Shown here piece by piece: positions 1 to 64,000 of a stretch of DNA of 64,000 bases. The notes beneath the pieces were generated by a model, which worked only from the letters and a program-made list of their open reading frames with translations, had not been told where the DNA came from and searched no databases. Positions within the stretch are counted from its first letter, which is position 1. Each line of letters opens with the position of its first letter. The position numbers and the translations under genes are program-made. The DNA is from Pseudodesulfovibrio cashew (GTDB lineage: Bacteria > Desulfobacterota > Desulfovibrionia > Desulfovibrionales > Desulfovibrionaceae): contig NZ_CP046400.1 of NCBI RefSeq assembly GCF_009762795.1, positions 1,961,501 through 2,025,500 on the forward strand, written 5' to 3'.

Positions 1-3000
1 CTGATCTGCATGGCCGGGTTGGTTGTCCAGGAATCCTGCTCCAACGCATTACCCGTGAAGATCCGGACATTGACGCCGGATTCAGCCCACTGCTGTACCA
101 CGTCATGCGGCTCGCTTCCTATGGGGGTGTCGACGCTGATGGTGTGGCCGGGCTGCACGGTAATCGTGCCGAACTCGTCGTCTACCGCAACGGGGTCGTC
201 GTTGACCGCTGCGACCACGACCGAGCCGGAGCCGGTGGCCTCGCCGCCCGCGCCGTCAGTCACGGTGAAGGAGTAGTCCACGGTGCCGTTGAAGTTCTGA
301 GCGGGAGTAAAGGTCCAGGTGCCGTCGCCGTTGTCGGTCAGGGTGCCGTCGCCCGCATTGGCCAGGGCGATGGTCGCCACGGACACGGTGTCGCCGTCGA
401 TGTCGGCCGCACCGGCCAGGATGTCGGCCTCGCTGATGGTGATGGAACCGGAGTCCTCGTCCATGGACAGCGCCGCGGTGTCGGAGACCGTCGGGTCGTC
501 GTTGACCGCTGCGACCACGACCGAGCCGGAGCCGGTGGCCTCGCCGCCCGCGCCGTCAGTCACGGTGAAGGAGTAGTCCACGGTGCCGTTGAAGTTGGCG
601 GCCGGGGTAAAGGTCCAGGTGCCGTCGCCGTTGTCGGTCAGGGTGCCGTCGCCGGCATTGGCCAGGGCGATGGTCGCCACGGACACGGTGTCGCCGTCGA
701 TATCGTCAGCGCCTGCCAGGATGTCGGCCTCGCTGATGGTGATGGAACCGGAGTCCTCGTCCATGGACAGCGCCGCGGTGTCGGAGACCGTCGGGTCGTC
801 GTTGACAGCCGCCACTACCACCGAGCCGGAGCCGGTGGCCTCGCCGCCCGCGCCGTCGGTCACGGTGAAGGAGTAGTCCACGGTGCCGTTGAAGTTGGCG
901 GCCGGGGTAAAGGTCCAGGTGCCGTCGCCGTTGTCGGTCAGGGTGCCGTCGCCGGCATTGGCCAGGGCGATGGTTGCCACGGACACGGTGTCGCCGTCGA
1001 TGTCGTCAGCGCCTGCCAGGATGTCGGCCTCGCTGATGGTGATGGAACCGGAGTCCTCGTCCATGGACAGCGCCGCGGTGTCGGAGACCGTCGGGTCGTC
1101 GTTGACCGCCGCCACTACCACCGAGCCGGAGCCGGTGGCCTCGCCGCCCGCGCCGTCGGTGACGGTGAAGGAGTAGTCCACGGTGCCGTTGAAGTTGGCT
1201 GCCGGGGTGAAAGTCCAGGTGCCGTCGCCGTTGTCGGTCAGGGTGCCGTCGCCTGCGTTGGCCAGGGCGATGGTTGCCACGGACACGGTGTCGCCGTCGA
1301 TGTCGTCAGCGCCTGCCAGGATGTCGGCCTCGCTGATGGTGATGGAACCGGAATCCTCGTCCATGGACAGCGCTGCGGTGTCGGAGACCGTCGGGTCGTC
1401 GTTGACCGCCGCCACCACCACCGAGCCGGAGCCGGTGGCCTCGCCGCCCGCGCCGTCGGTGACGGTGAAGGAGTAGTCCACGGTGCCGTTGAAGTTGGCG
1501 GCCGGGGTGAAGGTCCAGGTGCCGTCGCCGTTGTCGGTCAGGGTGCCGTCGCCTGCGTTGGTCAGGGCGATGGTCGCCACGGACACGGTGTCGCCGTCGA
1601 TATCGGCCGCGCCGGCCAGGATGTCGGCCTCGCTGATGGTGATGGAACCGGAATCCTCGTCCATGGACAGCGCCGCGGTGTCGGAGACGGTCGGGTCGTC
1701 GTTGACCGCCGCCACTACCACCGAGCCGGAGCCGGTGGCCTCGCCGCCCGCGCCGTCGGTGACGGTGAAGGAGTAATCCACGGTGCCGTTGAAGTTGGCT
1801 GCCGGGGTGAAGGTCCAGGTGCCGTCGCCGTTGTCGGTCAGGGTGCCGTCGCCGGCGTTGGCCAGGGCGATGGTTGCCACGGACACGGTGTCGCCGTCGA
1901 TGTCGTCAGCGCCTGCCAGGATGTCGGCCTCACTGATGGTGATGGAACCGGAGTCCTCGTCCATGGACAGCGCCGCGGTGTCGGAGACCGTCGGGTCGTC
2001 GTTGACAGCCGCCACTACCACCGAGCCGGAGCCGGTGGCCTCGCCGCCCGCGCCGTCGGTCACGGTGAAGGAGTAGTCCACGGTGCCGTTGAAGTTGGCG
2101 GCCGGGGTAAAGGTCCAGGTGCCGTCGCCGTTGTCGGTCAGGGTGCCGTCGCCGGCATTGGCCAGGGCGATGGTTGCCACGGACACGGTGTCGCCGTCGA
2201 TGTCGTCAGCGCCTGCCAGGATGTCGGCCTCGCTGATGGTGATGGAACCGGAGTCCTCGTCCATGGACAGCGCCGCGGTGTCGGAGACCGTCGGGTCGTC
2301 GTTGACCGCCGCCACTACCACCGAGCCGGAGCCGGTGGCCTCGCCGCCCGCGCCGTCGGTGACGGTGAAGGAGTAGTCCACGGTGCCGTTGAAGTTGGCT
2401 GCCGGGGTGAAAGTCCAGGTGCCGTCGCCGTTGTCGGTCAGGGTGCCGTCGCCTGCGTTGGCCAGGGCGATGGTTGCCACGGACACGGTGTCGCCGTCGA
2501 TGTCGTCAGCGCCTGCCAGGATGTCGGCCTCGCTGATGGTGATGGAACCGGAATCCTCGTCCATGGACAGCGCTGCGGTGTCGGAGACCGTCGGGTCGTC
2601 GTTGACCGCCGCCACCACCACCGAGCCGGAGCCGGTGGCCTCGCCGCCCGCGCCGTCGGTGACGGTGAAGGAGTAGTCCACGGTGCCGTTGAAGTTGGCG
2701 GCCGGGGTGAAGGTCCAGGTGCCGTCGCCGTTGTCGGTCAGGGTGCCGTCGCCTGCGTTGGTCAGGGCGATGGTCGCCACGGACACGGTGTCGCCGTCGA
2801 TATCGGCCGCGCCGGCCAGGATGTCGGCCTCGCTGATGGTGATGGAACCGGAATCCTCGTCCATGGACAGCGCCGCGGTGTCGGAGACGGTCGGGTCGTC
2901 GTTGACCGCCGCCACTACCACCGAGCCGGAGCCGGTGGCCTCGCCGCCCGCGCCGTCGGTGACGGTGAAGGAGTAATCCACGGTGCCGTTGAAGTTGGCT

Positions 3001-6000
3001 GCCGGGGTGAAGGTCCAGGTGCCGTCGCCGTTGTCGGTCAGGGTGCCGTCGCCGGCGTTGGCCAGGGCGATGGTTGCCACGGACACGGTGTCGCCGTCGA
3101 TGTCGTCAGCGCCTGCCAGGATGTCGGCCTCACTGATGGTGATGGAACCGGAGTCCTCGTCCATGGACAGCGCCGCGGTGTCGGAGACCGTCGGGTCGTC
3201 GTTGACTGCCGCCACTACCACCGAGCCGGAGCCGGTGGCCTCGCCGCCCGCGCCGTCGGTGACGGTGAAGGAGTAATCCACGGTGCCATTGAAGTTGGCG
3301 GCCGGGGTAAAGGTCCAGGTGCCGTCGCCGTTGTCGGTCAGGGTGCCGTCGCCCGCATTGGCCAGGGCGATGGTCGCCACGGACACGGTGTCGCCGTCGA
3401 TATCGTCAGCGCCTGCCAGGATGTCGGCCTCGCTGATGGTGATGGAACCGGAGTCCTCGTCCATGGACAGCGCCGCGGTGTCGGAGACCGTCGGGTCGTC
3501 GTTGACCGCTGCGACCACCACCGAGCCGGAGCCGGTGGCTTCGCCGCCCTCGCCGTCGGTGACGGTGAAGGAGTAGTCCACGGTGCCGTTGAAGTTGGCG
3601 GCCGGGGTAAAGGTCCAGGTGCCGTCGCCGTTGTCGGTCAGGGTGCCGTCGCCTGCGTTGGCCAGGGCGATGGCCGCCACGGACACGGTGTCGCCGTCGA
3701 TGTCGGCCGCGCCGGCCAGGATGTCGGCCTCGCTGATGGTGATGGAACCGGAATCCTCGTCCATGGACAGCGCTGCGGTGTCGGAGACCGTCGGGTCGTC
3801 GTTGACCGCCGCCACCACCACCGAGCCGGAGCCGGTGGCCTCGCCGCCCGCGCCGTCGGTGACGGTGAAGGAGTAGTCCACGGTGCCGTTGAAGTTGGCG
3901 GCCGGGGTGAAGGTCCAGGTGCCGTCGCCGTTGTCGGTCAGGGTGCCGTCGCCTGCGTTGGTCAGGGCGATGGTCGCCACGGACACGGTGTCGCCGTCGA
4001 TATCGGCCGCGCCGGCCAGGATGTCGGCCTCGCTGATGGTGATGGAACCGGAATCCTCGTCCATGGACAGCGCCGCGGTGTCGGAGACGGTCGGGTCGTC
4101 GTTGACCGCCGCCACTACCACCGAGCCGGAGCCGGTGGCCTCGCCGCCCGCGCCGTCGGTGACGGTGAAGGAGTAATCCACGGTGCCGTTGAAGTTGGCT
4201 GCCGGGGTGAAGGTCCAGGTGCCGTCGCCGTTGTCGGTCAGGGTGCCGTCGCCGGCGTTGGCCAGGGCGATGGTTGCCACGGACACGGTGTCGCCGTCGA
4301 TGTCGTCAGCGCCTGCCAGGATGTCGGCCTCACTGATGGTGATGGAACCGGAATCCTCGTCCATGGACAGCGCTGCGGTGTCGGAGACCGTCGGGTCGTC
4401 GTTGACCGCTGCGACCACCACCGAGCCGGAGCCGGTGGCTTCGCCGCCCTCGCCGTCGGTGACGGTGAAGGAGTAGTCCACGGTGCCGTTGAAGTTGGCG
4501 GCCGGGGTAAAGGTCCAGGTGCCGTCGCCGTTGTCGGTCAGGGTGCCGTCGCCTGCGTTGGCCAGGGCGATGGCCGCCACGGACACGGTGTCGCCGTCGA
4601 TGTCGGCCGCGCCGGCCAGGATGTCGGCCTCGCTGATGGTGATGGAACCGGAATCCTCGTCCATGGACAGCGCCGCGGTGTCGGAGACCGTCGGGTCGTC
4701 GTTGACCGCCGCCACCACCACCGAGCCGGAGCCGGTGGCCTCGCCGCCCGCGCCGTCGGTGACGGTGAAGGAGTAGTCCACGGTGCCGTTGAAGTTGGCT
4801 GCCGGGGTGAAAGTCCAGGTGCCGTCGCCGTTGTCGGTCAGGGTGCCGTCGCCCGCGTTGGCCAGGGCGATGGTTGCCACGGACACGGTGTCGCCGTCGA
4901 TGTCGTCAGCGCCTGCCAGGATGTCGGCCTCGCTGATGGTGATGGAACCGGAGTCCTCGTCCATGGACAGCGCTGCGGTGTCGGAGACCGTCGGGTCGTC
5001 GTTGACCGCCGCCACTACCACCGAGCCGGAGCCGGTGGCCTCGCCGCCCGCGCCGTCGGTGACGGTGAAGGAGTAGTCCACGGTGCCGTTGAAGTTGGCT
5101 GCCGGGGTGAAAGTCCAGGTGCCGTCGCCGTTGTCGGTCAGGGTGCCGTCGCCTGCGTTGGCCAGGGCGATGGTTGCCACGGACACGGTGTCGCCGTCGA
5201 TGTCGTCAGCGCCTGCCAGGATGTCGGCCTCGCTGATGGTGATGGAACCGGAATCCTCGTCCATGGACAGCGCTGCGGTGTCGGAGACCGTCGGGTCGTC
5301 GTTGACCGCCGCCACCACCACCGAGCCGGAGCCGGTGGCCTCGCCGCCCGCGCCGTCGGTGACGGTGAAGGAGTAGTCCACGGTGCCGTTGAAGTTGGCG
5401 GCCGGGGTGAAGGTCCAGGTGCCGTCGCCGTTGTCGGTCAGGGTGCCGTCGCCTGCGTTGGTCAGGGCGATGGTCGCCACGGACACGGTGTCGCCGTCGA
5501 TATCGGCCGCGCCGGCCAGGATGTCGGCCTCGCTGATGGTGATGGAACCGGAATCCTCGTCCATGGACAGCGCCGCGGTGTCGGAGACGGTCGGGTCGTC
5601 GTTGACCGCCGCCACTACCACCGAGCCGGAGCCGGTGGCCTCGCCGCCCGCGCCGTCGGTGACGGTGAAGGAGTAATCCACGGTGCCGTTGAAGTTGGCT
5701 GCCGGGGTGAAAGTCCAGGTGCCGTCGCCGTTGTCGGTCAGGGTGCCGTCGCCTGCGTTGGCCAGGGCGATGGTTGCCACGGACACGGTGTCGCCGTCGA
5801 TGTCGTCAGCGCCTGCCAGGATGTCGGCCTCGCTGATGGTGATGGAACCGGAATCCTCGTCCATGGACAGCGCTGCGGTGTCGGAGACCGTCGGGTCGTC
5901 GTTGACCGCCGCCACCACCACCGAGCCGGAGCCGGTGGCCTCGCCGCCCGCGCCGTCGGTGACGGTGAAGGAGTAGTCCACGGTGCCGTTGAAGTTGGCG

Positions 6001-9000
6001 GCCGGGGTGAAGGTCCAGGTGCCGTCGCCGTTGTCGGTCAGGGTGCCGTCGCCTGCGTTGGTCAGGGCGATGGTCGCCACGGACACGGTGTCGCCGTCGA
6101 TATCGGCCGCGCCGGCCAGGATGTCGGCCTCGCTGATGGTGATGGAACCGGAATCCTCGTCCATGGACAGCGCCGCGGTGTCGGAGACGGTCGGGTCGTC
6201 GTTGACCGCCGCCACTACCACCGAGCCGGAGCCGGTGGCCTCGCCGCCCGCGCCGTCGGTGACGGTGAAGGAGTAATCCACGGTGCCGTTGAAGTTGGCT
6301 GCCGGGGTGAAGGTCCAGGTGCCGTCGCCGTTGTCGGTCAGGGTGCCGTCGCCGGCGTTGGCCAGGGCGATGGTTGCCACGGACACGGTGTCGCCGTCGA
6401 TGTCGTCAGCGCCTGCCAGGATGTCGGCCTCACTGATGGTGATGGAACCGGAATCCTCGTCCATGGACAGCGCTGCGGTGTCGGAGACCGTCGGGTCGTC
6501 GTTGACCGCTGCGACCACCACCGAGCCGGAGCCGGTGGCTTCGCCGCCCTCGCCGTCGGTGACGGTGAAGGAGTAGTCCACGGTGCCGTTGAAGTTGGCG
6601 GCCGGGGTAAAGGTCCAGGTGCCGTCGCCGTTGTCGGTCAGGGTGCCGTCGCCTGCGTTGGCCAGGGCGATGGCCGCCACGGACACGGTGTCGCCGTCGA
6701 TGTCGGCCGCGCCGGCCAGGATGTCGGCCTCGCTGATGGTGATGGAACCGGAATCCTCGTCCATGGACAGCGCCGCGGTGTCGGAGACCGTCGGGTCGTC
6801 GTTGACCGCCGCCACCACCACCGAGCCGGAGCCGGTGGCCTCGCCGCCCGCGCCGTCGGTGACGGTGAAGGAGTAGTCCACGGTGCCGTTGAAGTTGGCT
6901 GCCGGGGTGAAAGTCCAGGTGCCGTCGCCGTTGTCGGTCAGGGTGCCGTCGCCCGCGTTGGCCAGGGCGATGGTTGCCACGGACACGGTGTCGCCGTCGA
7001 TGTCGTCAGCGCCTGCCAGGATGTCGGCCTCGCTGATGGTGATGGAACCGGAGTCCTCGTCCATGGACAGCGCTGCGGTGTCGGAGACCGTCGGGTCGTC
7101 GTTGACCGCCGCCACTACCACCGAGCCGGAGCCGGTGGCCTCGCCGCCCGCGCCGTCGGTGACGGTGAAGGAGTAGTCCACGGTGCCGTTGAAGTTGGCT
7201 GCCGGGGTGAAAGTCCAGGTGCCGTCGCCGTTGTCGGTCAGGGTGCCGTCGCCTGCGTTGGCCAGGGCGATGGTTGCCACGGACACGGTGTCGCCGTCGA
7301 TGTCGTCAGCGCCTGCCAGGATGTCGGCCTCGCTGATGGTGATGGAACCGGAATCCTCGTCCATGGACAGCGCTGCGGTGTCGGAGACCGTCGGGTCGTC
7401 GTTGACCGCCGCCACCACCACCGAGCCGGAGCCGGTGGCCTCGCCGCCCGCGCCGTCGGTGACGGTGAAGGAGTAGTCCACGGTGCCGTTGAAGTTGGCG
7501 GCCGGGGTGAAGGTCCAGGTGCCGTCGCCGTTGTCGGTCAGGGTGCCGTCGCCTGCGTTGGTCAGGGCGATGGTCGCCACGGACACGGTGTCGCCGTCGA
7601 TATCGGCCGCGCCGGCCAGGATGTCGGCCTCGCTGATGGTGATGGAACCGGAATCCTCGTCCATGGACAGCGCCGCGGTGTCGGAGACGGTCGGGTCGTC
7701 GTTGACCGCCGCCACTACCACCGAGCCGGAGCCGGTGGCCTCGCCGCCCGCGCCGTCGGTGACGGTGAAGGAGTAATCCACGGTGCCGTTGAAGTTGGCT
7801 GCCGGGGTGAAAGTCCAGGTGCCGTCGCCGTTGTCGGTCAGGGTGCCGTCGCCTGCGTTGGCCAGGGCGATGGTTGCCACGGACACGGTGTCGCCGTCGA
7901 TGTCGTCAGCGCCTGCCAGGATGTCGGCCTCGCTGATGGTGATGGAACCGGAATCCTCGTCCATGGACAGCGCTGCGGTGTCGGAGACCGTCGGGTCGTC
8001 GTTGACCGCCGCCACCACCACCGAGCCGGAGCCGGTGGCCTCGCCGCCCGCGCCGTCGGTGACGGTGAAGGAGTAGTCCACGGTGCCGTTGAAGTTGGCG
8101 GCCGGGGTGAAGGTCCAGGTGCCGTCGCCGTTGTCGGTCAGGGTGCCGTCGCCTGCGTTGGTCAGGGCGATGGTCGCCACGGACACGGTGTCGCCGTCGA
8201 TATCGGCCGCGCCGGCCAGGATGTCGGCCTCGCTGATGGTGATGGAACCGGAATCCTCGTCCATGGACAGCGCCGCGGTGTCGGAGACGGTCGGGTCGTC
8301 GTTGACCGCCGCCACTACCACCGAGCCGGAGCCGGTGGCCTCGCCGCCCGCGCCGTCGGTGACGGTGAAGGAGTAATCCACGGTGCCGTTGAAGTTGGCT
8401 GCCGGGGTGAAGGTCCAGGTGCCGTCGCCGTTGTCGGTCAGGGTGCCGTCGCCGGCGTTGGCCAGGGCGATGGTTGCCACGGACACGGTGTCGCCGTCGA
8501 TGTCGTCAGCGCCTGCCAGGATGTCGGCCTCACTGATGGTGATGGAACCGGAGTCCTCGTCCATGGACAGCGCCGCGGTGTCGGAGACCGTCGGGTCGTC
8601 GTTGACCGGCAGCACCTCCAGGGTGCCGGTGCCCGAGGTAGAGAAAACCGTGTCGCTGACCGTGAAGTTGATGTCCAGGGTGCCGTTGAAATTTTGGTCG
8701 GGGACAAAAGTCCAGTATTGCAGGTTGCCATTGGCATCCCGCACTTCAGTGAGTTCTCCACCCGAGATACTCAGATCCGTGACGCCAACAAAGGCACCGG
8801 GGTCAGGGTCGCTGACCAGAGAGAGGATGTCGGTGTCATGGATAATGTAGGTCCCGTCCTCATCCATGGTGATATCCAGAGTCCCGTTGATGGAGGGCGC
8901 ATTGGAGTTCCCAGTCCCAGACTCTGCCGTGAGAGTGTCGGATGCCGCAAGCTGCCTGTCTTCGGTAGCTGTGCGGGAAAAACTGGGGTCGCTTCCGCCT

Positions 9001-9398
9001 GACAGGCTTTCCAAGCTATGGAACAGGGTCCCGCTGTCATCGGTGTAGGTGTTGATGCCACCGCTGGAAGCGTGTCCTCCAGCCGCGGTTTCGGTCACGT
9101 CAGGCTCGTTGAAGGCGAAAAGATAGACGTCACCTGCGACGACCTCTCCTCCCTGCAATGCGAAAGACGGGATGACGCCTTGTTGGGCGGCTAATCGATA
9201 ACCTTCTAGGATTATGGTTGAATTTTCTGTCGTGATGATCAGATCTTCACCATTGCCGCTGAAAATGGCATCCGCGAGGTCAAAGCCAAAGGAGACTACC
9301 CCGTCGGCGGGCAGCGTGTAGGCTACGGTCTCTTGGCCTTGAGGGGGCGTATTGATGACGCCGCCATCCGTGAGTTGGATATATAATGTATTGGTCAT
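1..9398 (-). CDS. Giant repetitive LapA-like surface adhesin, N-terminal part (3' end outside window)
   Basis: An open frame runs on the minus strand from ATG 9398 (GGAGG five bases upstream) to the window edge, giving 3,132 residues with no stop. The first ~150 residues are a unique N-terminal domain containing the four residues TAAG at 104-107. A diverged repeat follows, then about 28 near-identical 100-residue repeats of the cadherin-like/VCBS type, each with NDDPTVSD, a DEDSG stretch and a DGDG/NGDGTW calcium-type turn. Such proteins are exported by a type I secretion system in biofilm-forming bacteria. The N-terminal domain normally plugs the outer-membrane pore until the LapG protease cuts at a di-alanine motif (TAAG in LapA). 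No classical signal peptide is visible, which fits type I export. The C-terminal RTX/secretion signal and the transporter genes must lie beyond position 1. The repeats make assembly length uncertain. Confidence 0.9.
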   Translation of the reverse strand, partial: MTNTLYIQLTDGGVINTPPQGQETVAYTLPADGVVSFGFDLADAIFSGNGEDLIITTENSTIILEGYRLAAQQGVIPSFALQGGEVVAGDVYLFAFNEPDVTETAAGGHASSGGINTYTDDSGTLFHSLESLSGGSDPSFSRTATEDRQLAASDTLTAESGTGNSNAPSINGTLDITMDEDGTYIIHDTDILSLVSDPDPGAFVGVTDLSISGGELTEVRDANGNLQYWTFVPDQNFNGTLDINFTVSDTVFSTSGTGTLEVLPVNDDPTVSDTAALSMDEDSGSITISEADILAGADDIDGDTVSVATIALANAGDGTLTDNGDGTWTFTPAANFNGTVDYSFTVTDGAGGEATGSGSVVVAAVNDDPTVSDTAALSMDEDSGSITISEADILAGAADIDGDTVSVATIALTNAGDGTLTDNGDGTWTFTPAANFNGTVDYSFTVTDGAGGEATGSGSVVVAAVNDDPTVSDTAALSMDEDSGSITISEADILAGADDIDGDTVSVATIALANAGDGTLTDNGDGTWTFTPAANFNGTVDYSFTVTDGAGGEATGSGSVVVAAVNDDPTVSDTAALSMDEDSGSITISEADILAGAADIDGDTVSVATIALTNAGDGTLTDNGDGTWTFTPAANFNGTVDYSFTVTDGAGGEATGSGSVVVAAVNDDPTVSDTAALSMDEDSGSITISEADILAGADDIDGDTVSVATIALANAGDGTLTDNGDGTWTFTPAANFNGTVDYSFTVTDGAGGEATGSGSVVVAAVNDDPTVSDTAALSMDEDSGSITISEADILAGADDIDGDTVSVATIALANAGDGTLTDNGDGTWTFTPAANFNGTVDYSFTVTDGAGGEATGSGSVVVAAVNDDPTVSDTAALSMDEDSGSITISEADILAGAADIDGDTVSVAAIALANAGDGTLTDNGDGTWTFTPAANFNGTVDYSFTVTDGEGGEATGSGSVVVAAVNDDPTVSDTAALSMDEDSGSITISEADILAGADDIDGDTVSVATIALANAGDGTLTDNGDGTWTFTPAANFNGTVDYSFTVTDGAGGEATGSGSVVVAAVNDDPTVSDTAALSMDEDSGSITISEADILAGAADIDGDTVSVATIALTNAGDGTLTDNGDGTWTFTPAANFNGTVDYSFTVTDGAGGEATGSGSVVVAAVNDDPTVSDTAALSMDEDSGSITISEADILAGADDIDGDTVSVATIALANAGDGTLTDNGDGTWTFTPAANFNGTVDYSFTVTDGAGGEATGSGSVVVAAVNDDPTVSDTAALSMDEDSGSITISEADILAGAADIDGDTVSVATIALTNAGDGTLTDNGDGTWTFTPAANFNGTVDYSFTVTDGAGGEATGSGSVVVAAVNDDPTVSDTAALSMDEDSGSITISEADILAGADDIDGDTVSVATIALANAGDGTLTDNGDGTWTFTPAANFNGTVDYSFTVTDGAGGEATGSGSVVVAAVNDDPTVSDTAALSMDEDSGSITISEADILAGADDIDGDTVSVATIALANAGDGTLTDNGDGTWTFTPAANFNGTVDYSFTVTDGAGGEATGSGSVVVAAVNDDPTVSDTAALSMDEDSGSITISEADILAGAADIDGDTVSVAAIALANAGDGTLTDNGDGTWTFTPAANFNGTVDYSFTVTDGEGGEATGSGSVVVAAVNDDPTVSDTAALSMDEDSGSITISEADILAGADDIDGDTVSVATIALANAGDGTLTDNGDGTWTFTPAANFNGTVDYSFTVTDGAGGEATGSGSVVVAAVNDDPTVSDTAALSMDEDSGSITISEADILAGAADIDGDTVSVATIALTNAGDGTLTDNGDGTWTFTPAANFNGTVDYSFTVTDGAGGEATGSGSVVVAAVNDDPTVSDTAALSMDEDSGSITISEADILAGAADIDGDTVSVAAIALANAGDGTLTDNGDGTWTFTPAANFNGTVDYSFTVTDGEGGEATGSGSVVVAAVNDDPTVSDTAALSMDEDSGSITISEADILAGADDIDGDTVSVATIALANAGDGTLTDNGDGTWTFTPAANFNGTVDYSFTVTDGAGGEATGSGSVVVAAVNDDPTVSDTAALSMDEDSGSITISEADILAGADDIDGDTVSVATIALANAGDGTLTDNGDGTWTFTPAANFNGTVDYSFTVTDGAGGEATGSGSVVVAAVNDDPTVSDTAALSMDEDSGSITISEADILAGAADIDGDTVSVATIALTNAGDGTLTDNGDGTWTFTPAANFNGTVDYSFTVTDGAGGEATGSGSVVVAAVNDDPTVSDTAALSMDEDSGSITISEADILAGADDIDGDTVSVATIALANAGDGTLTDNGDGTWTFTPAANFNGTVDYSFTVTDGAGGEATGSGSVVVAAVNDDPTVSDTAALSMDEDSGSITISEADILAGADDIDGDTVSVATIALANAGDGTLTDNGDGTWTFTPAANFNGTVDYSFTVTDGAGGEATGSGSVVVAAVNDDPTVSDTAALSMDEDSGSITISEADILAGADDIDGDTVSVATIALANAGDGTLTDNGDGTWTFTPAANFNGTVDYSFTVTDGAGGEATGSGSVVVAAVNDDPTVSDTAALSMDEDSGSITISEADILAGAADIDGDTVSVATIALTNAGDGTLTDNGDGTWTFTPAANFNGTVDYSFTVTDGAGGEATGSGSVVVAAVNDDPTVSDTAALSMDEDSGSITISEADILAGADDIDGDTVSVATIALANAGDGTLTDNGDGTWTFTPAANFNGTVDYSFTVTDGAGGEATGSGSVVVAAVNDDPTVSDTAALSMDEDSGSITISEADILAGADDIDGDTVSVATIALANAGDGTLTDNGDGTWTFTPAANFNGTVDYSFTVTDGAGGEATGSGSVVVAAVNDDPTVSDTAALSMDEDSGSITISEADILAGADDIDGDTVSVATIALANAGDGTLTDNGDGTWTFTPAANFNGTVDYSFTVTDGAGGEATGSGSVVVAAVNDDPTVSDTAALSMDEDSGSITISEADILAGAADIDGDTVSVATIALANAGDGTLTDNGDGTWTFTPAQNFNGTVDYSFTVTDGAGGEATGSGSVVVAAVNDDPVAVDDEFGTITVQPGHTISVDTPIGSEPHDVVQQWAESGVNVRIFTGNALEQDSWTTNPAMQI
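195..8605 (-). repeat. Tandem array of ~28 300-bp adhesin repeats with higher-order structure
   Basis: The unit is exactly 300 bp (100 codons), with no phase slip across about 28 copies. Units differ at a few diagnostic positions: AIALANAG, AIALTNAG or AAIALANAG; ADDIDG or AADIDG; GAGGEA or GEGGEA. By these markers two larger duplications are visible. Four units at about 883-2082 are repeated at 2083-3282 (1,200 bp). Seven units at about 4183-6282 are repeated at 6283-8382 (2,100 bp). The array has therefore grown by duplication of multi-unit blocks and is probably variable in copy number. Confidence 0.93.
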
Positions 9399-9891
9399 GA
9401 CTACCTCCAGTAGCTGGCCAATGCGCAGAGCATTGTAAATGAGTTTAGTTACTACATACGCACTCCATAGCACTTAGTCAAATCAACTAAATGCTGTGAT
9501 TACAAGCTGTTATATTGTGTAAAATTGGTTTGTTTGTTTGACTATGTGCTGGAATTAAGGGATAAACAGGGGTGGTGATTAGAGTCGATTTTTACGTATT
9601 AATATATGTTGTCAACAGGTATCTGTGCAAAATCGTACTTAAAAGTTGAGTTGTGTTTCTCCAGACGAGGTGTTGTTTCTGGAGGTATTATGCCGTAATT
9701 ATTTGATTAAAGACCCATGCGCGGGACGTGAGAAAAAATTTCTCACAGATCTTGGAATCAAGTGGTTCCTAATCGGAGTCACGTTTTACCTCGATGCGAT
9801 GACGGGGAATTCAGGATTATTGTCTACTAGGGGATGTGTTTTCACGTAGTCGTATCGAGACAGTTATAGAGACACGGTGAGCGGGTATATA
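9399..9891. other. Intergenic region upstream of the adhesin, no convincing gene
   Basis: This AT-rich stretch should hold the adhesin promoter on the minus strand. The only frame of any length (9646-9849, plus strand) begins with TTG, has no ribosome-binding site and has low-complexity codon use, so I do not call it. A perfect 8-bp hairpin (9729-9747, GTGAGAAA / TTTCTCAC) lies inside it. A short transcript ending at the terminator at 9892 is possible but unsupported. Confidence 0.4.
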
Positions 9892-9928
9892 AAACCAGAA
9901 GCCCCCGACGATCGGGGGCTTCTGGTTT
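9892..9928. terminator. Strong bidirectional Rho-independent terminator
   Basis: A perfect 17-bp stem (9892-9908 with 9912-9928) closes a 3-base loop. It has a GC-rich core, A-rich sequence on the left and a short T run on the right, so it can act in both directions. It isolates the tRNA from the adhesin promoter region. No gene that would need it on the plus strand was identified. Confidence 0.8.
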
Positions 9929-10156
9929 AGGAGGCTTGGGACACGGTCCCGGGGTAGAGGTAAGGTCGGTGAAATATTCTTTCGGGCGGTGCTGCAATCA
10001 AAGCGATACTTATATCCGGCGTTGCAACTTTTCCCGCTTCTTCTCCTTGTATGACTGCAAGATATGGAAAACTGATCTAGATGTCCAATATATTGTTTGT
10101 TTCAATTGATACTTTTGTGATATTGAAAAAACGTGATGTCAGTGCATGGTTTTCTG

Positions 10157-10187
10157 TTGACAATGTCACGCTCTCTGGGCAAATTGG
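10157..10187 (+). promoter_or_regulatory. Candidate promoter of tRNA-Ala
   Basis: A consensus -35 box TTGACA lies at 10157-10162. A weak -10-like AAATTG lies at 10181-10186, about 18 bases downstream. A start near 10193 would precede the tRNA by about 10 bases. The -35 is convincing; the -10 is not. Confidence 0.45.
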
Positions 10188-10202
10188 CTTTCCCAACTAC
10201 GT

Positions 10203-10278
<76 letters not shown>

Positions 10279-10288
10279 CAAGAAAGTT

Positions 10289-10322
10289 AAGGGTTTCAAG
10301 TGAATACTTGGAACCCTTTTTT
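10289..10322 (+). terminator. Terminator downstream of tRNA-Ala
   Basis: A stem formed by AAGGGTTTCAAGT and ACTTGGAACCCTT is followed by six T residues. An identical copy lies at 51297-51330 behind att copy 4, so it travels with the left end of this element family. Confidence 0.85.
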
Positions 10323-10349
10323 CGTGCCTGATGGCGGATTTCAGGAATA

Positions 10350-10367
10350 TGTCCGCTATGTGTCCGC
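10350..10367. repeat. End motif of island A, left copy (possible integrase arm site)
   Basis: The motif TGTCCGCTATGTGTCCGC contains two GTCCGC cores. It overlaps the integrase stop codon. The same 18 bases occur at the other end of island A (26453-26470), with one mismatch in the island D remnant (51358-51375). Confidence 0.6.
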
Positions 10368-11543
10368 CGCTTCCGACCGACTGTTTTCGGTGCCGGTCAT
10401 GGCGTAGCGCGCGGCCAGACGATCTTGCGGACCGTCTTCCAACACGCCTTCAAGGTGGCTGTACCGGTCCGTCATGCGCAGGGTCTTGTGCCCGATCATG
10501 ACGTTGGTCTCCTTGAGCGTGCAGCCTGCCTTCAGCATGTTCGTGCAATAGGTGTGGCGGTGATCGTGGAAGTGCAGGTCGTCGAAGTCGTGGTCTTTGC
10601 ACAGCCCTTCCCACGCGGCCTTGATGGACCTGAACGGGGTGCCGTCCATGTTGCCGATCACGAAATCGTCCTTGGTCGCCACGCCCCGTTTTTCTCGGTG
10701 TCGGGTCACATGCTCCAAACGAGCTTCGAGTGCTTTGCGGGTGCGGGGCATAATCCGGTGGGTTCGGGTCACCCCATTTTTGGTGCGGTGGAACGTGATG
10801 TGGTTTTCCGCAAGGTCGACATTGGCCCACTTGAGGCTGAGGACTTCCTGGGTGCTGCACCCGTGCTCGACCGCCAGCAGGATCGCCAGGGGCAAGTAGT
10901 GCTTCGCCCTGCGCTGATGGGCCGCTGCCAGCAGCTTCTCGATTTCGAGGGGGTTCTGGGCCTTCTTGCGCTCACTGGCCTTCTCCGACAAGTATGGGAT
11001 GTCCCGCGCAATGTCTTTTTCGATCAAACCCTGCTTCGCGGCCTGTGCGAACACTTGCTTGATGACAAACAATCGGCGGTTCGCCAATACGTTGCAGTTC
11101 TTGCCTTTTTCGCCCTTGGCCACAAGCTTCGCCTTGGTCTGTTCGGCGATGCCGATGCGGTAATCTCGAATGGTCTCCTCCTTGAGGTCATGGAGCAGGG
11201 TGTGCTTCCATCCCTTCAGGACCGGGGCCAGCAGGTAGCCGTACCCGGCATGGCTCGCCTGGGATATCTTTCCTTCCCCGAGCTTTCGGTCCCATTCGTC
11301 CCGACACAGCAGGGCAGCTTGCCCAAAAGTGGGCAGGGACTGCTGCTTCGGTTGCCGAGTTTCCTTGGTCGGCAATCTGCCACTGTCGAGCAGGGTGCGA
11401 AGCCGGTTGGCTTCTTCCTGGGCCAGGTCTTTCCGTCTTAGCGTCTTGTGGTATTCCTTCCTGCCCGTTTCCGGGTTGTTGAAGTGAATGACGTACGCTT
11501 TTCCCTTTTTCAGCGAACGGGTCGCGATGGTGACAGTAGCCAT
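10356..11543 (-). CDS. int: Tyrosine recombinase (integrase) of island A
   Basis: This 395-residue protein belongs to the phage-type tyrosine integrases that use tRNA genes. The N-terminal ~100 residues are a basic arm-binding region and residues ~70-170 a core-binding SAM-like domain. The catalytic domain has the box HDHRHTYCTNM (H-x-x-R) near residue 325 and the nucleophile region IGHKTLRMTDRYSHL near 355. Oddly, the position of the first catalytic arginine (normally G-x-R-x-x-E) reads GCSTQE, so that Arg looks replaced. Either another residue serves or activity is reduced. Start ATG 11543 is preceded by GGAGAA inside the end of the excisionase-like gene, implying translational coupling. 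The stop codon lies inside the end-motif repeat. The gene sits 78 bp from the tRNA, the usual place for an integrase. Confidence 0.92.
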   Translation of the reverse strand: MATVTIATRSLKKGKAYVIHFNNPETGRKEYHKTLRRKDLAQEEANRLRTLLDSGRLPTKETRQPKQQSLPTFGQAALLCRDEWDRKLGEGKISQASHAGYGYLLAPVLKGWKHTLLHDLKEETIRDYRIGIAEQTKAKLVAKGEKGKNCNVLANRRLFVIKQVFAQAAKQGLIEKDIARDIPYLSEKASERKKAQNPLEIEKLLAAAHQRRAKHYLPLAILLAVEHGCSTQEVLSLKWANVDLAENHITFHRTKNGVTRTHRIMPRTRKALEARLEHVTRHREKRGVATKDDFVIGNMDGTPFRSIKAAWEGLCKDHDFDDLHFHDHRHTYCTNMLKAGCTLKETNVMIGHKTLRMTDRYSHLEGVLEDGPQDRLAARYAMTGTENSRSEAADT

Positions 11544-11546
11544 AAG

Positions 11547-11750
11547 CTATTCTCCCTTCGGACTGTTCGCCGCCAAGCTTCTTCGATTTTCAATGAACGC
11601 TTGCAGGTCTGTTTTCAGAACCAGCTTTCGTGATCCTATCGCGATATGACCCAAGGCGCCAGACTGAATCAGACGCGAAATGGTCGCACGGTGGACCCGC
11701 AAAAAGCAGGCGACTTCCCTGATGGTCAAAAGAGTCGATGCATCGGACAT
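11547..11750 (-). CDS. Excisionase-like helix-turn-helix protein of island A
   Basis: A 67-residue product starting at ATG 11750. The segment LTIREVACFLRVHRATISRLIQ is a MerR/AlpA-type winged helix (HTH_17) as in excisionases, followed by the typical IGSRKLVLKTDLQAFIE. It ends three bases before the integrase start, so the two are cotranscribed. The frame is open upstream to an ATG at 11840 (97 residues), but that extension looks unstructured. Neither start has a strong ribosome-binding site, so the start is uncertain. Its likely role is directing excision by the neighbouring integrase or regulating it. Confidence 0.8.
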   Translation of the reverse strand: MSDASTLLTIREVACFLRVHRATISRLIQSGALGHIAIGSRKLVLKTDLQAFIENRRSLAANSPKGE

Positions 11751-11929
11751 GGTGCGGTTCTCATAGGAACGGAACGTAAAGCCTCCTACCGCCGTAGCGT
11801 ACCCGTTTCCACTTCCCCTTCGGTTGAAGTTGCTCGTCAAAACTCAGCCAACAGTCCAGTTTGACACCGTAGGAGAAATAAAAGTCAAACGTCGGAAGGG
11901 GGCTCGGAGAGAAAAGAATGAAAAAAAAT

Positions 11930-11957
11930 GAAGCCCCGCACTAAAAGGCGGGGCTTC
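11930..11957 (-). terminator. Terminator of the second recombinase gene
   Basis: GAAGCCCCGC pairs with GCGGGGCTTC around a short loop. On the minus strand it is followed by eight T residues (11922-11929 as A on the plus strand). It begins three bases after the recombinase stop codon. Confidence 0.9.
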
Positions 11958-11959
11958 TG

Positions 11960-12919
11960 CTAATAGGAACTGCCAAGATAGGCGTTCGATACGTCACGTC
12001 TTCCGGCAGAATGTCCTGCCGTGTTTTCGATCTCATCACGTGCTTCATTGTCGAGCCGGGGCCATTTTTCCCCGGCGGCATCGTATGCTGCTGCTTGAAA
12101 CACCTGAACGTCGTCGTGCTGGTTGGGCGGTTCAAAGCCAGTATGCTCCACGTACATTTGGTGGAAGCGCTCGTGACGGAGACCGTGCAGGGTTCCCTCT
12201 GCGTCTTTGCCGGTCAGACCGTGTTTTCTGGCCGCATAGTCCAACCGATGCAGCCAGTTGTCGCCCATATGCTCGGGCATGAGGTTGTTGACGCCTTTCC
12301 TGTCTGAAGGGGACACATATTCCTGCGCCCGTTCAAGGGCTGCTTCTTGCATGGGCGACAGGTTGAGCAAGGCTCTTGGTCTGCCGCCTTTGGTCCCGTA
12401 CTGGACAAGCAGACTGTGCTCGTCGCGATTCCAGTCATTGGGCAAGTCAAGCTTGGCTGCTTCTTCCCTGCGCAAACCGAGTTCGTACATCAACTCGACC
12501 TGTGCCGCCGCCCGACCCGCATGCGAATACGACGTGTCGTTTCGCATGCGGGTCAGGGTGTTTTGAAAGGCTTCCGGGCTGACAGTGCGGGACGTCGCAT
12601 TGGCGATGGACCCGCGTCGCACCCCGAAGGCCGCGTTGCTTTTGCTGATGTGGTCGTTTCCGTATGCGCGGCAAATGTGGCGTGCGGCACTGAAGACTTC
12701 GGCAATCCTGCCGTCGCCCACGCCGTCCGCGCGCATGGCGTCCGCCACGCGCTGGAAATGCTTGTTCGTCACCTTGGTCCACTTCCGGGCTCCCAGGTTC
12801 GCGTGGCGCAAGATCTTGACGAAATGTTGGGCCGTCTGGCGGATTCGGTGCTGTTTCGATTTCGGGCCGGACAAGGTTGCCCGGTTGATCCCATACTTGA
12901 GGCTGTCGGATTTTCTCAT
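11960..12919 (-). CDS. Integrase-domain protein (second tyrosine recombinase)
   Basis: This 319-residue protein starts at ATG 12919 behind AGGAG seven bases upstream. It resembles the 'integrase domain-containing protein' family found on conjugative elements. A SAM-like N-terminal half (residues ~30-110) is followed by a tyrosine-recombinase catalytic half. That half has YELGLRREEAAKLDL (first Arg near residue 153), HGLRHERFHQMY (HxxR-type box near 247) and a C-terminal GHSAGRRDVSNAYLGSSY with the candidate nucleophile Tyr. All key residues appear present. It lies apart from the int/xis pair and has its own terminator. Its job (element resolution or a different att site) cannot be read from the sequence. 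Confidence 0.8.
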   Translation of the reverse strand: MRKSDSLKYGINRATLSGPKSKQHRIRQTAQHFVKILRHANLGARKWTKVTNKHFQRVADAMRADGVGDGRIAEVFSAARHICRAYGNDHISKSNAAFGVRRGSIANATSRTVSPEAFQNTLTRMRNDTSYSHAGRAAAQVELMYELGLRREEAAKLDLPNDWNRDEHSLLVQYGTKGGRPRALLNLSPMQEAALERAQEYVSPSDRKGVNNLMPEHMGDNWLHRLDYAARKHGLTGKDAEGTLHGLRHERFHQMYVEHTGFEPPNQHDDVQVFQAAAYDAAGEKWPRLDNEARDEIENTAGHSAGRRDVSNAYLGSSY

Positions 12920-13639
12920 TGGAATTCTCCTTCCGTTAAAGGTTCGGGGCAGCGCCCCGGGGCCAAGCAGATCGGGCTTTTCCCGTTATCCGGGAAAGAC
13001 CTGCCTGTGGCGGTAAACCCGCCACGCATCACCAGCTAAGGGAAGAATGAATGCCCGTTTCCCATTGGAAGAAGATTCCGGAAGACCCAGTCAATAAGGG
13101 GTGCTGCCCCGCAAGCGCGTACGTCTTGCGGATTGGATGGCAGCCGTAGGGGAAGTGCGGCAATGACAAGCGTAGATACTTGCCATTCCACCATCGGCGG
13201 GTGCTGCGTTACAGCCTGCGTGTTTGGATTTGGAAATGGCCGTTTGTTTGGAAAACGGCGCGTGGATCGTTGAAGCACAAGGCTTCTTCATGCGTCATCA
13301 GTTCGGACTACGTCACGAACTTATGACGCGCGTCAATGCGTTTCACCTCCTTTTGGTTACGGAATTATCCGATGGATATGCCCCACCATACGACGTCGTC
13401 AAACCCTCGCGCAAGCTCCGGCAGCACGATTTCTTCCCCTCCCGCCGATTTTCCGCGAGCGTGACGCAAGCAGCCGCCAGCGCAAGGCCGAGCCCTTCGG
13501 GCGTCCGTCTTCGCCGGACGGCCTTGCCCCGACGGCTTTGCTTGCGTCGAGATTATCGCAGGCGACGGCGAGAGGGATGGCGGGTTTGACTCAGGCTCAA
13601 GGGATTTCCTTGGCAAAGCTTGAGGAATATTATTCAGTA
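12920..13639. other. 720-bp intergenic region between recombinase and helicase genes
   Basis: No frame here has a credible start or recognisable product; the ones at 13036-13291 and 13224-13589 are arginine/proline-rich shadows. The region holds the promoter of the recombinase gene on the minus strand and a large composite hairpin at 13463-13548. It may contain a cis-acting site of the element. Confidence 0.5.
13463..13548. other. Large composite hairpin (possible element cis-acting site or structured RNA)
   Basis: Three nested arms are visible. GACGCAAGCA (13463-13472) pairs with TGCTTGCGTC (13539-13548). GCAAGGCCG (13482-13490) pairs with CGGCCTTGC (13519-13527). GTCCG (13503-13507) pairs with CGGAC (13515-13519) around a TCTTCGC loop. 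There is no T run on either side, so it is not a simple terminator. It lies just beyond the helicase stop codon. Confidence 0.6.
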
Positions 13640-16600
13640 CTAGCTCATGAAGAAGGTTGAAAGACAGCTGGCGAGGTACTCATTAACCTTCTGCGAGAGC
13701 CGCTTAACCCCCAGGATATCCGCCAAGTCCCGGACTCGGTCTTTGCTCATCACAAGCTCAGGATGGTCAGCTATAAGCCCGAATAGTTCGTGGCGCGAGA
13801 TGTCTGTGACGGCTCTACCTTCGATGGTCCTATAAGGGACCTTTTCCTGATAAGTTCCAGGTGACCAGATAAAAGTCGTCTTACCTTCCTTGCGGAGTTC
13901 ATTCTTGCCGAGGCAGGTGTCGATTTGCTGCCGGATGTTGGCACCGGTCCTTTTCCAGCCGTGGGCTTTGCAGATAGTCCGGGCCAGTCGGTCGGCCTCA
14001 ATGGGGCCTTCTTTCTCTACCAGATAGTCGATCAGTTGACAGAGAATCGGTGTGTATCCGGCATCGAAGAAACGGTCCGCATCCGGTTGGACGGGCCATT
14101 TGATAGGCGAGATATTACTTGAGACCGTCGAATCCTCCACCCCGGTTGATTTGGCATATTTTGAGTGTTGATCTGGTGGTTCCGGATCAGAATACGGAAG
14201 CTCAAGTTCATTGCTTACATTGGGAAGCTTGACTTGTCTTGAAACCCGAGGCTGCAAAACATGCTCTTCTTCCGGTTGTGATTTCATGGTTTCCGCAACA
14301 AGCTCTTCGGGCACCTCCCTCCATTCCTCTTCTTGCTCGGATTGTTCTTTGGCCTGGGCTTCTAGTTCCTTCTCCTTTTGGCGGGAGTTTTCGAGAAGCT
14401 CCTCAAGTTCTGTATGAACCCGTTTGAGCGCTTCCGTAGGAGTCATGAACCAGTCTGTTGACCATATGCGGATGATGTTCCACCCGAGGTTACATAGGAC
14501 CGCCTCACGGATTTTGTCTCGATCCCGTGCGCTTGCGGAACTGTGGTAGGTTGCGCCGTCACACTCAACGCCCGCCAGGTAGGCACCTGCGTGATCGGGA
14601 TGGACCACGCCCAGGTCGATTCGGTAATCGGAAACACCGATTTGAGGCCGTATCTCCCAGCCCTTGTCTTGAAGAGCGGACATGACGGCTTCTTCAAACG
14701 GACTCTCCGCATCACCAACGGAATCACCCCTACCCGCACCGCACGGGAGCGCTATCGGGCCTCGCTTGGCGTAGTCAAGAAAGGTCTTGAGATGGGCCAC
14801 GCCAAGGGCCTTGGTCCGCGATGTGTCGATGTCATCGGCCTCAATTGATGAGAAGACATGCATTTCGGATCGGGCGCGCGTTACGGCGACGTTTAGGCGT
14901 CTTTCTCCTCCATCCCGATTGAGCGCGCCGAAACTCATTGACATTTTGTCTCCATTATCTCGCCCGAAGGTAATGGAGAAGCACATGATGTCCCGCTCAT
15001 CTCCCTGGATGTTTTCCAGGTTCTTGACGATAACCGGTTCTTCTCGATTTTCGCTGAAGAACCATTCAAGCTTCGGATTGGAACGTCGGGCCTCGTCAAA
15101 AAGATTGAGGATCAGTTCCTGTTGCTGGATGTTGAACGTGATGACGCCGAGGGTCGGTCTCGTCTCCTTTGGGAGTTGTAGCCAGTGTTCCAGTCGTGAC
15201 CTAGCAAACCGGACGATTTCTCTCGCTTCCGTGATGTTGGTACGGCCTGTGCCTCTCGCATACGCGCCGTCGTTTTTGTGAAAAACAAGGGCATCTGATT
15301 CTGTTTTGGGCGAAGGGAAGGTGATGAGTCTACCACCATAATAGTGATGGTTCGAGAACGAGATCAACGATTCATCTCGGCTTCGGTAATGCCAGTTCAA
15401 CTGGACTTCCGGCAGGCCCGCCGCACTGGCTTCTTCGAGAATACTGGGCAGGTCTTTTTCATATTCGGCAAGGTCGTCCTCGTCCTCGTCATCGGCACGG
15501 CCGAAAAAGTTGGTGGGTGGCAACTGTTTCGGGTCGCCCACGATGATGGATTGCTCGGCCCTGGCGATGGCTCCGACCGCATCCCACGTCGTGATCTGGG
15601 AGGCTTCATCGAAAATGACCACATCAAATTGTGTCTGGTCTGCTGGGAGGTATTGAGCCACTGAAAGCGGTGACATGAGCATGCATGGCGCCAGTTTGGT
15701 GAACACGGTTGGCGTGTTTTCGAGTAATTTGCGGATGGAAAGGCTCGGCCGTTGCAAAGATAGTTGGTGTCTCAATGCTCCCAATTCCGAGCGGCGAGGG
15801 ACGCTATCCCTGGCGGGAAGCCCATGCGATGTCTTAATCAATACCTGATCCGAGGCCATTTTTTGAACGGCTTCGTCCCTCTTGCGAAACTCTCGTATCA
15901 AATCTTCGTGGGACCAATGGCGGAAGCCGCGAAGCTCTGAACTGGCGTCTATGACGAGGGGCAACCACCAATGGAAATATGCCACCCGGAAATCCAACTT
16001 GGCGTTTTCGATCTGCCCGGTTGGTAGTGCCTTCAGAAACGGATCAAGGCCCAGTGCCCGTGCTTCCTCTCTGACCGCCACCCAACGGACCCAATCCGCC
16101 AGTTGTGTCTTGTGGGCAATCAAATGTCGTAGGTTCGTTTCAAGGGACTCTATCGACGGGATATGCAGCTTTCCTTTGGAGTGAACAGCGTAGGCATCAC
16201 AGGCCGATTTGAATTCCCTGAGCGCTGAATGAAATGCCGTTGCCAGGCGTTCGGCGTCAGGTCGTTGCTGCCCGTGATTGAGCAGGGAGTCCAATGCGGC
16301 TCCAAACTGCTGGGCATCAGAGGCATAACGGCGAACATCGGCGAGCGCTTGTTGCAGATTCCCAGCACCTTTGAGATATTCCAATACGTTGGAATGGTCG
16401 GTTTCTTCGTTTCGAAATACCGGAAGCCCTGCCAGCTCGCTCTGGTCGATGGTTTCAATGTTGTTTTGGATTTCCCGCAGGGGAATTATTTCCGAAGCGA
16501 CATCCACCTTGCCGTCCGCTGCATAGCTTTGGAGAAGTTTGCCGATTCGCCTGCGCCCGAAGGCCGAGAGTGGCCACATTTTGGCATTTGCCTCGCGCCA

Positions 16601-19138
16601 TTGACGGTCGATGTCGTCCACGGGGATGCGTTTCAGTTCGGCGTTTTCGTAGCTAGCCGTGAGGTTCGACCGGGCTTGGCGAATGATGGTGATGGCGGCG
16701 GCGAGAGATGCCGCGGCTTCTTCCAAACGGCCCAATTCCGCATCGACGACCTTGCTGTAGTCCTGCCCGGAAGCGATCCGGCAAACCTCATGGAATCGAT
16801 TGAGTTGCTTTATGCGCTCAAGATTTGTTTCCTCAGCGTCTGGTAGCCCTATCTTATGCGCCAAGGCGTCGGCGGTTTCCTTGAGTTGGGGAATAGTAGC
16901 CAAAATTGATTCGGCGTGTTCAATCAGACTGTTTTGCCAAGAAAACGTCCATTCCTCAGCGTCGATGCTGTCGAATCCCTTGCAGTCGCGGACAATGGCG
17001 TGAATTCTGTCCGCGCGTATTGCGGTCTCCTCAAGCCTGGCGAACATGCCCGGATCGTGCGCATTGAGATTGTCGAACGTGAGAGTGAACCGTGGGCGAT
17101 GTCCGGCGACAACGCCGATGGCCTGGAAAACACTGAAGCCGTGGCTACCAGGTGCATGAAGTTGTTCCACATACCTGTTGAGTTGGTCTCTTGCCGCCTC
17201 AAGTTGGCTTGTTGCACGGTCCCAGGAATCCGTCGCATATTTTTCACTACGTTCCCAAGCGGCCCCCAGTTGGGCCAGAACACGTTTCCTGTCGGATTTA
17301 TTGGAGTGGAGTTCAAGGCAGACGTCGCCAAGCCCGTATGCCTTCAATCGGCGGTAAACCACGTCCAGCGCCGCTGATTTCTCCGCCACAAAAAGAACGC
17401 GTTTCCCCACGGAGAGGCACTGGGCGATCATGTTGGCGATTGTCTGGCTTTTCCCTGTGCCGGGAGGGCCGATGACAACGAAGTCGTGTCCGTTCATGGC
17501 CGCAACAACGGCAGCCAACTGGGAGCTGTCGGCGGGAAGCGGAGTCAGCAGGTCATGCAGGGGGATCTTTTTGTCGATCTCGTTGGGCAGGGGAAGACAG
17601 GGGCCGTCACACGCTTGGACAAAAGGAGTCTCGGGCGAGTCTATGAGATGTTTGACAAGCCGGTTGTTTCTCAGGTCCTCGGTTCGGTCGACCAAATCCT
17701 TCCACATGAGATACTTGGCAAAAGAAAACGTGGAAAACGCCGCCTCCTCAACAACTTCAAATCCTGGGATGTCCCGCACGGCCTTGCGCATGAGCGAGAA
17801 GACCAAAGGGACGTCGATACCTGATTCGTCTTTTGGGAGCTCTCCTTCCAAGGACGGAACCCTGAGTCCGAAATCCCGTTGCAAGAATTGAAGGAGGGTC
17901 GAGTTGATGCGGATGTCGTCTTCATGGTGTGCAAGATAAAAATCCGATTTCGCCGAACGGCGTTTCAGGGAAACCGGGAGCAGGAGGATGGGGGCTCGAT
18001 ACAGCGTCGGGTCGTTTTCCGTTTTCTTCCACCTGAGGAAGCCCACCGCCAGGTAGAGGGTGTTGGCGCCCCCTTCCGCGAGTTCACTGTTGGCCTTGCG
18101 GAAAAGCGTGACCAGCCGGTTGCGCATGTCTGTTCCGGGCAGCGGAATGCAGAGCTGCTTGCGCTCCAGGGCGTCCTTGGCGAACTCCTCATGGATGTCT
18201 TTGCCGTTTTGTTGCTGATACAATTCCGGATCCCGTGCCCCGACAGGGTTTTCATCCTTGAGGGATATGACCCGAAGGCGGCTTCCGTCCGCCAGCATGT
18301 CTTCCAGTCTCGGAAGATCCGGGCACAAGACCGGGATGGTCTGCTTGGTGTCCTTGAAGTTGAGGAGGCGATTTCGAAGAGTCAGGTCAAGGAGCTTTCG
18401 TTGCCATCGGTCTATCCTGTCTTGAGCTGTCTGGGGCGTTTCGTCGATTACTTCACCCGGCAACATGCCGAAGTCCGGTTCCGGCGGGAGAGCCGCCGGG
18501 GCAACTTCCTCTGCGGCTTCTTTTGAGGATTCTTCGACATGATGGGCAGCGAGGGGAGTGACACCTGCAAAACGAGCCCTGCGGATGTCCACGGCACGCT
18601 CGAAGTCGACTTCGTTTTTTTCGTTGAGTTTCACCCTGGCGTTTTGAACCGCTTGGGTGAAGTCCGCTACGGGACGATTCGTTACCAAGGTCGTTTCAAA
18701 TGCCTCGAATTCACGCGCCGCGATGGCTTTGCGGAGTTCGACCACATCCGGTTCTTCAATGGAGGGCAGAGTCTTGTCCGCAAGCCAGACGCCTGTAAAG
18801 GCGTGTCCCTTGGTAAAGATAATGACAGGGTTGAGGCCCGCCGCTTCAAGCGCACCAGCAAATAGCAGCGAGCTGTCGAGGCAGGTGACCAACCCCTCGT
18901 CGTGTATCCGCCGCGGCCCTCGGACCTTCTGCCCTCTGGATTCAAAAGAGGCGGGAGGCTGTGCATAGCTCAGTGCCTTTTCGGTGATGGCCGACCATAT
19001 GCCGGCAGCAAGCATGTACGCCCGTTTGGGGTCTTGATCCTGGTACCCGTTGAGCGCCCCGTTGTGACCACCCTTTTCAAGGAGCATACTTGCCCCGTTT
19101 GCAAATTTTTGCGACGACGGGATCGTTCGGCGAGACAA
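13640..19138 (-). CDS. DUF4011/DUF3320 superfamily-1 helicase with Vsr-like nuclease (main frame)
   Basis: This 1,832-residue protein is of the large helicase-nuclease type common in defence islands. In order, it has a transglutaminase-like segment (CLDSSLLFAGALEAAGL near residue 86) and a DUF4011 region beginning IDRWQRKLLDLTLRNRLLNF near 240. Walker A GPPGTGKS lies near 553, DEAS (motif II) near 1175 followed by VGDPKQLPP, and LNVAVTRARSE (motif VI) near 1400. A MTES_1575/Vsr-like endonuclease follows with SPFEEAV, DYRIDLG and VECDGATYH (~1480-1560). A DUF3320 winged-helix domain is at ~1700-1790. Known relatives unwind and cut nucleic acid; an anti-phage role is inferred. ATG 19138 is internal to the family's normal N-terminus. 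The missing ~140 residues are in the overlapping frame 19077-19544, separated by a +1 shift. Confidence 0.92.
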   Translation of the reverse strand: MSRRTIPSSQKFANGASMLLEKGGHNGALNGYQDQDPKRAYMLAAGIWSAITEKALSYAQPPASFESRGQKVRGPRRIHDEGLVTCLDSSLLFAGALEAAGLNPVIIFTKGHAFTGVWLADKTLPSIEEPDVVELRKAIAAREFEAFETTLVTNRPVADFTQAVQNARVKLNEKNEVDFERAVDIRRARFAGVTPLAAHHVEESSKEAAEEVAPAALPPEPDFGMLPGEVIDETPQTAQDRIDRWQRKLLDLTLRNRLLNFKDTKQTIPVLCPDLPRLEDMLADGSRLRVISLKDENPVGARDPELYQQQNGKDIHEEFAKDALERKQLCIPLPGTDMRNRLVTLFRKANSELAEGGANTLYLAVGFLRWKKTENDPTLYRAPILLLPVSLKRRSAKSDFYLAHHEDDIRINSTLLQFLQRDFGLRVPSLEGELPKDESGIDVPLVFSLMRKAVRDIPGFEVVEEAAFSTFSFAKYLMWKDLVDRTEDLRNNRLVKHLIDSPETPFVQACDGPCLPLPNEIDKKIPLHDLLTPLPADSSQLAAVVAAMNGHDFVVIGPPGTGKSQTIANMIAQCLSVGKRVLFVAEKSAALDVVYRRLKAYGLGDVCLELHSNKSDRKRVLAQLGAAWERSEKYATDSWDRATSQLEAARDQLNRYVEQLHAPGSHGFSVFQAIGVVAGHRPRFTLTFDNLNAHDPGMFARLEETAIRADRIHAIVRDCKGFDSIDAEEWTFSWQNSLIEHAESILATIPQLKETADALAHKIGLPDAEETNLERIKQLNRFHEVCRIASGQDYSKVVDAELGRLEEAAASLAAAITIIRQARSNLTASYENAELKRIPVDDIDRQWREANAKMWPLSAFGRRRIGKLLQSYAADGKVDVASEIIPLREIQNNIETIDQSELAGLPVFRNEETDHSNVLEYLKGAGNLQQALADVRRYASDAQQFGAALDSLLNHGQQRPDAERLATAFHSALREFKSACDAYAVHSKGKLHIPSIESLETNLRHLIAHKTQLADWVRWVAVREEARALGLDPFLKALPTGQIENAKLDFRVAYFHWWLPLVIDASSELRGFRHWSHEDLIREFRKRDEAVQKMASDQVLIKTSHGLPARDSVPRRSELGALRHQLSLQRPSLSIRKLLENTPTVFTKLAPCMLMSPLSVAQYLPADQTQFDVVIFDEASQITTWDAVGAIARAEQSIIVGDPKQLPPTNFFGRADDEDEDDLAEYEKDLPSILEEASAAGLPEVQLNWHYRSRDESLISFSNHHYYGGRLITFPSPKTESDALVFHKNDGAYARGTGRTNITEAREIVRFARSRLEHWLQLPKETRPTLGVITFNIQQQELILNLFDEARRSNPKLEWFFSENREEPVIVKNLENIQGDERDIMCFSITFGRDNGDKMSMSFGALNRDGGERRLNVAVTRARSEMHVFSSIEADDIDTSRTKALGVAHLKTFLDYAKRGPIALPCGAGRGDSVGDAESPFEEAVMSALQDKGWEIRPQIGVSDYRIDLGVVHPDHAGAYLAGVECDGATYHSSASARDRDKIREAVLCNLGWNIIRIWSTDWFMTPTEALKRVHTELEELLENSRQKEKELEAQAKEQSEQEEEWREVPEELVAETMKSQPEEEHVLQPRVSRQVKLPNVSNELELPYSDPEPPDQHSKYAKSTGVEDSTVSSNISPIKWPVQPDADRFFDAGYTPILCQLIDYLVEKEGPIEADRLARTICKAHGWKRTGANIRQQIDTCLGKNELRKEGKTTFIWSPGTYQEKVPYRTIEGRAVTDISRHELFGLIADHPELVMSKDRVRDLADILGVKRLSQKVNEYLASCLSTFFMS

Positions 19139-19544
19139 ACGCGGCGAGGATGCTGGCCATTTCGCCCAAGCCGCCCCATTCGTCTCGCGCCAGAAGCCTG
19201 ATGGGCAGAATCTGTTCGCCCAAGGCCGCCTCGTTCTGGCGAAGCCGGAAGGTCAGTTGTCCACGCTCAGCTTCGTTGAGCCCATCGAAAAAAGCGAAGT
19301 CGTATTCCAACCGCAAGTCGGAGAGGGATATGTCGCTATTGGCATGTATTCTGTCGATGGTCCAAGTCTTGTTCCGGCAAAACGGAGGGTGAGGAGTGAG
19401 CTCCAGGGTGATATTCTCAACAGGCACATCCGAGGTGTTGCGGATTTGGATGCTACGCAGAATGGGAACCGAATTTTGCGCGGAGACAAAATTGATGCAT
19501 TCGGCTGCGGATATTACCAAAGTGGGCGTGCTGTCCGTATTCAT
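19077..19544 (-). CDS. N-terminal fragment of the DUF4011 helicase, frameshifted from the main frame
   Basis: This 155-residue frame has the usual start of large DUF4011 helicases: a beta-rich domain with VPILRSIQIRNTSDVP, ILPIRLLARDEWGG and ASILAAFVSPNDPVVAK. The family protein would continue FANGASMLLE, and that continuation is found one base out of phase in the main frame. The two frames overlap by 62 bp. Removing one A from the A5 run in GCAAAAATTTGC (plus-strand 19113-19117) fuses them. The shift may be a natural mutation, a slippage-prone switch or a sequencing error. As written, the cell makes a short N-terminal piece and possibly an independently started large protein. Confidence 0.85.
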   Translation of the reverse strand: MNTDSTPTLVISAAECINFVSAQNSVPILRSIQIRNTSDVPVENITLELTPHPPFCRNKTWTIDRIHANSDISLSDLRLEYDFAFFDGLNEAERGQLTFRLRQNEAALGEQILPIRLLARDEWGGLGEMASILAAFVSPNDPVVAKICKRGKYAP

Positions 19545-19702
19545 GTCACTGCCTCAAACTCATCAAGATACATTTGAATTTTCGTTTTCCGTTGAAGTTA
19601 ATCACTACACATTATAGAAAAGGTTGAAAAGGCGCTGAAGGTCAAGATTTAATTCGATCTTGCCTGGGTAATGAAATTTCTTGAGTGTGACTTGGAGGCG
19701 TT

Positions 19703-20434
19703 GTGAATAGGTTAGACCATTGCATCGAGGTGTTGTCCGTAGAGAAAGGGAAGTTGCACCTTCGCGAAATTGCCCGGCTTCTCGTCGCAAGGTATCCCTC
19801 TATCTATGGTGGCCTGGATTTGGAGGACTTGGGGAAGAAAATTGGCCAATCCATCAGCAATCATATTCGTAACGCCAAGCGGAAAGCCAAGATTTCCAAA
19901 GTTCCCAATGGCAAGGGTGGGTATCTTTCCGGTATGTACAGAGCAAAGCAGAAACGGAAAAAGACAGCATCAGCAAAACTCCCCCCGGTTTCAAATTTAT
20001 ATACAGGCAAGGCCGGAGAGTATGGGCTGTTGAGCGAACTCCTGTTCCAAGGGTACAACGCTTCAATCATGACTGTTGATGAAGGAATCGACGTCGTTGC
20101 ATCCAAGGGGAACAAGTATTTCCATATCCAGGTGAAGACAGCTAATTGCAACAAGCACGGAAAGTTTCAATTCACTATCAAAGCGAAGAGCTACAAATCG
20201 AATAATGCCTCAACAACATTTTATGTATTTATTACTAGGCGACTCATCGCCGGGGCTTGGAGAAGTGACTATATAGTGTTTCAAAGTGGAGATATCGCAA
20301 AACTTATTGCAACTGGTGTTGTTACAGCCGGTAAGCAGCATTCGTTTTTGGTGTTGTATGAGAACAGTAAGTGTTTATTGAATAACGGGAATGATATTAC
20401 ATATCATTTGAACAATTTTGACCCAATGAAATAA
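19703..20434 (+). CDS. HARE-HTH plus PD-(D/E)XK restriction-like nuclease
   Basis: This 243-residue protein starts at GTG 19703 behind GGAGG. Residues ~1-70 match a HARE-type winged helix (HLREIARLLVARYPSIYGG...GQSISNHIRNAKRK). HARE domains couple DNA- or chromatin-binding to nucleases in restriction systems. Residues ~95-160 show a nuclease core: GKAGEYGLLSELLFQ (Glu), EGIDVVAS (catalytic Asp) and FHIQVKTA (Gln-x-Lys). The gene lies divergently from the helicase, whose upstream frame ends 158 bp away. No methyltransferase is adjacent, so if it restricts DNA it does so alone, perhaps on modified DNA or together with the helicase. The target is not known. Confidence 0.75.
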   Translation: MNRLDHCIEVLSVEKGKLHLREIARLLVARYPSIYGGLDLEDLGKKIGQSISNHIRNAKRKAKISKVPNGKGGYLSGMYRAKQKRKKTASAKLPPVSNLYTGKAGEYGLLSELLFQGYNASIMTVDEGIDVVASKGNKYFHIQVKTANCNKHGKFQFTIKAKSYKSNNASTTFYVFITRRLIAGAWRSDYIVFQSGDIAKLIATGVVTAGKQHSFLVLYENSKCLLNNGNDITYHLNNFDPMK

Positions 20435-20482
20435 TCAAGTGAGTGCACCCGTTGACTTAATCCCCGTCCGTTTCGAGATATC

Positions 20483-20511
20483 TTGACTTAACGGTTGGCA
20501 GTCTCTAAAAA
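20483..20511 (+). promoter_or_regulatory. Candidate promoter of the peptide/E1 operon
   Basis: TTGACT (20483-20488) and TAAAAA (20506-20511) are 17 bases apart. The expected start lies about 50 bases before the peptide gene. A second TTGACTTAA occurs 31 bases upstream (20452), so the -35 region is duplicated and could be an operator. Confidence 0.4.
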
Positions 20512-20566
20512 TTGTCTGTAGAAAATAAATTCTCGGGATTCAATATTTAACCGTTTGGGGATTGAA

Positions 20567-20779
20567 ATGCAGAAAAAGCACGATGAACACATGGAGAAAT
20601 TCGGGTTTGCCATCGTTTCCGACGAAGACGGCATGGACAGCGTCGCCTACACGGCTTCCTGTTCTGGCAGTCGTTCCGATTGCTGCACCAGAACTTGCTC
20701 TGCGGATGCCAACTTCGCGGAAAGCGCTGAGGCTTGGGAACAGTATCTGGCAGTCAAGGGCGGACAGGTTCAGTACTAG
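20567..20779 (+). CDS. Cys-rich small peptide, candidate precursor of a modified peptide (RiPP)
   Basis: This 70-residue product starts at ATG 20567 behind GGGGA. Its first ~28 residues are acidic and leader-like (FGFAIVSDEDG). They are followed by a short polar, Ser/Thr/Cys-rich block at 31-47 (SCSGSRSDCCTRTCSAD) with Cys at 32, 39, 40 and 44, and then a ~23-residue tail ending GGQVQY. Immediately downstream are two E1-like enzymes with RRE-like N-terminal domains, which is the arrangement of peptide-modifying clusters. I infer that the Cys/Ser/Thr block is the modified core. It does not match a ubiquitin-like protein: it is too short, lacks a terminal Gly-Gly and has no beta-grasp pattern. 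The family was not recognised. Confidence 0.7.
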   Translation: MQKKHDEHMEKFGFAIVSDEDGMDSVAYTASCSGSRSDCCTRTCSADANFAESAEAWEQYLAVKGGQVQY

Positions 20780-20793
20780 CAGGCGAAATCGTA

Positions 20794-21918
20794 ATGACGC
20801 ATATTTTGGAAGCCTCCGCCCCGGAACTTCGAGACGGGGTGGAGGTTTTTCTTTATCCTGAGAAGGAAGGGATCTGCCAGGTCCTCTTCCTTTTTTTGTC
20901 CAACAGACGGCGTTTGCGCATTGAGTGCAAACCGGCCTTTGCGACTCTGCTCAAGGAATTATCCAAGCCGCAGCCATTAACGGATTCCCTGAACCATTCC
21001 GGGCTGGTCATGGACGAAGAAACCGAGGCCTTTCTCTCCTTTCTTGAGACTGAAGGAATCGTCACCTTGTCCGACCCGCTCGCAACGGACCTGCTTCCCG
21101 TCGAGTATGTGGAGCAATACAAGCGCCAGTTGTATTTCTTGCTGGATATCCTCAAATCGCCGCAAAAGGCTCATGAAGTCCAAAAGCGGATTTTCGACGC
21201 GCACATAACCGTTTTCGGCCTCGGCGCCGTGGGCAGCGGCATCCTGCAACAACTCTGCATGATGGGCTTTAGGCGATTTACCCTCATCGACTGCGCCGAT
21301 GTCGAGGAGAACGACATAGCCCGGACGCCGTACCGGATTGCCACACAGGTGGGAATCCCCAAGACGGAGGCTGCCAAGGCGTTGGCGGCGGATTTCGCCT
21401 TTGATCCCGAAGTCGAGTTGTACAATGTTACCCTCAGGACGGATACCGACCTCGACGAGTTGGTCCAGGGAACGACGCTCATCATCAACACCACCGATCA
21501 ACCCTACGTCGGCTACACCAACATCAAGCTTTCGCGGTATTCCCTGCAGCACGGCATACCCGTGCTGGCTGCCGGTGGATTCGATGCTCATCTCGCATCT
21601 TTGGGAGAGTTGCTGATCCCCCATGTGACGCCGTGCGCGGATTGCTATGCCACGTTTTTTCATGAGAGCCTGAAGGATTGGAAGCCGATCCCCCACCCGG
21701 TCAAGGAGCGCGAAGGCTGGTTCGGCGGGTTGGGCAGCCTGTCCACGTTCAGCGCTTCCACGGCGGTCCTTGATATCCTGGGCTACTTCATGAACCCGGA
21801 AGACCGAAAGGCGGCTCCCGGCGGGCGGGGCGAATTCCTTTTTCATGACTACAGTCTCGATACCTTTGTCGTTGAAAGGGACAAGGAGTGCCAGTTCTGC
21901 GGGGAGGAGCGGAAATGA
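20794..21918 (+). CDS. E1/ThiF-like adenylating enzyme 1 with N-terminal RRE-like domain
   Basis: A 374-residue protein starting at ATG 20794, 14 bp after the peptide gene. Residues ~1-110 look like the winged-helix 'peptide clamp' (RRE) seen in MccB-type enzymes, with three strands, then helices. The E1 core follows. It has the nucleotide loop FGLGAVGSG near 143, an acidic ribose contact in LIDCADVEENDIARTPYR near 167-184, and NTTDQP near 233 with the likely catalytic Asp. Two Cys pairs, CADC near 280 and CQFC near 367, should hold the structural zinc. Such enzymes adenylate a carboxylate, often the peptide C-terminus. The presence of two different E1s in one operon suggests a heterodimer or sequential steps. 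The upstream in-frame GTG/ATG at 20734 would overlap the peptide gene and is not preferred. Confidence 0.88.
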   Translation: MTHILEASAPELRDGVEVFLYPEKEGICQVLFLFLSNRRRLRIECKPAFATLLKELSKPQPLTDSLNHSGLVMDEETEAFLSFLETEGIVTLSDPLATDLLPVEYVEQYKRQLYFLLDILKSPQKAHEVQKRIFDAHITVFGLGAVGSGILQQLCMMGFRRFTLIDCADVEENDIARTPYRIATQVGIPKTEAAKALAADFAFDPEVELYNVTLRTDTDLDELVQGTTLIINTTDQPYVGYTNIKLSRYSLQHGIPVLAAGGFDAHLASLGELLIPHVTPCADCYATFFHESLKDWKPIPHPVKEREGWFGGLGSLSTFSASTAVLDILGYFMNPEDRKAAPGGRGEFLFHDYSLDTFVVERDKECQFCGEERK

Positions 21919-23033
21919 GTCGATACAGCGAGGAGCGCTTCCGGCTTCGTCCGTCCGTCTCGTTCGTGCCCATGCCGCAGGAGGGGACCTACCAGTTCTT
22001 TGTTTCGGACATCAGGCAGAGTTTCAACTTGGCTTTTGCCGATGAGGATTACGTCAGGATTCTGTCCAACTTGGATGGGAGCCTGCCGTATGCCAAGCTG
22101 GCGGAGGCCTACTCTCTTGATGATCGGCAACTTGTCGGGCTGGAACGGCTTTTCGAGGTCCTGATCGAACGGTGTGCCATGGAGGATGCGCGAGTTGTGG
22201 CATCCCGCGAATCCGATCCGTTTCGGCGGGTGAAGACGTTCATTGGCGCTTATGTCCCGTATCACGATGTGGAATCCGTCTGGCAGCGGTTAGCCGAAAG
22301 CCATGCGGTCGTGATCGGGGCCGGTGGTGTGGGGAGTTGGGTCGTCTCCCTGCTGGCCCAGATGGGGGTCAAGCATTTCACGATGCTCGATGACGACGTG
22401 GTCAAGCCGCACAACCTGAACCGATCCCTGTTCACCAAGGGGGATGTGGGCAGCCTCAAGACCTTGGCCCTGGAAAAGATGCTCAACTCGCGACGGGAGG
22501 GGTATTACACGGTCCGGACCATTCAAGAGAAGCTGAAAAGTTCGGAGCGGCTGATCGCGTTGTTGAAGGACGGCTTGTCGCCGCAGACGGTTCTGATCAA
22601 CTGCGCGGATTTCCCTTCGGTGGCCCACACCTCGGCGATCATCAACGAGGCGGCCTTTGAGCTCGATCTGCCCTACATCATTGCTGGCGGCTACAACATG
22701 CACCTCAGCCTGGTGGGGCCGACGATCATCCCAGGCAAGACGCCGTGCTTCCATTGTATTTCGCACGGCATGGACCAGCTCAAGGTGGCCGAGATCGAAG
22801 GGGCGGAGCGCATCGTCAAGGAGCACCGTAATCTCGGCAACCTGGCCCCCCTGGCGACGATCTCCGCCTCCTTCGTGGCCAACGAGTGCCTGAAGCTGTT
22901 GCTCGGATTGCCGAATCTGCAGCCGACCATGATCGGCAAGCGCGGTGAATTCAATTTTTTCACGAAGAAGCTGGTGTTGGAAGAGTATGACGTGTGGGAT
23001 GAGTGTCCGTATTGCAGCGGGAGGATTTTATGA
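21915..23033 (+). CDS. E1/ThiF-like adenylating enzyme 2 with N-terminal RRE-like domain
   Basis: This 372-residue protein starts at ATG 21915, overlapping the previous stop by ATGA, behind GGAGG. Residues ~1-110 again resemble a leader-binding winged helix (TYQFFVSDIRQSFNLAF, then helices). The E1 core has VIGAGGVGSW near 134, LDDDVVKPHNLNRSLF near 158-173 (Asp/Arg contacts) and NCADFP near 228. CFHC near 276 and CPYC near 366 give four zinc-binding Cys. It is clearly related to enzyme 1 but diverged. Tight coupling (ATGA) implies equal production, as for a heterodimer. A role in adenylating or cyclising the small peptide is inferred; a thiamine or molybdopterin role is unlikely because no ThiS/MoaD partner is nearby. 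Confidence 0.88.
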   Translation: MSRYSEERFRLRPSVSFVPMPQEGTYQFFVSDIRQSFNLAFADEDYVRILSNLDGSLPYAKLAEAYSLDDRQLVGLERLFEVLIERCAMEDARVVASRESDPFRRVKTFIGAYVPYHDVESVWQRLAESHAVVIGAGGVGSWVVSLLAQMGVKHFTMLDDDVVKPHNLNRSLFTKGDVGSLKTLALEKMLNSRREGYYTVRTIQEKLKSSERLIALLKDGLSPQTVLINCADFPSVAHTSAIINEAAFELDLPYIIAGGYNMHLSLVGPTIIPGKTPCFHCISHGMDQLKVAEIEGAERIVKEHRNLGNLAPLATISASFVANECLKLLLGLPNLQPTMIGKRGEFNFFTKKLVLEEYDVWDECPYCSGRIL

Positions 23034-24208
23034 ATGAAACTGCGAAGGTTGTTTCGTATTGTTTGAGTGGAGTTGTTCTCGTACTGGCTGTATTCTTTGG
23101 GACTCGTTGCATTGATCTAATTTTTTTACACGCATACTCGATTCAAGGTGATTCAATTAAGCCATCAGCCGAAGCCTTTGTTAATGCTTTTCAGGGGTAC
23201 CGTGACTTCGTTACGGTTATCACTGGACTATTGACATTATTCATTGGGGCGACAGGATTTGCTGCTTTCTTTTCATTCAGGAAATTAAGGGAAGAGGAAA
23301 AGAGCATTGTATTAAAAATGGAGAAAGATGAAGAGCGGATAGAGAAATTGCGGCAGCGGTTGGAGGAAAGGGAAAGGACAGATGGAGAAAAAATCAAAGA
23401 TATTATATGCGATTTGATGCGGTATGCACGAATTCAACAGGCAAGGGTTTTGCTGGAGTCTGAAGCGGATAAAGCTGCAGCTATTGATGTGTTAGAGGGA
23501 AATGAAAGTACTGCATCCAGTGATCATATTTTTCACCAGCTGAAGGGTGATGCGTATTATTATAGGGGAAGACATGGCGACTATGACGTTGCTATTGAAG
23601 AGTACAAAAAAGCAATCAAGTGTAGTGAGAGTTCGTCAGCTTCTTGGCTTGGTCTTGGGCAAGCTAAGTATAGGTCTGTAGCAAGTAAAAATGATGAGCA
23701 AGATGGAGACTTGGACACCGGAGAAGTCATTTCTTTTAGGTTAAAAGAAAATAGGGATACTGTTAGTGATACTAGTGTGGTAGAAGAGGCAATTAGAGAT
23801 GTAAAAATAGCAATAAGCTATGGAGCAAGTGTTGCTGAAGCTGGGATTGAACTTGGGCATATGTATAAATCCATAGAAAAATATGATTCGGCTTTGGATG
23901 CTTACCAAAATGTTTTATCAAGCAATAAGAATCACACAGCCTGTGCGTTTTTTTATTGTCACTTATGGATTGTTAGAAAATATGAAAAACTACTAAGCGA
24001 AGATGTCTCACAGGGAGAAGTCAATGAAATTGTGAGATTGTTAAAAAAGATTGGTTTATTGGATGTCTACAACAGTAAAGTGGCGTATGCATTATTATGG
24101 TATTTGTTCTCGACAATCAAAGGGTTGGGAACCGATAAGGATGTCGATGAAGCCTACTCTGCAACTACAAAGTACACGATCAACAATCTTTTTGAACTTG
24201 TTAAGTGA
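23030..24208 (+). CDS. Membrane-anchored coiled-coil/TPR protein of the E1 operon
   Basis: A 392-residue protein, ATG 23030 overlapping the previous stop by ATGA, behind GGGAGGA. It has two hydrophobic segments (residues ~6-33 and ~62-85), then a charged coiled coil (~90-130). Repeating helical pairs typical of TPRs follow (e.g. GDAYYYRGRHGDYDVAIEEYKKAI near 180 and ELGHMYKSIEKYDSALDAYQNVL near 285). The soluble part probably faces the cytoplasm. The gene is markedly more AT-rich than its neighbours, suggesting a later addition to the cassette. Possible roles are scaffolding the modification enzymes at the membrane or taking part in export or sensing. No transporter or peptidase motif is visible. 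Confidence 0.8.
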   Translation: MNETAKVVSYCLSGVVLVLAVFFGTRCIDLIFLHAYSIQGDSIKPSAEAFVNAFQGYRDFVTVITGLLTLFIGATGFAAFFSFRKLREEEKSIVLKMEKDEERIEKLRQRLEERERTDGEKIKDIICDLMRYARIQQARVLLESEADKAAAIDVLEGNESTASSDHIFHQLKGDAYYYRGRHGDYDVAIEEYKKAIKCSESSSASWLGLGQAKYRSVASKNDEQDGDLDTGEVISFRLKENRDTVSDTSVVEEAIRDVKIAISYGASVAEAGIELGHMYKSIEKYDSALDAYQNVLSSNKNHTACAFFYCHLWIVRKYEKLLSEDVSQGEVNEIVRLLKKIGLLDVYNSKVAYALLWYLFSTIKGLGTDKDVDEAYSATTKYTINNLFELVK

Positions 24209-24222
24209 GATGTTCACCAGCC

Positions 24223-26394
24223 ATGCTCACCCTCCACGGCATAGAAACGAACAACCTCAAGTCGGTTGATGTTTCCATCCCGTATGGGAAGATAACCGCC
24301 GTTGTCGGCGGGAGTGGGGCGGGCAAGACTTCGCTTGCGTTCCATACGCTCTACGCGCTCTGCAAAAACGAACTCGACACCATCTCCGGCATCCCAGCCA
24401 GCCTTCGGCCCAAGGTCCGGGATTATGCCAACCTGCTTCCGACCATCGGGCTGAAGCAGAAGAACGCCAACGTCAATCCCCGGTCGAGCGTCTTCACCTA
24501 TCTCGGACTCGACAAACTCCTCCTTCCCTTGTTCCTGCAAGCCAATCCGGACATCAAGCGGAACATCCTGGCCCAGAACAACCCGGCCAACTATTGCCTG
24601 GCCTGCGAAGGGCTCGGCGTGGTCTATCGGCCTGATCCGGCCTGGATCGTCGATCTCGACAAGCCCCTTGCGGACAAGCCGTTCCTTTCCTGGAACAATT
24701 TCCTCTCCAACCATTACTATTCGCTGCTTGAAGCCTTCTGCTTGGAGCATGGCATCGACATGACCAAGTCCATTTCGCAGTTGCCGCCCCGACAGCAGGA
24801 ATTGCTGCTTCATGGGGCCGACGACAAGCAGTTCCAGGTCAAGTACAAGCAAAAGAACCGCTACCGCCAGAAACGGTTCCCCTTTGTGGGCGCGATCCGA
24901 GAGATTCAGGAATGCTGCGACAACCTGCAGGTGCCGGGAAATCGGCAAAAGGCCAAGTCGTACATCACCGAACAGACCTGCCCGGAGTGCCATGGGGCCA
25001 GGTTTGCGGAGCATCTCTCAGGGTACACGCTCAACGGCTGGATGATCCACGACATCCTCTTGTCGAGCTTTGATGCGCTGCTCCCTTTCATCCAATCCAT
25101 CCCGGCCCATGAATTTGCCGTAAACAAGTTGACGGCCTTGGTTGCCAACGTCGTCAGGAACAATTTGGGCTACCTCGCCCCGATGCGCTCGATTCCGTCC
25201 CTCTCCGGTGGCGAGTTCCAAAGGCTGCAATTGGCTTCGGTGCTCAGCTCGGACTTCACGAACCTGCTCTACGTGATCGACGAAGTCTCCTCCTCATTGC
25301 ACGTTGCGGAATACCCGAACGTCATTGCTCAACTCCAGTCGTTGAAGGAGCGCAATTCCACCTTGGTCATGGTCGAGCACGAATTGGAATTCATCGAGAA
25401 GGCCGACAACCTGATAGCTCTTGAGGACGGCAGGGTGATCGACTCAACGGATTGGCTTCAGCGACAGCGGGAGGTCTCCGTTGACCGCATCAAAGTCGAG
25501 CCGCGAGGCGCTATGGAATTCACCGTTCACGACGTCCACAATATCCGCCACCTCGATGTCTCCCTGCCCATGGGTTGCCTCATCGGTTGCTGCGGCGTGT
25601 CTGGTTCGGGCAAGTCCTCCTTTGCCGAGGCCATCTCGGGCAGGAGCGGCGTTGAATACATCAGCCAGGGAACGATCCAGGGAAACAGCAATTCAACCGT
25701 GGCGACCTACCTCAAGCTCATGCAGCCGATTGATTCGTTTCTGTGCAAGGCCCTGGGTGCTCCTCTGAAGACCTTCCTGTTTAACAACAGCGCCAGCCAA
25801 TGCCCGGGCTGCGAGGGCAAGGGATATGTGGAGCAGGAAGCCTCATTCGGTCATGCGTTTCGTTCCGTCTGCGAAGCCTGCGAGGGCAGGCGCTACAACC
25901 CGGAAGTCCTTGCGTACCGATTCAATTCGCTCTCCGTTCACGACATCCTGACGATGACGGTTGGCGATTTGTCGGCGGCTGGGGTGTTCGCGAAAAGCAG
26001 GAAGATCGCCGCCAAATTGGAGGACATGATTAGCATCGGATTGGGGCACCTGACCCTCTTCAGGGCCACCGGTGAACTTTCGGGCGGGGAGGCGCAGCGG
26101 ATCAAGCTCCTGTCCCGAGTGAAGGCCAATCTCAAGAATACCTTCCTCATCATCGACGAGCCTACCAACGGCCTGGAGCGTCACGATACAAAGCGTCTGA
26201 TCGGATTCCTGGACAGATTGCTCACCAAGGCAAAGGGGATCATGGTCATCGAGCACAACCTGTTCTTGCTGAAAAGCATGGACTACATTTTGGAGTTCGG
26301 CCCTCGCGGCGGCGACAAGGGCGGCGACATTGTTTTTCAGGGCCGCATTGAGGATATGAAAGGCTCAAAGTCCATACTCAAGGATTTTGTTTAG
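24223..26394 (+). CDS. UvrA-like ABC ATPase (short, UvrB-domain-less)
   Basis: A 723-residue protein from ATG 24223; a GTG at 24205 overlapping the previous stop is an alternative. It has both UvrA halves. Walker A GGSGAGKTS lies near 30, zinc modules CLACEG near 125 and CPECHG near 253, and the signature SLSGGEFQR near 328. The second half has GVSGSGKSS near 460, CPGCEGKG near 527, CEACEGRR near 550, LSGGEAQR near 622 and Walker B IIDEPTNGLE near 643. At ~720 residues it is shorter than housekeeping UvrA (~940). The region between the first Walker A and CLACEG is too short for the UvrB-binding insertion. Such UvrA2/DrrC-type proteins protect producers of DNA-binding antibiotics. Here it is the last gene of the peptide operon, so self-immunity is the simplest guess. 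Confidence 0.88.
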   Translation: MLTLHGIETNNLKSVDVSIPYGKITAVVGGSGAGKTSLAFHTLYALCKNELDTISGIPASLRPKVRDYANLLPTIGLKQKNANVNPRSSVFTYLGLDKLLLPLFLQANPDIKRNILAQNNPANYCLACEGLGVVYRPDPAWIVDLDKPLADKPFLSWNNFLSNHYYSLLEAFCLEHGIDMTKSISQLPPRQQELLLHGADDKQFQVKYKQKNRYRQKRFPFVGAIREIQECCDNLQVPGNRQKAKSYITEQTCPECHGARFAEHLSGYTLNGWMIHDILLSSFDALLPFIQSIPAHEFAVNKLTALVANVVRNNLGYLAPMRSIPSLSGGEFQRLQLASVLSSDFTNLLYVIDEVSSSLHVAEYPNVIAQLQSLKERNSTLVMVEHELEFIEKADNLIALEDGRVIDSTDWLQRQREVSVDRIKVEPRGAMEFTVHDVHNIRHLDVSLPMGCLIGCCGVSGSGKSSFAEAISGRSGVEYISQGTIQGNSNSTVATYLKLMQPIDSFLCKALGAPLKTFLFNNSASQCPGCEGKGYVEQEASFGHAFRSVCEACEGRRYNPEVLAYRFNSLSVHDILTMTVGDLSAAGVFAKSRKIAAKLEDMISIGLGHLTLFRATGELSGGEAQRIKLLSRVKANLKNTFLIIDEPTNGLERHDTKRLIGFLDRLLTKAKGIMVIEHNLFLLKSMDYILEFGPRGGDKGGDIVFQGRIEDMKGSKSILKDFV

Positions 26395-26452
26395 GCGTCC
26401 GTACCGGCGAGGCTGGTTGAAGGTTCAGGCCGCGTCAGTGGAGCCTTTTTCG

Positions 26453-26470
26453 TGTCCGCTATGTGTCCGC
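26453..26470. repeat. End motif of island A, right copy
   Basis: This is the same 18 bases as 10350-10367, in the same orientation, 142 bp from att copy 2. The preceding GCCTTTTTCG resembles the sequence before the left copy. It could therefore also be the scar of a previous element's left end. The rest of 26395-26611 has no gene. Confidence 0.6.
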
Positions 26471-26611
26471 TTTTTCTACGACACCCAGCAAAAACGGTGA
26501 CATTCCGCGCTTTCCGCACACCATGCTACAGGGTGTTCCGAAAAGGCTTGGCGGCGAATAAGTCCAGTTTTATTATTGTGTTAAACTGATCATTCTATTG
26601 GCGACCCTCAA

Positions 26612-26658
26612 GAATGGCATTCAAGAGGTCGTGGGTTCGATTCCCTCCAGCTCCACCA
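26612..26658 (+). repeat. att copy 2, junction of islands A and B
   Basis: Identical over 47 nt to the tRNA-Ala 3' half at 10232-10278. The upstream half of the tRNA is absent, so this is an attachment junction and not a gene. Confidence 0.93.
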
Positions 26659-26666
26659 ATGATTAT

Positions 26667-26701
26667 AAAGGCTTAGAAGGTTTTCCTTCTAAGCCTTTTT
26701 T
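26667..26701 (+). terminator. Terminator behind att copy 2
   Basis: AAAGGCTTAGAAGG pairs with CCTTCTAAGCCTTT, followed by T residues. A degenerate version of the same hairpin lies at about 28530-28562, after the DUF6933 gene. Confidence 0.85.
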
Positions 26702-26707
26702 CGTGGA

Positions 26708-26728
26708 ATATACAAAAGAATATACAAA
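26708..26728. repeat. End motif of island B, left copy
   Basis: ATATACAAAAGAATATACAAA, followed eight bases later by ATCGG. The right end of the island has GTATACAAAAAATATACA then ATCGG (49703-49725) plus further TATAC copies to 49750. These may be integrase arm sites. Confidence 0.55.
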
Positions 26729-26821
26729 TGAAATCGGATGGATGGAAAATCTGTTTTTGGAGAGGGACAATTAGGTATGGTCCCCCCCCATTCGGGAATT
26801 AGTTGTCGGTGATGCGGAGAC

Positions 26822-27724
26822 CTAGGTTAGCTCACTTGGTATTTGGATGAGTGAATCAGAGTATATATGCGTAATGTAATACTTTCTTGTTGCCCCGGCT
26901 TGATTCGTGACTTTCTTAGCCAGGAATTTGAAAAAGCCTGATTTAGCACCTTTCCTATGTTTTGATTTAACGGTGTCATATAGTCCGAGGCTTTTTGAAA
27001 GAACTGATGAATCTATGTCTATTCCACGCTCTAATTCAAACGGTATCGCTCGTTTCTCCTCCCAAGAATATATCATTCCAGATCGAGTATTGGCACTATA
27101 TCCTGCTACCCTGCCAGTAAATTGAGTAGGGTTAGTGTCGATGATCAATTTGTTGGTTAAATCGAGAGTTTGGCTATCAAAAGTGATGGGCGGTTGTTCA
27201 TCAACTACTATGTTGGAAGTTAAGGCAGATTGAGTCATGATAGGTCTGTGGATATTTTTTACAGACGTTTCAACTTTTTGTGCTAGAGATTCCAGCTTGC
27301 TTGTCTCAATCTCAACTTGGTCAATCTTATCCTGACCTAAAAACCTAGAATAATCGAGTTGCTTCCCTGTGCATTTGAATATGATTTGTGCATACAAGGA
27401 GCCGAAAGCGTGTCCTACAGGTGTATCTCTTGGTGCAAGCCCGATTATTGTTGCAACTCCAAGAATTGTGGCTACTATTCCAAAAGACCCTTCAACGGGT
27501 GGCGAGGTAATAATTCGCACTCCCTTAGCATTTGGTGCTCTTGTGATTATCTCATCGTTGAATAGGTAGTGGCCTGTTATAGCAAGTGAGCGATGAAAAC
27601 CATTGAGTGCTGTTGATAGGTCGTAAAGATCAATATAGCTGTTTGTGGCATCAGTACCGCCGCAGTATGTGAGAGAAACAGTACAAATTTCTTCAAATTC
27701 GTCCGGTTGTTCTACGAATTTCAT
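26822..27724 (-). CDS. DUF7946-like protein of unknown function
   Basis: A 300-residue product from ATG 27724. The N-terminal pattern (SLTYCGGTDATNSYIDLYD, then LNGFHRSLAITGHYL, IITRAPNAKG and a PPVEGSFGIV motif) is that of an uncharacterised family that I associate with DUF7946, often in accessory islands. A hydrophobic stretch at ~85-100 may be a membrane or core helix. The C-terminal part (~195-300) reads as a small beta-rich domain (FTGRVAGYSANTRSGMIY..AIPFELERGI). It is alone on its strand, with no obvious operon partner. Function unknown; a defence role is possible only by location. Confidence 0.65.
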   Translation of the reverse strand: MKFVEQPDEFEEICTVSLTYCGGTDATNSYIDLYDLSTALNGFHRSLAITGHYLFNDEIITRAPNAKGVRIITSPPVEGSFGIVATILGVATIIGLAPRDTPVGHAFGSLYAQIIFKCTGKQLDYSRFLGQDKIDQVEIETSKLESLAQKVETSVKNIHRPIMTQSALTSNIVVDEQPPITFDSQTLDLTNKLIIDTNPTQFTGRVAGYSANTRSGMIYSWEEKRAIPFELERGIDIDSSVLSKSLGLYDTVKSKHRKGAKSGFFKFLAKKVTNQAGATRKYYITHIYSDSLIQIPSELT

Positions 27725-27947
27725 AAGCCACCTCTTTGATTCCTACATATAGTTTGTTTTGTCTTTAGCCTTCAGGGCAAAGTGTGTCAATCCTGTCCCT
27801 CTAATTCTTTGTTATTTCGGGGTGTTTGTGGGGTGAAATACATTGTCATATCAAGGCGTCTTTGAAAAAGGTTCTGAGTTGATCCTGAGTTCGATTGTGG
27901 CTATCTGATTGAGGAGGCCTAAACCTTCCAACGAGATAGGATCAACA

Positions 27948-28478
27948 ATGCCATACATTGGATGCACCCAAAAGCTTTTGAGTGAGATCAAGCCAGCACA
28001 AATCCTAGAGCCCGCTGATAAGCGTGGGCTACAAGGCTGGCATGGCAACATCTTCAGATTCTTTCGTAGAAAATCCGTTCTTTTGGTCAATGATGAAACT
28101 CGGTTTGCCGTATTTATGCCCGGATTGGTCAAGAAGGACTTCATAAACTTCGACAAGGTGTTCATTGAGCACTTCGAGATAGCTCTTCTGGGCGTTGAAG
28201 CAACATCAGCTCAAATAGCTAAAGCCAAGTTGCTGCTTGGCCCGTTCTCTTATGGCAAGACCCATATTCGAAGTGTTCTTGGAACGATGAACGACATGAA
28301 GTTTAACATGGAGTACATGCTGATAAATCGCCTTGGTCATTTGCCGAAGACTCGTGGTGAGATTCAATGGATTACGGGGCTACTCAACGAAACGCCATAT
28401 AGCGGCAAAGATATTGATAACTGTGTCTTTGCTGAAAGGGATATGTTGCGACTGATAGATGGAGCAGAGAAGTCGTGA
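27948..28478 (+). CDS. DUF6933-domain protein
   Basis: A 176-residue product. The start at ATG 27948 is chosen because the family begins with a short strand like MPYIGCTQKLLSEI; an ATG at 27909 adds 13 poorly fitting residues. The features GWHGNIFRFFRRKSVLLVNDETRFAVFMPGLVKKDFINF and a helical C-terminal half match DUF6933 (the matched part is residues ~35-75). That family is found mainly with plasmids, restriction and other accessory genes, and has no known activity. It is monocistronic, with a decayed terminator downstream at about 28530. Confidence 0.7.
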   Translation: MPYIGCTQKLLSEIKPAQILEPADKRGLQGWHGNIFRFFRRKSVLLVNDETRFAVFMPGLVKKDFINFDKVFIEHFEIALLGVEATSAQIAKAKLLLGPFSYGKTHIRSVLGTMNDMKFNMEYMLINRLGHLPKTRGEIQWITGLLNETPYSGKDIDNCVFAERDMLRLIDGAEKS

Positions 28479-28692
28479 GATGGGTTTCTGTCAGGCTAGA
28501 AGTATAATTATTCAATTCAATGATTCTAGGGCCTTAGAAAGCTTCCCCTCTAAGCCTGTTTTAGTTGTAAATACACAGAGTTCGGGGTGGCTCCATTAAG
28601 CAAAAAGGTTGAAGTAATTTCCTTATTTTTGATTTATCCTTAGTTATCGTGTGTACGATTTGTGCGTAAGGGCTAGGAAAAAGGAGAGCTTG

Positions 28693-29517
28693 ATGAAGAA
28701 GAAATTAAAAAAGCTGTTTGAAGATACAGGTGTAGATACCTCAACTCCCGGTTTTTATAACGATAAGAACTTCATTGCTCAGGAAAAAAATGATCCTAGC
28801 TTTCTCCAGGCGTATGGATTTTGGGTGTACTATAAAAATTACAGCGAAAAGTACCTCAAGAAAGTAAGGTCAATTGTTCCAATCGTACTCTCGGTGGTGC
28901 AACAGGAGTTAGAGGGGGACGGAAGAACTGGTGCTTGTGTTGACGTGTCGCAAGTTCTGTCCAAGATTTTTGAGAGACACGGCATTTGGTGCGTAATGGT
29001 TGAAGGGGCTTTCAACGCTGACTATCCAGATGATGCTAACATTTCAGAGAAATACTTGTGGCATTATGATGATCCAAAATCATTACGGGAGCGCATGTCT
29101 CCGGGGCATGTCTGGTTACACTGCCCACCATATCAAGTTATCGACATTACGATTAAACAGCAGCCTTACACAGAAGGGCAATCAAACTACTTGCCAGAAA
29201 TCGTGGCGCAAGAAGAAATGGTTATTTTTGAAGCTGATATCGGCGATATTTGTAGTCCCGAAGTGTGTAGGACAATCGCAGCAATGGACTTGAGTCCACA
29301 GGATTTCATGGCTCAAAGTGGGGTTGATGGCTTTTCAAGCCTCGTCAGACCAGTTTCTTATGAGTCGGGGCAGACCACTTTGAGGTATATTCCAATTTCA
29401 TTCACTGCCTCCGACGGTGAACTAGACAGCATGAGCAACCTCATTTTGTCAGGTCGTAATCCTAACCAGCTTTATACAGAGAAAGTTCTTCCAGCTTTGA
29501 AGGCTGCTGAAAAGTAG
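28693..29517 (+). CDS. Transglutaminase/NAT-fold-like protein with a possible Cys-His-Asp triad
   Basis: A 274-residue product from ATG 28693, behind GGAG. The upstream ATG at 28651 lacks a binding site. A pattern like papain-fold transglutaminases is visible. GACVDVSQVLSKIFERHGI places a Cys at the start of a helix (near residue 77). HVWLHCPP gives a His on a strand (near 138), followed by QVIDITIKQ with an Asp. I infer a cysteine hydrolase or transferase fold, cytoplasmic since no signal peptide is present. Exact family not recognised. It lies tail-to-tail with hsdS of the restriction system, so a link is only positional. Confidence 0.6.
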   Translation: MKKKLKKLFEDTGVDTSTPGFYNDKNFIAQEKNDPSFLQAYGFWVYYKNYSEKYLKKVRSIVPIVLSVVQQELEGDGRTGACVDVSQVLSKIFERHGIWCVMVEGAFNADYPDDANISEKYLWHYDDPKSLRERMSPGHVWLHCPPYQVIDITIKQQPYTEGQSNYLPEIVAQEEMVIFEADIGDICSPEVCRTIAAMDLSPQDFMAQSGVDGFSSLVRPVSYESGQTTLRYIPISFTASDGELDSMSNLILSGRNPNQLYTEKVLPALKAAEK

Positions 29518-29585
29518 AGACCAACAATGATTTTTACTATCCATTATTATGTTTGGCTAATCAATACGAGTCAACGTAGCTCTCG

Positions 29586-30824
29586 CTACTTCAATGTAAC
29601 TTGACCATTCATCAACATAGGTAGGAGCCAGTCGCGAAGCTGAATGAGGTTCAAATTTTCCATGCTCCGTAAAAATATCATTCGGTTGTATTTTGAGACC
29701 ACTTTGTCATACTTTTCAAGAATTTCCTTCGGGGGATAGGCCAGCGGGAGTGAATGCAAATCGCCCTTTGTGATCGAACCAAATGTTGTGCCTTCGCAAT
29801 TACGTCGATCGAAGATTTTCTTGAAGTATTTCATTACGTAGAAAAGGAAACCATCAAAGCCATCCTTGCTGTTCAATGCGGCCAATCCTCGACCGATGCA
29901 ACAATCTTGATTGGCGATATTCATATCACCAACTGGCGCTCTGACGCTTAACAGGATATCGCCACATTTTGCCATACGCGTAGGCTGAGTCGTGTATTTA
30001 CGAATGGTCGGGAATTGCCATCCAAAGTCAGTTGAACCTTGGAAGAAAACAGTCCCGTCACCTGTCTCATTAAATGATTCTCCACTCGGAGATTGGCCCA
30101 TAGTAATATTGGCAATTTGGTCTAACTGCTTGTCCTCCCATCCTTCAGGGATTTCTCGTTTTAAGTTGGAATTAAAGGCCATTTTTCCACCTGAAGCCCT
30201 GTAAGGCTCACCAACTTGATCAGGAAAGTCGTACTGCACAAACCAATAATCATAAAGGGTTTTAGCCATTGACTCTAGTTTGGAGCATATCCTGTTATTC
30301 AACACAATCTTCTTTTCAAGCAAGTACAGAAACTCACCTATCTTGATTTGGTCCTCATATTGAGGGAGCAGTAAGTCCAAGTATGAAAACATCTGCTCAT
30401 TCAAACTTGCCCTAAGAGTTATGACCGTATTGTAGGTTATTGTTTTTCTGAATAATGGGCTTCTTAAGTAAAAAGCCATGAACTTTGGGCATGTTTTCTT
30501 TGGATGGATAGGACGCAGTCTTTTTAGGAACCCGCTGTATGTCGCTTTGGGGTAGTCCTTCAATGCAACCGAACTCATGCCCAGTTCGTCAACAACCTCA
30601 CTTGTCCTTGTTAAGAAAATGTCATCTTGTTTGATTGAAAATCTCTTTTGCTCTTGATCTGATGAGTCCATCAAGTCGGGCAAGGTTTCAGGCAAGAAAT
30701 AGCTATTAAAAACAGTAGAAAATGACAAAAAGGGTGCCCCGTGCCCAGCCTGCTCTGGTTTCGAAGATATGCCAGAACTCATCTTGTATAATTCGCAAAA
30801 TTTATAAGGAGTTAACTTGCCCAT
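29586..30824 (-). CDS. hsdS: Type I restriction-modification specificity subunit HsdS
   Basis: This 412-residue protein carries two target-recognition domains separated by conserved helices. The first central helix is around QYEDQIKIGEFLYLLEKK (~195-235) and the second at the C-terminus (EILEKYDKVVSKYNRMI). Motifs such as GDILLSVRAPVGDMNIA are typical of the second recognition domain. HsdS positions the HsdM methylase and HsdR nuclease on a split DNA site. Its first codons overlap the end of hsdM by 23 bp, so the genes are translationally coupled. Length and domain plan are complete. The recognition sequence cannot be predicted from sequence alone. Confidence 0.93.
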   Translation of the reverse strand: MGKLTPYKFCELYKMSSGISSKPEQAGHGAPFLSFSTVFNSYFLPETLPDLMDSSDQEQKRFSIKQDDIFLTRTSEVVDELGMSSVALKDYPKATYSGFLKRLRPIHPKKTCPKFMAFYLRSPLFRKTITYNTVITLRASLNEQMFSYLDLLLPQYEDQIKIGEFLYLLEKKIVLNNRICSKLESMAKTLYDYWFVQYDFPDQVGEPYRASGGKMAFNSNLKREIPEGWEDKQLDQIANITMGQSPSGESFNETGDGTVFFQGSTDFGWQFPTIRKYTTQPTRMAKCGDILLSVRAPVGDMNIANQDCCIGRGLAALNSKDGFDGFLFYVMKYFKKIFDRRNCEGTTFGSITKGDLHSLPLAYPPKEILEKYDKVVSKYNRMIFLRSMENLNLIQLRDWLLPMLMNGQVTLK

Positions 30825-32451
30825 ACATAACTCCTTCTAATTGCGTTTTAATCTCCTTTTCGAGTTTGTCAGACTCCTTGAAGAGAATATCAAGTTTGTC
30901 GTTGAAATCCTTCATTTTGGAGGCAAACTCCTCCGAAGTCATCTCATTATAATCAATTTTCACATCAAAGTATTGTCCGGCACTTAGAGAGTAATTCTTA
31001 GCAGCGATCTGGTCATAATCGACAAGCACGGAAAATTCATCGACAGCTTTTTTGCTATTGAATGTGGCTATAATGTGATCTTCCTCTGATTCTGAAAGCA
31101 ACGTCTTCTGATTATTCCCATCCTTGATCTTTGTGCCGAGCATGGAAGCATCAATCAACACGACTTTTTCTGTGTTTGAGTCGTCTATGAACAGGATGGA
31201 GACATTGGTACCTGTGCTTGCGAAAATGTTGCTTGGCATAGAGACAACACCGGCTAACATTTTTTCATCAATTAATTTCGTTCTGATTTTTTTGTCGATG
31301 CCAGATAAAGCTGTGATGAATCCGGTAGGGACCACCACTGCCGCTTTTCCACCAGGCTTAAGTGAGTAGATTATATGCTGGAGGAAAAGTTGATATATAG
31401 ACATTTTGTCTTTTACTTTTGCTGGTACCTTTGGCACCCCAGCAAAGAAACGTTCCTGGTGCTCTTGAACATCCAGTTCATTTCGAAAGTCACTAAAATC
31501 CATCTTAAAAGGAGGATTGCTAACAATGTAGTCAAACTTTTTTAAAGTCTTCCCATCACGATGATGCGGGTGGAGCAGGGTATTGCCCTGAATGATGTTG
31601 GGGATTGAATGCACCAAATTATTTAGAATCAAGTTCAGTCGCAATAAGCTCGATGATTTTTGGGAGATATCTTGCGAGTAGATTGAGCATCGTTGTTCGC
31701 CGATTGCGTGAGCCAGATTCATGAGCAAAGTCCCAGAGCCTGCTGAGGGGTCATAGCAACTCACGTTGCTAACTTTACCGCGCACATCATCTGGTACCAG
31801 AATGGAAGCCATAATCTTGGCTACAGCATGTGGGGTGTAGTACTCGGCATATTTGCCCCCGCCGTCCTTATTATAGTCTTTAATGAGGTATTCAAAAATC
31901 GTAGCGTAAAAATCGTATTTCTGGGTGAAGATACGTTCAAAACTGAACTCCACCAATTTGTTTATGATGGCACGGCAGAAGGCATCTCGTTTGGACTCAT
32001 CTGTGATGTATTCGCTTACTCTGTCGAATAGGGTAACCTTAGCCCCTCCGTCTGTTTTAACCGCAAAGATGTCGTTATTGGTAATCGCGATATCACGTAA
32101 AGTGTCATCAAAGAGCTTGGCAAACTCCGGTGCATTCTGATTGCTGAAGAGGTGAGCGATGAAATGTTCCGGCTTCAGACGGGCTGTATCTGGCCCTAAC
32201 TGCATTTGCAGCATTTCGAGCTCATCATCTTCCATGCCTTCAACGGCTTGCTCCCAGCTACCTGCGTCAGCAAGTTTAGGATCAATACGTTTTGCTTCGA
32301 AAGCGAACTTGTCGTTCAGGAATTTATAAAGAAAGACCTGAGTGATAATTTTAAACTCGTTGCCGTCATTGCCCAGACCATAATTGGCGCAAATCCCTTT
32401 GAGGTTGTCGATTAGCTCCCTGGTCCGTTTTTCAAAATCTTGCGTTACCAC
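30802..32451 (-). CDS. hsdM: Type I restriction-modification methyltransferase HsdM
   Basis: A 549-residue N6-adenine DNA methyltransferase. An N-terminal helical HsdM domain (~5-150) is followed by the SAM-binding motif DPSAGSGTLL (~235) and the catalytic motif NPPF (~312). Coiled helices at the C-terminus (~500-549) contact HsdS. The start is GTG 32451 within GTGGTAA, where TAA is the stop of hsdR, a tight coupling. Together with HsdS it protects host DNA, and with HsdR it forms the restricting complex. The gene looks intact. Confidence 0.95.
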   Translation of the reverse strand: MVTQDFEKRTRELIDNLKGICANYGLGNDGNEFKIITQVFLYKFLNDKFAFEAKRIDPKLADAGSWEQAVEGMEDDELEMLQMQLGPDTARLKPEHFIAHLFSNQNAPEFAKLFDDTLRDIAITNNDIFAVKTDGGAKVTLFDRVSEYITDESKRDAFCRAIINKLVEFSFERIFTQKYDFYATIFEYLIKDYNKDGGGKYAEYYTPHAVAKIMASILVPDDVRGKVSNVSCYDPSAGSGTLLMNLAHAIGEQRCSIYSQDISQKSSSLLRLNLILNNLVHSIPNIIQGNTLLHPHHRDGKTLKKFDYIVSNPPFKMDFSDFRNELDVQEHQERFFAGVPKVPAKVKDKMSIYQLFLQHIIYSLKPGGKAAVVVPTGFITALSGIDKKIRTKLIDEKMLAGVVSMPSNIFASTGTNVSILFIDDSNTEKVVLIDASMLGTKIKDGNNQKTLLSESEEDHIIATFNSKKAVDEFSVLVDYDQIAAKNYSLSAGQYFDVKIDYNEMTSEEFASKMKDFNDKLDILFKESDKLEKEIKTQLEGVMYGQVNSL

Positions 32452-35400
32452 GCATGTACTCCTGCTCTGTTGCCTGAAACAAATTCATTCATGTATTCGG
32501 ACACAACGAGTTTGTTGATTGTTCGTGATGCGTCCGGGTTGAGTTTGATTTTTTGGCGGGTTTGAAACTGATCTATTACTAACGGCATCATCATCCGTTC
32601 AAAGTAGCTTTCATTATCCAGCAGCTGGGTGTTTTGGAGCACCTGATCGTCAGCTTGCTTCTTCACTCCAGTTAAAGCCTCAAAAATATGACGTTCAGGC
32701 TCTGACAAAGTGCCTCGCTCTAGCAATCGCTTGTAGATGCGGGTGTATTTTGCGTCACCTTGGTACTTCGCTCGAAGTTGATTGTTTTGGCGATTCAACT
32801 CTTTGACCTTATCGTGGATCGCGTTGAGCGCATCGATATTTGCGTTCATTTCTTTTTGCGAAACTTCATTCAACTTTTTGTTCTTGAAAAGCCGTTCCAA
32901 CTCTTCTTTGAGAGTGATGAACTTTGGGTCTTGCTGGTCGAAATTGTCTGCCAATGCTTCACGGGTCCTGCGTAACGTGTTCCTAAGCTTGTCAGCCAGT
33001 ACTAACTCTTCTTCCTTGACCTTGGTAAACATGAACAGCACATCTTCTAAAGCGACATTAAGCAGATTGGCTGTGTCGGCACTCGACTCAATGCTCTCTT
33101 TAAGATTAAGCAGGTCGAGGTGGTTACATGTTTCACGATAGAGCTGATTGAGCTTCTGGAAGTCGAGTCTTTGAAGGAGTTCGTATTCACCTTGTAAACG
33201 AATCAGGTTGTAGAGACTACGGGCATCAGCAAGAGCCTTTTTCAGGGCCTGAACCGTAGCACGGTCTTGTATCTGGCTTATCTGTTGAGAAAAAACTTCG
33301 GCGTTCTCGATGTCGTAAAGAAATAGGACATCTTTGATTGCTTCAACCTCACTTTCAATTTCCTCGACGGATTTGAACAAGTGAGAATAATGCTCTATTT
33401 CGTCGCCAAGCTCAGCCTGCAACTCTTCAAAATAGGCTTTATTGGTGGCATCGAATTCTTTCCTGATGTCCGCGAAGTCAACGACATATCCATATCGAAA
33501 TTCTTTGTAGGGTCGGTTAACTCTGGTTAATGCTTGCAGCAGGTTGTGCTTACGAATCACCCGTCCAAGGTACAGTTTTTTCAACCTTCGAGAATCAAAG
33601 CCAGTGAGTAGCATGTTGTAGACAAACAGCAGGTCAATTTTACCGGCCTTAAACTCCTCAACCCACTCCTTGCGCTCTTCTTTGTTGCCTACGTCATGTA
33701 GGATCAGAGCACCGCTTTTAACCATTCTTTTACGTTTTGATGAGGACGTGCTCTTATTGACTCCCTGGGAAGCAAGGCGATCCTGGAAAATTTCAAACAT
33801 CTTTTTGGCCTGATCTGAGCTGTCGCAGATAACTAACCCGCCTATGCTTGCGTCATTCAGTGCTCCTCGGCTGTTCTCAAAGTTCTGAATGATGTAATCA
33901 AGCATCGGCTCAACAAATTGAGGATGAGCGTAAACGAGCTTCCTATTAACATCACCTTGCTGAATCTCAACTGCCGCTAAGGCTTCTTCCAAAGCGAGTT
34001 TATAGTTAGTGGCGATTTCTTCACGGATCAGACGTAGGGTGTACCCATCAGCGATTGACGCGTTGTAGTAATATTTGTGGATGTAATCTCCAAACAACGA
34101 TCTGGAGTTAAAGTCGTTCCCCAGCAAAGGAGTGCCAGTAAGACCTATCTTAATTGCATTTTGGTCTGATTGGCCAAGGTTGGCGAGAAAGCTACCCTTC
34201 GGATTGTAGCTACGATGTACTTCGTCAAGGAAGTAAATTCGTTGGACACTTACATCATAGTCCTCCGTACGAACCACGTCTGGGTCATCCTGAAATTTCT
34301 GGATGTTGACCACAGTGATCTCTGGCTTGCCGGAGTGATTGTGAAGTGCCTGTGTAGCCTTAATGTCTCGCGCGAACGCTTCTCGGTTGTTGATGGTGTG
34401 AACGGTCAGTCCTCGGCTGGAAAACTCGCGTTGCGCTTGGATAAGAAGGTCAAGCCGATCTACAATAAAATAGAACTTAGGGATGACGGAACGACGCTGA
34501 AAATAGTCTGTCAAAAAACGAGTATTGTAGTAGGCCAGTGCCGTTTTCCCACTACCCTGAGTATGCCAGATAATTCCCTTACGAACACCTGCATCTAGCT
34601 TTTTTTCAATCGCCTTGGTGGCGAAAAGCTGTGGGTAGCGCATGACATGCTTATGTAAGCCGTCTGCTTCGTTGACGTAGGTTAGAGCGTATTGCAACAG
34701 GAATGACAGACGGTCCCGAGTGAACAGAGAAGTACAAATCCGATTGGTGGGCGTATCAGGTGATTTGTTGCTAAGGAACTCCGGGCTATGTTTGATGACA
34801 TTCAGGTTGTTGTCGCGGAGAACTTCGTTTTCAACTGCATCGTTCTCGTCGGCCAACAATTTGTAGAGATTCAGGTCTTCCTCTTCACGGAAGTAATTGA
34901 AAGTAGGTTCTTCATATGAGGGACTGGCATAGAAGGCTCCTTCAATGGGGAGTGCCGACTCATCGTCATATTCCATGTTGTTTGAGAATACCATCAACTG
35001 GGTAATGTTGATGAAACGACGAAATTTCGAGTTCTGGCAACGAGTGATTATCCGATCGCGTTCAGCCAAAACCCCTTGTCGGTTGTTGGGCTTTTTGACT
35101 TCGATGAACACAAGAGGCAACCCGTTGATGAGCAAGATGATATCCGGCCTAAATTCGTCATCGCCGTTCTTGTAGGTCAACTCCGTGACCACGTGGAAGC
35201 TGTTGTTAGAAAAGTCCGCGAAATCGATCAGTTTAGTTCCTGACCGTTCAAGGAGCTTCTCATAAAAAGCTTGCCCCAAATCTTCATTGTCGAGTGAAAG
35301 CTTCACATCTTCAAAAAACCGATCGATGTCTACATCTTCAATGCCGGGGTTGATTCTGGCTATGGCTTCGCGGAATACGTCTGTAAAGATGTTGGTTTCT

Positions 35401-35501
35401 TCATCCCATGATGCCTCCTTGAGGGACAGGTAGTTGTAACCAAGCCTGACCAAATGCAGGATACAAGGAATTTTGACGCGCGAATCTTCACTAAAAACCA
35501 T
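32445..35501 (-). CDS. hsdR: Type I restriction endonuclease subunit HsdR
   Basis: A 1,018-residue protein with the full type I R-subunit plan. The N-terminal PD-(D/E)XK nuclease has PDIILL and FIEVKKP (~117-137). The superfamily-2 motor has Walker A TQGSGKT near 315 and DEVH near 429, with AGKIDLLFVYNMLLTGFD and ALTRVNRPYK motifs further on (~620-665). A long helical C-terminus binds the methylase. It translocates DNA and cuts unmodified sites. It is first in the operon hsdR-hsdM-hsdS. R-M-S order with overlapping genes is compact and suggests one promoter upstream of 35501. No defect is visible. Confidence 0.95.
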   Translation of the reverse strand: MVFSEDSRVKIPCILHLVRLGYNYLSLKEASWDEETNIFTDVFREAIARINPGIEDVDIDRFFEDVKLSLDNEDLGQAFYEKLLERSGTKLIDFADFSNNSFHVVTELTYKNGDDEFRPDIILLINGLPLVFIEVKKPNNRQGVLAERDRIITRCQNSKFRRFINITQLMVFSNNMEYDDESALPIEGAFYASPSYEEPTFNYFREEEDLNLYKLLADENDAVENEVLRDNNLNVIKHSPEFLSNKSPDTPTNRICTSLFTRDRLSFLLQYALTYVNEADGLHKHVMRYPQLFATKAIEKKLDAGVRKGIIWHTQGSGKTALAYYNTRFLTDYFQRRSVIPKFYFIVDRLDLLIQAQREFSSRGLTVHTINNREAFARDIKATQALHNHSGKPEITVVNIQKFQDDPDVVRTEDYDVSVQRIYFLDEVHRSYNPKGSFLANLGQSDQNAIKIGLTGTPLLGNDFNSRSLFGDYIHKYYYNASIADGYTLRLIREEIATNYKLALEEALAAVEIQQGDVNRKLVYAHPQFVEPMLDYIIQNFENSRGALNDASIGGLVICDSSDQAKKMFEIFQDRLASQGVNKSTSSSKRKRMVKSGALILHDVGNKEERKEWVEEFKAGKIDLLFVYNMLLTGFDSRRLKKLYLGRVIRKHNLLQALTRVNRPYKEFRYGYVVDFADIRKEFDATNKAYFEELQAELGDEIEHYSHLFKSVEEIESEVEAIKDVLFLYDIENAEVFSQQISQIQDRATVQALKKALADARSLYNLIRLQGEYELLQRLDFQKLNQLYRETCNHLDLLNLKESIESSADTANLLNVALEDVLFMFTKVKEEELVLADKLRNTLRRTREALADNFDQQDPKFITLKEELERLFKNKKLNEVSQKEMNANIDALNAIHDKVKELNRQNNQLRAKYQGDAKYTRIYKRLLERGTLSEPERHIFEALTGVKKQADDQVLQNTQLLDNESYFERMMMPLVIDQFQTRQKIKLNPDASRTINKLVVSEYMNEFVSGNRAGVHAW

Positions 35502-35622
35502 TCGATTAAACCTTCTGTTTATGGTGCCTGCCCGTCTGCTTAGCTCTTCTGGTTAGAGCTAGCAAGCAGCACAAAATGTCATGGGTGCCAATATTGTCAG
35601 TGTGATGATGGGAGAGCTTGGA

Positions 35623-36069
35623 CTAAAGCAAATTTTCCCATTTACCGATGAGCATTGCCGCTAGTTGACCTAATTCGTATGTGGCACCATTATACTCGAC
35701 GCGATACTCATCGCCGCCATTGATAGGGAGTTCGTTTAACGGTGCCCCATTGATCTCGCCAGAGAATGCATATTGGACATGGCCTCCTTCCATCGCCTGG
35801 CCTACGACTCCTGTGGAAACCTTGCAGTGTTTCTGCTTATTGCAAATGAACAGCATCCATGGATAGAGGTCGCCAAATGTGTCTTCAATCTTCTTGTGAT
35901 ATTTGTTTCTAGATTTTCGAGTGGCGAATTTGTACTTTGCGTAATCCTCAATGTGTCGAATCGTGACGAACAGGTTGAAAAGATTGTCACTATTCGGTTG
36001 CTGTTGATACTTTGTCAGTTCTCGTTTGGCTTTATCAAGAAGGTCGGTTCCGGTAATAATGTCAAACAT
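35623..36069 (-). CDS. Hypothetical protein upstream of hsdRMS
   Basis: A 148-residue product. ATG 36069 is preferred over the ATG at 36090 because GGGAGCG lies four bases before it. The N-terminal half is helical (DLLDKAKRELTKYQQ, then NLFNLFVTIRHIEDYAKYKF). The C-terminal half has short strands (EYRVEYNGATYELGQLAAMLIGKW). Family not recognised. It lies 121 bp upstream of hsdR on the same strand and may be cotranscribed, so it could be an accessory or a controlling protein of the restriction system. No DNA-binding motif is obvious. Confidence 0.6.
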   Translation of the reverse strand: MFDIITGTDLLDKAKRELTKYQQQPNSDNLFNLFVTIRHIEDYAKYKFATRKSRNKYHKKIEDTFGDLYPWMLFICNKQKHCKVSTGVVGQAMEGGHVQYAFSGEINGAPLNELPINGGDEYRVEYNGATYELGQLAAMLIGKWENLL

Positions 36070-36448
36070 CGTCGCTCCCTGTTTGTCCATCTTTGACGGC
36101 TTGGTTTATATTTCTGTTGTCAAAGATATAGCTTCAAAAAAAAGCCGCACTCGCCTAGATTTTATTTGTTCGAAAACGATGTATACCTCATTCAAACTCA
36201 GTTGCTCAAGTAATTAACTAACCGTGTTCCTTAGGGGAAATACATGTCTGTGGAACTCGGGATTTGGCGTATTGATGATGGACTGGAGGAGGTGCAAGCT
36301 GCCTCCTGGAAATGGGGGTGATTACCCCTGCGCCTCCCGCAATGTGAACGGCCCCCTTCAAGCAAAATGATGTCGTAGATAGTCTCAGTGGAAGCATTTC
36401 CATCTATTCTGAGAACATGCTATTTCCAGACCTTTTGATGGTTGCCAT
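36070..36448. other. Intergenic region, nothing recognised
   Basis: About 380 bp without a credible gene. The frame at 36218-36403 has no start signal. It includes the probable promoter of the restriction operon on the minus strand near its left part. Confidence 0.4.
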
Positions 36449-36745
36449 TTATATTTCCTGAAACCGTTTTACCTCCCACGAGCAATCGACCTCGACCCGT
36501 AGAGGCCCGAATTTCACGTTTTTCAGCTCTTGCAATGAGAAGTAGCCCCACTCGGCATTTTGCAGGTCTCCATTGAGGATAGCATAGCCGAAGAAGATGT
36601 CCTCTCCGTCGAATTCGGCTGCGTACCAGTGGGAATCTCCTATGAAGAAATGGTGGTAGATAAGCTTTTCTTCTGCCGGGATGCTTTCGGTTTGGTATAA
36701 GCGGGGAATCCTGCCTTGTCTCTCGTCCTTGTAGTCGGATATCAT
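36449..36745 (-). CDS. DUF2958 protein
   Basis: A 98-residue protein from ATG 36745. It matches the DUF2958 pattern: IPRLYQTESIPAEEK, then HWYAAEFDGEDIFFGYAIL and AEWGYFSLQEL, ending in FGPLRVEVDCSWE. These small proteins are common on plasmids and conjugative elements and have no defined activity. A larger frame in another phase (36420-37133) is a shadow. It is followed on its strand by non-coding DNA and preceded by the MucR-like gene, with a terminator between them. Confidence 0.75.
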   Translation of the reverse strand: MISDYKDERQGRIPRLYQTESIPAEEKLIYHHFFIGDSHWYAAEFDGEDIFFGYAILNGDLQNAEWGYFSLQELKNVKFGPLRVEVDCSWEVKRFQEI

Positions 36746-36868
36746 CGTTTCGGCCTCTCGTGTGGCTTGTAGGAGGTTCTTGTCGAAAATCCATATGGTT
36801 TATCAGTCTCGTAATTGCGGGGCCTCGTCGGGCCTCTGCGATGGCGTCGCCCTGAACTCTCGCTGAAA

Positions 36869-36900
36869 TATGAAAGGCCCATCCTTTCGGACGGGCCTCT
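36869..36900 (-). terminator. Terminator of the MucR-like gene
   Basis: On the minus strand AGGCCCGTCC pairs with GGATGGGCCT around a GAAA-type loop, followed by TTTC. It lies 20 bp after the MucR-like stop codon. Confidence 0.75.
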
Positions 36901-36919
36901 ACGATCATGGTGATATGAT

Positions 36920-37336
36920 CTACTTGGTTTCGGGTTTCTTGGCCGGGGCCTTCTTGGGCTTGGTCTTCTTCCAAAGCTCCATGTTCTTCATGCGCTCGGA
37001 ACGTGCCTTGGCCGTATCCCGGCAGGAGAGCGGCTGGCCCTTGGGGTATCCCCATTTCGCCTTGTAGTCGGCGGATGTCAGGCCGTGGCTTTCCAGGTGT
37101 CGCTTGGTGATCGTCTTGAAGGTCTTGCCGCATTCGACGCAGGTGATCGTTTTCTTCCTGATGGCCTTCTTGGGATCGACCGCCGGTTCTTGCGCCTTAT
37201 CCCCAGGCTCACCGGAGGCAATCCCGGAGAGGCCCATGTTCACTTCCTTGACCATCGAGATCATGCCTTCGGCAGTCATTTCACGAACACCAGCCTGTGC
37301 CTCGACCATCTTCATTGCCTGTTCCATGCAATCCAT
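36920..37336 (-). CDS. Ros/MucR-family zinc-finger transcriptional regulator
   Basis: A 138-residue protein. Residues ~65-115 form the prokaryotic C2H2 zinc finger: CVECGKTFKTITKRHLESHGLT, then ADYKAKWGYP (Cys-x2-Cys and two His). The C-terminus is a Lys/Pro-rich tail. Ros/MucR proteins are DNA-binding regulators, and in several Desulfovibrio-type bacteria many copies occur on mobile elements. It is monocistronic, with a terminator downstream. It may act like a nucleoid-associated silencer of the island, although no binding site can be assigned. Confidence 0.9.
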   Translation of the reverse strand: MDCMEQAMKMVEAQAGVREMTAEGMISMVKEVNMGLSGIASGEPGDKAQEPAVDPKKAIRKKTITCVECGKTFKTITKRHLESHGLTSADYKAKWGYPKGQPLSCRDTAKARSERMKNMELWKKTKPKKAPAKKPETK

Positions 37337-37433
37337 AACTTCACTCCTTGTTGTTCCGTAAATTCAGAAGGATATAATCGTCCTATTCTGCTCTTATACG
37401 GCGAGTGAACGCATGTACACCATTTCATGAACT

Positions 37434-37466
37434 GAAAAAGCCCATCCGGTAAGGACGGGCTTTTTC
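37434..37466 (-). terminator. Terminator of the lipoprotein gene
   Basis: AAAAAGCCC and GGGCTTTTT flank a GC-containing loop region (CATCCGGTAAGGAC). It is symmetrical and can act on both strands. It follows the stop at 37472. Confidence 0.85.
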
Positions 37467-37471
37467 GATGT

Positions 37472-38248
37472 CTATTTGAGCTTGGATTGGAGTTGTTCCA
37501 GATAGCGTCTTAGTCGTTCGAGATTGATATTCCATAATCGGACATCGGCCCCAATCGAAGCCACCAGATAGTGTTCTCCGTCTATCCATGTGTTCGATTT
37601 GCCTTCGCCGTACTCGGCTTGAATTTTGGCAAGCACTTTGGGCCACAGATTGATGTCGATAGTGGCACAGTGAGCAACTAGGGTATCGTCCTTGTCGTAT
37701 GTCTTCTCGTAAAACGGCGAGTAAAAGAACTCTCTTTTCAAGATCGGACTTTCGGCTTTGGGAACGGCATACACCTTGTCGAAGATGATGATATTCCGAT
37801 TGATCTTTTGGAGAGTGCTGGAACTCGAAACGAAGTCATTCCATAGCCGCCAGATGGCCTCATAGCTTCGAGTGACCTTATCCCCATTCGTGGGTTGGTA
37901 TCTCTCGATGATGTGCCAGTAGAGCTTCCGGTACTTCGATAGGAGTTGGTCGTTTTCCCACTCATCGTAGGAGAAAAAGGGGAGGGGATTCCAGCTTAGC
38001 CCTTGAACCTCGCCACAGCCATCCGATTTGAATTGGTCCACGAAGGCATTGAAAATCTGTAAGCGAGTGCCGTGGGTGTGATCGGGGTAGGCTGTGCAGT
38101 ATTCCTGTTTGTCCAATTCAAAAACGGTTGTCTCCGGTGACCAACTCCATCTTACGTCGTTGAAGTATGCCAGCCGAGGGGAGTCCTCCTGTCCGCCTGT
38201 GCATCCGATTAGGCACAGGCAGACCAGAAGGGTTGCTGTCGCTCGCAT
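37472..38248 (-). CDS. Hypothetical lipoprotein
   Basis: A 258-residue protein with a type II signal peptide: basic start, hydrophobic LLVCLCLIGC with lipobox LIGC, then TGGQEDS. The mature part is Trp/Tyr-rich and of mixed fold (DVRWSWSPETTVFEL, HYLVASIGADVRLWNINLERLRRYLEQL). No known domain was recognised. It follows the membrane-protein gene 38255-38881 by six bp on the same strand, so the two form an operon. It is probably anchored to a periplasm-facing membrane surface. Lipoproteins on islands may act in exclusion or modify the envelope; that is a guess. Confidence 0.7.
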   Translation of the reverse strand: MRATATLLVCLCLIGCTGGQEDSPRLAYFNDVRWSWSPETTVFELDKQEYCTAYPDHTHGTRLQIFNAFVDQFKSDGCGEVQGLSWNPLPFFSYDEWENDQLLSKYRKLYWHIIERYQPTNGDKVTRSYEAIWRLWNDFVSSSSTLQKINRNIIIFDKVYAVPKAESPILKREFFYSPFYEKTYDKDDTLVAHCATIDINLWPKVLAKIQAEYGEGKSNTWIDGEHYLVASIGADVRLWNINLERLRRYLEQLQSKLK

Positions 38249-38254
38249 GCCGAC

Positions 38255-38881
38255 CTATCCGAGGAGGCTGTTCTTCTTCATGATGATGGATTGGAACAAC
38301 TTGCGGAGGTTGTTGGCCGACTTGCCGTGAGCTTTCTTGCAATTGAATGCGCCAACTTCGTTGTTGTTCACGATCAGGGTGATCATATCCATGATGGAGT
38401 GAGGCTTGGTATCGAATTGGGTGATGTCGGCAATGTCTATCTTGCCCATGGTCTGCTGCATGGCGTCACCGGATTTTTTCGATCTCGGCATGTTGTAGTA
38501 GAGGGTCGTATTGGTGAGAAGGACGCAACTCGGACTCATCGCACCCAGCTTGTGGAAGAACAGGGGCATTTCCTTGTTAATGTCCATGTCGATCCATTCT
38601 GAGTTGGCCTCATAGAGTTTGCTGAGGTCGATTGCCTTGCCGTGGTCGAGTTCGTGGACAATGGCTTTGGGGGTAATTTGCCTAAAGAGAATCGGTATGC
38701 CCCAAAAGAGGAGTCCAATACCCCAATTGATGAGACCATAGTCCAAATATTTACTGCCCTCCGTATCGACGAAGTCATTCACGAATTTCACCAACCGGGC
38801 ATTGGGGATGTCGAGCTGGTTGGGATCGGCTTCAATCCGTTGCTCCATGATCTTGACGAATTCATCCTTGGTGACAGACAT
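38255..38881 (-). CDS. Hypothetical protein with a short hydrophobic segment
   Basis: A 208-residue protein. Residues ~47-66 (DYGLINWGIGLLFWGIPILF) are hydrophobic and may be a membrane segment. The C-terminal half (MSPSCVLLTNTTLYYNMPR, then KIDIADITQFDTKPHS and FNCKKAHGKSANNLRKLFQSI) resembles a PH-like small domain, as in many bacterial PH-domain proteins. I base that on pattern only. It is the first gene of a two-gene unit with the lipoprotein. Function unknown. Confidence 0.6.
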   Translation of the reverse strand: MSVTKDEFVKIMEQRIEADPNQLDIPNARLVKFVNDFVDTEGSKYLDYGLINWGIGLLFWGIPILFRQITPKAIVHELDHGKAIDLSKLYEANSEWIDMDINKEMPLFFHKLGAMSPSCVLLTNTTLYYNMPRSKKSGDAMQQTMGKIDIADITQFDTKPHSIMDMITLIVNNNEVGAFNCKKAHGKSANNLRKLFQSIIMKKNSLLG

Positions 38882-39044
38882 GCTTTCTCCTTTTCAGTTT
38901 GAGGTCGAGGTCTCGTTTCATCTGAAGACTAAGTGTCTAAATAGTCATTTTGACCCTTTATAAGTGGTCAAATAAAGAAAGTAAACACGTATGGAGGGTT
39001 TAGTTCGCTTGTTTGCCACCTATACTTATGTATTGGAGGAAGGC

Positions 39045-39365
39045 ATGTCAGAACTTAAGGTCAGGTTGGGAAGTCGAATTCGTGAGCTGAGAATTGCTCA
39101 GAATTTATCACAAGATAGCCTCGCGGAGCGGTTTGGCTCCAGCGGCAAGTATCTTGGTGAGGTCGAGCGTGGGGAACTTAACGTCTCCGTTGAAAAGCTC
39201 CTTATGATCGCCGAAGCCCTTGAGGTTCCTATCGGGAGCCTTTTTGATAATGCTCATTTGGAAGATCGAGCTGATCTTATTAAGGATATAGGTGAGTTGC
39301 TGGAGAAGGCTGATGACGCCGAGGTCCGTCTTGTCCATCGGCTCGTGTCGGATGTGTTAAGATAA
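39045..39365 (+). CDS. XRE-family transcriptional regulator
   Basis: A 106-residue protein from ATG 39045, behind GGAGGA; an upstream ATG at 38991 is not preferred. Residues ~8-62 form a Cro/CI helix-turn-helix (IRELRIAQNLSQDSLAERFG, then YLGEVERGELNVSVEKLLMIAEAL). The C-terminal ~40 residues are helical and probably dimerise. It is divergent from the membrane/lipoprotein pair and is a candidate repressor of that pair or of the island. The intergenic region 38882-39044 contains AT-rich sequence suitable for promoters. Confidence 0.88.
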   Translation: MSELKVRLGSRIRELRIAQNLSQDSLAERFGSSGKYLGEVERGELNVSVEKLLMIAEALEVPIGSLFDNAHLEDRADLIKDIGELLEKADDAEVRLVHRLVSDVLR

Positions 39366-39616
39366 CCCCTAACTACCTTTCGCTGTTAAAAGTATACAGC
39401 TTGTGCGAGTTGTATATTCCTGCCCTCGTTAATTCACCGAAAGAACTCAAGGTCGAGGCCGCATGATCTCTCATGCGGTCTCTTCAGTTGCTTGCTCTTG
39501 TCCTCTCGGCTGATAAATAGTGGCTCATGTGGCCCTCGTGCTCTCCCGTTGATCCCTGTCCGTATAAATAGATAGGCAACCAAGGAGTTCTATCAACCTT
39601 GGAGCGAGGAGAGATC

Positions 39617-39784
39617 ATGCCTGATGAGATCATGCTGAAATATCTTGATGGTGAAAACAAACTGCCCGAAGTGGACGGAGTGGAGCTTTTGGACTTGTTG
39701 GCCGACAAGAGCGGTACGTCCTCCCAAGCTGTGTTGTCCAAAGCTCGAAGGATCGTTCAGAGTTATCGGTCAGGCCGAAAGTAA
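39617..39784 (+). CDS. Small hypothetical protein
   Basis: A 55-residue product from ATG 39617, with GAGGAGA seven bases upstream. It is acidic at the N-terminus (MPDEIMLKYLDGE) and helical and basic at the end (SQAVLSKARRIVQSYRSGRK). No family was recognised. The good binding site argues that it is translated. Confidence 0.55.
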   Translation: MPDEIMLKYLDGENKLPEVDGVELLDLLADKSGTSSQAVLSKARRIVQSYRSGRK

Positions 39785-39794
39785 TGTTCACCGA

Positions 39795-39899
39795 ATGAAT
39801 CACGTGATGGCCCTGATGTGCCTTTTGTTAGGGAGCGTCGATAGCAAGAACCTCAACTCGTATGAGGTGCTGGCTGCAAAGCTGAAGGGGCTGGAGTAG
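39795..39899 (+). CDS. Possible small peptide gene
   Basis: A 34-residue frame (ATG 39795) that follows the previous gene by 10 bp. It has a hydrophobic start (MALMCLLLGSVDS) and a helical, charged end. There is no clear binding site, and it may be fortuitous. Confidence 0.3.
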   Translation: MNHVMALMCLLLGSVDSKNLNSYEVLAAKLKGLE

Positions 39900-39904
39900 G
39901 CATG

Positions 39905-39940
39905 AAAAAGCCCGGAGACTTGCTGCTTCTCCGGGCTTAT
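39905..39940 (-). terminator. Terminator of the replication operon
   Basis: AGCCCGGAGA (39909-39918) pairs with TCTCCGGGCT (39928-39937). On the minus strand it is followed by TTTTT. It ends the operon RHH-DnaB-replication initiator 12 bp past the last stop. Confidence 0.85.
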
Positions 39941-39951
39941 ATGTCAATCGG

Positions 39952-40363
39952 CTAATCTAGCCATTCGACGGTGTTGAAGTTTACTTGGACAGCTTTTTTC
40001 GATGATTCATGGGGGATGATGATGTTTTTTTTCATGAACACCGAAAAAGCTCTTGATACCGTTTTGGGATCATAGCCAGTAAGTTTTGCTACGTCATCGC
40101 GACGGAAAATGGCAGGGGCTCCTCCGTATCCTATGTTGTTACGGATGATATACATAATGATAGCCCATTCGGCTCCGCTCAGTTTTCGGCCAATGAGTGC
40201 ATTGTAGAGCCAGTGGTAGAATTGTGTATGGCACTTTTTAGGATCATATGCCCCATTTGCCTGTTTGTAGCTTTGCCTAGGCTTCGACTTGGTTCTGGTC
40301 AGTCCGGCGCTTTTTCAGCCTGTGGGCATTCATTTTCTCTTCCATTTTCTTCTGGTTAGACAT
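39952..40363 (-). pseudogene. Replication-initiator winged-helix gene (phage RepO N-terminal type), +1 frameshifted
   Basis: ATG 40363 with GGAG at a proper distance opens a frame of 28 residues (MSNQKKMEEKMNAHRLKKRR...) that stops at TAG 40279. The next frame, one base out of phase, has no start codon of its own before residue MYIIRNN at 40155. It nevertheless reads as a clear replication-protein winged helix: WLYNALIGRKLSGAEWAIIM, then RRDDVAKLTGYDPKTVSRAF. The span is 412 bp, one more than a multiple of three, so removing one base joins them into a protein of ~136 residues. Whether the shift is real, programmed (the stop could be the slip site) or a sequencing error is unknown. Confidence 0.7.
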
Positions 40364-40377
40364 CAGTCTTCTCCGTT

Positions 40378-41776
40378 TTAAAGGGTTTCACGACTCATAA
40401 GGTCGCGTGTTAGTTCTTGATCCTTAAGCCATTTGTCCATCTCTGAACTGTCATACATTTTGAGGGTATGGGCATCGGTGTAGAACAACTCTATTGAGTC
40501 GGTGAACGGTGCCATACGATTCTTGACGATCTTGTATCGCTTCTCGCCCTCATGCTTCTTGCCAGAGTCATCGCGTCCCGCCAGAAAAAGCATAAGGTCT
40601 GCTGTTGCCGGAACCCCAATTGATTCACTGACGTAATTCATGTCCAGTTCTTCCAATTTCGTGTTCATCCCAGGCCTATTGACCTGGGTTGCTGTTACAA
40701 TAGGAATCGACATCTTTTTAGCCAGCAGCCTCAGTTCCTCGGCAATCTTCTTGGCAGTCGCGTATGTATCGGCAGCCCTGAATGGTACACTCGGAGTCAT
40801 CAGGTTGAGGTAATCGATGTAGACGATATCAATGTTGTCACTTCCATATCTCAGGATGTGCTGTTGAAGCTGGGCTGCCGAAAACTCTCCGTCATCATGG
40901 TCCACGATGTGGATATTTCCGTATTGACCTGAAAGATTGTCAGCCCAAGTGCTCTGAAAGGTAGATAGCCTTTTTTGAACGCTTGGTGATTTGTCCTGAT
41001 CCTGTAACTCGTAAAGCGGAATGTCGCTGATTAAGGAGATGAATCTGTGCATATAGTCCATTTCGGACATTTCCAGCGTGACACAGAGCACATTCTTACC
41101 GTTTTGTGCTTGACGATGAGCCATGTTGATAAGGGCCTGAGTTTTTCCTCCATGGACTTCGGCAGCAAGGATGGTCAACGTCTTTTCAGGCAGGCCCCCG
41201 TTTAGCATGTCATCGAGATCAGGATAAAATGTCGGAACGACCTTCCTGTCCTTGCCCTCAGCGATAAGACCCACGATGTTGCCCATTTTTGAGTTGAGGG
41301 ACGAGTTCGTCACTACCGGGCGTGAATAGGCTGCTCCAAGATTAGTAAGCTCCGAATGGTACTGAAGCAGTTCATCAAGGTTTCGTGTATTCTCGGCGTT
41401 TTCGTATCCCTGGTGCAAATGGGTAAATGCTGTCCTGTAATAACAAGCACAGTGGATGAATTCGGCTTCTTTGAGCAAGAGGTCGCTGCTCAACTCGTCA
41501 ACGTTTAAGTCTTCAAGTTGGCTCTTGAGGTAGCTCAGAGCTTTTTTGATCTTTGGCCTATTGCTAGCAGAGTGCTCGTATAAAAGGCTTTGAGAGGGGA
41601 GTGAATCGTTGTTTCGGTAATGCTCGTGATAGATTCTAAAAACCAGTCCGTGCTTCTTCTTTGTCGAGCATCTCTGGTTCTAAGAACCTGAAGACTTCAT
41701 TAGCGAACTTTTCATCAGTTTCACATCTCGTAATAATCAGTGCTTGTACCTGCTCGTCATTCAATTTGGATTTCAT
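40378..41776 (-). CDS. T4-gp41-like DnaB replicative helicase, with +1 frameshift near the N-terminus
   Basis: The main frame (40378-41493 from a TTG, open in the same phase up to about 41678) has a RecA/DnaB core: AAEVHGGKTQALIN (Walker A), DIVYIDYLNLM (Walker B) and ATQVNRPG, then a C-terminal VKNRM motif. The true start is in another phase. ATG 41776 behind GGGAG gives MKSKLNDEQ, then RFLEPEMLDKEEARTGF, ending at TAG. The family continues RIYHEHYRNND one base further on. Dropping one T from the T5 run in GGTTTTTAG joins them into a ~465-residue protein, as in T4 gp41 and other DnaB-like proteins. A U5-UAG sequence also resembles a programmed +1 site. Replication helicase of the island, in an operon with the RHH and RepO-type genes. 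Confidence 0.82.
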
Positions 41777-41790
41777 AAGTCGATCTCCCG

Positions 41791-41974
41791 TTAAACTGTT
41801 TCTTTCTTGTAGCCCAAGCTCTCGTTGAGTTGGGACTGTTGCCATACCAAAAACTCTAGGACAGCTTCATTGATGAGTTGTTGCAGACTCACTCCGTTTC
41901 ATGGCTCCCAGAGCTTTCATTTGCTGGTGGAGTTCCTCTCGGATTCCCACTCGTTTGAATTTCCCTTTTTTCAT
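41791..41974 (-). pseudogene. Ribbon-helix-helix (CopG-like) protein gene, +1 frameshifted
   Basis: ATG 41974 (GGAG five bases upstream) gives MKKGKFKRVGIREELHQQM with KALGAMKR, the strand and first helix of a ribbon-helix-helix protein. It then runs into an early TGA at 41872. One base out of phase, the expected second helix follows: LQQLINEAVLEFLVWQQSQ, ending at TAA 41791. Removing a single base near AAACGGAGTGAG gives a ~60-residue RHH protein. The stop lies four bases before the Shine-Dalgarno of the helicase gene, so it is the first gene of the replication operon, probably autoregulating copy number. Confidence 0.72.
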
Positions 41975-42221
41975 ATGATCTCCAACGGTTTCGAGGCGGC
42001 AGAATTGCCAGCCACTACTACTTATAAGGATTTGACGGCAAAAACGGCTTTTGGGGCAAAAAAAAACGGAAAAAAGTTTTATACCGCCGAAATTATTCAA
42101 ATTTTTACTTGAATCAAAATGTCCCCTAAAAGGGACAATATTGACCCTTGAAATATTCATTCCGACCACTATCCAGTACTCTTTTGGCACTTTGTTTAAT
42201 AAAGATAAAAAGGAATAAGGG

Positions 42222-42578
42222 GCTTGAAGCCTAGTCCCCTTCGGGGCCAAGTCTCCAAACCAAACAAGAGAAATTAACCCCCAATGAGCAAGATGCGTCA
42301 CCCGCATCTTGCAACGAACATCTTCGATGTTCGTTACCACTGTATATATTCATTACACTTGAAAATTCATGTCATAATTATTTCAACCACTGTCTGGCAG
42401 CAAAGCTGCCAGTTGTCAGGACAGCGTCGTCTTCGACGGACGCGACCTGACAAGCAGTATTGTGGAATAATGATTTAGAGAATTGTCATGAGTTACAATT
42501 AGGACCTCGATGACATCTTCAATGCCCTGAAATCATGATGTTTAATCGTGATGAAAGGCAACTCTTTGTAAAGAGTTG
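42222..42578. other. Cluster of six or more strong hairpins; candidate replication origin or structured RNA
   Basis: Between the divergent replication operon and the gene at 42702 lie, in order: CCCC/GGGG with TTC loop (42235-42245); a perfect 10-bp stem 42288-42297/42303-42312; a perfect 10-bp stem 42313-42322/42326-42335 with TTC loop; a perfect 8-bp stem 42394-42401/42405-42412; a compound hairpin 42413-42453 with an 8-bp base, GCGTC/GACGC and a GTC/GAC tip; AATTGT/ACAATT at 42481-42500; and CAACTCTT/AAGAGTTG at 42559-42578. No T runs follow most of them. No convincing gene overlaps. The location beside the helicase genes suggests an origin with primosome or single-strand initiation sites. 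Confidence 0.65.
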
Positions 42579-42701
42579 ACATTGAAATGATTCAAGTAAC
42601 GAAAACAACAACTTAGGATTCGACAACAATTCCGTTTACGAGTGAATGTCAACTTTATATATCTGAAATGTAAGAAACTTTACATTCAAGATGGAGTTGG
42701 C

Positions 42702-42908
42702 ATGGAGATTAACGACAAGGTCCTGATTCGGTCATCAATTTATCTTGATGATGAGCAATATGGCACGGTTATCGATTTTTATGGGAATCTTGTTCAAGTC
42801 CACTTCGATTTGTCGGGAGAGATCGGCAGTTATCACCGAGGCGAGCTTATGGTTGTGGATGGCCGAGAGTTCGATGAATGGGCATCTCAATACGTGCTGG
42901 GAGAATGA
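42702..42908 (+). CDS. Small hypothetical beta-rich protein
   Basis: A 68-residue product from ATG 42702, behind GGAG. It looks like a small SH3-like barrel (NDKVLIRSSIYLDDEQYGTVIDFYGNLVQVHFDLSG, in strands) with a short acidic end. It stops one base before the ATG of the recombinase gene, so the two are probably coexpressed. Function unknown; a role as a DNA- or protein-binding accessory of the recombinase is possible. Confidence 0.6.
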   Translation: MEINDKVLIRSSIYLDDEQYGTVIDFYGNLVQVHFDLSGEIGSYHRGELMVVDGREFDEWASQYVLGE

Positions 42909-42909
42909 A

Positions 42910-43476
42910 ATGGCAATTCCTAGAGCAGTCGATCCGATTAAGAGCCTTGAGGATATTCGCTCAATCAAGCAGATGCTTTTGTCGAAACCTAGAGATTACC
43001 TGTTGTTCGTCATGGGGATAAATAGCGGTATCAGGTTGGGGGATTTATTGAAGTTCAAGGTTCGCCAATTCCAAGGACGAAAAGTGGGAGCTTCGATCGA
43101 AATTACGGAGTCAAAAACGGGGAAGCAAAATTTTCTTGTCATTAACAGGGAAGTTGATCGGGCTTTGAAGATGTACTTTGATTCGACGGGTGTGGAGCCT
43201 GATAGCTACTTGTTTCGGTCAAGAAAGGCCGGGAAGCCTCTGACGCTTTGCGCGGTCAACCGTATGGTGAAGGCTTGGGCTTGCTCTATCAATTTGAAAG
43301 GCAATTACGGAGGCAGGACTCTACGAAAGACGTTCGGTTATATCCAACGTGTTCATTTCGGGGTCGGCTTCGAGGTGCTGTGCAAGCGATATAATCATTC
43401 AAATCCGTCTGTGACAATGCGGTATATTGGCGTTCAGCCAGAAGAAATTACGAATATCATGATGCACGAAATATAG
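42910..43476 (+). CDS. Small tyrosine recombinase of the replication module
   Basis: A 188-residue protein consisting of the catalytic domain only. GINSGIRLGDLLKF (Arg I, near residue 41) and RTLRKTFGY (position II; the usual His is Arg) are visible. YNHSNPSVTMRYIGV follows, with His and the nucleophile Tyr near 177. No N-terminal SAM-like domain is present. It starts two bases after the previous stop. Small stand-alone recombinases on phage-plasmids often resolve multimers; that role is plausible here. Confidence 0.82.
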   Translation: MAIPRAVDPIKSLEDIRSIKQMLLSKPRDYLLFVMGINSGIRLGDLLKFKVRQFQGRKVGASIEITESKTGKQNFLVINREVDRALKMYFDSTGVEPDSYLFRSRKAGKPLTLCAVNRMVKAWACSINLKGNYGGRTLRKTFGYIQRVHFGVGFEVLCKRYNHSNPSVTMRYIGVQPEEITNIMMHEI

Positions 43477-43502
43477 CTGAAACAGCGCACATCAATTTTA
43501 CC

Positions 43503-43543
43503 CAATGGCCCCTAGGACAAAGTGTCTTTGGGGTCATTGTTTT
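43503..43543 (+). terminator. Terminator of the recombinase gene
   Basis: AATGGCCCCTAGGACA and TGTCTTTGGGGTCATT form a stem with two mismatches, followed by GTTTT. It starts 27 bp after the stop. The rest of 43544-43852 has no gene, only AT-rich promoter-like sequence. Confidence 0.75.
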
Positions 43544-43852
43544 ACCCTTGTTTGGCTAGTCGTTCTTCACCGTAATTTGTGCCATTTTGAGCCTAAAATT
43601 ACCAACTGACGGAAGTCGGTTGAAAAAAAAGTTATTTTTTATTTCCTTTTATTCAAGCATGTTACCTTATTTTTGTGAGGCCATGAAATGAGGCTTTGTT
43701 TATATTTTCGTGGCGTGAATTCATACTGGTCTCATGACCACGTGAAGAGCTCTCACCGGCACGCTTGGAAAGCCTCTGCCTCGGTCCATCGGTTGAAGAT
43801 TGAGTCCTGAGTGACTCGCCAGATTAAATTATTACAGCCTGGAGGAAATACC

Positions 43853-44242
43853 ATGGCAAAGAAAATACTTTTCACACGTCGAGCTAGCTCTAATAGAGTG
43901 GGCGATATCGCCTATTGCAGCAAGCTCCAGAACGTCAACGGTAAGGAAACTTTTTCTACGACCTTCCGTTTCAACCTCGAAGGCCTCATGAAATTGGAGG
44001 CCAAGCAAGGAGACTACGTTACCGTAGCTTTCGATGACGAAGTGGAGAAATTCTACTTCAAGAAAGTTAGTCAAGGGACTCCTGGGGCCAGGAGGCTCGG
44101 AAAGACCGTCGGCAATCGCCCCAATGCCTTGATCACTATTAGAGGGCTTGCAGAGCTCCCTGTTAGGGAAGCACCTGTGGCTCTTGAAGTACACGGTTTT
44201 GAAGATGGCGAGTTGGTTATGAGCCTGCCTAGTCACCAATAG
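43853..44242 (+). CDS. Hypothetical protein
   Basis: A 129-residue protein from ATG 43853, with GGAGG six bases upstream. It is basic at the start (AKKILFTRRASSNRVGD). It has a strand-rich middle (FRFNLEGLMKLEAKQGDYVTV, FYFKKVSQGTPGARRLGK) and ends NALITIRGLAELPVREAPVALEV. No family recognised; it may be a small nucleic-acid-binding protein. It has its own long leader (377 bp) and a terminator downstream, so it is probably monocistronic. Confidence 0.65.
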   Translation: MAKKILFTRRASSNRVGDIAYCSKLQNVNGKETFSTTFRFNLEGLMKLEAKQGDYVTVAFDDEVEKFYFKKVSQGTPGARRLGKTVGNRPNALITIRGLAELPVREAPVALEVHGFEDGELVMSLPSHQ

Positions 44243-44252
44243 GCATCGATTG

Positions 44253-44281
44253 ACGAAGGGGTGCCCGTGGCACCCCTTCGT
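44253..44281 (+). terminator. Hairpin after the 43853 gene
   Basis: A perfect 13-bp stem ACGAAGGGGTGCC / GGCACCCCTTCGT with a CGT loop. The T run is absent, so it may be a transcript stabiliser or weak terminator. Confidence 0.6.
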
Positions 44282-44358
44282 AGCCGAACTAGTTGCAGCC
44301 AGTGCTTTTGAATTTTAAGTGACTAGCTGCTAATAGCACACAAGCAAAAGGATATACG

Positions 44359-44988
44359 ATGAACAAAATATATCATTATGTTTTAGCTGATCAGAGGATT
44401 AAGCTTTTTCCAGATAATCCCCGCTTCATCGGTGGCACTGCTTACATGCAGAAGACAGTGGACAACGTTGAATATATCTACGGGTATCTCTCAATCCACG
44501 CTGAAGGCGGTTTCTGGGGATCGATCGTTTACAAGCTGAAAGCAAAGGAACCGCTCCTTTACGGATGTTTGGACGGAGAGATGTTCTCAGCTGATCCGAG
44601 TTTTGAAGAGCACAAAAAGCTTTTTAACGGATCAGAGCAGCTTCGATATTCAGAAGTGATGTCCGAAGAGGAACGAGATGTTCATGAAAGCCTTTTTAAG
44701 GCATTTCATGACAGATGGTTTGTCAATGGCAATGCCACGGAGAGAATGTTCAGACTTGAACGTCTCAAGGACATGTCCGTGGGAGTTCGCGCGGGTGTGG
44801 AGTTTTACCAGCAGAAGGATCGCTACAGGAAGCAGGTGCTTGACGCACTCGAAAAAGCCGACCTCCCGGTAGATATTCAGTGGATTCCACTGACCCATGA
44901 AGAGGCTCTTGAAGCTTACGAAACCGAACAGGCCAAGAACTTCGATCCTCAGGAAAAAGAGATTCTTCAGCGACTCGAAGCCCTCTAG
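44359..44988 (+). CDS. Hypothetical protein of island B
   Basis: A 209-residue product from ATG 44359, with AAAGGA upstream. The N-terminal half has a strand pattern IYHYVLADQRIKLFPD, then FIGGTAYMQKT and GGFWGSIVYKLK. The C-terminal half is helical and acidic. The first ~70 residues show a weak likeness to the next protein (45118), suggesting old paralogs. No family was recognised. Confidence 0.65.
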   Translation: MNKIYHYVLADQRIKLFPDNPRFIGGTAYMQKTVDNVEYIYGYLSIHAEGGFWGSIVYKLKAKEPLLYGCLDGEMFSADPSFEEHKKLFNGSEQLRYSEVMSEEERDVHESLFKAFHDRWFVNGNATERMFRLERLKDMSVGVRAGVEFYQQKDRYRKQVLDALEKADLPVDIQWIPLTHEEALEAYETEQAKNFDPQEKEILQRLEAL

Positions 44989-45117
44989 TACTTGGTACTC
45001 TTAACATTGGGGATTCCCCTTCTTTGGGGGGTATCCCGTGCGAAAGCACGAATGAAATGAATGCGGCAGCAGCTGATGCATTGTCTTCGCTGACGTCCAA
45101 AAAATAGGAAAAGAGTA

Positions 45118-45657
45118 ATGAAAAAAAATATTAATTATTATGTGGTTGGGAAGAAGGGATATTGGGATAAGCCCAATGGTTTCTATGGTGCGGCCTATAC
45201 GTTCAGATCTCCCCAAAGGTGTGAAAAAGGGGCTCTCGCGACAGATGCTTGTGAGGGGTGTGATTGGTTCGCGTCTGTGATCTACGCTTACGTCATCGGG
45301 TACAACGCTGCGGGGAGAAAAGAGTACTGCGTTCGAATGAACTGGCAATATGAGTATGCTACTTTACATCATTGTGAGGCAGATGAAGCGTGGGTGTCTC
45401 CGCAAAATAAACATATGCCTTCTGTGGAAGTGTTTACGGCTGATGAGATAGATCTTTTCGACGAATTAGAGCACGCAATACTTTGCGGGTGGGTCGATTT
45501 TAAAGAAGATGAGAATCCTCTTGAAACTTATCTAGAGTATCTAAATCCAGATAAAATTAAAACAATGACTGTTAATGAAGACGGTGATCTTGTTTACGAA
45601 GGTAATCACTATTTTGATTTCCTTGATTTGATGGTTGAGTGCAAACTTGGTTTTTAA
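45118..45657 (+). CDS. Hypothetical protein of island B, possible distant paralog of 44359
   Basis: A 179-residue acidic protein (ATG 45118). NINYYVVGKKGYWDKPNGF, GAAYTFRSPQ and WFASVIYAYVIGY echo the order of strands in the preceding gene's N-terminus. The C-terminal part is acidic (Asp/Glu-rich) with aromatic residues. Low GC compared with the chromosome. Function unknown. Confidence 0.65.
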   Translation: MKKNINYYVVGKKGYWDKPNGFYGAAYTFRSPQRCEKGALATDACEGCDWFASVIYAYVIGYNAAGRKEYCVRMNWQYEYATLHHCEADEAWVSPQNKHMPSVEVFTADEIDLFDELEHAILCGWVDFKEDENPLETYLEYLNPDKIKTMTVNEDGDLVYEGNHYFDFLDLMVECKLGF

Positions 45658-45710
45658 TTTGAAATGTGAAGTTTTGAAATAATTTGTGAATACATTAAAA
45701 GGATAAAATT

Positions 45711-46502
45711 ATGGGTTACGACATTAGTATACATGTTGTTTTTGATGACAATAGTTATATTGAAGATTTTGTTTCTAAAAACTTAAATGGCAAAAACTTA
45801 TTCTGGGATTTTAGAGAGCAAATTGAAAAAGAAAGAGATATGTTGATTAAGCTAAATAGAATTATCGGGCGCTCAAATGCTAAGGTAGAAGGGGTAGAGT
45901 TGATCCCAAAAGAAATGCCTAGGGGTTTGTGTTGGGTGTCAAAAAATGATCAGGGTAAAATATCTGGATTAAACTTAAAGATCATTGGTGAGTCCTCATG
46001 GGAAGGATTTAATAAGTTTATTAGGAAGTCATCATTAAATGGTGCAGTCGTATATTTTGGCGATGAGCATATGAACGTTGTGTTATACCATGGAGGGCTT
46101 CCTGTCGCAGAGACAGGTGGGAATTTATACGAGCCCGATGGTTTTCGCGATAGAGGAAAATCAAATGTGCTGGTTGATATGGCCATATTAAATTGTTGCT
46201 ATACTAATATTGTTTCGAACAAAGAGATTGAGTATGTTATATACAATATGAATAAAACAAGGTGTATTGGTAGTCGAGTTTGGTTTGAAGAAAGTTGGCA
46301 CAATACCATTATAAGTGCAATATATGATTCTCCTGATTATGACTTCCTCTTTGATTATGTAGTTATGGATCACGACGCATTTGAGCAGAAATATGGCGAT
46401 GACACTCACTGTGAATGCATTCAGGGAAAGTTGTTAGATGCTCTTTTCTCGACGTACTACACCCCAATAATAGAAAAAGTTGTTGTAGGTGAGATTCTCT
46501 AA
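45711..46502 (+). CDS. Hypothetical AT-rich orphan protein
   Basis: A 263-residue protein from ATG 45711, with AAGGATAAA upstream. It starts GYDISIHVVFDDNSY, has mixed strands and helices, and has three acidic or Cys clusters (NCCYTN, HCECIQGK). It is the most AT-rich gene in the window, suggesting recent acquisition from elsewhere. No domain was recognised. Confidence 0.6.
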   Translation: MGYDISIHVVFDDNSYIEDFVSKNLNGKNLFWDFREQIEKERDMLIKLNRIIGRSNAKVEGVELIPKEMPRGLCWVSKNDQGKISGLNLKIIGESSWEGFNKFIRKSSLNGAVVYFGDEHMNVVLYHGGLPVAETGGNLYEPDGFRDRGKSNVLVDMAILNCCYTNIVSNKEIEYVIYNMNKTRCIGSRVWFEESWHNTIISAIYDSPDYDFLFDYVVMDHDAFEQKYGDDTHCECIQGKLLDALFSTYYTPIIEKVVVGEIL

Positions 46503-46513
46503 CAGCATTTGAT

Positions 46514-46546
46514 AGCTGTCGAGGGCGAGGCCCTCGACAGCTTTTG
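46514..46546 (+). terminator. Terminator of the 45711 gene
   Basis: A perfect 13-bp stem AGCTGTCGAGGGC / GCCCTCGACAGCT with a 3-base loop and TTTT next to it. Confidence 0.9.
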
Positions 46547-46683
46547 TATATTGGGAGATGCGAAGAAAGCTTAAAGAAACCCTGAGTTCATTCGGTGTAT
46601 CTGTGTACACTTGAATTTTTTCCATATAAATATCTGTAACATAGAGCAAAATAATTTGCTCCGAAATCAAGGAGGACGTCACT

Positions 46684-46734
46684 ATGACGAGTGAAAATCA
46701 AAATGTTGATGGCTTGAGCCGGATGCGTCACTAG
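46684..46734 (+). CDS. Possible 16-residue leader peptide upstream of the excisionase gene
   Basis: ATG 46684 follows a very strong AAGGAGGACG binding site. It opens a frame MTSENQNVDGLSRMRH ending with TAG, 31 bp before the excisionase start. It may be a regulatory leader of xis/int or the remains of a gene. Confidence 0.35.
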   Translation: MTSENQNVDGLSRMRH

Positions 46735-46765
46735 CACTGCGCAGAGGGCTCCTTATGGGCGACAG

Positions 46766-46987
46766 ATGATTCGACCGGAATATCTTAACCTCAAAAATGC
46801 AGCAGCATATTGCGGGTACGGCCCGCGACACTTCGCCAGGATTACCGAAGGGTATCAACTGCCGAAATATGGGCCGAAGCTCAATCGTTACAAGATAACG
46901 GACCTTGATGACTTCATGGCTTCACCATCCGAGTTCGCTGTGAGGGCAGAGCGCAAGAGGGCGGGATTTATCCCGGTCGAAGTATGA
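46766..46987 (+). CDS. AlpA-type excisionase/regulator of island B
   Basis: A 73-residue protein from ATG 46766. The helix-turn-helix LNLKNAAAYCGYGPRHFARI and the following PKYGPKLNRYKITDLDDFM match the AlpA/excisionase winged-helix fold. The gene overlaps the integrase start by four bases (ATGA), so int is translated after it. This is the xis-int arrangement of an integrating element. Confidence 0.85.
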   Translation: MIRPEYLNLKNAAAYCGYGPRHFARITEGYQLPKYGPKLNRYKITDLDDFMASPSEFAVRAERKRAGFIPVEV

Positions 46988-48015
46988 GCGTAGGTCAGAT
47001 CAAATCGACGGGAGTCTGGTACTGCCAGTACAGGCTCCCCGGCAAGAAAAGCCCGGTTAAAGAATACTTCGGGAGGGGTGAAGAGGGTAAGAAGAACGCC
47101 AAGCTTAGGGACCTCGAAGTCAAGAAATCAAAAATCAAGCAGACGCCCATTAACAGAGCAGAGGTCCACCTGGACGAGTTGGCGCAACTTTATATCAACC
47201 ACGAGAAGCGTAAGAAGCGAGACCCCAGTTACCTTAACCTAGTCTGCGACAAGCTGAATAAAGAGTGGCTGCCCATTCTGGCTCCAAAGCCGATCTTCAA
47301 GCTTGGTCCCAAAGATTTTGAGAAGGTACATGCCTTGTACGATGGCAAAGCCGTTGCCACTCAAAATCGCTATATGGATTACCTCAACATCATTCTGAAC
47401 TTTGGTGTGAGGATGGAGTACATACCAAGGAACCCCATGAAAAAGTGGTGGTCCGAGGTAAAGAAGCAGGAAAAACCGAGAGAACTGAATATGTCTCTTG
47501 ATGACTTCCGTAGGCTGTATGACAACTCGTCTCCCCATCTTCAATTCGCCTTAGATGTCATGTGGGAGCTTGGGGCGAGGCCTGGGCCAAGTGAACTGTT
47601 TGGGTTGCTTTGGAGGGACGTTGATTGGGAACGAAACCAAATACGAGTCAGGGGAACCAAAACAAAGTCTAGCGATAGATTTATTCCTATCAGCGATGAG
47701 TTTAAGGAAAGGCTCAAAGCGAAGCATGCCGAAGCGAAGACAGATTATTTGATCGAGTACCGAGGGAAGCGAATCAAAAGCTCTAAGTCTGCATTTAGGG
47801 GAGCCAAGAAGAAAGCCAAGTTGGACAAGTCGGTCTGCATGTATACGATCAGACATTTGTTTACATCGATGACTCTAGCAAATGGGGCTGACGCAAAGGC
47901 AGTAGCCAATATCCTCGGACATACTTCCCTCAGGATGATCATGAACACCTACTACCATGAGACCGACGGAGAGAGGCGACGAGCTATCGAGTCCAAGCCG
48001 AAGCTGATCAAATAA
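46984..48015 (+). CDS. int: Tyrosine integrase of island B
   Basis: A 343-residue integrase. The short N-terminal arm domain (GVWYCQYRLPGKKSPVKEYF) is followed by a core-binding domain (~55-150). The catalytic domain has LGARPGPSELFGLLW (Arg I near residue 199), YTIRHLFTSM (Arg II region near 285) and LGHTSLRMIMNTYYHETDG (His and Tyr near 315-325). All catalytic residues are visible, so it should be active. It lies near the right end, with a terminator at 48038. It is unlike the integrase of island A at the first Arg box. Confidence 0.93.
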   Translation: MSVGQIKSTGVWYCQYRLPGKKSPVKEYFGRGEEGKKNAKLRDLEVKKSKIKQTPINRAEVHLDELAQLYINHEKRKKRDPSYLNLVCDKLNKEWLPILAPKPIFKLGPKDFEKVHALYDGKAVATQNRYMDYLNIILNFGVRMEYIPRNPMKKWWSEVKKQEKPRELNMSLDDFRRLYDNSSPHLQFALDVMWELGARPGPSELFGLLWRDVDWERNQIRVRGTKTKSSDRFIPISDEFKERLKAKHAEAKTDYLIEYRGKRIKSSKSAFRGAKKKAKLDKSVCMYTIRHLFTSMTLANGADAKAVANILGHTSLRMIMNTYYHETDGERRRAIESKPKLIK

Positions 48016-48037
48016 TTCACCATAGGAAAAGGTAAAA

Positions 48038-48073
48038 AGGCCTCTCAGAAAGTAACTGAGAGGCCTCTTTTTA
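48038..48073 (+). terminator. Terminator of the island B integrase
   Basis: AGGCCTCTCAG pairs with CTGAGAGGCCT, followed by TTTTT. Confidence 0.92.
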
Positions 48074-48159
48074 TACGTTCTGAAATCCGACAAATCATTA
48101 GCCATAAGGGTGCGCTTGGTGTAGGGAAAAGTCATAAATACGCCATGTTGGAGGTGCCT

Positions 48160-48630
48160 ATGGCTACAAAGAAAAAGAGGATTGATCCGAGTAAAATCCA
48201 TGCAGATTATGTGATCGACATGCGGGAAAATGCGAAATGGTTTGCCGAGGTGCAATACTCATCGACGTTGAGTGGCCCGAAAGGACACAAACAAGTTGAG
48301 ATGAGCAGCATTCCAACCTTTAACATTCGAGGGCATTTGTCTTTCACACAGAGTAAAAAGGTCAAGGTTGGTAATCCGGTCGATGTCCGAATCTATGTTG
48401 ACGAAGAGGGGCGGGTGCAAGAGTTCATCGGAATTATCGACAAGTACAAAGAAGTGCTTCAAGTAGTCATGTGGTTGCCGTGGGAGATCGTGAACCATAT
48501 GCACATGACTTTCATATCAGGGAAGGCTGAGATGGTGACTGTTTTTGGGACGGAGCTTTATCGGCGTAGTGCTTCAGTGTGGGGCATTGATACGAAGGCA
48601 GAGTACGACATTCAAGATTATATAGATTGA
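48160..48630 (+). CDS. Hypothetical protein of island B
   Basis: A 156-residue product from ATG 48160 with GGAGGTG. Basic start, then strands (AKWFAEVQYSSTL, FNIRGHLSFTQSKKVKVG, PVDVRIYVDE) and a helical/hydrophobic segment (EVLQVVMWLPWEIV). A conserved-looking HMTFISG follows. No family recognised. It is followed 59 bp later by the DUF6236 gene and may be cotranscribed with it. Confidence 0.6.
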   Translation: MATKKKRIDPSKIHADYVIDMRENAKWFAEVQYSSTLSGPKGHKQVEMSSIPTFNIRGHLSFTQSKKVKVGNPVDVRIYVDEEGRVQEFIGIIDKYKEVLQVVMWLPWEIVNHMHMTFISGKAEMVTVFGTELYRRSASVWGIDTKAEYDIQDYID

Positions 48631-48689
48631 TCCAATGCCGTGGGTGGGGTATTCGGTGTGCTCAACAGAAGCCGTAAATTGAGGTCGTT

Positions 48690-49667
48690 ATGAAGTCGAA
48701 TGCTTTGTACTATCCGTATATTGATGTCCCAAACGAGAAGTGGTTGCTTCAAACATTTCTATATTGGGATAAAGTGATTTCGATTGTGCCCATGGAATAT
48801 GCCTATCAACCGGAAAAACATTCAGGGTTCATGCGGCGTTTATTGGAGCATGAGTTGGTGGAACCTGTATTCCCAGCACAATATGTAAGGCACAAAAGAT
48901 TGGAAGAGTATGCCGATAGCCTAGAGAGGGCTTTAAGCTCCGAATCAAGAAGGCGCAGGCTACTTTCTGGGGGCTTCGTTTCCGATATACATGTTGAGAA
49001 ATTACAAGGGATATCTGAACGACTGATTGCCCTAGGGGCAGCAGAAGCCTCTGATGGGTATTGGGTGAGGATGCCTAAGCAGATCGCCAACCATTTTATG
49101 GCCTTTATAGCGCGCGAGATTTCCAATTGTGAAGGAGTTGACGCAGACCCCATTACTTCAAAATTGTTCGGCCCCAAGTTTAACGTGGCATCTGAAAGGA
49201 ATAGGATTCGGAAAGATTTACTTGGTTTCCTTTTCCCATTGCCGGATCAACAAATCTCTGTTGAGGAGTTGGCTACATTCAAATTGCACAATGGAGATTT
49301 GTTGCAGCGTTTTAGGCATTTTGTTGAAAAGGAAGTTGATACTATTCGGGGTGCTGTTCAGGCAGATGGTGACTATGAAGGAGTGCTGGAAAGAGCGTTA
49401 GCTAACATAGGGGATAAGGTTGAAGAGATAAAGGACGCCCTCAAAGGAAGCTGGAAAAACATTACTTATAAGTATGTGGTTCCAATCGTCGGTGCTGGTG
49501 GAACTTATGCGTTTCCTCCAGCAGCTCCTTTATTTGCTCTCGGGGGAGCTGTTGGGCCGATGCTCGCAAGAAACGCTGATATCATCAACGAGCCTTTGGC
49601 ATATTCGGTGTTTGCCCAAGAAGAGGTGTTGAGCAAAAGGTCATTTTTTTCCAGGCTTTTTAAGTAG
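48690..49667 (+). CDS. DUF6236-family protein
   Basis: A 325-residue product. The start NALYYPYIDVPNEKWLLQTFLYWDKV is characteristic of the DUF6236 family. The middle is helical, and the last ~80 residues hold a hydrophobic Gly/Ala-rich stretch (VGAGGTYAFPPAAPLFALGGAVGP, residues ~275-298) that may be a membrane-insertion segment. The family is common among accessory genes near integrases. A role in phage defence or in element stability is only inferred. It is the last gene before att copy 3. Confidence 0.72.
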   Translation: MKSNALYYPYIDVPNEKWLLQTFLYWDKVISIVPMEYAYQPEKHSGFMRRLLEHELVEPVFPAQYVRHKRLEEYADSLERALSSESRRRRLLSGGFVSDIHVEKLQGISERLIALGAAEASDGYWVRMPKQIANHFMAFIAREISNCEGVDADPITSKLFGPKFNVASERNRIRKDLLGFLFPLPDQQISVEELATFKLHNGDLLQRFRHFVEKEVDTIRGAVQADGDYEGVLERALANIGDKVEEIKDALKGSWKNITYKYVVPIVGAGGTYAFPPAAPLFALGGAVGPMLARNADIINEPLAYSVFAQEEVLSKRSFFSRLFK

Positions 49668-49702
49668 CTGTGATTGTAAGGAGTTGATGTGGCGTGTCGC
49701 AG

Positions 49703-49725
49703 GTATACAAAAAATATACAATCGG
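49703..49725. repeat. End motif of island B, right copy
   Basis: GTATACAAAAAATATACA then ATCGG, with further GTATAC at 49733 and GGGTATAT at 49745. Similar to 26708-26728 at the left end. These are candidate arm sites for the island B integrase. Confidence 0.55.
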
Positions 49726-49801
49726 TCCCAGAGTATACACTGCGGGTATATGGGGATAAGATTTATGTAATAAATTTATGCAGTTAGATAATGTATTCTA
49801 A

Positions 49802-49847
49802 AATGGCATTCAAGAGGTCGTGGGTTCAATTCCCTCCAGCTCCACCA
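49802..49847 (+). repeat. att copy 3, junction of islands B and C
   Basis: 46 nt matching the tRNA-Ala 3' half, with one change (G to A in the T loop, TTCAATT). The rest of the tRNA is absent. Confidence 0.92.
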
Positions 49848-49862
49848 CCATATTTCTGAAGA

Positions 49863-49902
49863 AAAAGGACCGGTTAGTTTGATAGGCTAGCCGGTCCTTT
49901 TT
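49863..49902 (+). terminator. Terminator behind att copy 3
   Basis: AAAAAGGACCGG (49863-49874) pairs with CCGGTCCTTTTT (49891-49902). It is different from the terminators behind the other att copies. Confidence 0.88.
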
Positions 49903-49910
49903 CTGTTGGT

Positions 49911-49941
49911 GGTGAACCAAGTGGTCAACCGGTTGTTGACC
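49911..49941. repeat. End motif of island C, left copy
   Basis: GGTGAACCAA, then GGTCAACC and GTTGACC within 31 bases. The right end has GGTCAACC and GGTGAACCAA at 51127-51148. The order is reversed with equal words, as in arm-site clusters. Confidence 0.5.
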
Positions 49942-50022
49942 AAAGTGTTCGAGATCACTGATTAAAGACGTGTATGAATTGTGTTTGAGGATGTATGAGG
50001 TGGGATTGGTTTTAGCCGGTGC

Positions 50023-50985
50023 TTATGGTTCGTTTTTGGTCCGTTCGTACCGGTGTTTCATAATTGGTGTAGGTTGAAATTTTTTGCAGTATCCATTTAT
50101 AGTTATTTTAAGAAGATAGGTGCTGATTCCAGCCAGGGCCATTGTTGCAGGAAAGCCAAACCCCTGGCTTGTCAATTCCGTAACTATTCCGATTACTATT
50201 GTTTTAGGGTCTTGAGCGGCATCTAAGGCCATTTGGAACTTGGATTCAGGTGGGCAAATCGAAAGCCATAGCCTTCGTGACAAAGCTGCGAACGTCGTTT
50301 GTCCTATTCTAATGATGTCTTTGCTTGCTGGCGGTGGAGGCAGCATTTTCCGTTCATGGTGTGTTAGTTGTCGGTTCGCCATATCTGACATACGCTTAAC
50401 GAACTCGAGAGCTTGTTGTGGCACCACTCTACCGATTTCTCCCATGATTTCGTCATCGCTTATGTTTGAGACGAAATTCTTTTCGACTTGTGCGATGATC
50501 TTGTCGATATCGATGCTCACATCACCTGCGCCAAGAGATGCAATTAGAGACTCTTCTTCAAATCGCTGAGATATTCTTTTTAGAAACTCTTTTCGACGAG
50601 TTGGGTCCTTTATTGCCGTAGAATGCAATGAAGCTCTTAAATATTTTTCTGCTCCATCAAGATCGTGACTGTGCATTTTCCCTATCGCCAATAAAAAACT
50701 TGCTTCTTGAAATAGCCTAGTGCTTTCTTTTGTTGTGGAGACTATTCGCTCTAAATAGCCATTAGCTGTTCCATACTCCTTTTTTAGTATGAGCATTTCG
50801 CATAGGTTGAGGAGCATTTCGTAGTATTTTGTATGGTGACCCGTTGGGAGTAAAAGATTTTTTAAATCTCTAGCGACTAGTTTCCCTCCGTTTACATCTC
50901 CAATGGCGCAAGCTGTTAAGAGTTGCTTTTTTAGTGTTTGAAATCTTCTGTTATGTGATTCTGAGAGTGCTGCTGGGCGTTTCAT
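50023..50985 (-). CDS. TPR-like helical protein with C-terminal membrane segment, sole gene of island C
   Basis: A 320-residue protein from ATG 50985. Residues ~10-150 are helical pairs resembling a TPR/HEPN-like scaffold (KLVARDLKNLLLP, GTANGYLERIV, DGAEKYLRASLHS). The C-terminal portion has a hydrophobic stretch (~265-305) that is probably a membrane anchor. No enzyme motif is visible. As the only gene in a 1.4-kb att-flanked element it is the likely cargo and may be a defence or toxin gene. There is no antitoxin partner in the element. Confidence 0.62.
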   Translation of the reverse strand: MKRPAALSESHNRRFQTLKKQLLTACAIGDVNGGKLVARDLKNLLLPTGHHTKYYEMLLNLCEMLILKKEYGTANGYLERIVSTTKESTRLFQEASFLLAIGKMHSHDLDGAEKYLRASLHSTAIKDPTRRKEFLKRISQRFEEESLIASLGAGDVSIDIDKIIAQVEKNFVSNISDDEIMGEIGRVVPQQALEFVKRMSDMANRQLTHHERKMLPPPPASKDIIRIGQTTFAALSRRLWLSICPPESKFQMALDAAQDPKTIVIGIVTELTSQGFGFPATMALAGISTYLLKITINGYCKKFQPTPIMKHRYERTKNEP

Positions 50986-51241
50986 AATTAATCCAAATAT
51001 TATATTAATGTATTTGATAGCCTATACACTTGAAAGAAGTCGAGGGCAATGCCTTGTCTTGAGTCCGCCATGTGTATTTTCAGTTGGGGTCTTGAAATTT
51101 GCAGGCTGACAACACATGGAAATTTTGGTCAACCATCCGGTGAACCAAACCCCTATAACACCACCCTCAAATCACCGATTTCCTGTTGACTTCAAAATAA
51201 AAAGTCAAAGTATTTCAAGTCTTACCCGCCTGTCTCCATGC
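50986..51241. other. Intergenic region at the right end of island C
   Basis: No gene. It holds the probable promoter of the minus-strand gene, the GGTCAACC/GGTGAACC end motif (51127-51148) and AT-rich sequence up to att copy 4. Confidence 0.4.
51127..51148. repeat. End motif of island C, right copy
   Basis: GGTCAACC (51127-51134) and GGTGAACCAA (51139-51148), the same words as at 49911-49941. Confidence 0.5.
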
Positions 51242-51286
51242 ATGGCATTCAAGAGGTCGTGGGTTCAATTCCCTCCAGCTCCACCA
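51242..51286 (+). repeat. att copy 4
   Basis: 45 nt of the tRNA-Ala 3' half with the same T-loop change as copy 3. The following ~88 bp (51287-51374) are nearly identical to the DNA after the tRNA (10279-10366). The remnant therefore belongs to the same element family as island A. Confidence 0.92.
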
Positions 51287-51296
51287 CAAGAAAGTT

Positions 51297-51330
51297 AAGG
51301 GTTTCAAGTGAATACTTGGAACCCTTTTTT
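51297..51330 (+). terminator. Terminator behind att copy 4
   Basis: Identical to the terminator at 10289-10322. Confidence 0.85.
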
Positions 51331-51357
51331 CGTGCCTGATGGCGGATTTCAGGAATA

Positions 51358-51375
51358 TGTCCGCTATGTGTCCGT
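51358..51375. repeat. End motif of island A type, in island D
   Basis: The 18-base island A motif with one change at its last base (TGTCCGCTATGTGTCCGT). It lies 10 bp before the stop codon of the integrase remnant. Confidence 0.55.
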
Positions 51376-51384
51376 TGCTTCCGA

Positions 51385-51534
51385 CTAAATCGCGTAATGA
51401 GAGCCCAGAGTCGTTTGGATTTGGTTGTTTCTGGCTGCTTTTACGTGGGCATATCGATCTGCCGTCCTCAGTTTCTTGTGAGCAATCATTTCTTTGGCGT
51501 GTTGGAGCGTGTCTCCGGCATAGTCTGTCTTCAT
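51385..51534 (-). pseudogene. C-terminal remnant of a tyrosine integrase
   Basis: Minus-strand reading from 51534 gives MKTDYAGDTLQHAKEMIAHK, then LRTADRYAHV with the nucleophile Tyr, and it ends SHYAI* at 51385. This is the last ~49 residues of a tyrosine recombinase of the kind found at tRNA ends. The upstream catalytic part is missing. It sits at the same distance from the att copy as the complete integrase of island A. Confidence 0.75.
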
Positions 51535-51786
51535 ATGGATGACTGAGCGAATCGCTATAAATATCAGCCCATGGGATAAGAGAGTTAGTGTTTGGTATCG
51601 GGAAGACCTCTTTTCATCTTTAGTGGGAACCGGCTTATAGTGGAATAATCGGATGCAAGTGTTTCCTCACTGGATCATTATGAATAGGGAAAATATTGAT
51701 ATAGTCATTTCAGCTGATTCGATGTAATCAAGAAAAAATTTGTTGGGGGTATGGAGTAGATGTCTTTTCATTATGAGGATTTATTC

Positions 51787-53190
51787 ATGTCACGAATTGT
51801 TGGACAAGTTATCACTGTTGTATCCTTTTGTTTGTTCCTTTTGGTTGCCTTGCCAGCTGCAGCGTTGGATGGCGGCGGCGATGGAGGCGGCGGCGATGGA
51901 GGTGGCGGCGGCAATGATGGTTCGTCAATGAGTGGCAACATGGTAGAAGTAGATGGCTGGACCAAGGAAGTAGTCAAAAAGCACAAATCTGAAGTGAATA
52001 GTTTTCTCGCTCAAAGGAAAAAGGATGCCTTATCAATGCCTCGCAATAGGTATGTGGACCCTGCGGACCCAGATTACGTCGTCCTAGAGTTCCTGATGAC
52101 TGGCATGTGGATGAATAATGAGCCTCTTGGCGAAGAGAGTTTGCAAGCCGAAGAGGAAGAGTGGAATGCAGAAGATCATATGGCAGAAGAGCAGGTGCAG
52201 GCCTCTAGAGCCGAATTGGAGGAATTCTCAAGAGTTTATGAATCAATTTACGGGGTAAAGATTGAATGGGATTTCAGTAGTACCCCCGAAGAAGAGTCCA
52301 TAGGACCAAGAAATCCTGCTCCGGAGACTGGTTCTAATCCGGCTTCACCGGAAGAAGCTGCTGTTGACCCAACTGACCAACACGTTGCGGATGCAATAGC
52401 AAAGGCTCCGCTTGGTGAGGACGACACAAACGAGATCCCAACCGGCAAGATTTCCCAGGATCAACTCGATGAGATAACAGCCAATCTTAGTGATAAAGAT
52501 AAGGAAGTCGCCAAGCAAATGGCTGAAGCGTACAATAAGACTAAAAACTACAAGCCTGTCTCTCAAGAAAGGTATGACGAAATATTGAGTAATGCCCCGG
52601 ATGAGATTCAAGAGGGATTAAGGAATCTTACGGATAACAACTTTTCAATGCGCATGGATGAAGACGCGCTTTTAGGCTTCGTTCAAAAGGCCAATGAAGA
52701 TTATGGAGCATACGAAAAGCAGAAGGGTGATGAGGCGTACGTAGTTGAAAAATCATTGGAAGCTGTTGATGAAACCGGCCAAGCAAGCCAAAATGCTTTG
52801 TCTTTTGTGCCCGGCGTCGGTTGGGGCTGGAGCACCACTCTGGACGGATTGAGAGCTGGGGCTGAGGCCAACAAAAAGGGAGCTGACTGGAAGGGAATCA
52901 TTGCAGAAGTTGTTAAAAAGGGCGGGGTTTCCTATGTGACTAACCGGGCCGGTGGCGGTAATCCTTTTTCAAATTCAAAAAATGTCAAGGGGGCCGCTGC
53001 AGACATCTTCAGCAAGGAAGAGGATGCGTTAGGCTACGCAAAGCAACTTGCTGGATATGTCGCAGGGCAGCATGTTAATCGTAGTATGGACAATCAGGTT
53101 GCCCCCAGGTCCAGAAGCATCAGTGGTGTTGACATGGGTGGATACAACGGCTCCGTTACCACTCGTGGCGGCCACAATGTAATGAAATAG
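51787..53190 (+). CDS. Exported Gly-rich acidic protein
   Basis: A 467-residue protein from ATG 51787 (GAGGA seven bases upstream). It has a Sec signal peptide (VGQVITVVSFCLFLLVALPAAALD) and then a low-complexity (GGGDGG) linker. A long acidic, helical region follows (Glu/Asp-rich, residues ~60-280). A C-terminal part has a hydrophobic GVGWGWSTTLDGLRAGAEA-like stretch and polar repeats. No recognised domain. It may be a secreted effector or surface protein. It is followed immediately by a lipoprotein gene, so a two-gene export pair is likely. Confidence 0.72.
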   Translation: MSRIVGQVITVVSFCLFLLVALPAAALDGGGDGGGGDGGGGGNDGSSMSGNMVEVDGWTKEVVKKHKSEVNSFLAQRKKDALSMPRNRYVDPADPDYVVLEFLMTGMWMNNEPLGEESLQAEEEEWNAEDHMAEEQVQASRAELEEFSRVYESIYGVKIEWDFSSTPEEESIGPRNPAPETGSNPASPEEAAVDPTDQHVADAIAKAPLGEDDTNEIPTGKISQDQLDEITANLSDKDKEVAKQMAEAYNKTKNYKPVSQERYDEILSNAPDEIQEGLRNLTDNNFSMRMDEDALLGFVQKANEDYGAYEKQKGDEAYVVEKSLEAVDETGQASQNALSFVPGVGWGWSTTLDGLRAGAEANKKGADWKGIIAEVVKKGGVSYVTNRAGGGNPFSNSKNVKGAAADIFSKEEDALGYAKQLAGYVAGQHVNRSMDNQVAPRSRSISGVDMGGYNGSVTTRGGHNVMK

Positions 53191-53202
53191 ATGGAGACAA
53201 AA

Positions 53203-54078
53203 GTGACAAAAACAATATCGCTTATCATCCTTGTCCTGATTGCTTCCATGACTGGTTGCGTATCTTCCAATACTAACATAAATCGGTCTCAACTTGATCC
53301 GACTGTTATTCCTATATCTGAAGATGATTACACCGAGGACCAAATTCAGGTGATGGCAGCCATTGTCAACAGATTGCGTGGTCAGGAAGTCCAGCTAAAT
53401 GCGACTTTTGATCCAGCTGGTAAACATTCTGTTGGTGAGAAGGACTTCAAATATGCCGGATTTGAACTAACCAACACGATTCTTACAGGGTACAATGTTG
53501 TTTCTACCGGGCAAGATACCGCTCTTGCTTTGCTGGAAGGTGCATTCCTGTTTAAGGATGTCATCGACCGTCGGGCAGGGGTTCAATTCAAGGTACAATA
53601 CACTATTACCAAACAGGGAATGACTATTCTTAATAGCTCTGCGGTCACAAGAACTCAGTCTTTTCCTGTTGTGGAAGCTTACATCCTTCCCGGTGAGTTG
53701 CACGAGGTCCTAGTTGACGACATTGAGAACGTGGCTGACTTGTATTTGTACGCTATTCAAAATGCTATTCCTTTAAATTCTGAAAAATCAGACGCCCAAG
53801 GATTCAAGAAAGGGGACTATACCATACTGGCTTTTTGTAAAGACAGGTTGGCTCCATGGTCAAAATTCTCCGTAGTTATGGCGAGGTACAAGAATGGCCG
53901 AAGCGTAATAGGTGAAGAAGCTATTTATCTTGAAAGCCATGGATTTCGTGTCGCATTGATTGAGGCGCAGTTTACGCCTGGCTCTTTAAGATCTAAATTC
54001 TACATCAACGCAAAATACAACCCAACCCCCTCCTTGGTAAACAAGGATATAGTGGTTGGAGAGTTTCTCAATAAGTAG
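53203..54078 (+). CDS. Lipoprotein partner of the exported protein
   Basis: The GTG at 53203 is chosen because GGAG lies six bases before it; the ATG at 53191 directly abuts the previous stop. The signal peptide TKTISLIILVLIASMTGC has a lipobox ending at Cys. The mature ~275 residues are beta-rich and of mixed fold (FKVQYTITKQGMTIL, PVVEAYILPGELHEVLVDDI). It resembles an envelope-anchored partner protein, but no family was recognised. With the 51787 gene it forms the cargo of the island D remnant. Confidence 0.72.
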   Translation: MTKTISLIILVLIASMTGCVSSNTNINRSQLDPTVIPISEDDYTEDQIQVMAAIVNRLRGQEVQLNATFDPAGKHSVGEKDFKYAGFELTNTILTGYNVVSTGQDTALALLEGAFLFKDVIDRRAGVQFKVQYTITKQGMTILNSSAVTRTQSFPVVEAYILPGELHEVLVDDIENVADLYLYAIQNAIPLNSEKSDAQGFKKGDYTILAFCKDRLAPWSKFSVVMARYKNGRSVIGEEAIYLESHGFRVALIEAQFTPGSLRSKFYINAKYNPTPSLVNKDIVVGEFLNK

Positions 54079-54092
54079 AAATAGCTCTTTGC

Positions 54093-54120
54093 AAGCCCCG
54101 CCCGTTAAGGCGGGGCTTTA
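54093..54120 (+). terminator. Terminator after the lipoprotein gene
   Basis: AAGCCCCGCC (54093-54102) pairs with GGCGGGGCTT (54109-54118), followed by TTATT. Confidence 0.9.
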
Positions 54121-54138
54121 TTCTGGTTCCTCGGGGAA

Positions 54139-54163
54139 AGTGCAATTCTCCTCAGCCCCACCA
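54139..54163 (+). repeat. att copy 5, degenerate
   Basis: AGTGCAATTCTCCTCAGCCCC, then ACCA, matches the last 25 nt of the tRNA att core at about 20 positions. The flanking hairpin (54173-54204, GGGTTC...GAACCC then TTTTA) resembles the tRNA terminator. It probably marks the original chromosomal border. Confidence 0.5.
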
Positions 54164-54172
54164 CAATAAGAT

Positions 54173-54204
54173 TAAGGGTTCAAGCAACAACTCTGAACCC
54201 TTTT
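54173..54204 (+). terminator. Terminator-like hairpin after att copy 5
   Basis: AAGGGTTCA and TGAACCCTT pair around AGCAACAAC, with TTA following. This is a diverged form of the hairpin at 10289-10322. Confidence 0.6.
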
Positions 54205-54424
54205 ACTGTGTCAGTTGGAGCTTCTTGGCCCCGGATGGCCAGGATGTGATCAAGAGGAGTCGTGACATAACACGGTAGCGAACCAGGTGCGGGAACTTTT
54301 CCCGCCATGACCAATGTGCACCCGAGCCCAGGTTAACGCATCCCGGATATTCAGGCCGGGGCTGGCTTACGCTTCCCCGGCTTGTGTCAGGAGCTTCCCG
54401 TCACCTTCACGGGGCGCGTATCCC

Positions 54425-54457
54425 AAGAAAAACGGGGCGTCGCCGTGACGCCCCGTT
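54425..54457 (-). terminator. Terminator of the molybdopterin oxidoreductase gene
   Basis: AACGGGGCGTC (54431-54441) pairs with GACGCCCCGTT (54447-54457). On the minus strand TTTTTC follows. It lies 11 bp after the stop. Confidence 0.9.
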
Positions 54458-54467
54458 GTATCGACTC

Positions 54468-56648
54468 TTATTCTTTTTCAACCCGGCACATGAGCGCCGA
54501 GTGCGGCCAGCTGCCTATTTCCGGGCTGCAGAACTCCGGGGCATCCGGGCACAGGACGTTGGTGTTCGACTCGAAGGTTCCGAACAGTTCCGGCAGTTTT
54601 CCCGAGCGTTCCGGGAACCACCAGGAGTGCTGCGCATCCACCATGGTCGGATGCATGGCGTCCGTGATGCTGACACGCTGACGGATGGACCCCAAAGGCG
54701 TCGAGATCACGGCCCAGTCCCCTTCGGCCAGTCCAAGGTCGGCAGCGGTGTCCGGATGGATGGACAGCAAGGGGTCCGGCACCTTCTTCCGCGCCTTTTC
54801 TATCTGCCGTTGTTCGGAGTGATACATCGGCATGAAACGGCTTCCGGTGATGAGAATGAGAGGATACTCCTCCGCAATCTCGGGCTCCTTGCTCTTCGGG
54901 CTCCATATGGGCTCGTGGTACACGGGCAGAGGGTCGGCGCCGAGCTCTTCGAAGATCGAGGACTTGAGCTCGACCTTGCCCGAGGGAGTGCCGAAGCCGA
55001 ACTTCTTGTACCGGCGATATTCCATCTCCCCGAAAAGGCCGTTCTGCTCCGCAAGCTGCTGGAATGTCAGGCCGACCGGCTCGAGGCAATGGTCGTAGAC
55101 GTCTTCCACCGTCTCCCACGGCCAGTATTGCTCCTGGCCGAGGCGCAGACCCAGCTGCCTGTAAAAGTAATAGCTGTCCTTGCGCTCTTCGATGGGGTCT
55201 ATGCCCTGCGGGCAGGCGACGCAGAAGCCGTTGGTCAACCAGATTTCCGGCTGTTCCACTGTGGTGGAGGCCGGGAAAATATAATCGGCCATGGCTGCTG
55301 ACGGGGTCATGTAGTACTCCATGACCACATAGAGATCGAGAGCCTTGAGCGCCTCGAAGACCTGCCGGGTGTTGGGCAGGGCCAGCAACGGGTTGTTTGC
55401 CAGGGTGATGGCCGCCTTCACAGGGTAGGGTTCCCCGGTGATGATGGCGTTCATGACTTCACGGGCGTGGGCCAGGTTCGAATGCCACGCCTCAGGAGGC
55501 ATGGCATACCCTTTGGGGAGCTTCTTGTTGGCGGCGGCGTTTCGCTCCCAGCCCGGGAACCCGAAGAAGGGGTACTTGTCGGCTCCGAGCTGCTTGACCT
55601 TCTGGCTCTCGGGGATCATGTCGTTCAGTTCAAGATATTCCCAGTCGTGGACCTTGCCGACGTTGGCCGCCTGGCCGAAGACGTCGCCGCCCGGAACTTC
55701 CAGGTTGCCGGTTATGGCGCGCAGGATGGCCCGTCCACGCGCGCATTGGGTGGAGTTGACGCCCTGTTTGTCCAGGCCCAGGCCGAAGGGAATTACGGCC
55801 GGGGAGACCGTCGCATACATTTTGGCCGCCTCGACCACGAGGTCGGCCGGGACCGAAGTGATTTCCTCGACCTTCTCCGGAGTGTAGGATTCAACTGCGT
55901 CCTTGAGTTCGTCGAAGCCGACGGTGTGGTTGGCGACGAAGTCCTTGTCGTAGAGATCGTTTGCGATGATGTATCGAATCCATCCCAACATCATCGCGAG
56001 GTCGGTGCCGGGACGAATCTGCAGCCACAGGTCGGCTTTCTCGGCCTCTTTTGTCCTCCTCGGGTCCACAACAATGAGCTTGGCGCCATTCTTCCGTGCC
56101 ACGGCGATCTTGGGAGCCATGCCCATCGGGTTTGACTTGGAAGCGTTGCACCCCCACATGACGACGCACTGCGCGCCCGTGACTTCGCTGCCCATGACCA
56201 TGCCGCCATAGGTGGCATACTCGGTGGCGTAGCTCGGACACATGCAGATGGTGTTTACGCCGCAGGTATTGGGAGAACCGAAGAGGTTGAAGAACCGGCG
56301 GCAATCCCAGTGGTAGGTCCGTTTCGTGCCGTGAGTGAAGGTCAGGGTCTCGGCGCCGTACTCGTCCCGCAGCTTCGAGAGCTTTTCAGCCACCTCGTCC
56401 AGGGCCTGTTCCCAGCTTATCCGTTCCCAGCGCCCCTCGCCGCGTTCTCCGACCCGTTTCAGCGGATAATTGAGCCTGTCGGGATGGTAGATGTGGTCCA
56501 ACATCAACCGACCGCGCTCGCAGAGAGCCCCGCGAGTGATCGGGTGATCGGGGTCTCCGGTGATTTTTACGACCTTGCCGTCTTCAATATGCAGCAACAT
56601 GCCGCATCTGGGATGACACAGTCCGCAATAGCTCCTGCGTATTTCCAT
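54468..56648 (-). CDS. Molybdopterin oxidoreductase of the acetylene hydratase type
   Basis: A 726-residue protein from ATG 56648, chosen for AGGAGG upstream; an ATG at 56678 is also in frame. The Fe4S4 motif C-x2-C-x3-C (CGLCHPRCG, residues ~8-15) with a fourth Cys near 43 is followed by the Mo/W-bis-MGD fold. A TICMCPSYATEY loop probably supplies the Cys ligand. VVDPRRTKEAEKADLWLQIRPGTD and a C-terminal ASTTVEQPEIW, GIDPIEERKDSYYF fit the family. It lacks a Tat signal, so it is cytoplasmic. Acetylene hydratase has Asp right after the second Cys, while here it is His. It is therefore not an acetylene hydratase; substrate unknown. The next gene on the strand is DUF169. Confidence 0.88.
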   Translation of the reverse strand: MEIRRSYCGLCHPRCGMLLHIEDGKVVKITGDPDHPITRGALCERGRLMLDHIYHPDRLNYPLKRVGERGEGRWERISWEQALDEVAEKLSKLRDEYGAETLTFTHGTKRTYHWDCRRFFNLFGSPNTCGVNTICMCPSYATEYATYGGMVMGSEVTGAQCVVMWGCNASKSNPMGMAPKIAVARKNGAKLIVVDPRRTKEAEKADLWLQIRPGTDLAMMLGWIRYIIANDLYDKDFVANHTVGFDELKDAVESYTPEKVEEITSVPADLVVEAAKMYATVSPAVIPFGLGLDKQGVNSTQCARGRAILRAITGNLEVPGGDVFGQAANVGKVHDWEYLELNDMIPESQKVKQLGADKYPFFGFPGWERNAAANKKLPKGYAMPPEAWHSNLAHAREVMNAIITGEPYPVKAAITLANNPLLALPNTRQVFEALKALDLYVVMEYYMTPSAAMADYIFPASTTVEQPEIWLTNGFCVACPQGIDPIEERKDSYYFYRQLGLRLGQEQYWPWETVEDVYDHCLEPVGLTFQQLAEQNGLFGEMEYRRYKKFGFGTPSGKVELKSSIFEELGADPLPVYHEPIWSPKSKEPEIAEEYPLILITGSRFMPMYHSEQRQIEKARKKVPDPLLSIHPDTAADLGLAEGDWAVISTPLGSIRQRVSITDAMHPTMVDAQHSWWFPERSGKLPELFGTFESNTNVLCPDAPEFCSPEIGSWPHSALMCRVEKE

Positions 56649-56715
56649 TGTGCTCGCCTCCTGTTTTGTTGAGACCATGGCCCTGGTCCGCTCACTCCGT
56701 CATATGGATGCCTGG

Positions 56716-57561
56716 TTAGCTGTCTTCACCCCAGGCCTTGGCGCTGCGTTCGACCTTCTTGCGGACGCCCTTCCAGTCCGTTTCGTGGGCGAACATGGAC
56801 TCGGGCAGCGCGGCCAGCATTTTCTCATAGAGTTCCAGAGAGACGGTGAAGGTCAGCTCGTCGGTCTTCATGAATTTCCTGGCCGAAGGGTCGAAACCGC
56901 CGATGACGGCCTTTTCCTGCCCCTTCCCCTTGTAGTAGAGGGGCCAGCTTATCATATTGGTGCAGCCTGCGCCAAAGGGCGAGACGACGCATTCCATGTC
57001 TCCGGTGGTGAAGGTGGCCTGGGTAAAGAGGCCGCTCAGCACCTCGGGGCGGGCGAAGAAGATGACGAATTCCGGTTGCAACTCGTCGGTGAACTGGGAC
57101 AGCGGCTTGAAGATGCAGTACTTGCCCTTGGCCTCTCGGGGGTTCACCTCTTCCATGAACGCGCGCATGGCGTCGGGGTTGGGCATGTAGCGTTCACCGT
57201 GCAGGGGAGTGCCCTCGAAGCCGGTGGACACGTAGTGCTCGATGAACCTGAGGTGGGGCTTCATCATCGAACAGTAGTACACGCCGCCGGGACAGCCGTA
57301 TTCTTCAGAGGAGATGAAGGCGGCGCCGTTCTTTTTTCTGGCCAGCCAGATATTGCCCATGACGCAGGAGAAGCTTTTCATGACCTCCTGCATGTCCAAC
57401 TCATGCTTATCCTCCAGCTCGCGTGAGATGGGTGTCCCCTTTTTCGGGCCGTAGGCGTTTTCCGGCAGGGTGTCGGAGTAATATACTCCGAAGGGCTCTT
57501 CCCCAAGCCCGAGATAATCCAGAAAGGTGGCTGTGCCGTCGAGTATGGTTTGCATCGACAT
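56716..57561 (-). CDS. DUF169-family protein
   Basis: A 281-residue protein from ATG 57561, behind AAAGGAG. It has the DUF169 signatures: FGVYYSDTLPENA, then FISSEEYGCPGGVYYCSM and FEGTPLHGERYMPNP, QPEFVIFFARPEV and VVSPFGAGCTNM. The family has Cys/His-rich motifs that suggest a metal or cofactor site. It lies 67 bp upstream of the molybdopterin enzyme gene in the same direction, so they are probably one operon. Its precise role is unknown. A substrate or cofactor-handling role for the oxidoreductase is plausible. Confidence 0.85.
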   Translation of the reverse strand: MSMQTILDGTATFLDYLGLGEEPFGVYYSDTLPENAYGPKKGTPISRELEDKHELDMQEVMKSFSCVMGNIWLARKKNGAAFISSEEYGCPGGVYYCSMMKPHLRFIEHYVSTGFEGTPLHGERYMPNPDAMRAFMEEVNPREAKGKYCIFKPLSQFTDELQPEFVIFFARPEVLSGLFTQATFTTGDMECVVSPFGAGCTNMISWPLYYKGKGQEKAVIGGFDPSARKFMKTDELTFTVSLELYEKMLAALPESMFAHETDWKGVRKKVERSAKAWGEDS

Positions 57562-57697
57562 ATCGTGCTCCTTTGGTTTGGCATCCTTTTCCCTTGATCG
57601 CAGGGAAGTGTTGCCTTTTGACATACCTTTTCATACCATGCTTGTAGATAAAATAAACAGCTTAAATGAAAAACTCCATTTCGTTGGTGAGCATAGT

Positions 57698-58579
57698 ATG
57701 CGTGATTTTCTCAATGACATTCCCCTCCTGGTGGAGGTGGCGAGGCAGAAGAGCTTTACCAAGGCTGCGGAAATACTGGGATTGGGCGCTTCGACCCTCT
57801 CCCGGCGCATCAAACAGCTGGAAGACCGGATGGGGGTGCTCCTCTTTTACAGGGATACCCGCAATGTCGAACTGACGGACAACGGTGCGTACCTGTTGGA
57901 CCGTTGCGGGTTCATTCTCGAGGAGACGCAGAAGGCCTACGATTCAGTGGTCATGAACATGCAGAAGCCGTCCGGGTTGATCCGGGTCTGCATGTTTCGC
58001 GATCTCTATGAGCGGTTGTTGAAGGATGCGGTACTGGATTTCGCGGCAAACTGGCCGGATATTCAAATCGAATTGATTTTTGTGGAGCATCCGGTGGACA
58101 TGCGGACGGACCCCTACGATGTGGCGTTTCTACTCGGTCAGTCTGTGGCCCCGTCGCTTGTCGCACGGAAGCTCCTTACCATCGAGCCGCATCTGTATGC
58201 TTCGCCTGCCTTGCTTGATCGGTATTCCATTCCCGAGGAGCCGAACGATCTCCTCAAGCTCCCGTGTATCGCCCTGCAGCGGTTTGGGAATCGATGGCCC
58301 ATGCACAAAGGCAACCGGCAGGTCGTTGTCGAGGTGCAGCCTCAATACAACTTCAGCTCGGTCGGAGTCTGTCTCGATTTCGCCTTGGCAGGGCATGGCG
58401 TTGCCATGATTCGAGGGGGCGATGCCGAGTCGGAGGAAAAGACCGGGCGCCTGGTGCGCGTGCTGCCGGAGTGGAGCGCCGGGTTCGTGCATGACGTCAG
58501 CATGGTGACCGGTTCTAGTCAGCTTCCCCGCAGAGTCAGGCTGTTCATGGATCACATCCTGGCATCCGTCTCGGCATAG
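57698..58579 (+). CDS. LysR-family transcriptional regulator
   Basis: A 293-residue protein starting at ATG 57698 (earlier ATGs extend the frame but lack a binding site). The N-terminal winged helix VEVARQKSFTKAAEILGLGASTLSRRIKQLEDRMGVLLF (~11-50) is followed by a periplasmic-binding-type effector domain to residue ~290. It is transcribed divergently from the DUF169/molybdopterin operon and very probably controls it in response to a small molecule. The shared upstream region is 57562-57697. Confidence 0.9.
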   Translation: MRDFLNDIPLLVEVARQKSFTKAAEILGLGASTLSRRIKQLEDRMGVLLFYRDTRNVELTDNGAYLLDRCGFILEETQKAYDSVVMNMQKPSGLIRVCMFRDLYERLLKDAVLDFAANWPDIQIELIFVEHPVDMRTDPYDVAFLLGQSVAPSLVARKLLTIEPHLYASPALLDRYSIPEEPNDLLKLPCIALQRFGNRWPMHKGNRQVVVEVQPQYNFSSVGVCLDFALAGHGVAMIRGGDAESEEKTGRLVRVLPEWSAGFVHDVSMVTGSSQLPRRVRLFMDHILASVSA

Positions 58580-58594
58580 GCATTGCGTCGGGTC

Positions 58595-59476
58595 TTATGC
58601 CCGCATCTCCCGCATGATTTCCGCCGGGCTCTGCCCGAAATGGCGCTTGAACTCGCGGCTGAACTGGGACGGGCTTTCATACCCCACGGCGTCGGCTGCG
58701 AGATACGCTTTCATGTTCTCTTGCACAATAAGGTCCTTGGCGCGGGAGAGTCTGATTTTCTTGAGATATTGCAAGGGAGAGTCGGCAGTAATTTCCTTGA
58801 ATGCCTTGTGGAAAGCGGACACGCTCATGTGCGCGGACTCAGCCAGTTGCTGCACGTCCAGCTTCTCGTTGTAATTGCCTTCCATCAGACTGATGACCCG
58901 GCCTACCTGGGCGAATGAGCTGTTGCCCTTGGCCAGGGAGTAGAGCACCCGCGCCTGGCTGCCGCACAGGGCGCGGTAGTATATTTCCCTTACCAGTCCC
59001 GGGGCCAGGATCTTGGCCTCCCTTTCCGAACGAAGCGCCTTGAGCAGCTTGGTTACGGCATCCTTCATGTCTCCATCCATGGTGGAAGGGCCGATGCCGA
59101 GCGGGTAGCCCTTGTCTTCCATGTCGGAAAACTCGGCCTGCAGGTCCATCTGGCTGATCAGGGTGTTCAACTGCCCCATGTCGATGTCGATGTACACGCC
59201 AAGCAGCGGCTCGTCCTCGTCGGGAAAAGACTCGCTTTCAAAGGGCATGGTCACGGAAACGACGAGGTAATTGTCTGCGTCGTAGTGAAAGGATTGCCCG
59301 CCGAGATGGCCGATCTTGGTTCCTGAGGCAACGATGCACAAACCAGGATTGTACAACATTGGTCTGCGGCGTACGTGCTGAGTTTCTTTGAAAAAACGGA
59401 TGCCAGGATAGGCGGATTCAACTGCGCTCCCGTCAGGGATGTCGTACTCTTTAAGTAATTCAAGCATGTTAGGCAT
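58595..59476 (-). CDS. AraC-family regulator (YqhC-like, AraC_N domain)
   Basis: A 293-residue protein. The N-terminal AraC_N region (LYNPGLCIVASGTKIGHLGG, then YLVVSVTMPFES) precedes two helix-turn-helices at the C-terminus. These are KLDVQQLAESAHMSVSAFHKAFKEITADSPLQYLKKIRLSRA and AADAVGYESPSQFSREFKRHFGQSPAEI. This is the architecture of YqhC, which controls the aldehyde reductase YqhD in enterobacteria. Here the divergent gene is an iron alcohol dehydrogenase, matching that link. The intergenic region 59477-59649 should hold the operator. Confidence 0.9.
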   Translation of the reverse strand: MPNMLELLKEYDIPDGSAVESAYPGIRFFKETQHVRRRPMLYNPGLCIVASGTKIGHLGGQSFHYDADNYLVVSVTMPFESESFPDEDEPLLGVYIDIDMGQLNTLISQMDLQAEFSDMEDKGYPLGIGPSTMDGDMKDAVTKLLKALRSEREAKILAPGLVREIYYRALCGSQARVLYSLAKGNSSFAQVGRVISLMEGNYNEKLDVQQLAESAHMSVSAFHKAFKEITADSPLQYLKKIRLSRAKDLIVQENMKAYLAADAVGYESPSQFSREFKRHFGQSPAEIMREMRA

Positions 59477-59649
59477 TGGTTTTCCCTCCGTGAATCTGCC
59501 CCTATTATGAACACCATTTTTTGGTCTTGTTCAATATAAAAAGACTACGTTTGGAGGAATGAGCAAGGTTTTGAGAGGAATGTGCGTTCACCCTCGGTCG
59601 GGAACTCCTTAAAACGGATTCACAGACAAACGAAACCAAAGGAGTACGC

Positions 59650-60837
59650 ATGAACTTCGAATTTCAGAACCCGACCCATATCATTTTTGGTGCCGGGAAT
59701 ATTGCCCGCCTCGGCGAAGTCGTCAGTGAATATGGCAAGAAGGCCCTGGTCGTCACCGGCGGCGGCAGCGTCAAGCGCAGCGGCGCGTTCGACAAGGTCG
59801 TCGAGAGCCTCAAGGCAGCCGGCATCGAATTTGCCGAGTGCTCCGGCGTCGAGCCCAACCCGCGCATCACCTCCGTTGCCCGCGGCGCTGAAATCGTCCG
59901 CGCCGAAGGATGCGACGTGATCGTGGCCCTGGGCGGCGGCAGCGTCATGGATGCCTCCAAGGTCATCTCTGCGGCAGCCCTCTACGATGGCGACCCGTGG
60001 GACATGATCCTGCACGGCCAGGAAAATGTGTACGTTCCCACCGAGGCCCTGCCCGTTATCACGGTTCCGACCCTGGCGGCCACCGGCTCCGAGACCAACT
60101 GCGGCGCAGTCATTACCAACGAGGAGACCACGGTCAAGTCCTTCATCCAGATCCCGCTGCTCTACCCCAAGGTGGCAGTGATGGACCCCGAGCTGACCGT
60201 GAGCGTACCCAAGGACCAGACCGCCTACGGCGTCTGCGACCTGATCACCCACGTGACCGAATCCTATCTCAACGGCGTCGACAACACCCCCATTCAGGAT
60301 CGCCTGGTCGAGGGCGTCATTTTGACCGCCATGGAGTGGGGCCCGAAGGCCATTGCCGACGGCAGCGACGTCGAGGCGCGCGCCCAGATCCAGTGGGCGG
60401 CTGCGGTCGCGCTTATCGGATGGGCCCAGATCGGCACCAACGCCGGTTATCCCGTGCACATGATGGAGCACACCGTCTCCGCCTATCACGACATCACCCA
60501 CGCGGCAGGTCTGTCCATCATCAACCCGGCCTGGATGCGTTTCGCCGCCAAGAGCAACACCGCCAAGTTCGTCCAGTTCGCCGAGCGCATTTTCGGCCTG
60601 AAGGCCAAGGGGGCCGACGACCTCGACTGCGCCCTGGAAGGCATCGACCGCTTCGAGGAGTTTTTGCGCTCCATTGATTGCCCGACCCGTTTCTCCGAGC
60701 TGGGCATCAACGATGAGCTGTTCGAGACCTATGCCAAGGATACCCTGAAGATCGTCAACGACGGAAACGGCAACCTGCCGGGCCGTCCGGTCCTGAGCGT
60801 CGATGACATGGTCGCCATTTTCAAGGCCGCTCTGTAG
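59650..60837 (+). CDS. Iron-containing alcohol dehydrogenase (YqhD/BDH-like)
   Basis: A 395-residue family-III alcohol dehydrogenase. GGGSVMDASKVI (NAD(P)-binding, near 98) is followed by the iron-binding residues: Asp and His in CDLITHVTESYL (~200), then His in GYPVHMMEHTVSAYHDITHAAG (~265-285). ATG 59650 is preceded by AAAGGAG. The family reduces aldehydes with NAD(P)H. The divergent AraC regulator resembles YqhC, so induction by aldehydes such as glyoxal or methylglyoxal is likely. It is first of a possible unit with the hydrolase and acetyltransferase. Confidence 0.93.
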   Translation: MNFEFQNPTHIIFGAGNIARLGEVVSEYGKKALVVTGGGSVKRSGAFDKVVESLKAAGIEFAECSGVEPNPRITSVARGAEIVRAEGCDVIVALGGGSVMDASKVISAAALYDGDPWDMILHGQENVYVPTEALPVITVPTLAATGSETNCGAVITNEETTVKSFIQIPLLYPKVAVMDPELTVSVPKDQTAYGVCDLITHVTESYLNGVDNTPIQDRLVEGVILTAMEWGPKAIADGSDVEARAQIQWAAAVALIGWAQIGTNAGYPVHMMEHTVSAYHDITHAAGLSIINPAWMRFAAKSNTAKFVQFAERIFGLKAKGADDLDCALEGIDRFEEFLRSIDCPTRFSELGINDELFETYAKDTLKIVNDGNGNLPGRPVLSVDDMVAIFKAAL

Positions 60838-60881
60838 GCCGTCCACCCTGTAACAACCTATTTCTCATGAAGGAGGCCACA

Positions 60882-61934
60882 ATGAAAACCAACGCCTTTG
60901 TGACCAAGATGATGAAAACCTTGCTGTCGATCCTGACTCTGGTGCTGGCAGCCAACCTAGCCTTTGCGGAGGATGATATGACCTGGGACAAGACTTTCAA
61001 GTTGAGCGACAAGGTAATTCACGAAAAGGTGTCCTACCCCAACAGGTACGGGATCACCCTGTCCGCCGACATGTACATGCCGAAGGACATCGACAAATCC
61101 AAGAAATACCCGGCTCTCGTCATTGGCACCCCCTACGGCGGAGTCAAGGAGCAGGGCGCGGGCATCTACGCCCAGACCATGGCCGAACGCGGCTTCGTCG
61201 CCATCGCCTTTGACGAGTCCTTCAACGGCGAGAGCGGCGGCGAGCCCCGGCACACCTCCTCCCCCGAGATCTTCTCCGAAGACTTCAGCGCAGGCGTGGA
61301 CTTCCTGGGCACCCGTCCCTTTGTCGACCGGAACCGTATCGGCGCCATCGGCATCTGCGGCAGCAGCGCATTCGCCCTCAAGGCCGCGCAGGTCGACCAG
61401 CGCATCAAGGCCATCGCCACCGCGAGCATGTATGACATGAGCCGCTTGATCCGCAACGGCTGGGAAGATTCCATGACCCCCGAAGAGCGGACCAAGATGC
61501 TTACCGAACTCGGCGAGCAGCGTTGGAAGGACTTCGAAAACGGCACGCCGGGGCTCCCCGAGGGATTCCCGACCGTGGCCGCCGACTCCATCCCCGAGGG
61601 CCTTGACCCGGTCATGAGCGAGTTCTGGGAATACTATGCCATGCCCCGCGGCCACCACCCCCGCGCGCAGGCTGCGTTCACGCTGACCAGCAACATGGCT
61701 TTCACCAACTTCCCGCTGATGAACTTCGTGGAAGACATCTCGCCCCGCCCGCTCCTCTTCATCATGGGTGAGAAGGCGCACTCCCGCTACTTCACCGAAG
61801 ACGTCTACAAGATGGCCAAGGAGCCCAAGGAACTGGTCATCATCCCCGGCGCGCGTCACATCGACCTCTACGACCGGGTGGACATGATTCCCTTCGACAA
61901 GCTGGAGGACTTCTTCACCAAGAATCTGAAGTAG
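60882..61934 (+). CDS. Exported alpha/beta hydrolase
   Basis: A 350-residue protein from ATG 60882 (AAGGAGG). A Sec signal peptide ([18 protein letters not shown]) leads to a periplasmic hydrolase fold. The nucleophile elbow is [10 protein letters not shown] (Ser near 167). The His is in ARHIDLYD (near 331). An Asp or Glu is expected around [11 protein letters not shown] and further on. It resembles the YcjY/DLH-like serine hydrolases. It lies 44 bp after the alcohol dehydrogenase and is probably cotranscribed. Substrate unknown. Confidence 0.85.
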
Positions 61935-61973
61935 CTTGTATAAACGCCAGTTGGCGACGACTCCTGACGGAAA

Positions 61974-62016
61974 GGACGGACCCCACCAGCGTGGGGTCCG
62001 TCCACAAAGTTTTTTT
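61974..62016 (+). terminator. Terminator after the hydrolase gene
   Basis: A perfect 13-bp stem GGACGGACCCCAC / GTGGGGTCCGTCC is followed by ACAAAG and seven T residues. It separates the hydrolase from the acetyltransferase, possibly as a partial terminator. Confidence 0.88.
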
Positions 62017-62046
62017 CGAATCCTACATGGGAAACAAGAGGGTGCA

Positions 62047-62658
62047 ATGAGTCTCGAGGATCTGCTGGAACATTTCAATAACGGCCTGCCCGTACAGGGC
62101 GGCACCGATATGCACAGTCTGCTTGTCCGCTACAGCAATGAAGCCATGCGGGTTACCGCCGAATTGAACGGCTCATACCACGAGCCGGATGAAGTCCGCT
62201 CGCTCATGTCGGAGCTTACCGGCAAGACCGTGGAAGATACGTTTACCCTGTTCCCTCCGTTTTACACTGATTTCGGCAAGAACATCACCATAGGCAAAAA
62301 CGTTTTCATCAATTCGTGCTGCAATTTTCAGGATCAGGGCGGAATCACCATCAAGGATGGCGTTCTCATCGGGCATAAGGTCGTGCTTGCAACCATCAAC
62401 CATGGTTACGCCCCGGAAAAACGCCAGTGGAACCACCCGGCTCCCATCATTATCGGTGAAAATGTCTGGATCGGTTCTAATGCCACGATACTTCAAGGGG
62501 TGACCGTCGGCGACAACGCCATTGTCGCTGCCGGGGCGGTGGTGACCAAAGATGTTGCGCCGGGTACGATTGTCGGTGGGGTGCCCGCCAAATTCATCAA
62601 GACGGTTGCCGATGCGGAAGAAGAAAAGGAAGCATCGAAACTTTCAACTGACGATTAG
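62047..62658 (+). CDS. Hexapeptide-repeat acetyltransferase (maltose/galactoside type)
   Basis: A 203-residue protein from ATG 62047 (GAGGG upstream); earlier in-frame TTG at 61936 is unlikely. The N-terminal maltose-acetyltransferase cap ([26 protein letters not shown]) is followed by left-handed beta-helix repeats. These include [30 protein letters not shown] with the catalytic His, and [32 protein letters not shown] charged tail follows (EEEKEASK). It transfers acetyl groups from acetyl-CoA to a sugar-like acceptor, in the cytoplasm. Its part in the aldehyde-inducible unit is unclear. Confidence 0.9.
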
Positions 62659-62899
62659 GCAAACAGCCGAGCGGAGTAGGGCGGCAACGACAGGGGAGAT
62701 GTAAGGGGGAAAGCAGGCCAGCAGGCGCATGATGTTTTTAAAGAACTAATCGCAGGTGAATCCTGCGGACCTGAGCGACCGCAGTTACAGGATCAAGGAG
62801 GCAGTTTCTCCGGTTGAGGGGCCGGGAAGACAGTCCCTGGTCGAATCAGGACGCAGATGTGCTATACGATCTACAACCCCAATAGAAAAGGATGTCACC

Positions 62900-63988
62900 A
62901 TGAACAAGATTCGAGTAGGTTTTATCGGCTTGAACCCGGACAGCCATTGGGCTTCGACGGCACATATTCCGGCCCTCAAATCGCTTTCGGATGATTTCGA
63001 GGTTGTCGGTGTCGCCAACTCCACCCTTGAGAGCGCGAAGCGGACTGCCGAGGCGCTGAATCTGAAACACGCCTTCGCTAACCCCCGGGAGCTTGTTGCT
63101 TCCGAAGAGATCGATCTCGTCGTAGTGACGGTCAAGGTCCCGTATCACTATGAACTGGTGAGCGCCGCACTCGAAGCGGGCAAGCACGTGCATTGCGAGT
63201 GGCCCCTGGGCAACGGCCTGGACGAGGCCCACAAGCTGACCGCTCTGGCAGCGGAGAAGGGCGTCGTGAACACCGTGGGTACGCAGATGCGTGCTGCCGT
63301 CGAAGTGAAATATCTGCGGCAGCTTGTTGCCGACGGCTATGTCGGCGATGTGCTGTCCACCACCCTGGTCGGCGATGCCGGAGGGTGGGGCCCCGAGACA
63401 GTTGCCGATCTTGCCTACCTCAACGACAAGTCCACCGGCGCGACAATGCTGACCATTCCGTTCGGTCACACCCTTGCGGGCGTGCGGGATGTGCTCGGCG
63501 AGTTCGCGGACATCTCCGGCCGCATGATCCTCAGGCGTGACCAGGTCCGGGTCACCGATACTGGTGAAACCCTGACCGCCACCTCCGAAGACCAGATCAT
63601 GGTCAACGGAGTCCTGGAAAGCGGTGCCGCCTTCTCCGCCCATTACCGTGGCGGCATGTCCCGGGGGACCAACTTCCTCTGGGAGATCAACGGCACCGAA
63701 GGCGACATTCAGGTCACCGCCGGTTTCGGCCACGGCCAGATGGCCCAACTGTCCATCTCGGGAGCGCGCGGTGAAGAGACTGGAATGCAGCCTCTGACTC
63801 CCCCTGCCGAAATGTACGACGGTCTTCCGGATGAGGTCATCCCGCGCAATGTCCGCGGAATTTACGCCCTGATAGCAAAGGACATCCGAAACAATACCCG
63901 TGAAGCCCCCAGCTTCGGGGACGCGCTCAGACTCCATGAGCTGCTCGATGCGATCGAACAGTCCTCGCAGCAGTGCGCCGGAAAGTAG
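62900..63988 (+). CDS. Gfo/Idh/MocA-family oxidoreductase
   Basis: A 362-residue protein from ATG 62900, preferred over the upstream ATG 62756 because the Rossmann fold starts MNKIRVGFIGLNPDSHWAS. NAD(P)-binding is shown by GFIGL and the following strand-helix pattern; VVTVKVPYH and CEWPLGNGL (~97-105, the usual E-K-P position) follow. The C-terminal half is the beta-sheet substrate domain (LLGDAGG.. region, then EINGTEGDIQVT and ARGEETG). The family oxidises or reduces sugars and inositol-like compounds. The 240-bp gap before it has no gene and may hold its promoter. Confidence 0.9.
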   Translation: MNKIRVGFIGLNPDSHWASTAHIPALKSLSDDFEVVGVANSTLESAKRTAEALNLKHAFANPRELVASEEIDLVVVTVKVPYHYELVSAALEAGKHVHCEWPLGNGLDEAHKLTALAAEKGVVNTVGTQMRAAVEVKYLRQLVADGYVGDVLSTTLVGDAGGWGPETVADLAYLNDKSTGATMLTIPFGHTLAGVRDVLGEFADISGRMILRRDQVRVTDTGETLTATSEDQIMVNGVLESGAAFSAHYRGGMSRGTNFLWEINGTEGDIQVTAGFGHGQMAQLSISGARGEETGMQPLTPPAEMYDGLPDEVIPRNVRGIYALIAKDIRNNTREAPSFGDALRLHELLDAIEQSSQQCAGK

Positions 63989-64000
63989 GAAACTTGTCAG

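What the first reader, a model, noticed from the sequence alone, without database searches (positions are those of the whole stretch)
20567..26394. Candidate new peptide-modification (RiPP) system: Cys-rich peptide, two RRE-E1 enzymes, membrane TPR protein and UvrA-like ATPase
Five genes on one strand, three of the four junctions being overlaps or gaps under 20 bp, sit in a mobile island. The 70-residue peptide has a compact SCSGSRSDCCTRTCSAD block. Both E1-like proteins have a predicted leader-binding domain, as in MccB (microcin C). Two E1s, a TPR membrane protein and a UvrA2-type protector in one operon match no RiPP class I know. UvrA-like proteins protect producers of DNA-binding drugs, so the product may target DNA.
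Basis: partly seen in the sequence, partly recalled or inferred. Interest (0 to 1): 0.87.

Follow-up and report, generated by a model that had tools for sequence, protein, structure and literature searches.

The report
Mobile two-enzyme modified-peptide cassette
A small set of genes that travels between bacteria, often beside phage-defence genes, looks built to make a chemically modified cysteine-rich peptide with two activating enzymes and a DNA-guarding protein, and may be a new peptide-based defence.

Summary
The five genes are real. Their core, a 63-74 aa Cys-rich peptide, E1a and E1b, was found at 15 loci (Desulfovibrionaceae, beta- and gammaproteobacteria). A UvrA-like gene joins it at 12 of 15; the TPR gene was seen only in Desulfovibrionaceae and is hypervariable. 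Both E1 models match microcin C MccB from end to end, peptide-binding domain included. The peptide core CSGSRSDCCTRTC is identical between phyla (13 of 13 residues, 3 of 13 codons) while the neighbouring proteins are 26-33% identical. A terminator-like hairpin separates peptide from E1a at 14 of 14 loci tested, fitting a precursor made in excess. No exporter, protease or YcaO lies in the cassette. The UvrA-like protein lacks the UvrB-binding region, like Ecm16. Here the cassette is cargo of a 16.4-kb element at tRNA-Ala beside anti-phage ProA; elsewhere it lies beside ProA, BREX, Gabija, RADAR or type I restriction genes (6 of 9 evaluable lineages; small control). Best reading: an unreported ThiF-type RiPP cassette whose product stays in the cell and acts on DNA, probably as phage defence. 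Chemistry, target and defence are untested.

The parts
20567..20779 (+). precursor-like peptide, 70 aa; invariant in 15 loci: F14, C32, S37, C39, C40, C44, A56, W57, Y60, L61, G66, Q69, Y70 (C-terminus); residue 58 always Glu or Asp
   Evidence: no Pfam or NCBIfam family beyond chance level
20808..20850 (+). terminator-like hairpin (attenuator) inside the first codons of E1a, with a T-rich tail
   Evidence: stem of 16 pairs, -28.7 kcal/mol; 2 of 200 shuffles had any such hairpin, none as stable; equivalent hairpins at 14 of 14 loci tested
20794..21918 (+). E1a: RRE-ThiF (MccB/PaaA-type) adenylyltransferase; CxxC...CxxC pairs; family motif GGFDAH; nucleotide site looser than in E1b
21915..23033 (+). 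E1b: second RRE-ThiF (MccB/PaaA-type) adenylyltransferase; CxxC...CxxC pairs; family motif GGYNxH; nucleotide site fully conserved
23030..24208 (+). TPR protein with hydrophobic N-terminal segments (read by eye); seen only in Desulfovibrionaceae, hypervariable accessory gene
24223..26394 (+). UvrA-like tandem ABC ATPase with DNA-binding insertion domain, without UvrB-binding region; likely DNA protector
26627..26658 (+). attachment-site repeat (copy of tRNA-Ala 3' end) that closes the element about 230 bp after the UvrA-like gene
10203..10278 (+). tRNA-Ala(GGC), integration target; its last 32 bp (10247-10278) are the other att copy
10356..11543 (-). integrase of the element
   Evidence: Phage_integrase 1e-22
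13640..19138 (-). anti-phage ProA (DUF4011 helicase) main ORF, co-cargo of the element
   Evidence: NF058533, 2031 bits, cut-off 1500; PADLOC PDC-S37 E=0
19077..19544 (-). separate 155-aa ORF matching the N-terminus of ProA
   Evidence: NF058533 profile positions 1-133, 2.4e-35
19703..20434 (+). 243-aa protein with weak PD-(D/E)XK similarity; upstream of the cassette in all 5 carrying genomes of this genus; not noticed at the other loci (read by eye, not searched); possibly linked

Best explanation
The cassette makes an intracellular RiPP. The peptide is transcribed in excess, because transcripts should often stop at the hairpin before or just inside E1a. Its N-terminal segment around the invariant Phe (DLxF[E/K]V in 7 of the 9 members outside Desulfovibrionaceae) is bound by the RRE domains of E1a and E1b. 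The E1s use ATP to adenylate carboxylates of the peptide and let an internal nucleophile attack. One likely site is the C-terminal Tyr carboxylate of the invariant GxxQY tail; a candidate for the other is the always-acidic residue after the invariant Trp. The attacking groups are probably the four invariant Cys or the Trp, as in GrcB and IndF. E1b has the complete nucleotide site; E1a is looser and might be a docking partner. The product stays in the producer, since no exporter or protease is encoded in the cassette, and acts on DNA. The UvrA-like ATPase removes it from, or shields, the cell's own DNA, as Ecm16 does against echinomycin. Its benefit to mobile islands is most likely chemical defence against phages. 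Shown by computation: gene set, RRE-ThiF folds, peptide conservation, hairpins, element, defence neighbours. Inferred: all chemistry, target, protection and defence.
For: Both E1s: MccB best by profile and by fold over the full length. E1b: the residues that I take, from recall, as the nucleotide site (G135, G137, G140, D159, D161, N167, R170, K182, D232) are invariant in 11; E1a keeps G142, G144, D166, K190, D235 in 12 of 12. Peptide: dN below dS within Desulfovibrionaceae; core identical at 13 of 13 residues with 3 of 13 codons identical between the window and Acinetobacter or Methyloprofundus; tail AW[D/E]xYLxxxxGxxQY in 15 of 15. Hairpin plus T-run at 14 of 14 loci, 0-4 of 200 shuffles with any and none as stable. 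No YcaO match in the Ignatzschineria genome with a complete cassette. UvrA-like: residues 132-284 of UvrA 2r6f have no counterpart, as expected without the UvrB-binding domain, which Ecm16 also lacks (PMC10192343, passages). Defence neighbours: ProA, BREX, Gabija, RADAR and type I RM. Precedents: anti-phage intracellular lanthipeptides in defence islands and DNA-intercalating anthracyclines (PMC12360287, section 14 and passages).
Against: UvrA-like is absent at 3 of 15 loci with intact peptide and E1s (L107, L011, L013; stretches of 15-18 kb read), which fits badly with an indispensable protector. Its tree differs from those of E1a and E1b, so it may be exchanged. E1a lacks the third Gly of the loop in 3 of 12 and the Arg in 1 of 12. 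L015 shows that an E1b relative can occur without the peptide. 3 of 9 evaluable lineages have no defence gene noticed in the flanks read. The defence control is small: 6 of 9 against 1 of 20 gives p=0.001, against 6 of 20 p=0.07, and the cassette neighbours were picked by eye; mobile islands carry defence genes anyway. No phage test, no product. A strongly conserved peptide is unusual for a toxin in an arms race, although the core does vary in Zoogloea and G1109.
Confidence: 0.5

Rival explanations
1. A secreted bacteriocin or Trojan-horse antibiotic of microcin C or pantocin type: the modified peptide leaves the cell, kills competitors, and the UvrA-like protein gives self-immunity.
For: The enzymes are of MccB/PaaA type; two copies lie on mobilizable plasmids; an immunity-like gene is present at 12 of 15 loci.
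Against: No exporter or protease gene lies within the cassette at any of the 15 loci. Flanks were only read by eye and not annotated throughout; they hold some transporter- and peptidase-like genes (such as a cation transporter in L007), so a borrowed exporter is not excluded. The precursor is 63-74 aa and ends in Tyr, not Asn as MccA does (MccA recalled). The core is kept across phyla.
Confidence: 0.2
2. A peptide-derived cofactor, metallophore or signal pathway: the conserved four-Cys peptide is trimmed to a small molecule or binds metal, and the UvrA-like ATPase has another job.
For: Strong conservation of the core resembles cofactor precursors such as PqqA (recalled). A rare but wide distribution is compatible.
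Against: No downstream processing enzymes in the cassette; carried by 5 of 36 genomes of the genus and otherwise 0-1 new hits per 195-395 sampled genomes, and on mobile DNA in several cases, so not housekeeping.
Confidence: 0.15
3. A ubiquitin-like or sulfur-carrier conjugation system (Bil or CBASS-Cap2 type), with the small protein as the modifier.
For: ThiF/E1 fold and weak PADLOC E1-E2 matches; conserved C-terminus of the peptide; defence neighbourhood.
Against: The E1s match MccB/PaaA over their N-terminal domain too, not only the ThiF core. No Pfam or NCBIfam family for the peptide, no Gly-Gly end (GxxQY in 15 of 15), no E2 or JAB among the window genes scanned.
Confidence: 0.05
4. A toxin-antitoxin-like addiction module of mobile elements: the modified peptide is a DNA poison and the UvrA-like protein the antidote, with defence only a by-product.
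For: Found on plasmids and integrative elements; UvrA-like protector architecture.
Against: The protector is missing at 3 of 15 loci with intact peptide and E1s; four genes are more than such modules usually have (recalled).
Confidence: 0.1

Closest known systems
MccB, microcin C7 biosynthesis (PDB 3h5a, 3h9j, 6om4)
   Same: N-terminal peptide-binding (RRE-type) domain fused to a ThiF adenylyltransferase; best match of both E1s by profile and fold.
   Different: One enzyme and usually a 7-aa precursor there (PMC6495379, start of the abstract in the listing); two enzymes and a 63-74 aa Cys-rich precursor here; no export gene in the cassette; 16-20% identity in the structural alignments with MccB.
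PaaA, pantocin A biosynthesis (PDB 5ff5)
   Different: A single enzyme that makes a bicyclic core (PMC12150305); no Cys block in its precursor (recalled).
GrcB (Glu-Cys thiolactone) and IndF (Trp-Ile indolylamide) ThiF-type RiPP enzymes
   Same: Adenylate a peptide carboxylate that is attacked by Cys or Trp of the same peptide (PMC12250964 section 14; PMC12150305 parts 1 and 2 of 3). Here four Cys and one Trp are invariant.
   Different: Those clusters have one ThiF enzyme plus radical SAM enzymes and a transporter (grc) or a peptidase and a transporter (ind); no pair of ThiF enzymes with a UvrA-like protein in the text read. Their sequences were not compared here.
Ecm16 / DrrC / UvrA2 UvrA-like proteins
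   Same: UvrA fold without UvrB-binding domain and its zinc module; DNA-binding insertion domain present here.
   Different: Ecm16, DrrC and the listed relatives come from Streptomyces and Micromonospora producers of DNA-binding drugs; by score our profile is not closer to Ecm16 (7sh1, 395 bits) than to UvrA (2r6f, 482 bits).
Anti-phage intracellular lanthipeptides in defence islands
   Same: RiPP genes inside defence islands, active product intracellular, phage protection shown (PMC12360287 section 14).
   Different: Lanthionine chemistry in Actinomycetota; here ThiF chemistry in Gram-negatives plus a UvrA-like protein.

Membership tests
ThiF-type (RRE-E1) RiPP biosynthesis | ThiF adenylyltransferase with N-terminal RRE-type domain | tested here: met
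   Fold match to MccB and PaaA across both domains for both E1s; ThiF Pfam. Model confidence moderate: pLDDT 77.6 and 75.4; no RRE HMM was run
ThiF-type (RRE-E1) RiPP biosynthesis | Conserved small precursor gene beside the enzyme | tested here: met
   15 of 15 loci with an E1a-E1b pair; 11 besides the window were reached without the peptide. The lone E1b relative L015 has none
ThiF-type (RRE-E1) RiPP biosynthesis | Precursor is actually modified | not testable with these tools
   Needs co-expression and mass spectrometry
Microcin C family | Short precursor ending in Asn or Asp, plus exporter (feature recalled) | tested here: not met
   63-74 aa, ends in Tyr in 15 of 15; no exporter inside the cassette
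YcaO-dependent azoline peptides (LAP/TOMM) | YcaO cyclodehydratase in the cluster | tested here: not met
   13 genomes or records searched: 10 have YcaO matches, all on other contigs or over 0.8 Mb away; none in the Ignatzschineria genome (completeness not told) or the two plasmids
UvrA (nucleotide excision repair) | UvrB-binding domain with zinc module 1 | tested here: not met
   Residues 132-284 of UvrA 2r6f lack a counterpart in the 9-member profile; UvrA_DNA-bind is the only UvrA-specific Pfam hit in four members scanned
UvrA-like self-resistance proteins (Ecm16/DrrC) | UvrA fold and insertion domain without UvrB-binding region | tested here: met
UvrA-like self-resistance proteins (Ecm16/DrrC) | Protects against a DNA-binding product of its own cluster | not testable with these tools
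   Needs growth and DNA-binding assays
Bacterial ubiquitin-like conjugation (Bil, CBASS type II) | Ubiquitin-like modifier with E2 and/or JAB partner | tested here: not met
   No such domain in the window's cassette; peptide has no family match in 12 members; other loci were compared by BLAST with the core genes only
Anti-phage defence system | Enriched beside known defence systems | tested here: inconclusive
   6 of 9 evaluable lineages; control small and made differently
Anti-phage defence system | Protects cells from phage | not testable with these tools
   Needs plaque assays

The most novel reading that the evidence does not exclude
A self-contained chemical immune system of mobile elements: two paired E1-like enzymes turn one conserved four-cysteine peptide into a DNA-acting compound that stays in the cell and blocks phage genomes, while a UvrA-like ATPase without the repair-partner domain keeps the host chromosome clean. 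In Desulfovibrionaceae a hypervariable TPR protein has been added, possibly as a rapidly changing trigger or specificity part.
Probability: 0.35. Interest if true: 0.88.

Novelty: new variant of a known kind. Interest (0 to 1): 0.74.

Why it matters
It would add an apparently unreported class to the few known ThiF-made peptides, with two adenylating enzymes on one precursor, and would link RiPP chemistry, UvrA-like DNA guarding and phage-defence islands in one portable four-gene unit. It is small enough to test in E. coli K-12, and the same peptide core is kept from Desulfovibrionaceae to gammaproteobacteria, so one structure could serve much of the family.

Tried and rejected
Ubiquitin-like reading: rejected because the N-termini are RRE-like, no E2 or JAB was found in the window's cassette and the peptide ends in GxxQY. 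TOMM/azoline reading: no YcaO near the cassette in 13 genomes or records. TPR as a core part: rejected, full length at 5 of 15 loci, truncated in L107, all Desulfovibrionaceae. Viral spread: no relatives confirmed in viral contigs or, for E1a, in phages. Two weak peptide hits in the genus (G163, G209; E about 0.005) have no E1 neighbours and were not counted; so 5, not 7, of 36 genomes. L015 (lone E1b relative followed by a transporter-like gene, no peptide) was left out of the 15; in the joint tree it falls inside the E1b side. Of the 80 loci I read only the best 8 (L011-L018); the other 72 start at E=2e-15, after 1e-34 or better for the 8, and were not opened; itself kept 80 of 320. G258 (L132) was opened: a lone E1-like gene, no peptide match. 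The three other new matches were not opened. The peptide searches scored only the best 15-31 candidates per genome, so a miss is not proof of absence. Paper searches: no title or abstract shown described this set; supplements were not searchable, so unnamed network clusters in PMC12150305 Figure S1 may include it. Papers: PMC12150305 parts 1 and 2 of 3 read; PMC12250964 outline, passages and section 14; PMC10192343, PMC11118758 and PMC7470986 passages; PMC12360287 passages and section 14; PMC6495379 listing only.

Dropped rows: the L018 E1b-UvrA fusion ORF from A6, A8 and A9; L107 and L108 from A5 to A9; L131 from A5 to A9; L007 and L008 from the folding alignments; L107 and the L018 fusion from the trees. 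The random control used 111 ORFs of at least 380 aa, at most 7 per region, in 20 regions at round positions I chose in 4 genomes. The tool does not say which members matched: 2 to 6 of 20 regions have a hit at 1e-100 if all models of one name hit the same ORF (DpdF, PsyrT, RtcR; JetC, JetD, DinG). I count one as a convincing system, assuming that JetC and JetD (Wadjet) lie together. Test loci were scanned only for neighbours picked by eye, unlike the control; BREX of Acinetobacter came from the record's annotation, confirmed by NCBIfam.


Full report
What is there. The five ORFs are present, on one strand, with ATG starts and junctions of +14, -4, -4 and +14 bp. Pfam gives ThiF for both E1s and ABC_tran plus UvrA_DNA-bind for the last gene; the peptide has no family (single matches at E=0.19 and 0.032 in one of 12 members each look like chance).

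It is a recurrent cassette. With the UvrA-like protein, E1a and an E1b alignment as queries I found the set in two further genomes of the genus, on plasmids of Moraxella osloensis and Acinetobacter johnsonii, and in Desulfovibrionaceae, Oxalobacteraceae, Zoogloea, Methyloprofundus, Ignatzschineria and two Pectobacterium genomes. All 11 of these loci carry the peptide; a further E1b relative, L015 of Streptococcus cristatus, does not. A peptide profile then added G201 and G114 in the genus (5 true of 36 genomes with G000, G184 and G140) and G1109 in the family of the Pectobacterium (2 of 246 including the seed). Total: 15 loci with peptide, E1a and E1b; UvrA-like at 12 (not in the stretches read of L107, L011, L013; in L018 fused to E1b in one 1096-aa ORF). 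TPR full length at 5 of 15, all Desulfovibrionaceae, truncated at a sixth. Elsewhere it is rare: 1 of 369, 1 of 395, 1 of 195 and 1 of 201 sampled genomes, each time only the starting genome (only the best 15-31 candidates per genome were scored).

The peptide is a real gene under selection. 13 columns are invariant in 15 sequences. Between the window and Acinetobacter or Methyloprofundus the core CSGSRSDCCTRTC is identical at 13 of 13 residues but at only 3 of 13 codons, while outside Desulfovibrionaceae E1a is 26-30%, E1b 27-33% and UvrA-like 30-33% identical to the window proteins. Within Desulfovibrionaceae dN is far below dS (for example 0.030 and 1.09 against G201; two of 15 pairs gave no usable dS for the peptide). 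The most distant members keep C...CC...C and the tail but vary the loops (Zoogloea; G1109).

A precursor-like expression signal. Between the peptide and E1a, or inside the first codons of E1a in Desulfovibrionaceae, lies a hairpin followed by a T-run at 14 of 14 loci tested; 0 to 4 of 200 shuffles per locus had any, none as stable. The stems are unrelated in sequence in several lineages; the six Desulfovibrionaceae copies are homologous, and so are the two Pectobacterium copies and apparently Moraxella and Methyloprofundus. The fifteenth locus, L131, has a hairpin with a weaker T-run and was not shuffled. The tool's own terminator scan of 20300-21300 found 3 sites where shuffles gave 1.6, so that scan alone is no proof. 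Such a signal would make more peptide than enzyme.

The UvrA-like protein. It has both ABC halves, two sets of CxxC pairs and the DNA-binding insertion domain, but residues 132-284 of UvrA 2r6f have no counterpart. [quoted passage not shown] By score it is not closer to Ecm16 (7sh1) than to UvrA.

The TPR protein. Between the window and G184, E1a is 99%, E1b 93% and UvrA-like 93% identical, but TPR only 33%. It changes or is exchanged far faster than its neighbours.

The element and its company. The cassette closes a 16.4-kb element at tRNA-Ala: tRNA and att copy 10247-10278, integrase, anti-phage ProA (2031 bits against a cut-off of 1500; split in two ORFs), a 243-aa gene, the cassette, att copy 26627-26658. 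Neighbours elsewhere: ProA with an integrase in G1109, BREX in Acinetobacter, Gabija in Ignatzschineria and RADAR in Pectobacterium L114, type I restriction genes in the Desulfovibrionaceae MAG, Ppl in G201. Nine lineages could be judged, the genus of the window counted once; 6 have such a neighbour; none was noticed at Moraxella, Oxalobacteraceae and Zoogloea, whose flanks were read by eye; Methyloprofundus lies on a short contig. In 20 chosen regions of four of these genomes one convincing system appeared, and 2 to 6 regions had a hit. Fisher p is 0.001 against 1 of 20 and 0.07 against 6 of 20. Suggestive, not proof.

Interpretation. The parts fit a RiPP cassette of the ThiF kind. Known ThiF-type enzymes adenylate a carboxylate of the peptide, which is then attacked by Cys (GrcB), Trp (IndF) or other groups (PMC12250964 section 14; PMC12150305). 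Four invariant Cys, one invariant Trp, an always-acidic neighbour and a fixed C-terminal Tyr offer such groups; which are used is a guess. No exporter or protease lies in the cassette, so the product probably stays inside. Intracellular anti-phage lanthipeptides in defence islands and DNA-binding anthracyclines are precedents (PMC12360287). I rate RiPP biosynthesis at about 0.85, the UvrA-like protein as protector against a DNA-acting product at about 0.55, and phage defence at about 0.45.

Noticed in passing
window 13640-19544: The anti-phage ProA gene is in two ORFs (155-aa N-terminal part 19077-19544 and 1832-aa part 13640-19138, overlapping in different frames); in L107 the homologous gene is also in two ORFs, split elsewhere.
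   Followed up: partly
window about 49822-49847 and 51261-51286: Two more copies of the tRNA-Ala 3' end with one mismatch, pointing to several islands integrated in tandem at this tRNA.
   Followed up: no
window 23030-24208; L009 7066-8220; L010 8393-9472; L108 11201-12313; L011 8116-9195: Hypervariable TPR gene inside an otherwise conserved operon (33-54% identity between copies) with a conserved YRDF[VI]T...GLL motif.
   Followed up: partly
L123 13287-14918: E. coli 23AR0998 carries a fragment of the UvrA-like gene (70% identical to the Pectobacterium protein over its last 306 residues) directly next to an IS1 transposase, near a P4-like satellite; it is the only match of a 3.9-kb Pectobacterium query among 5426 E. 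coli genomes.
   Followed up: partly
L015 4450-6863: Streptococcus cristatus: lone E1b-like gene with a GGYNxH motif followed by a transporter-like gene, possibly another ThiF-type peptide cluster.
   Followed up: no
   Followed up: no
window 19703-20434: 243-aa protein with weak PD-(D/E)XK similarity directly upstream of the cassette in all 5 carrying genomes of the genus.
   Followed up: partly
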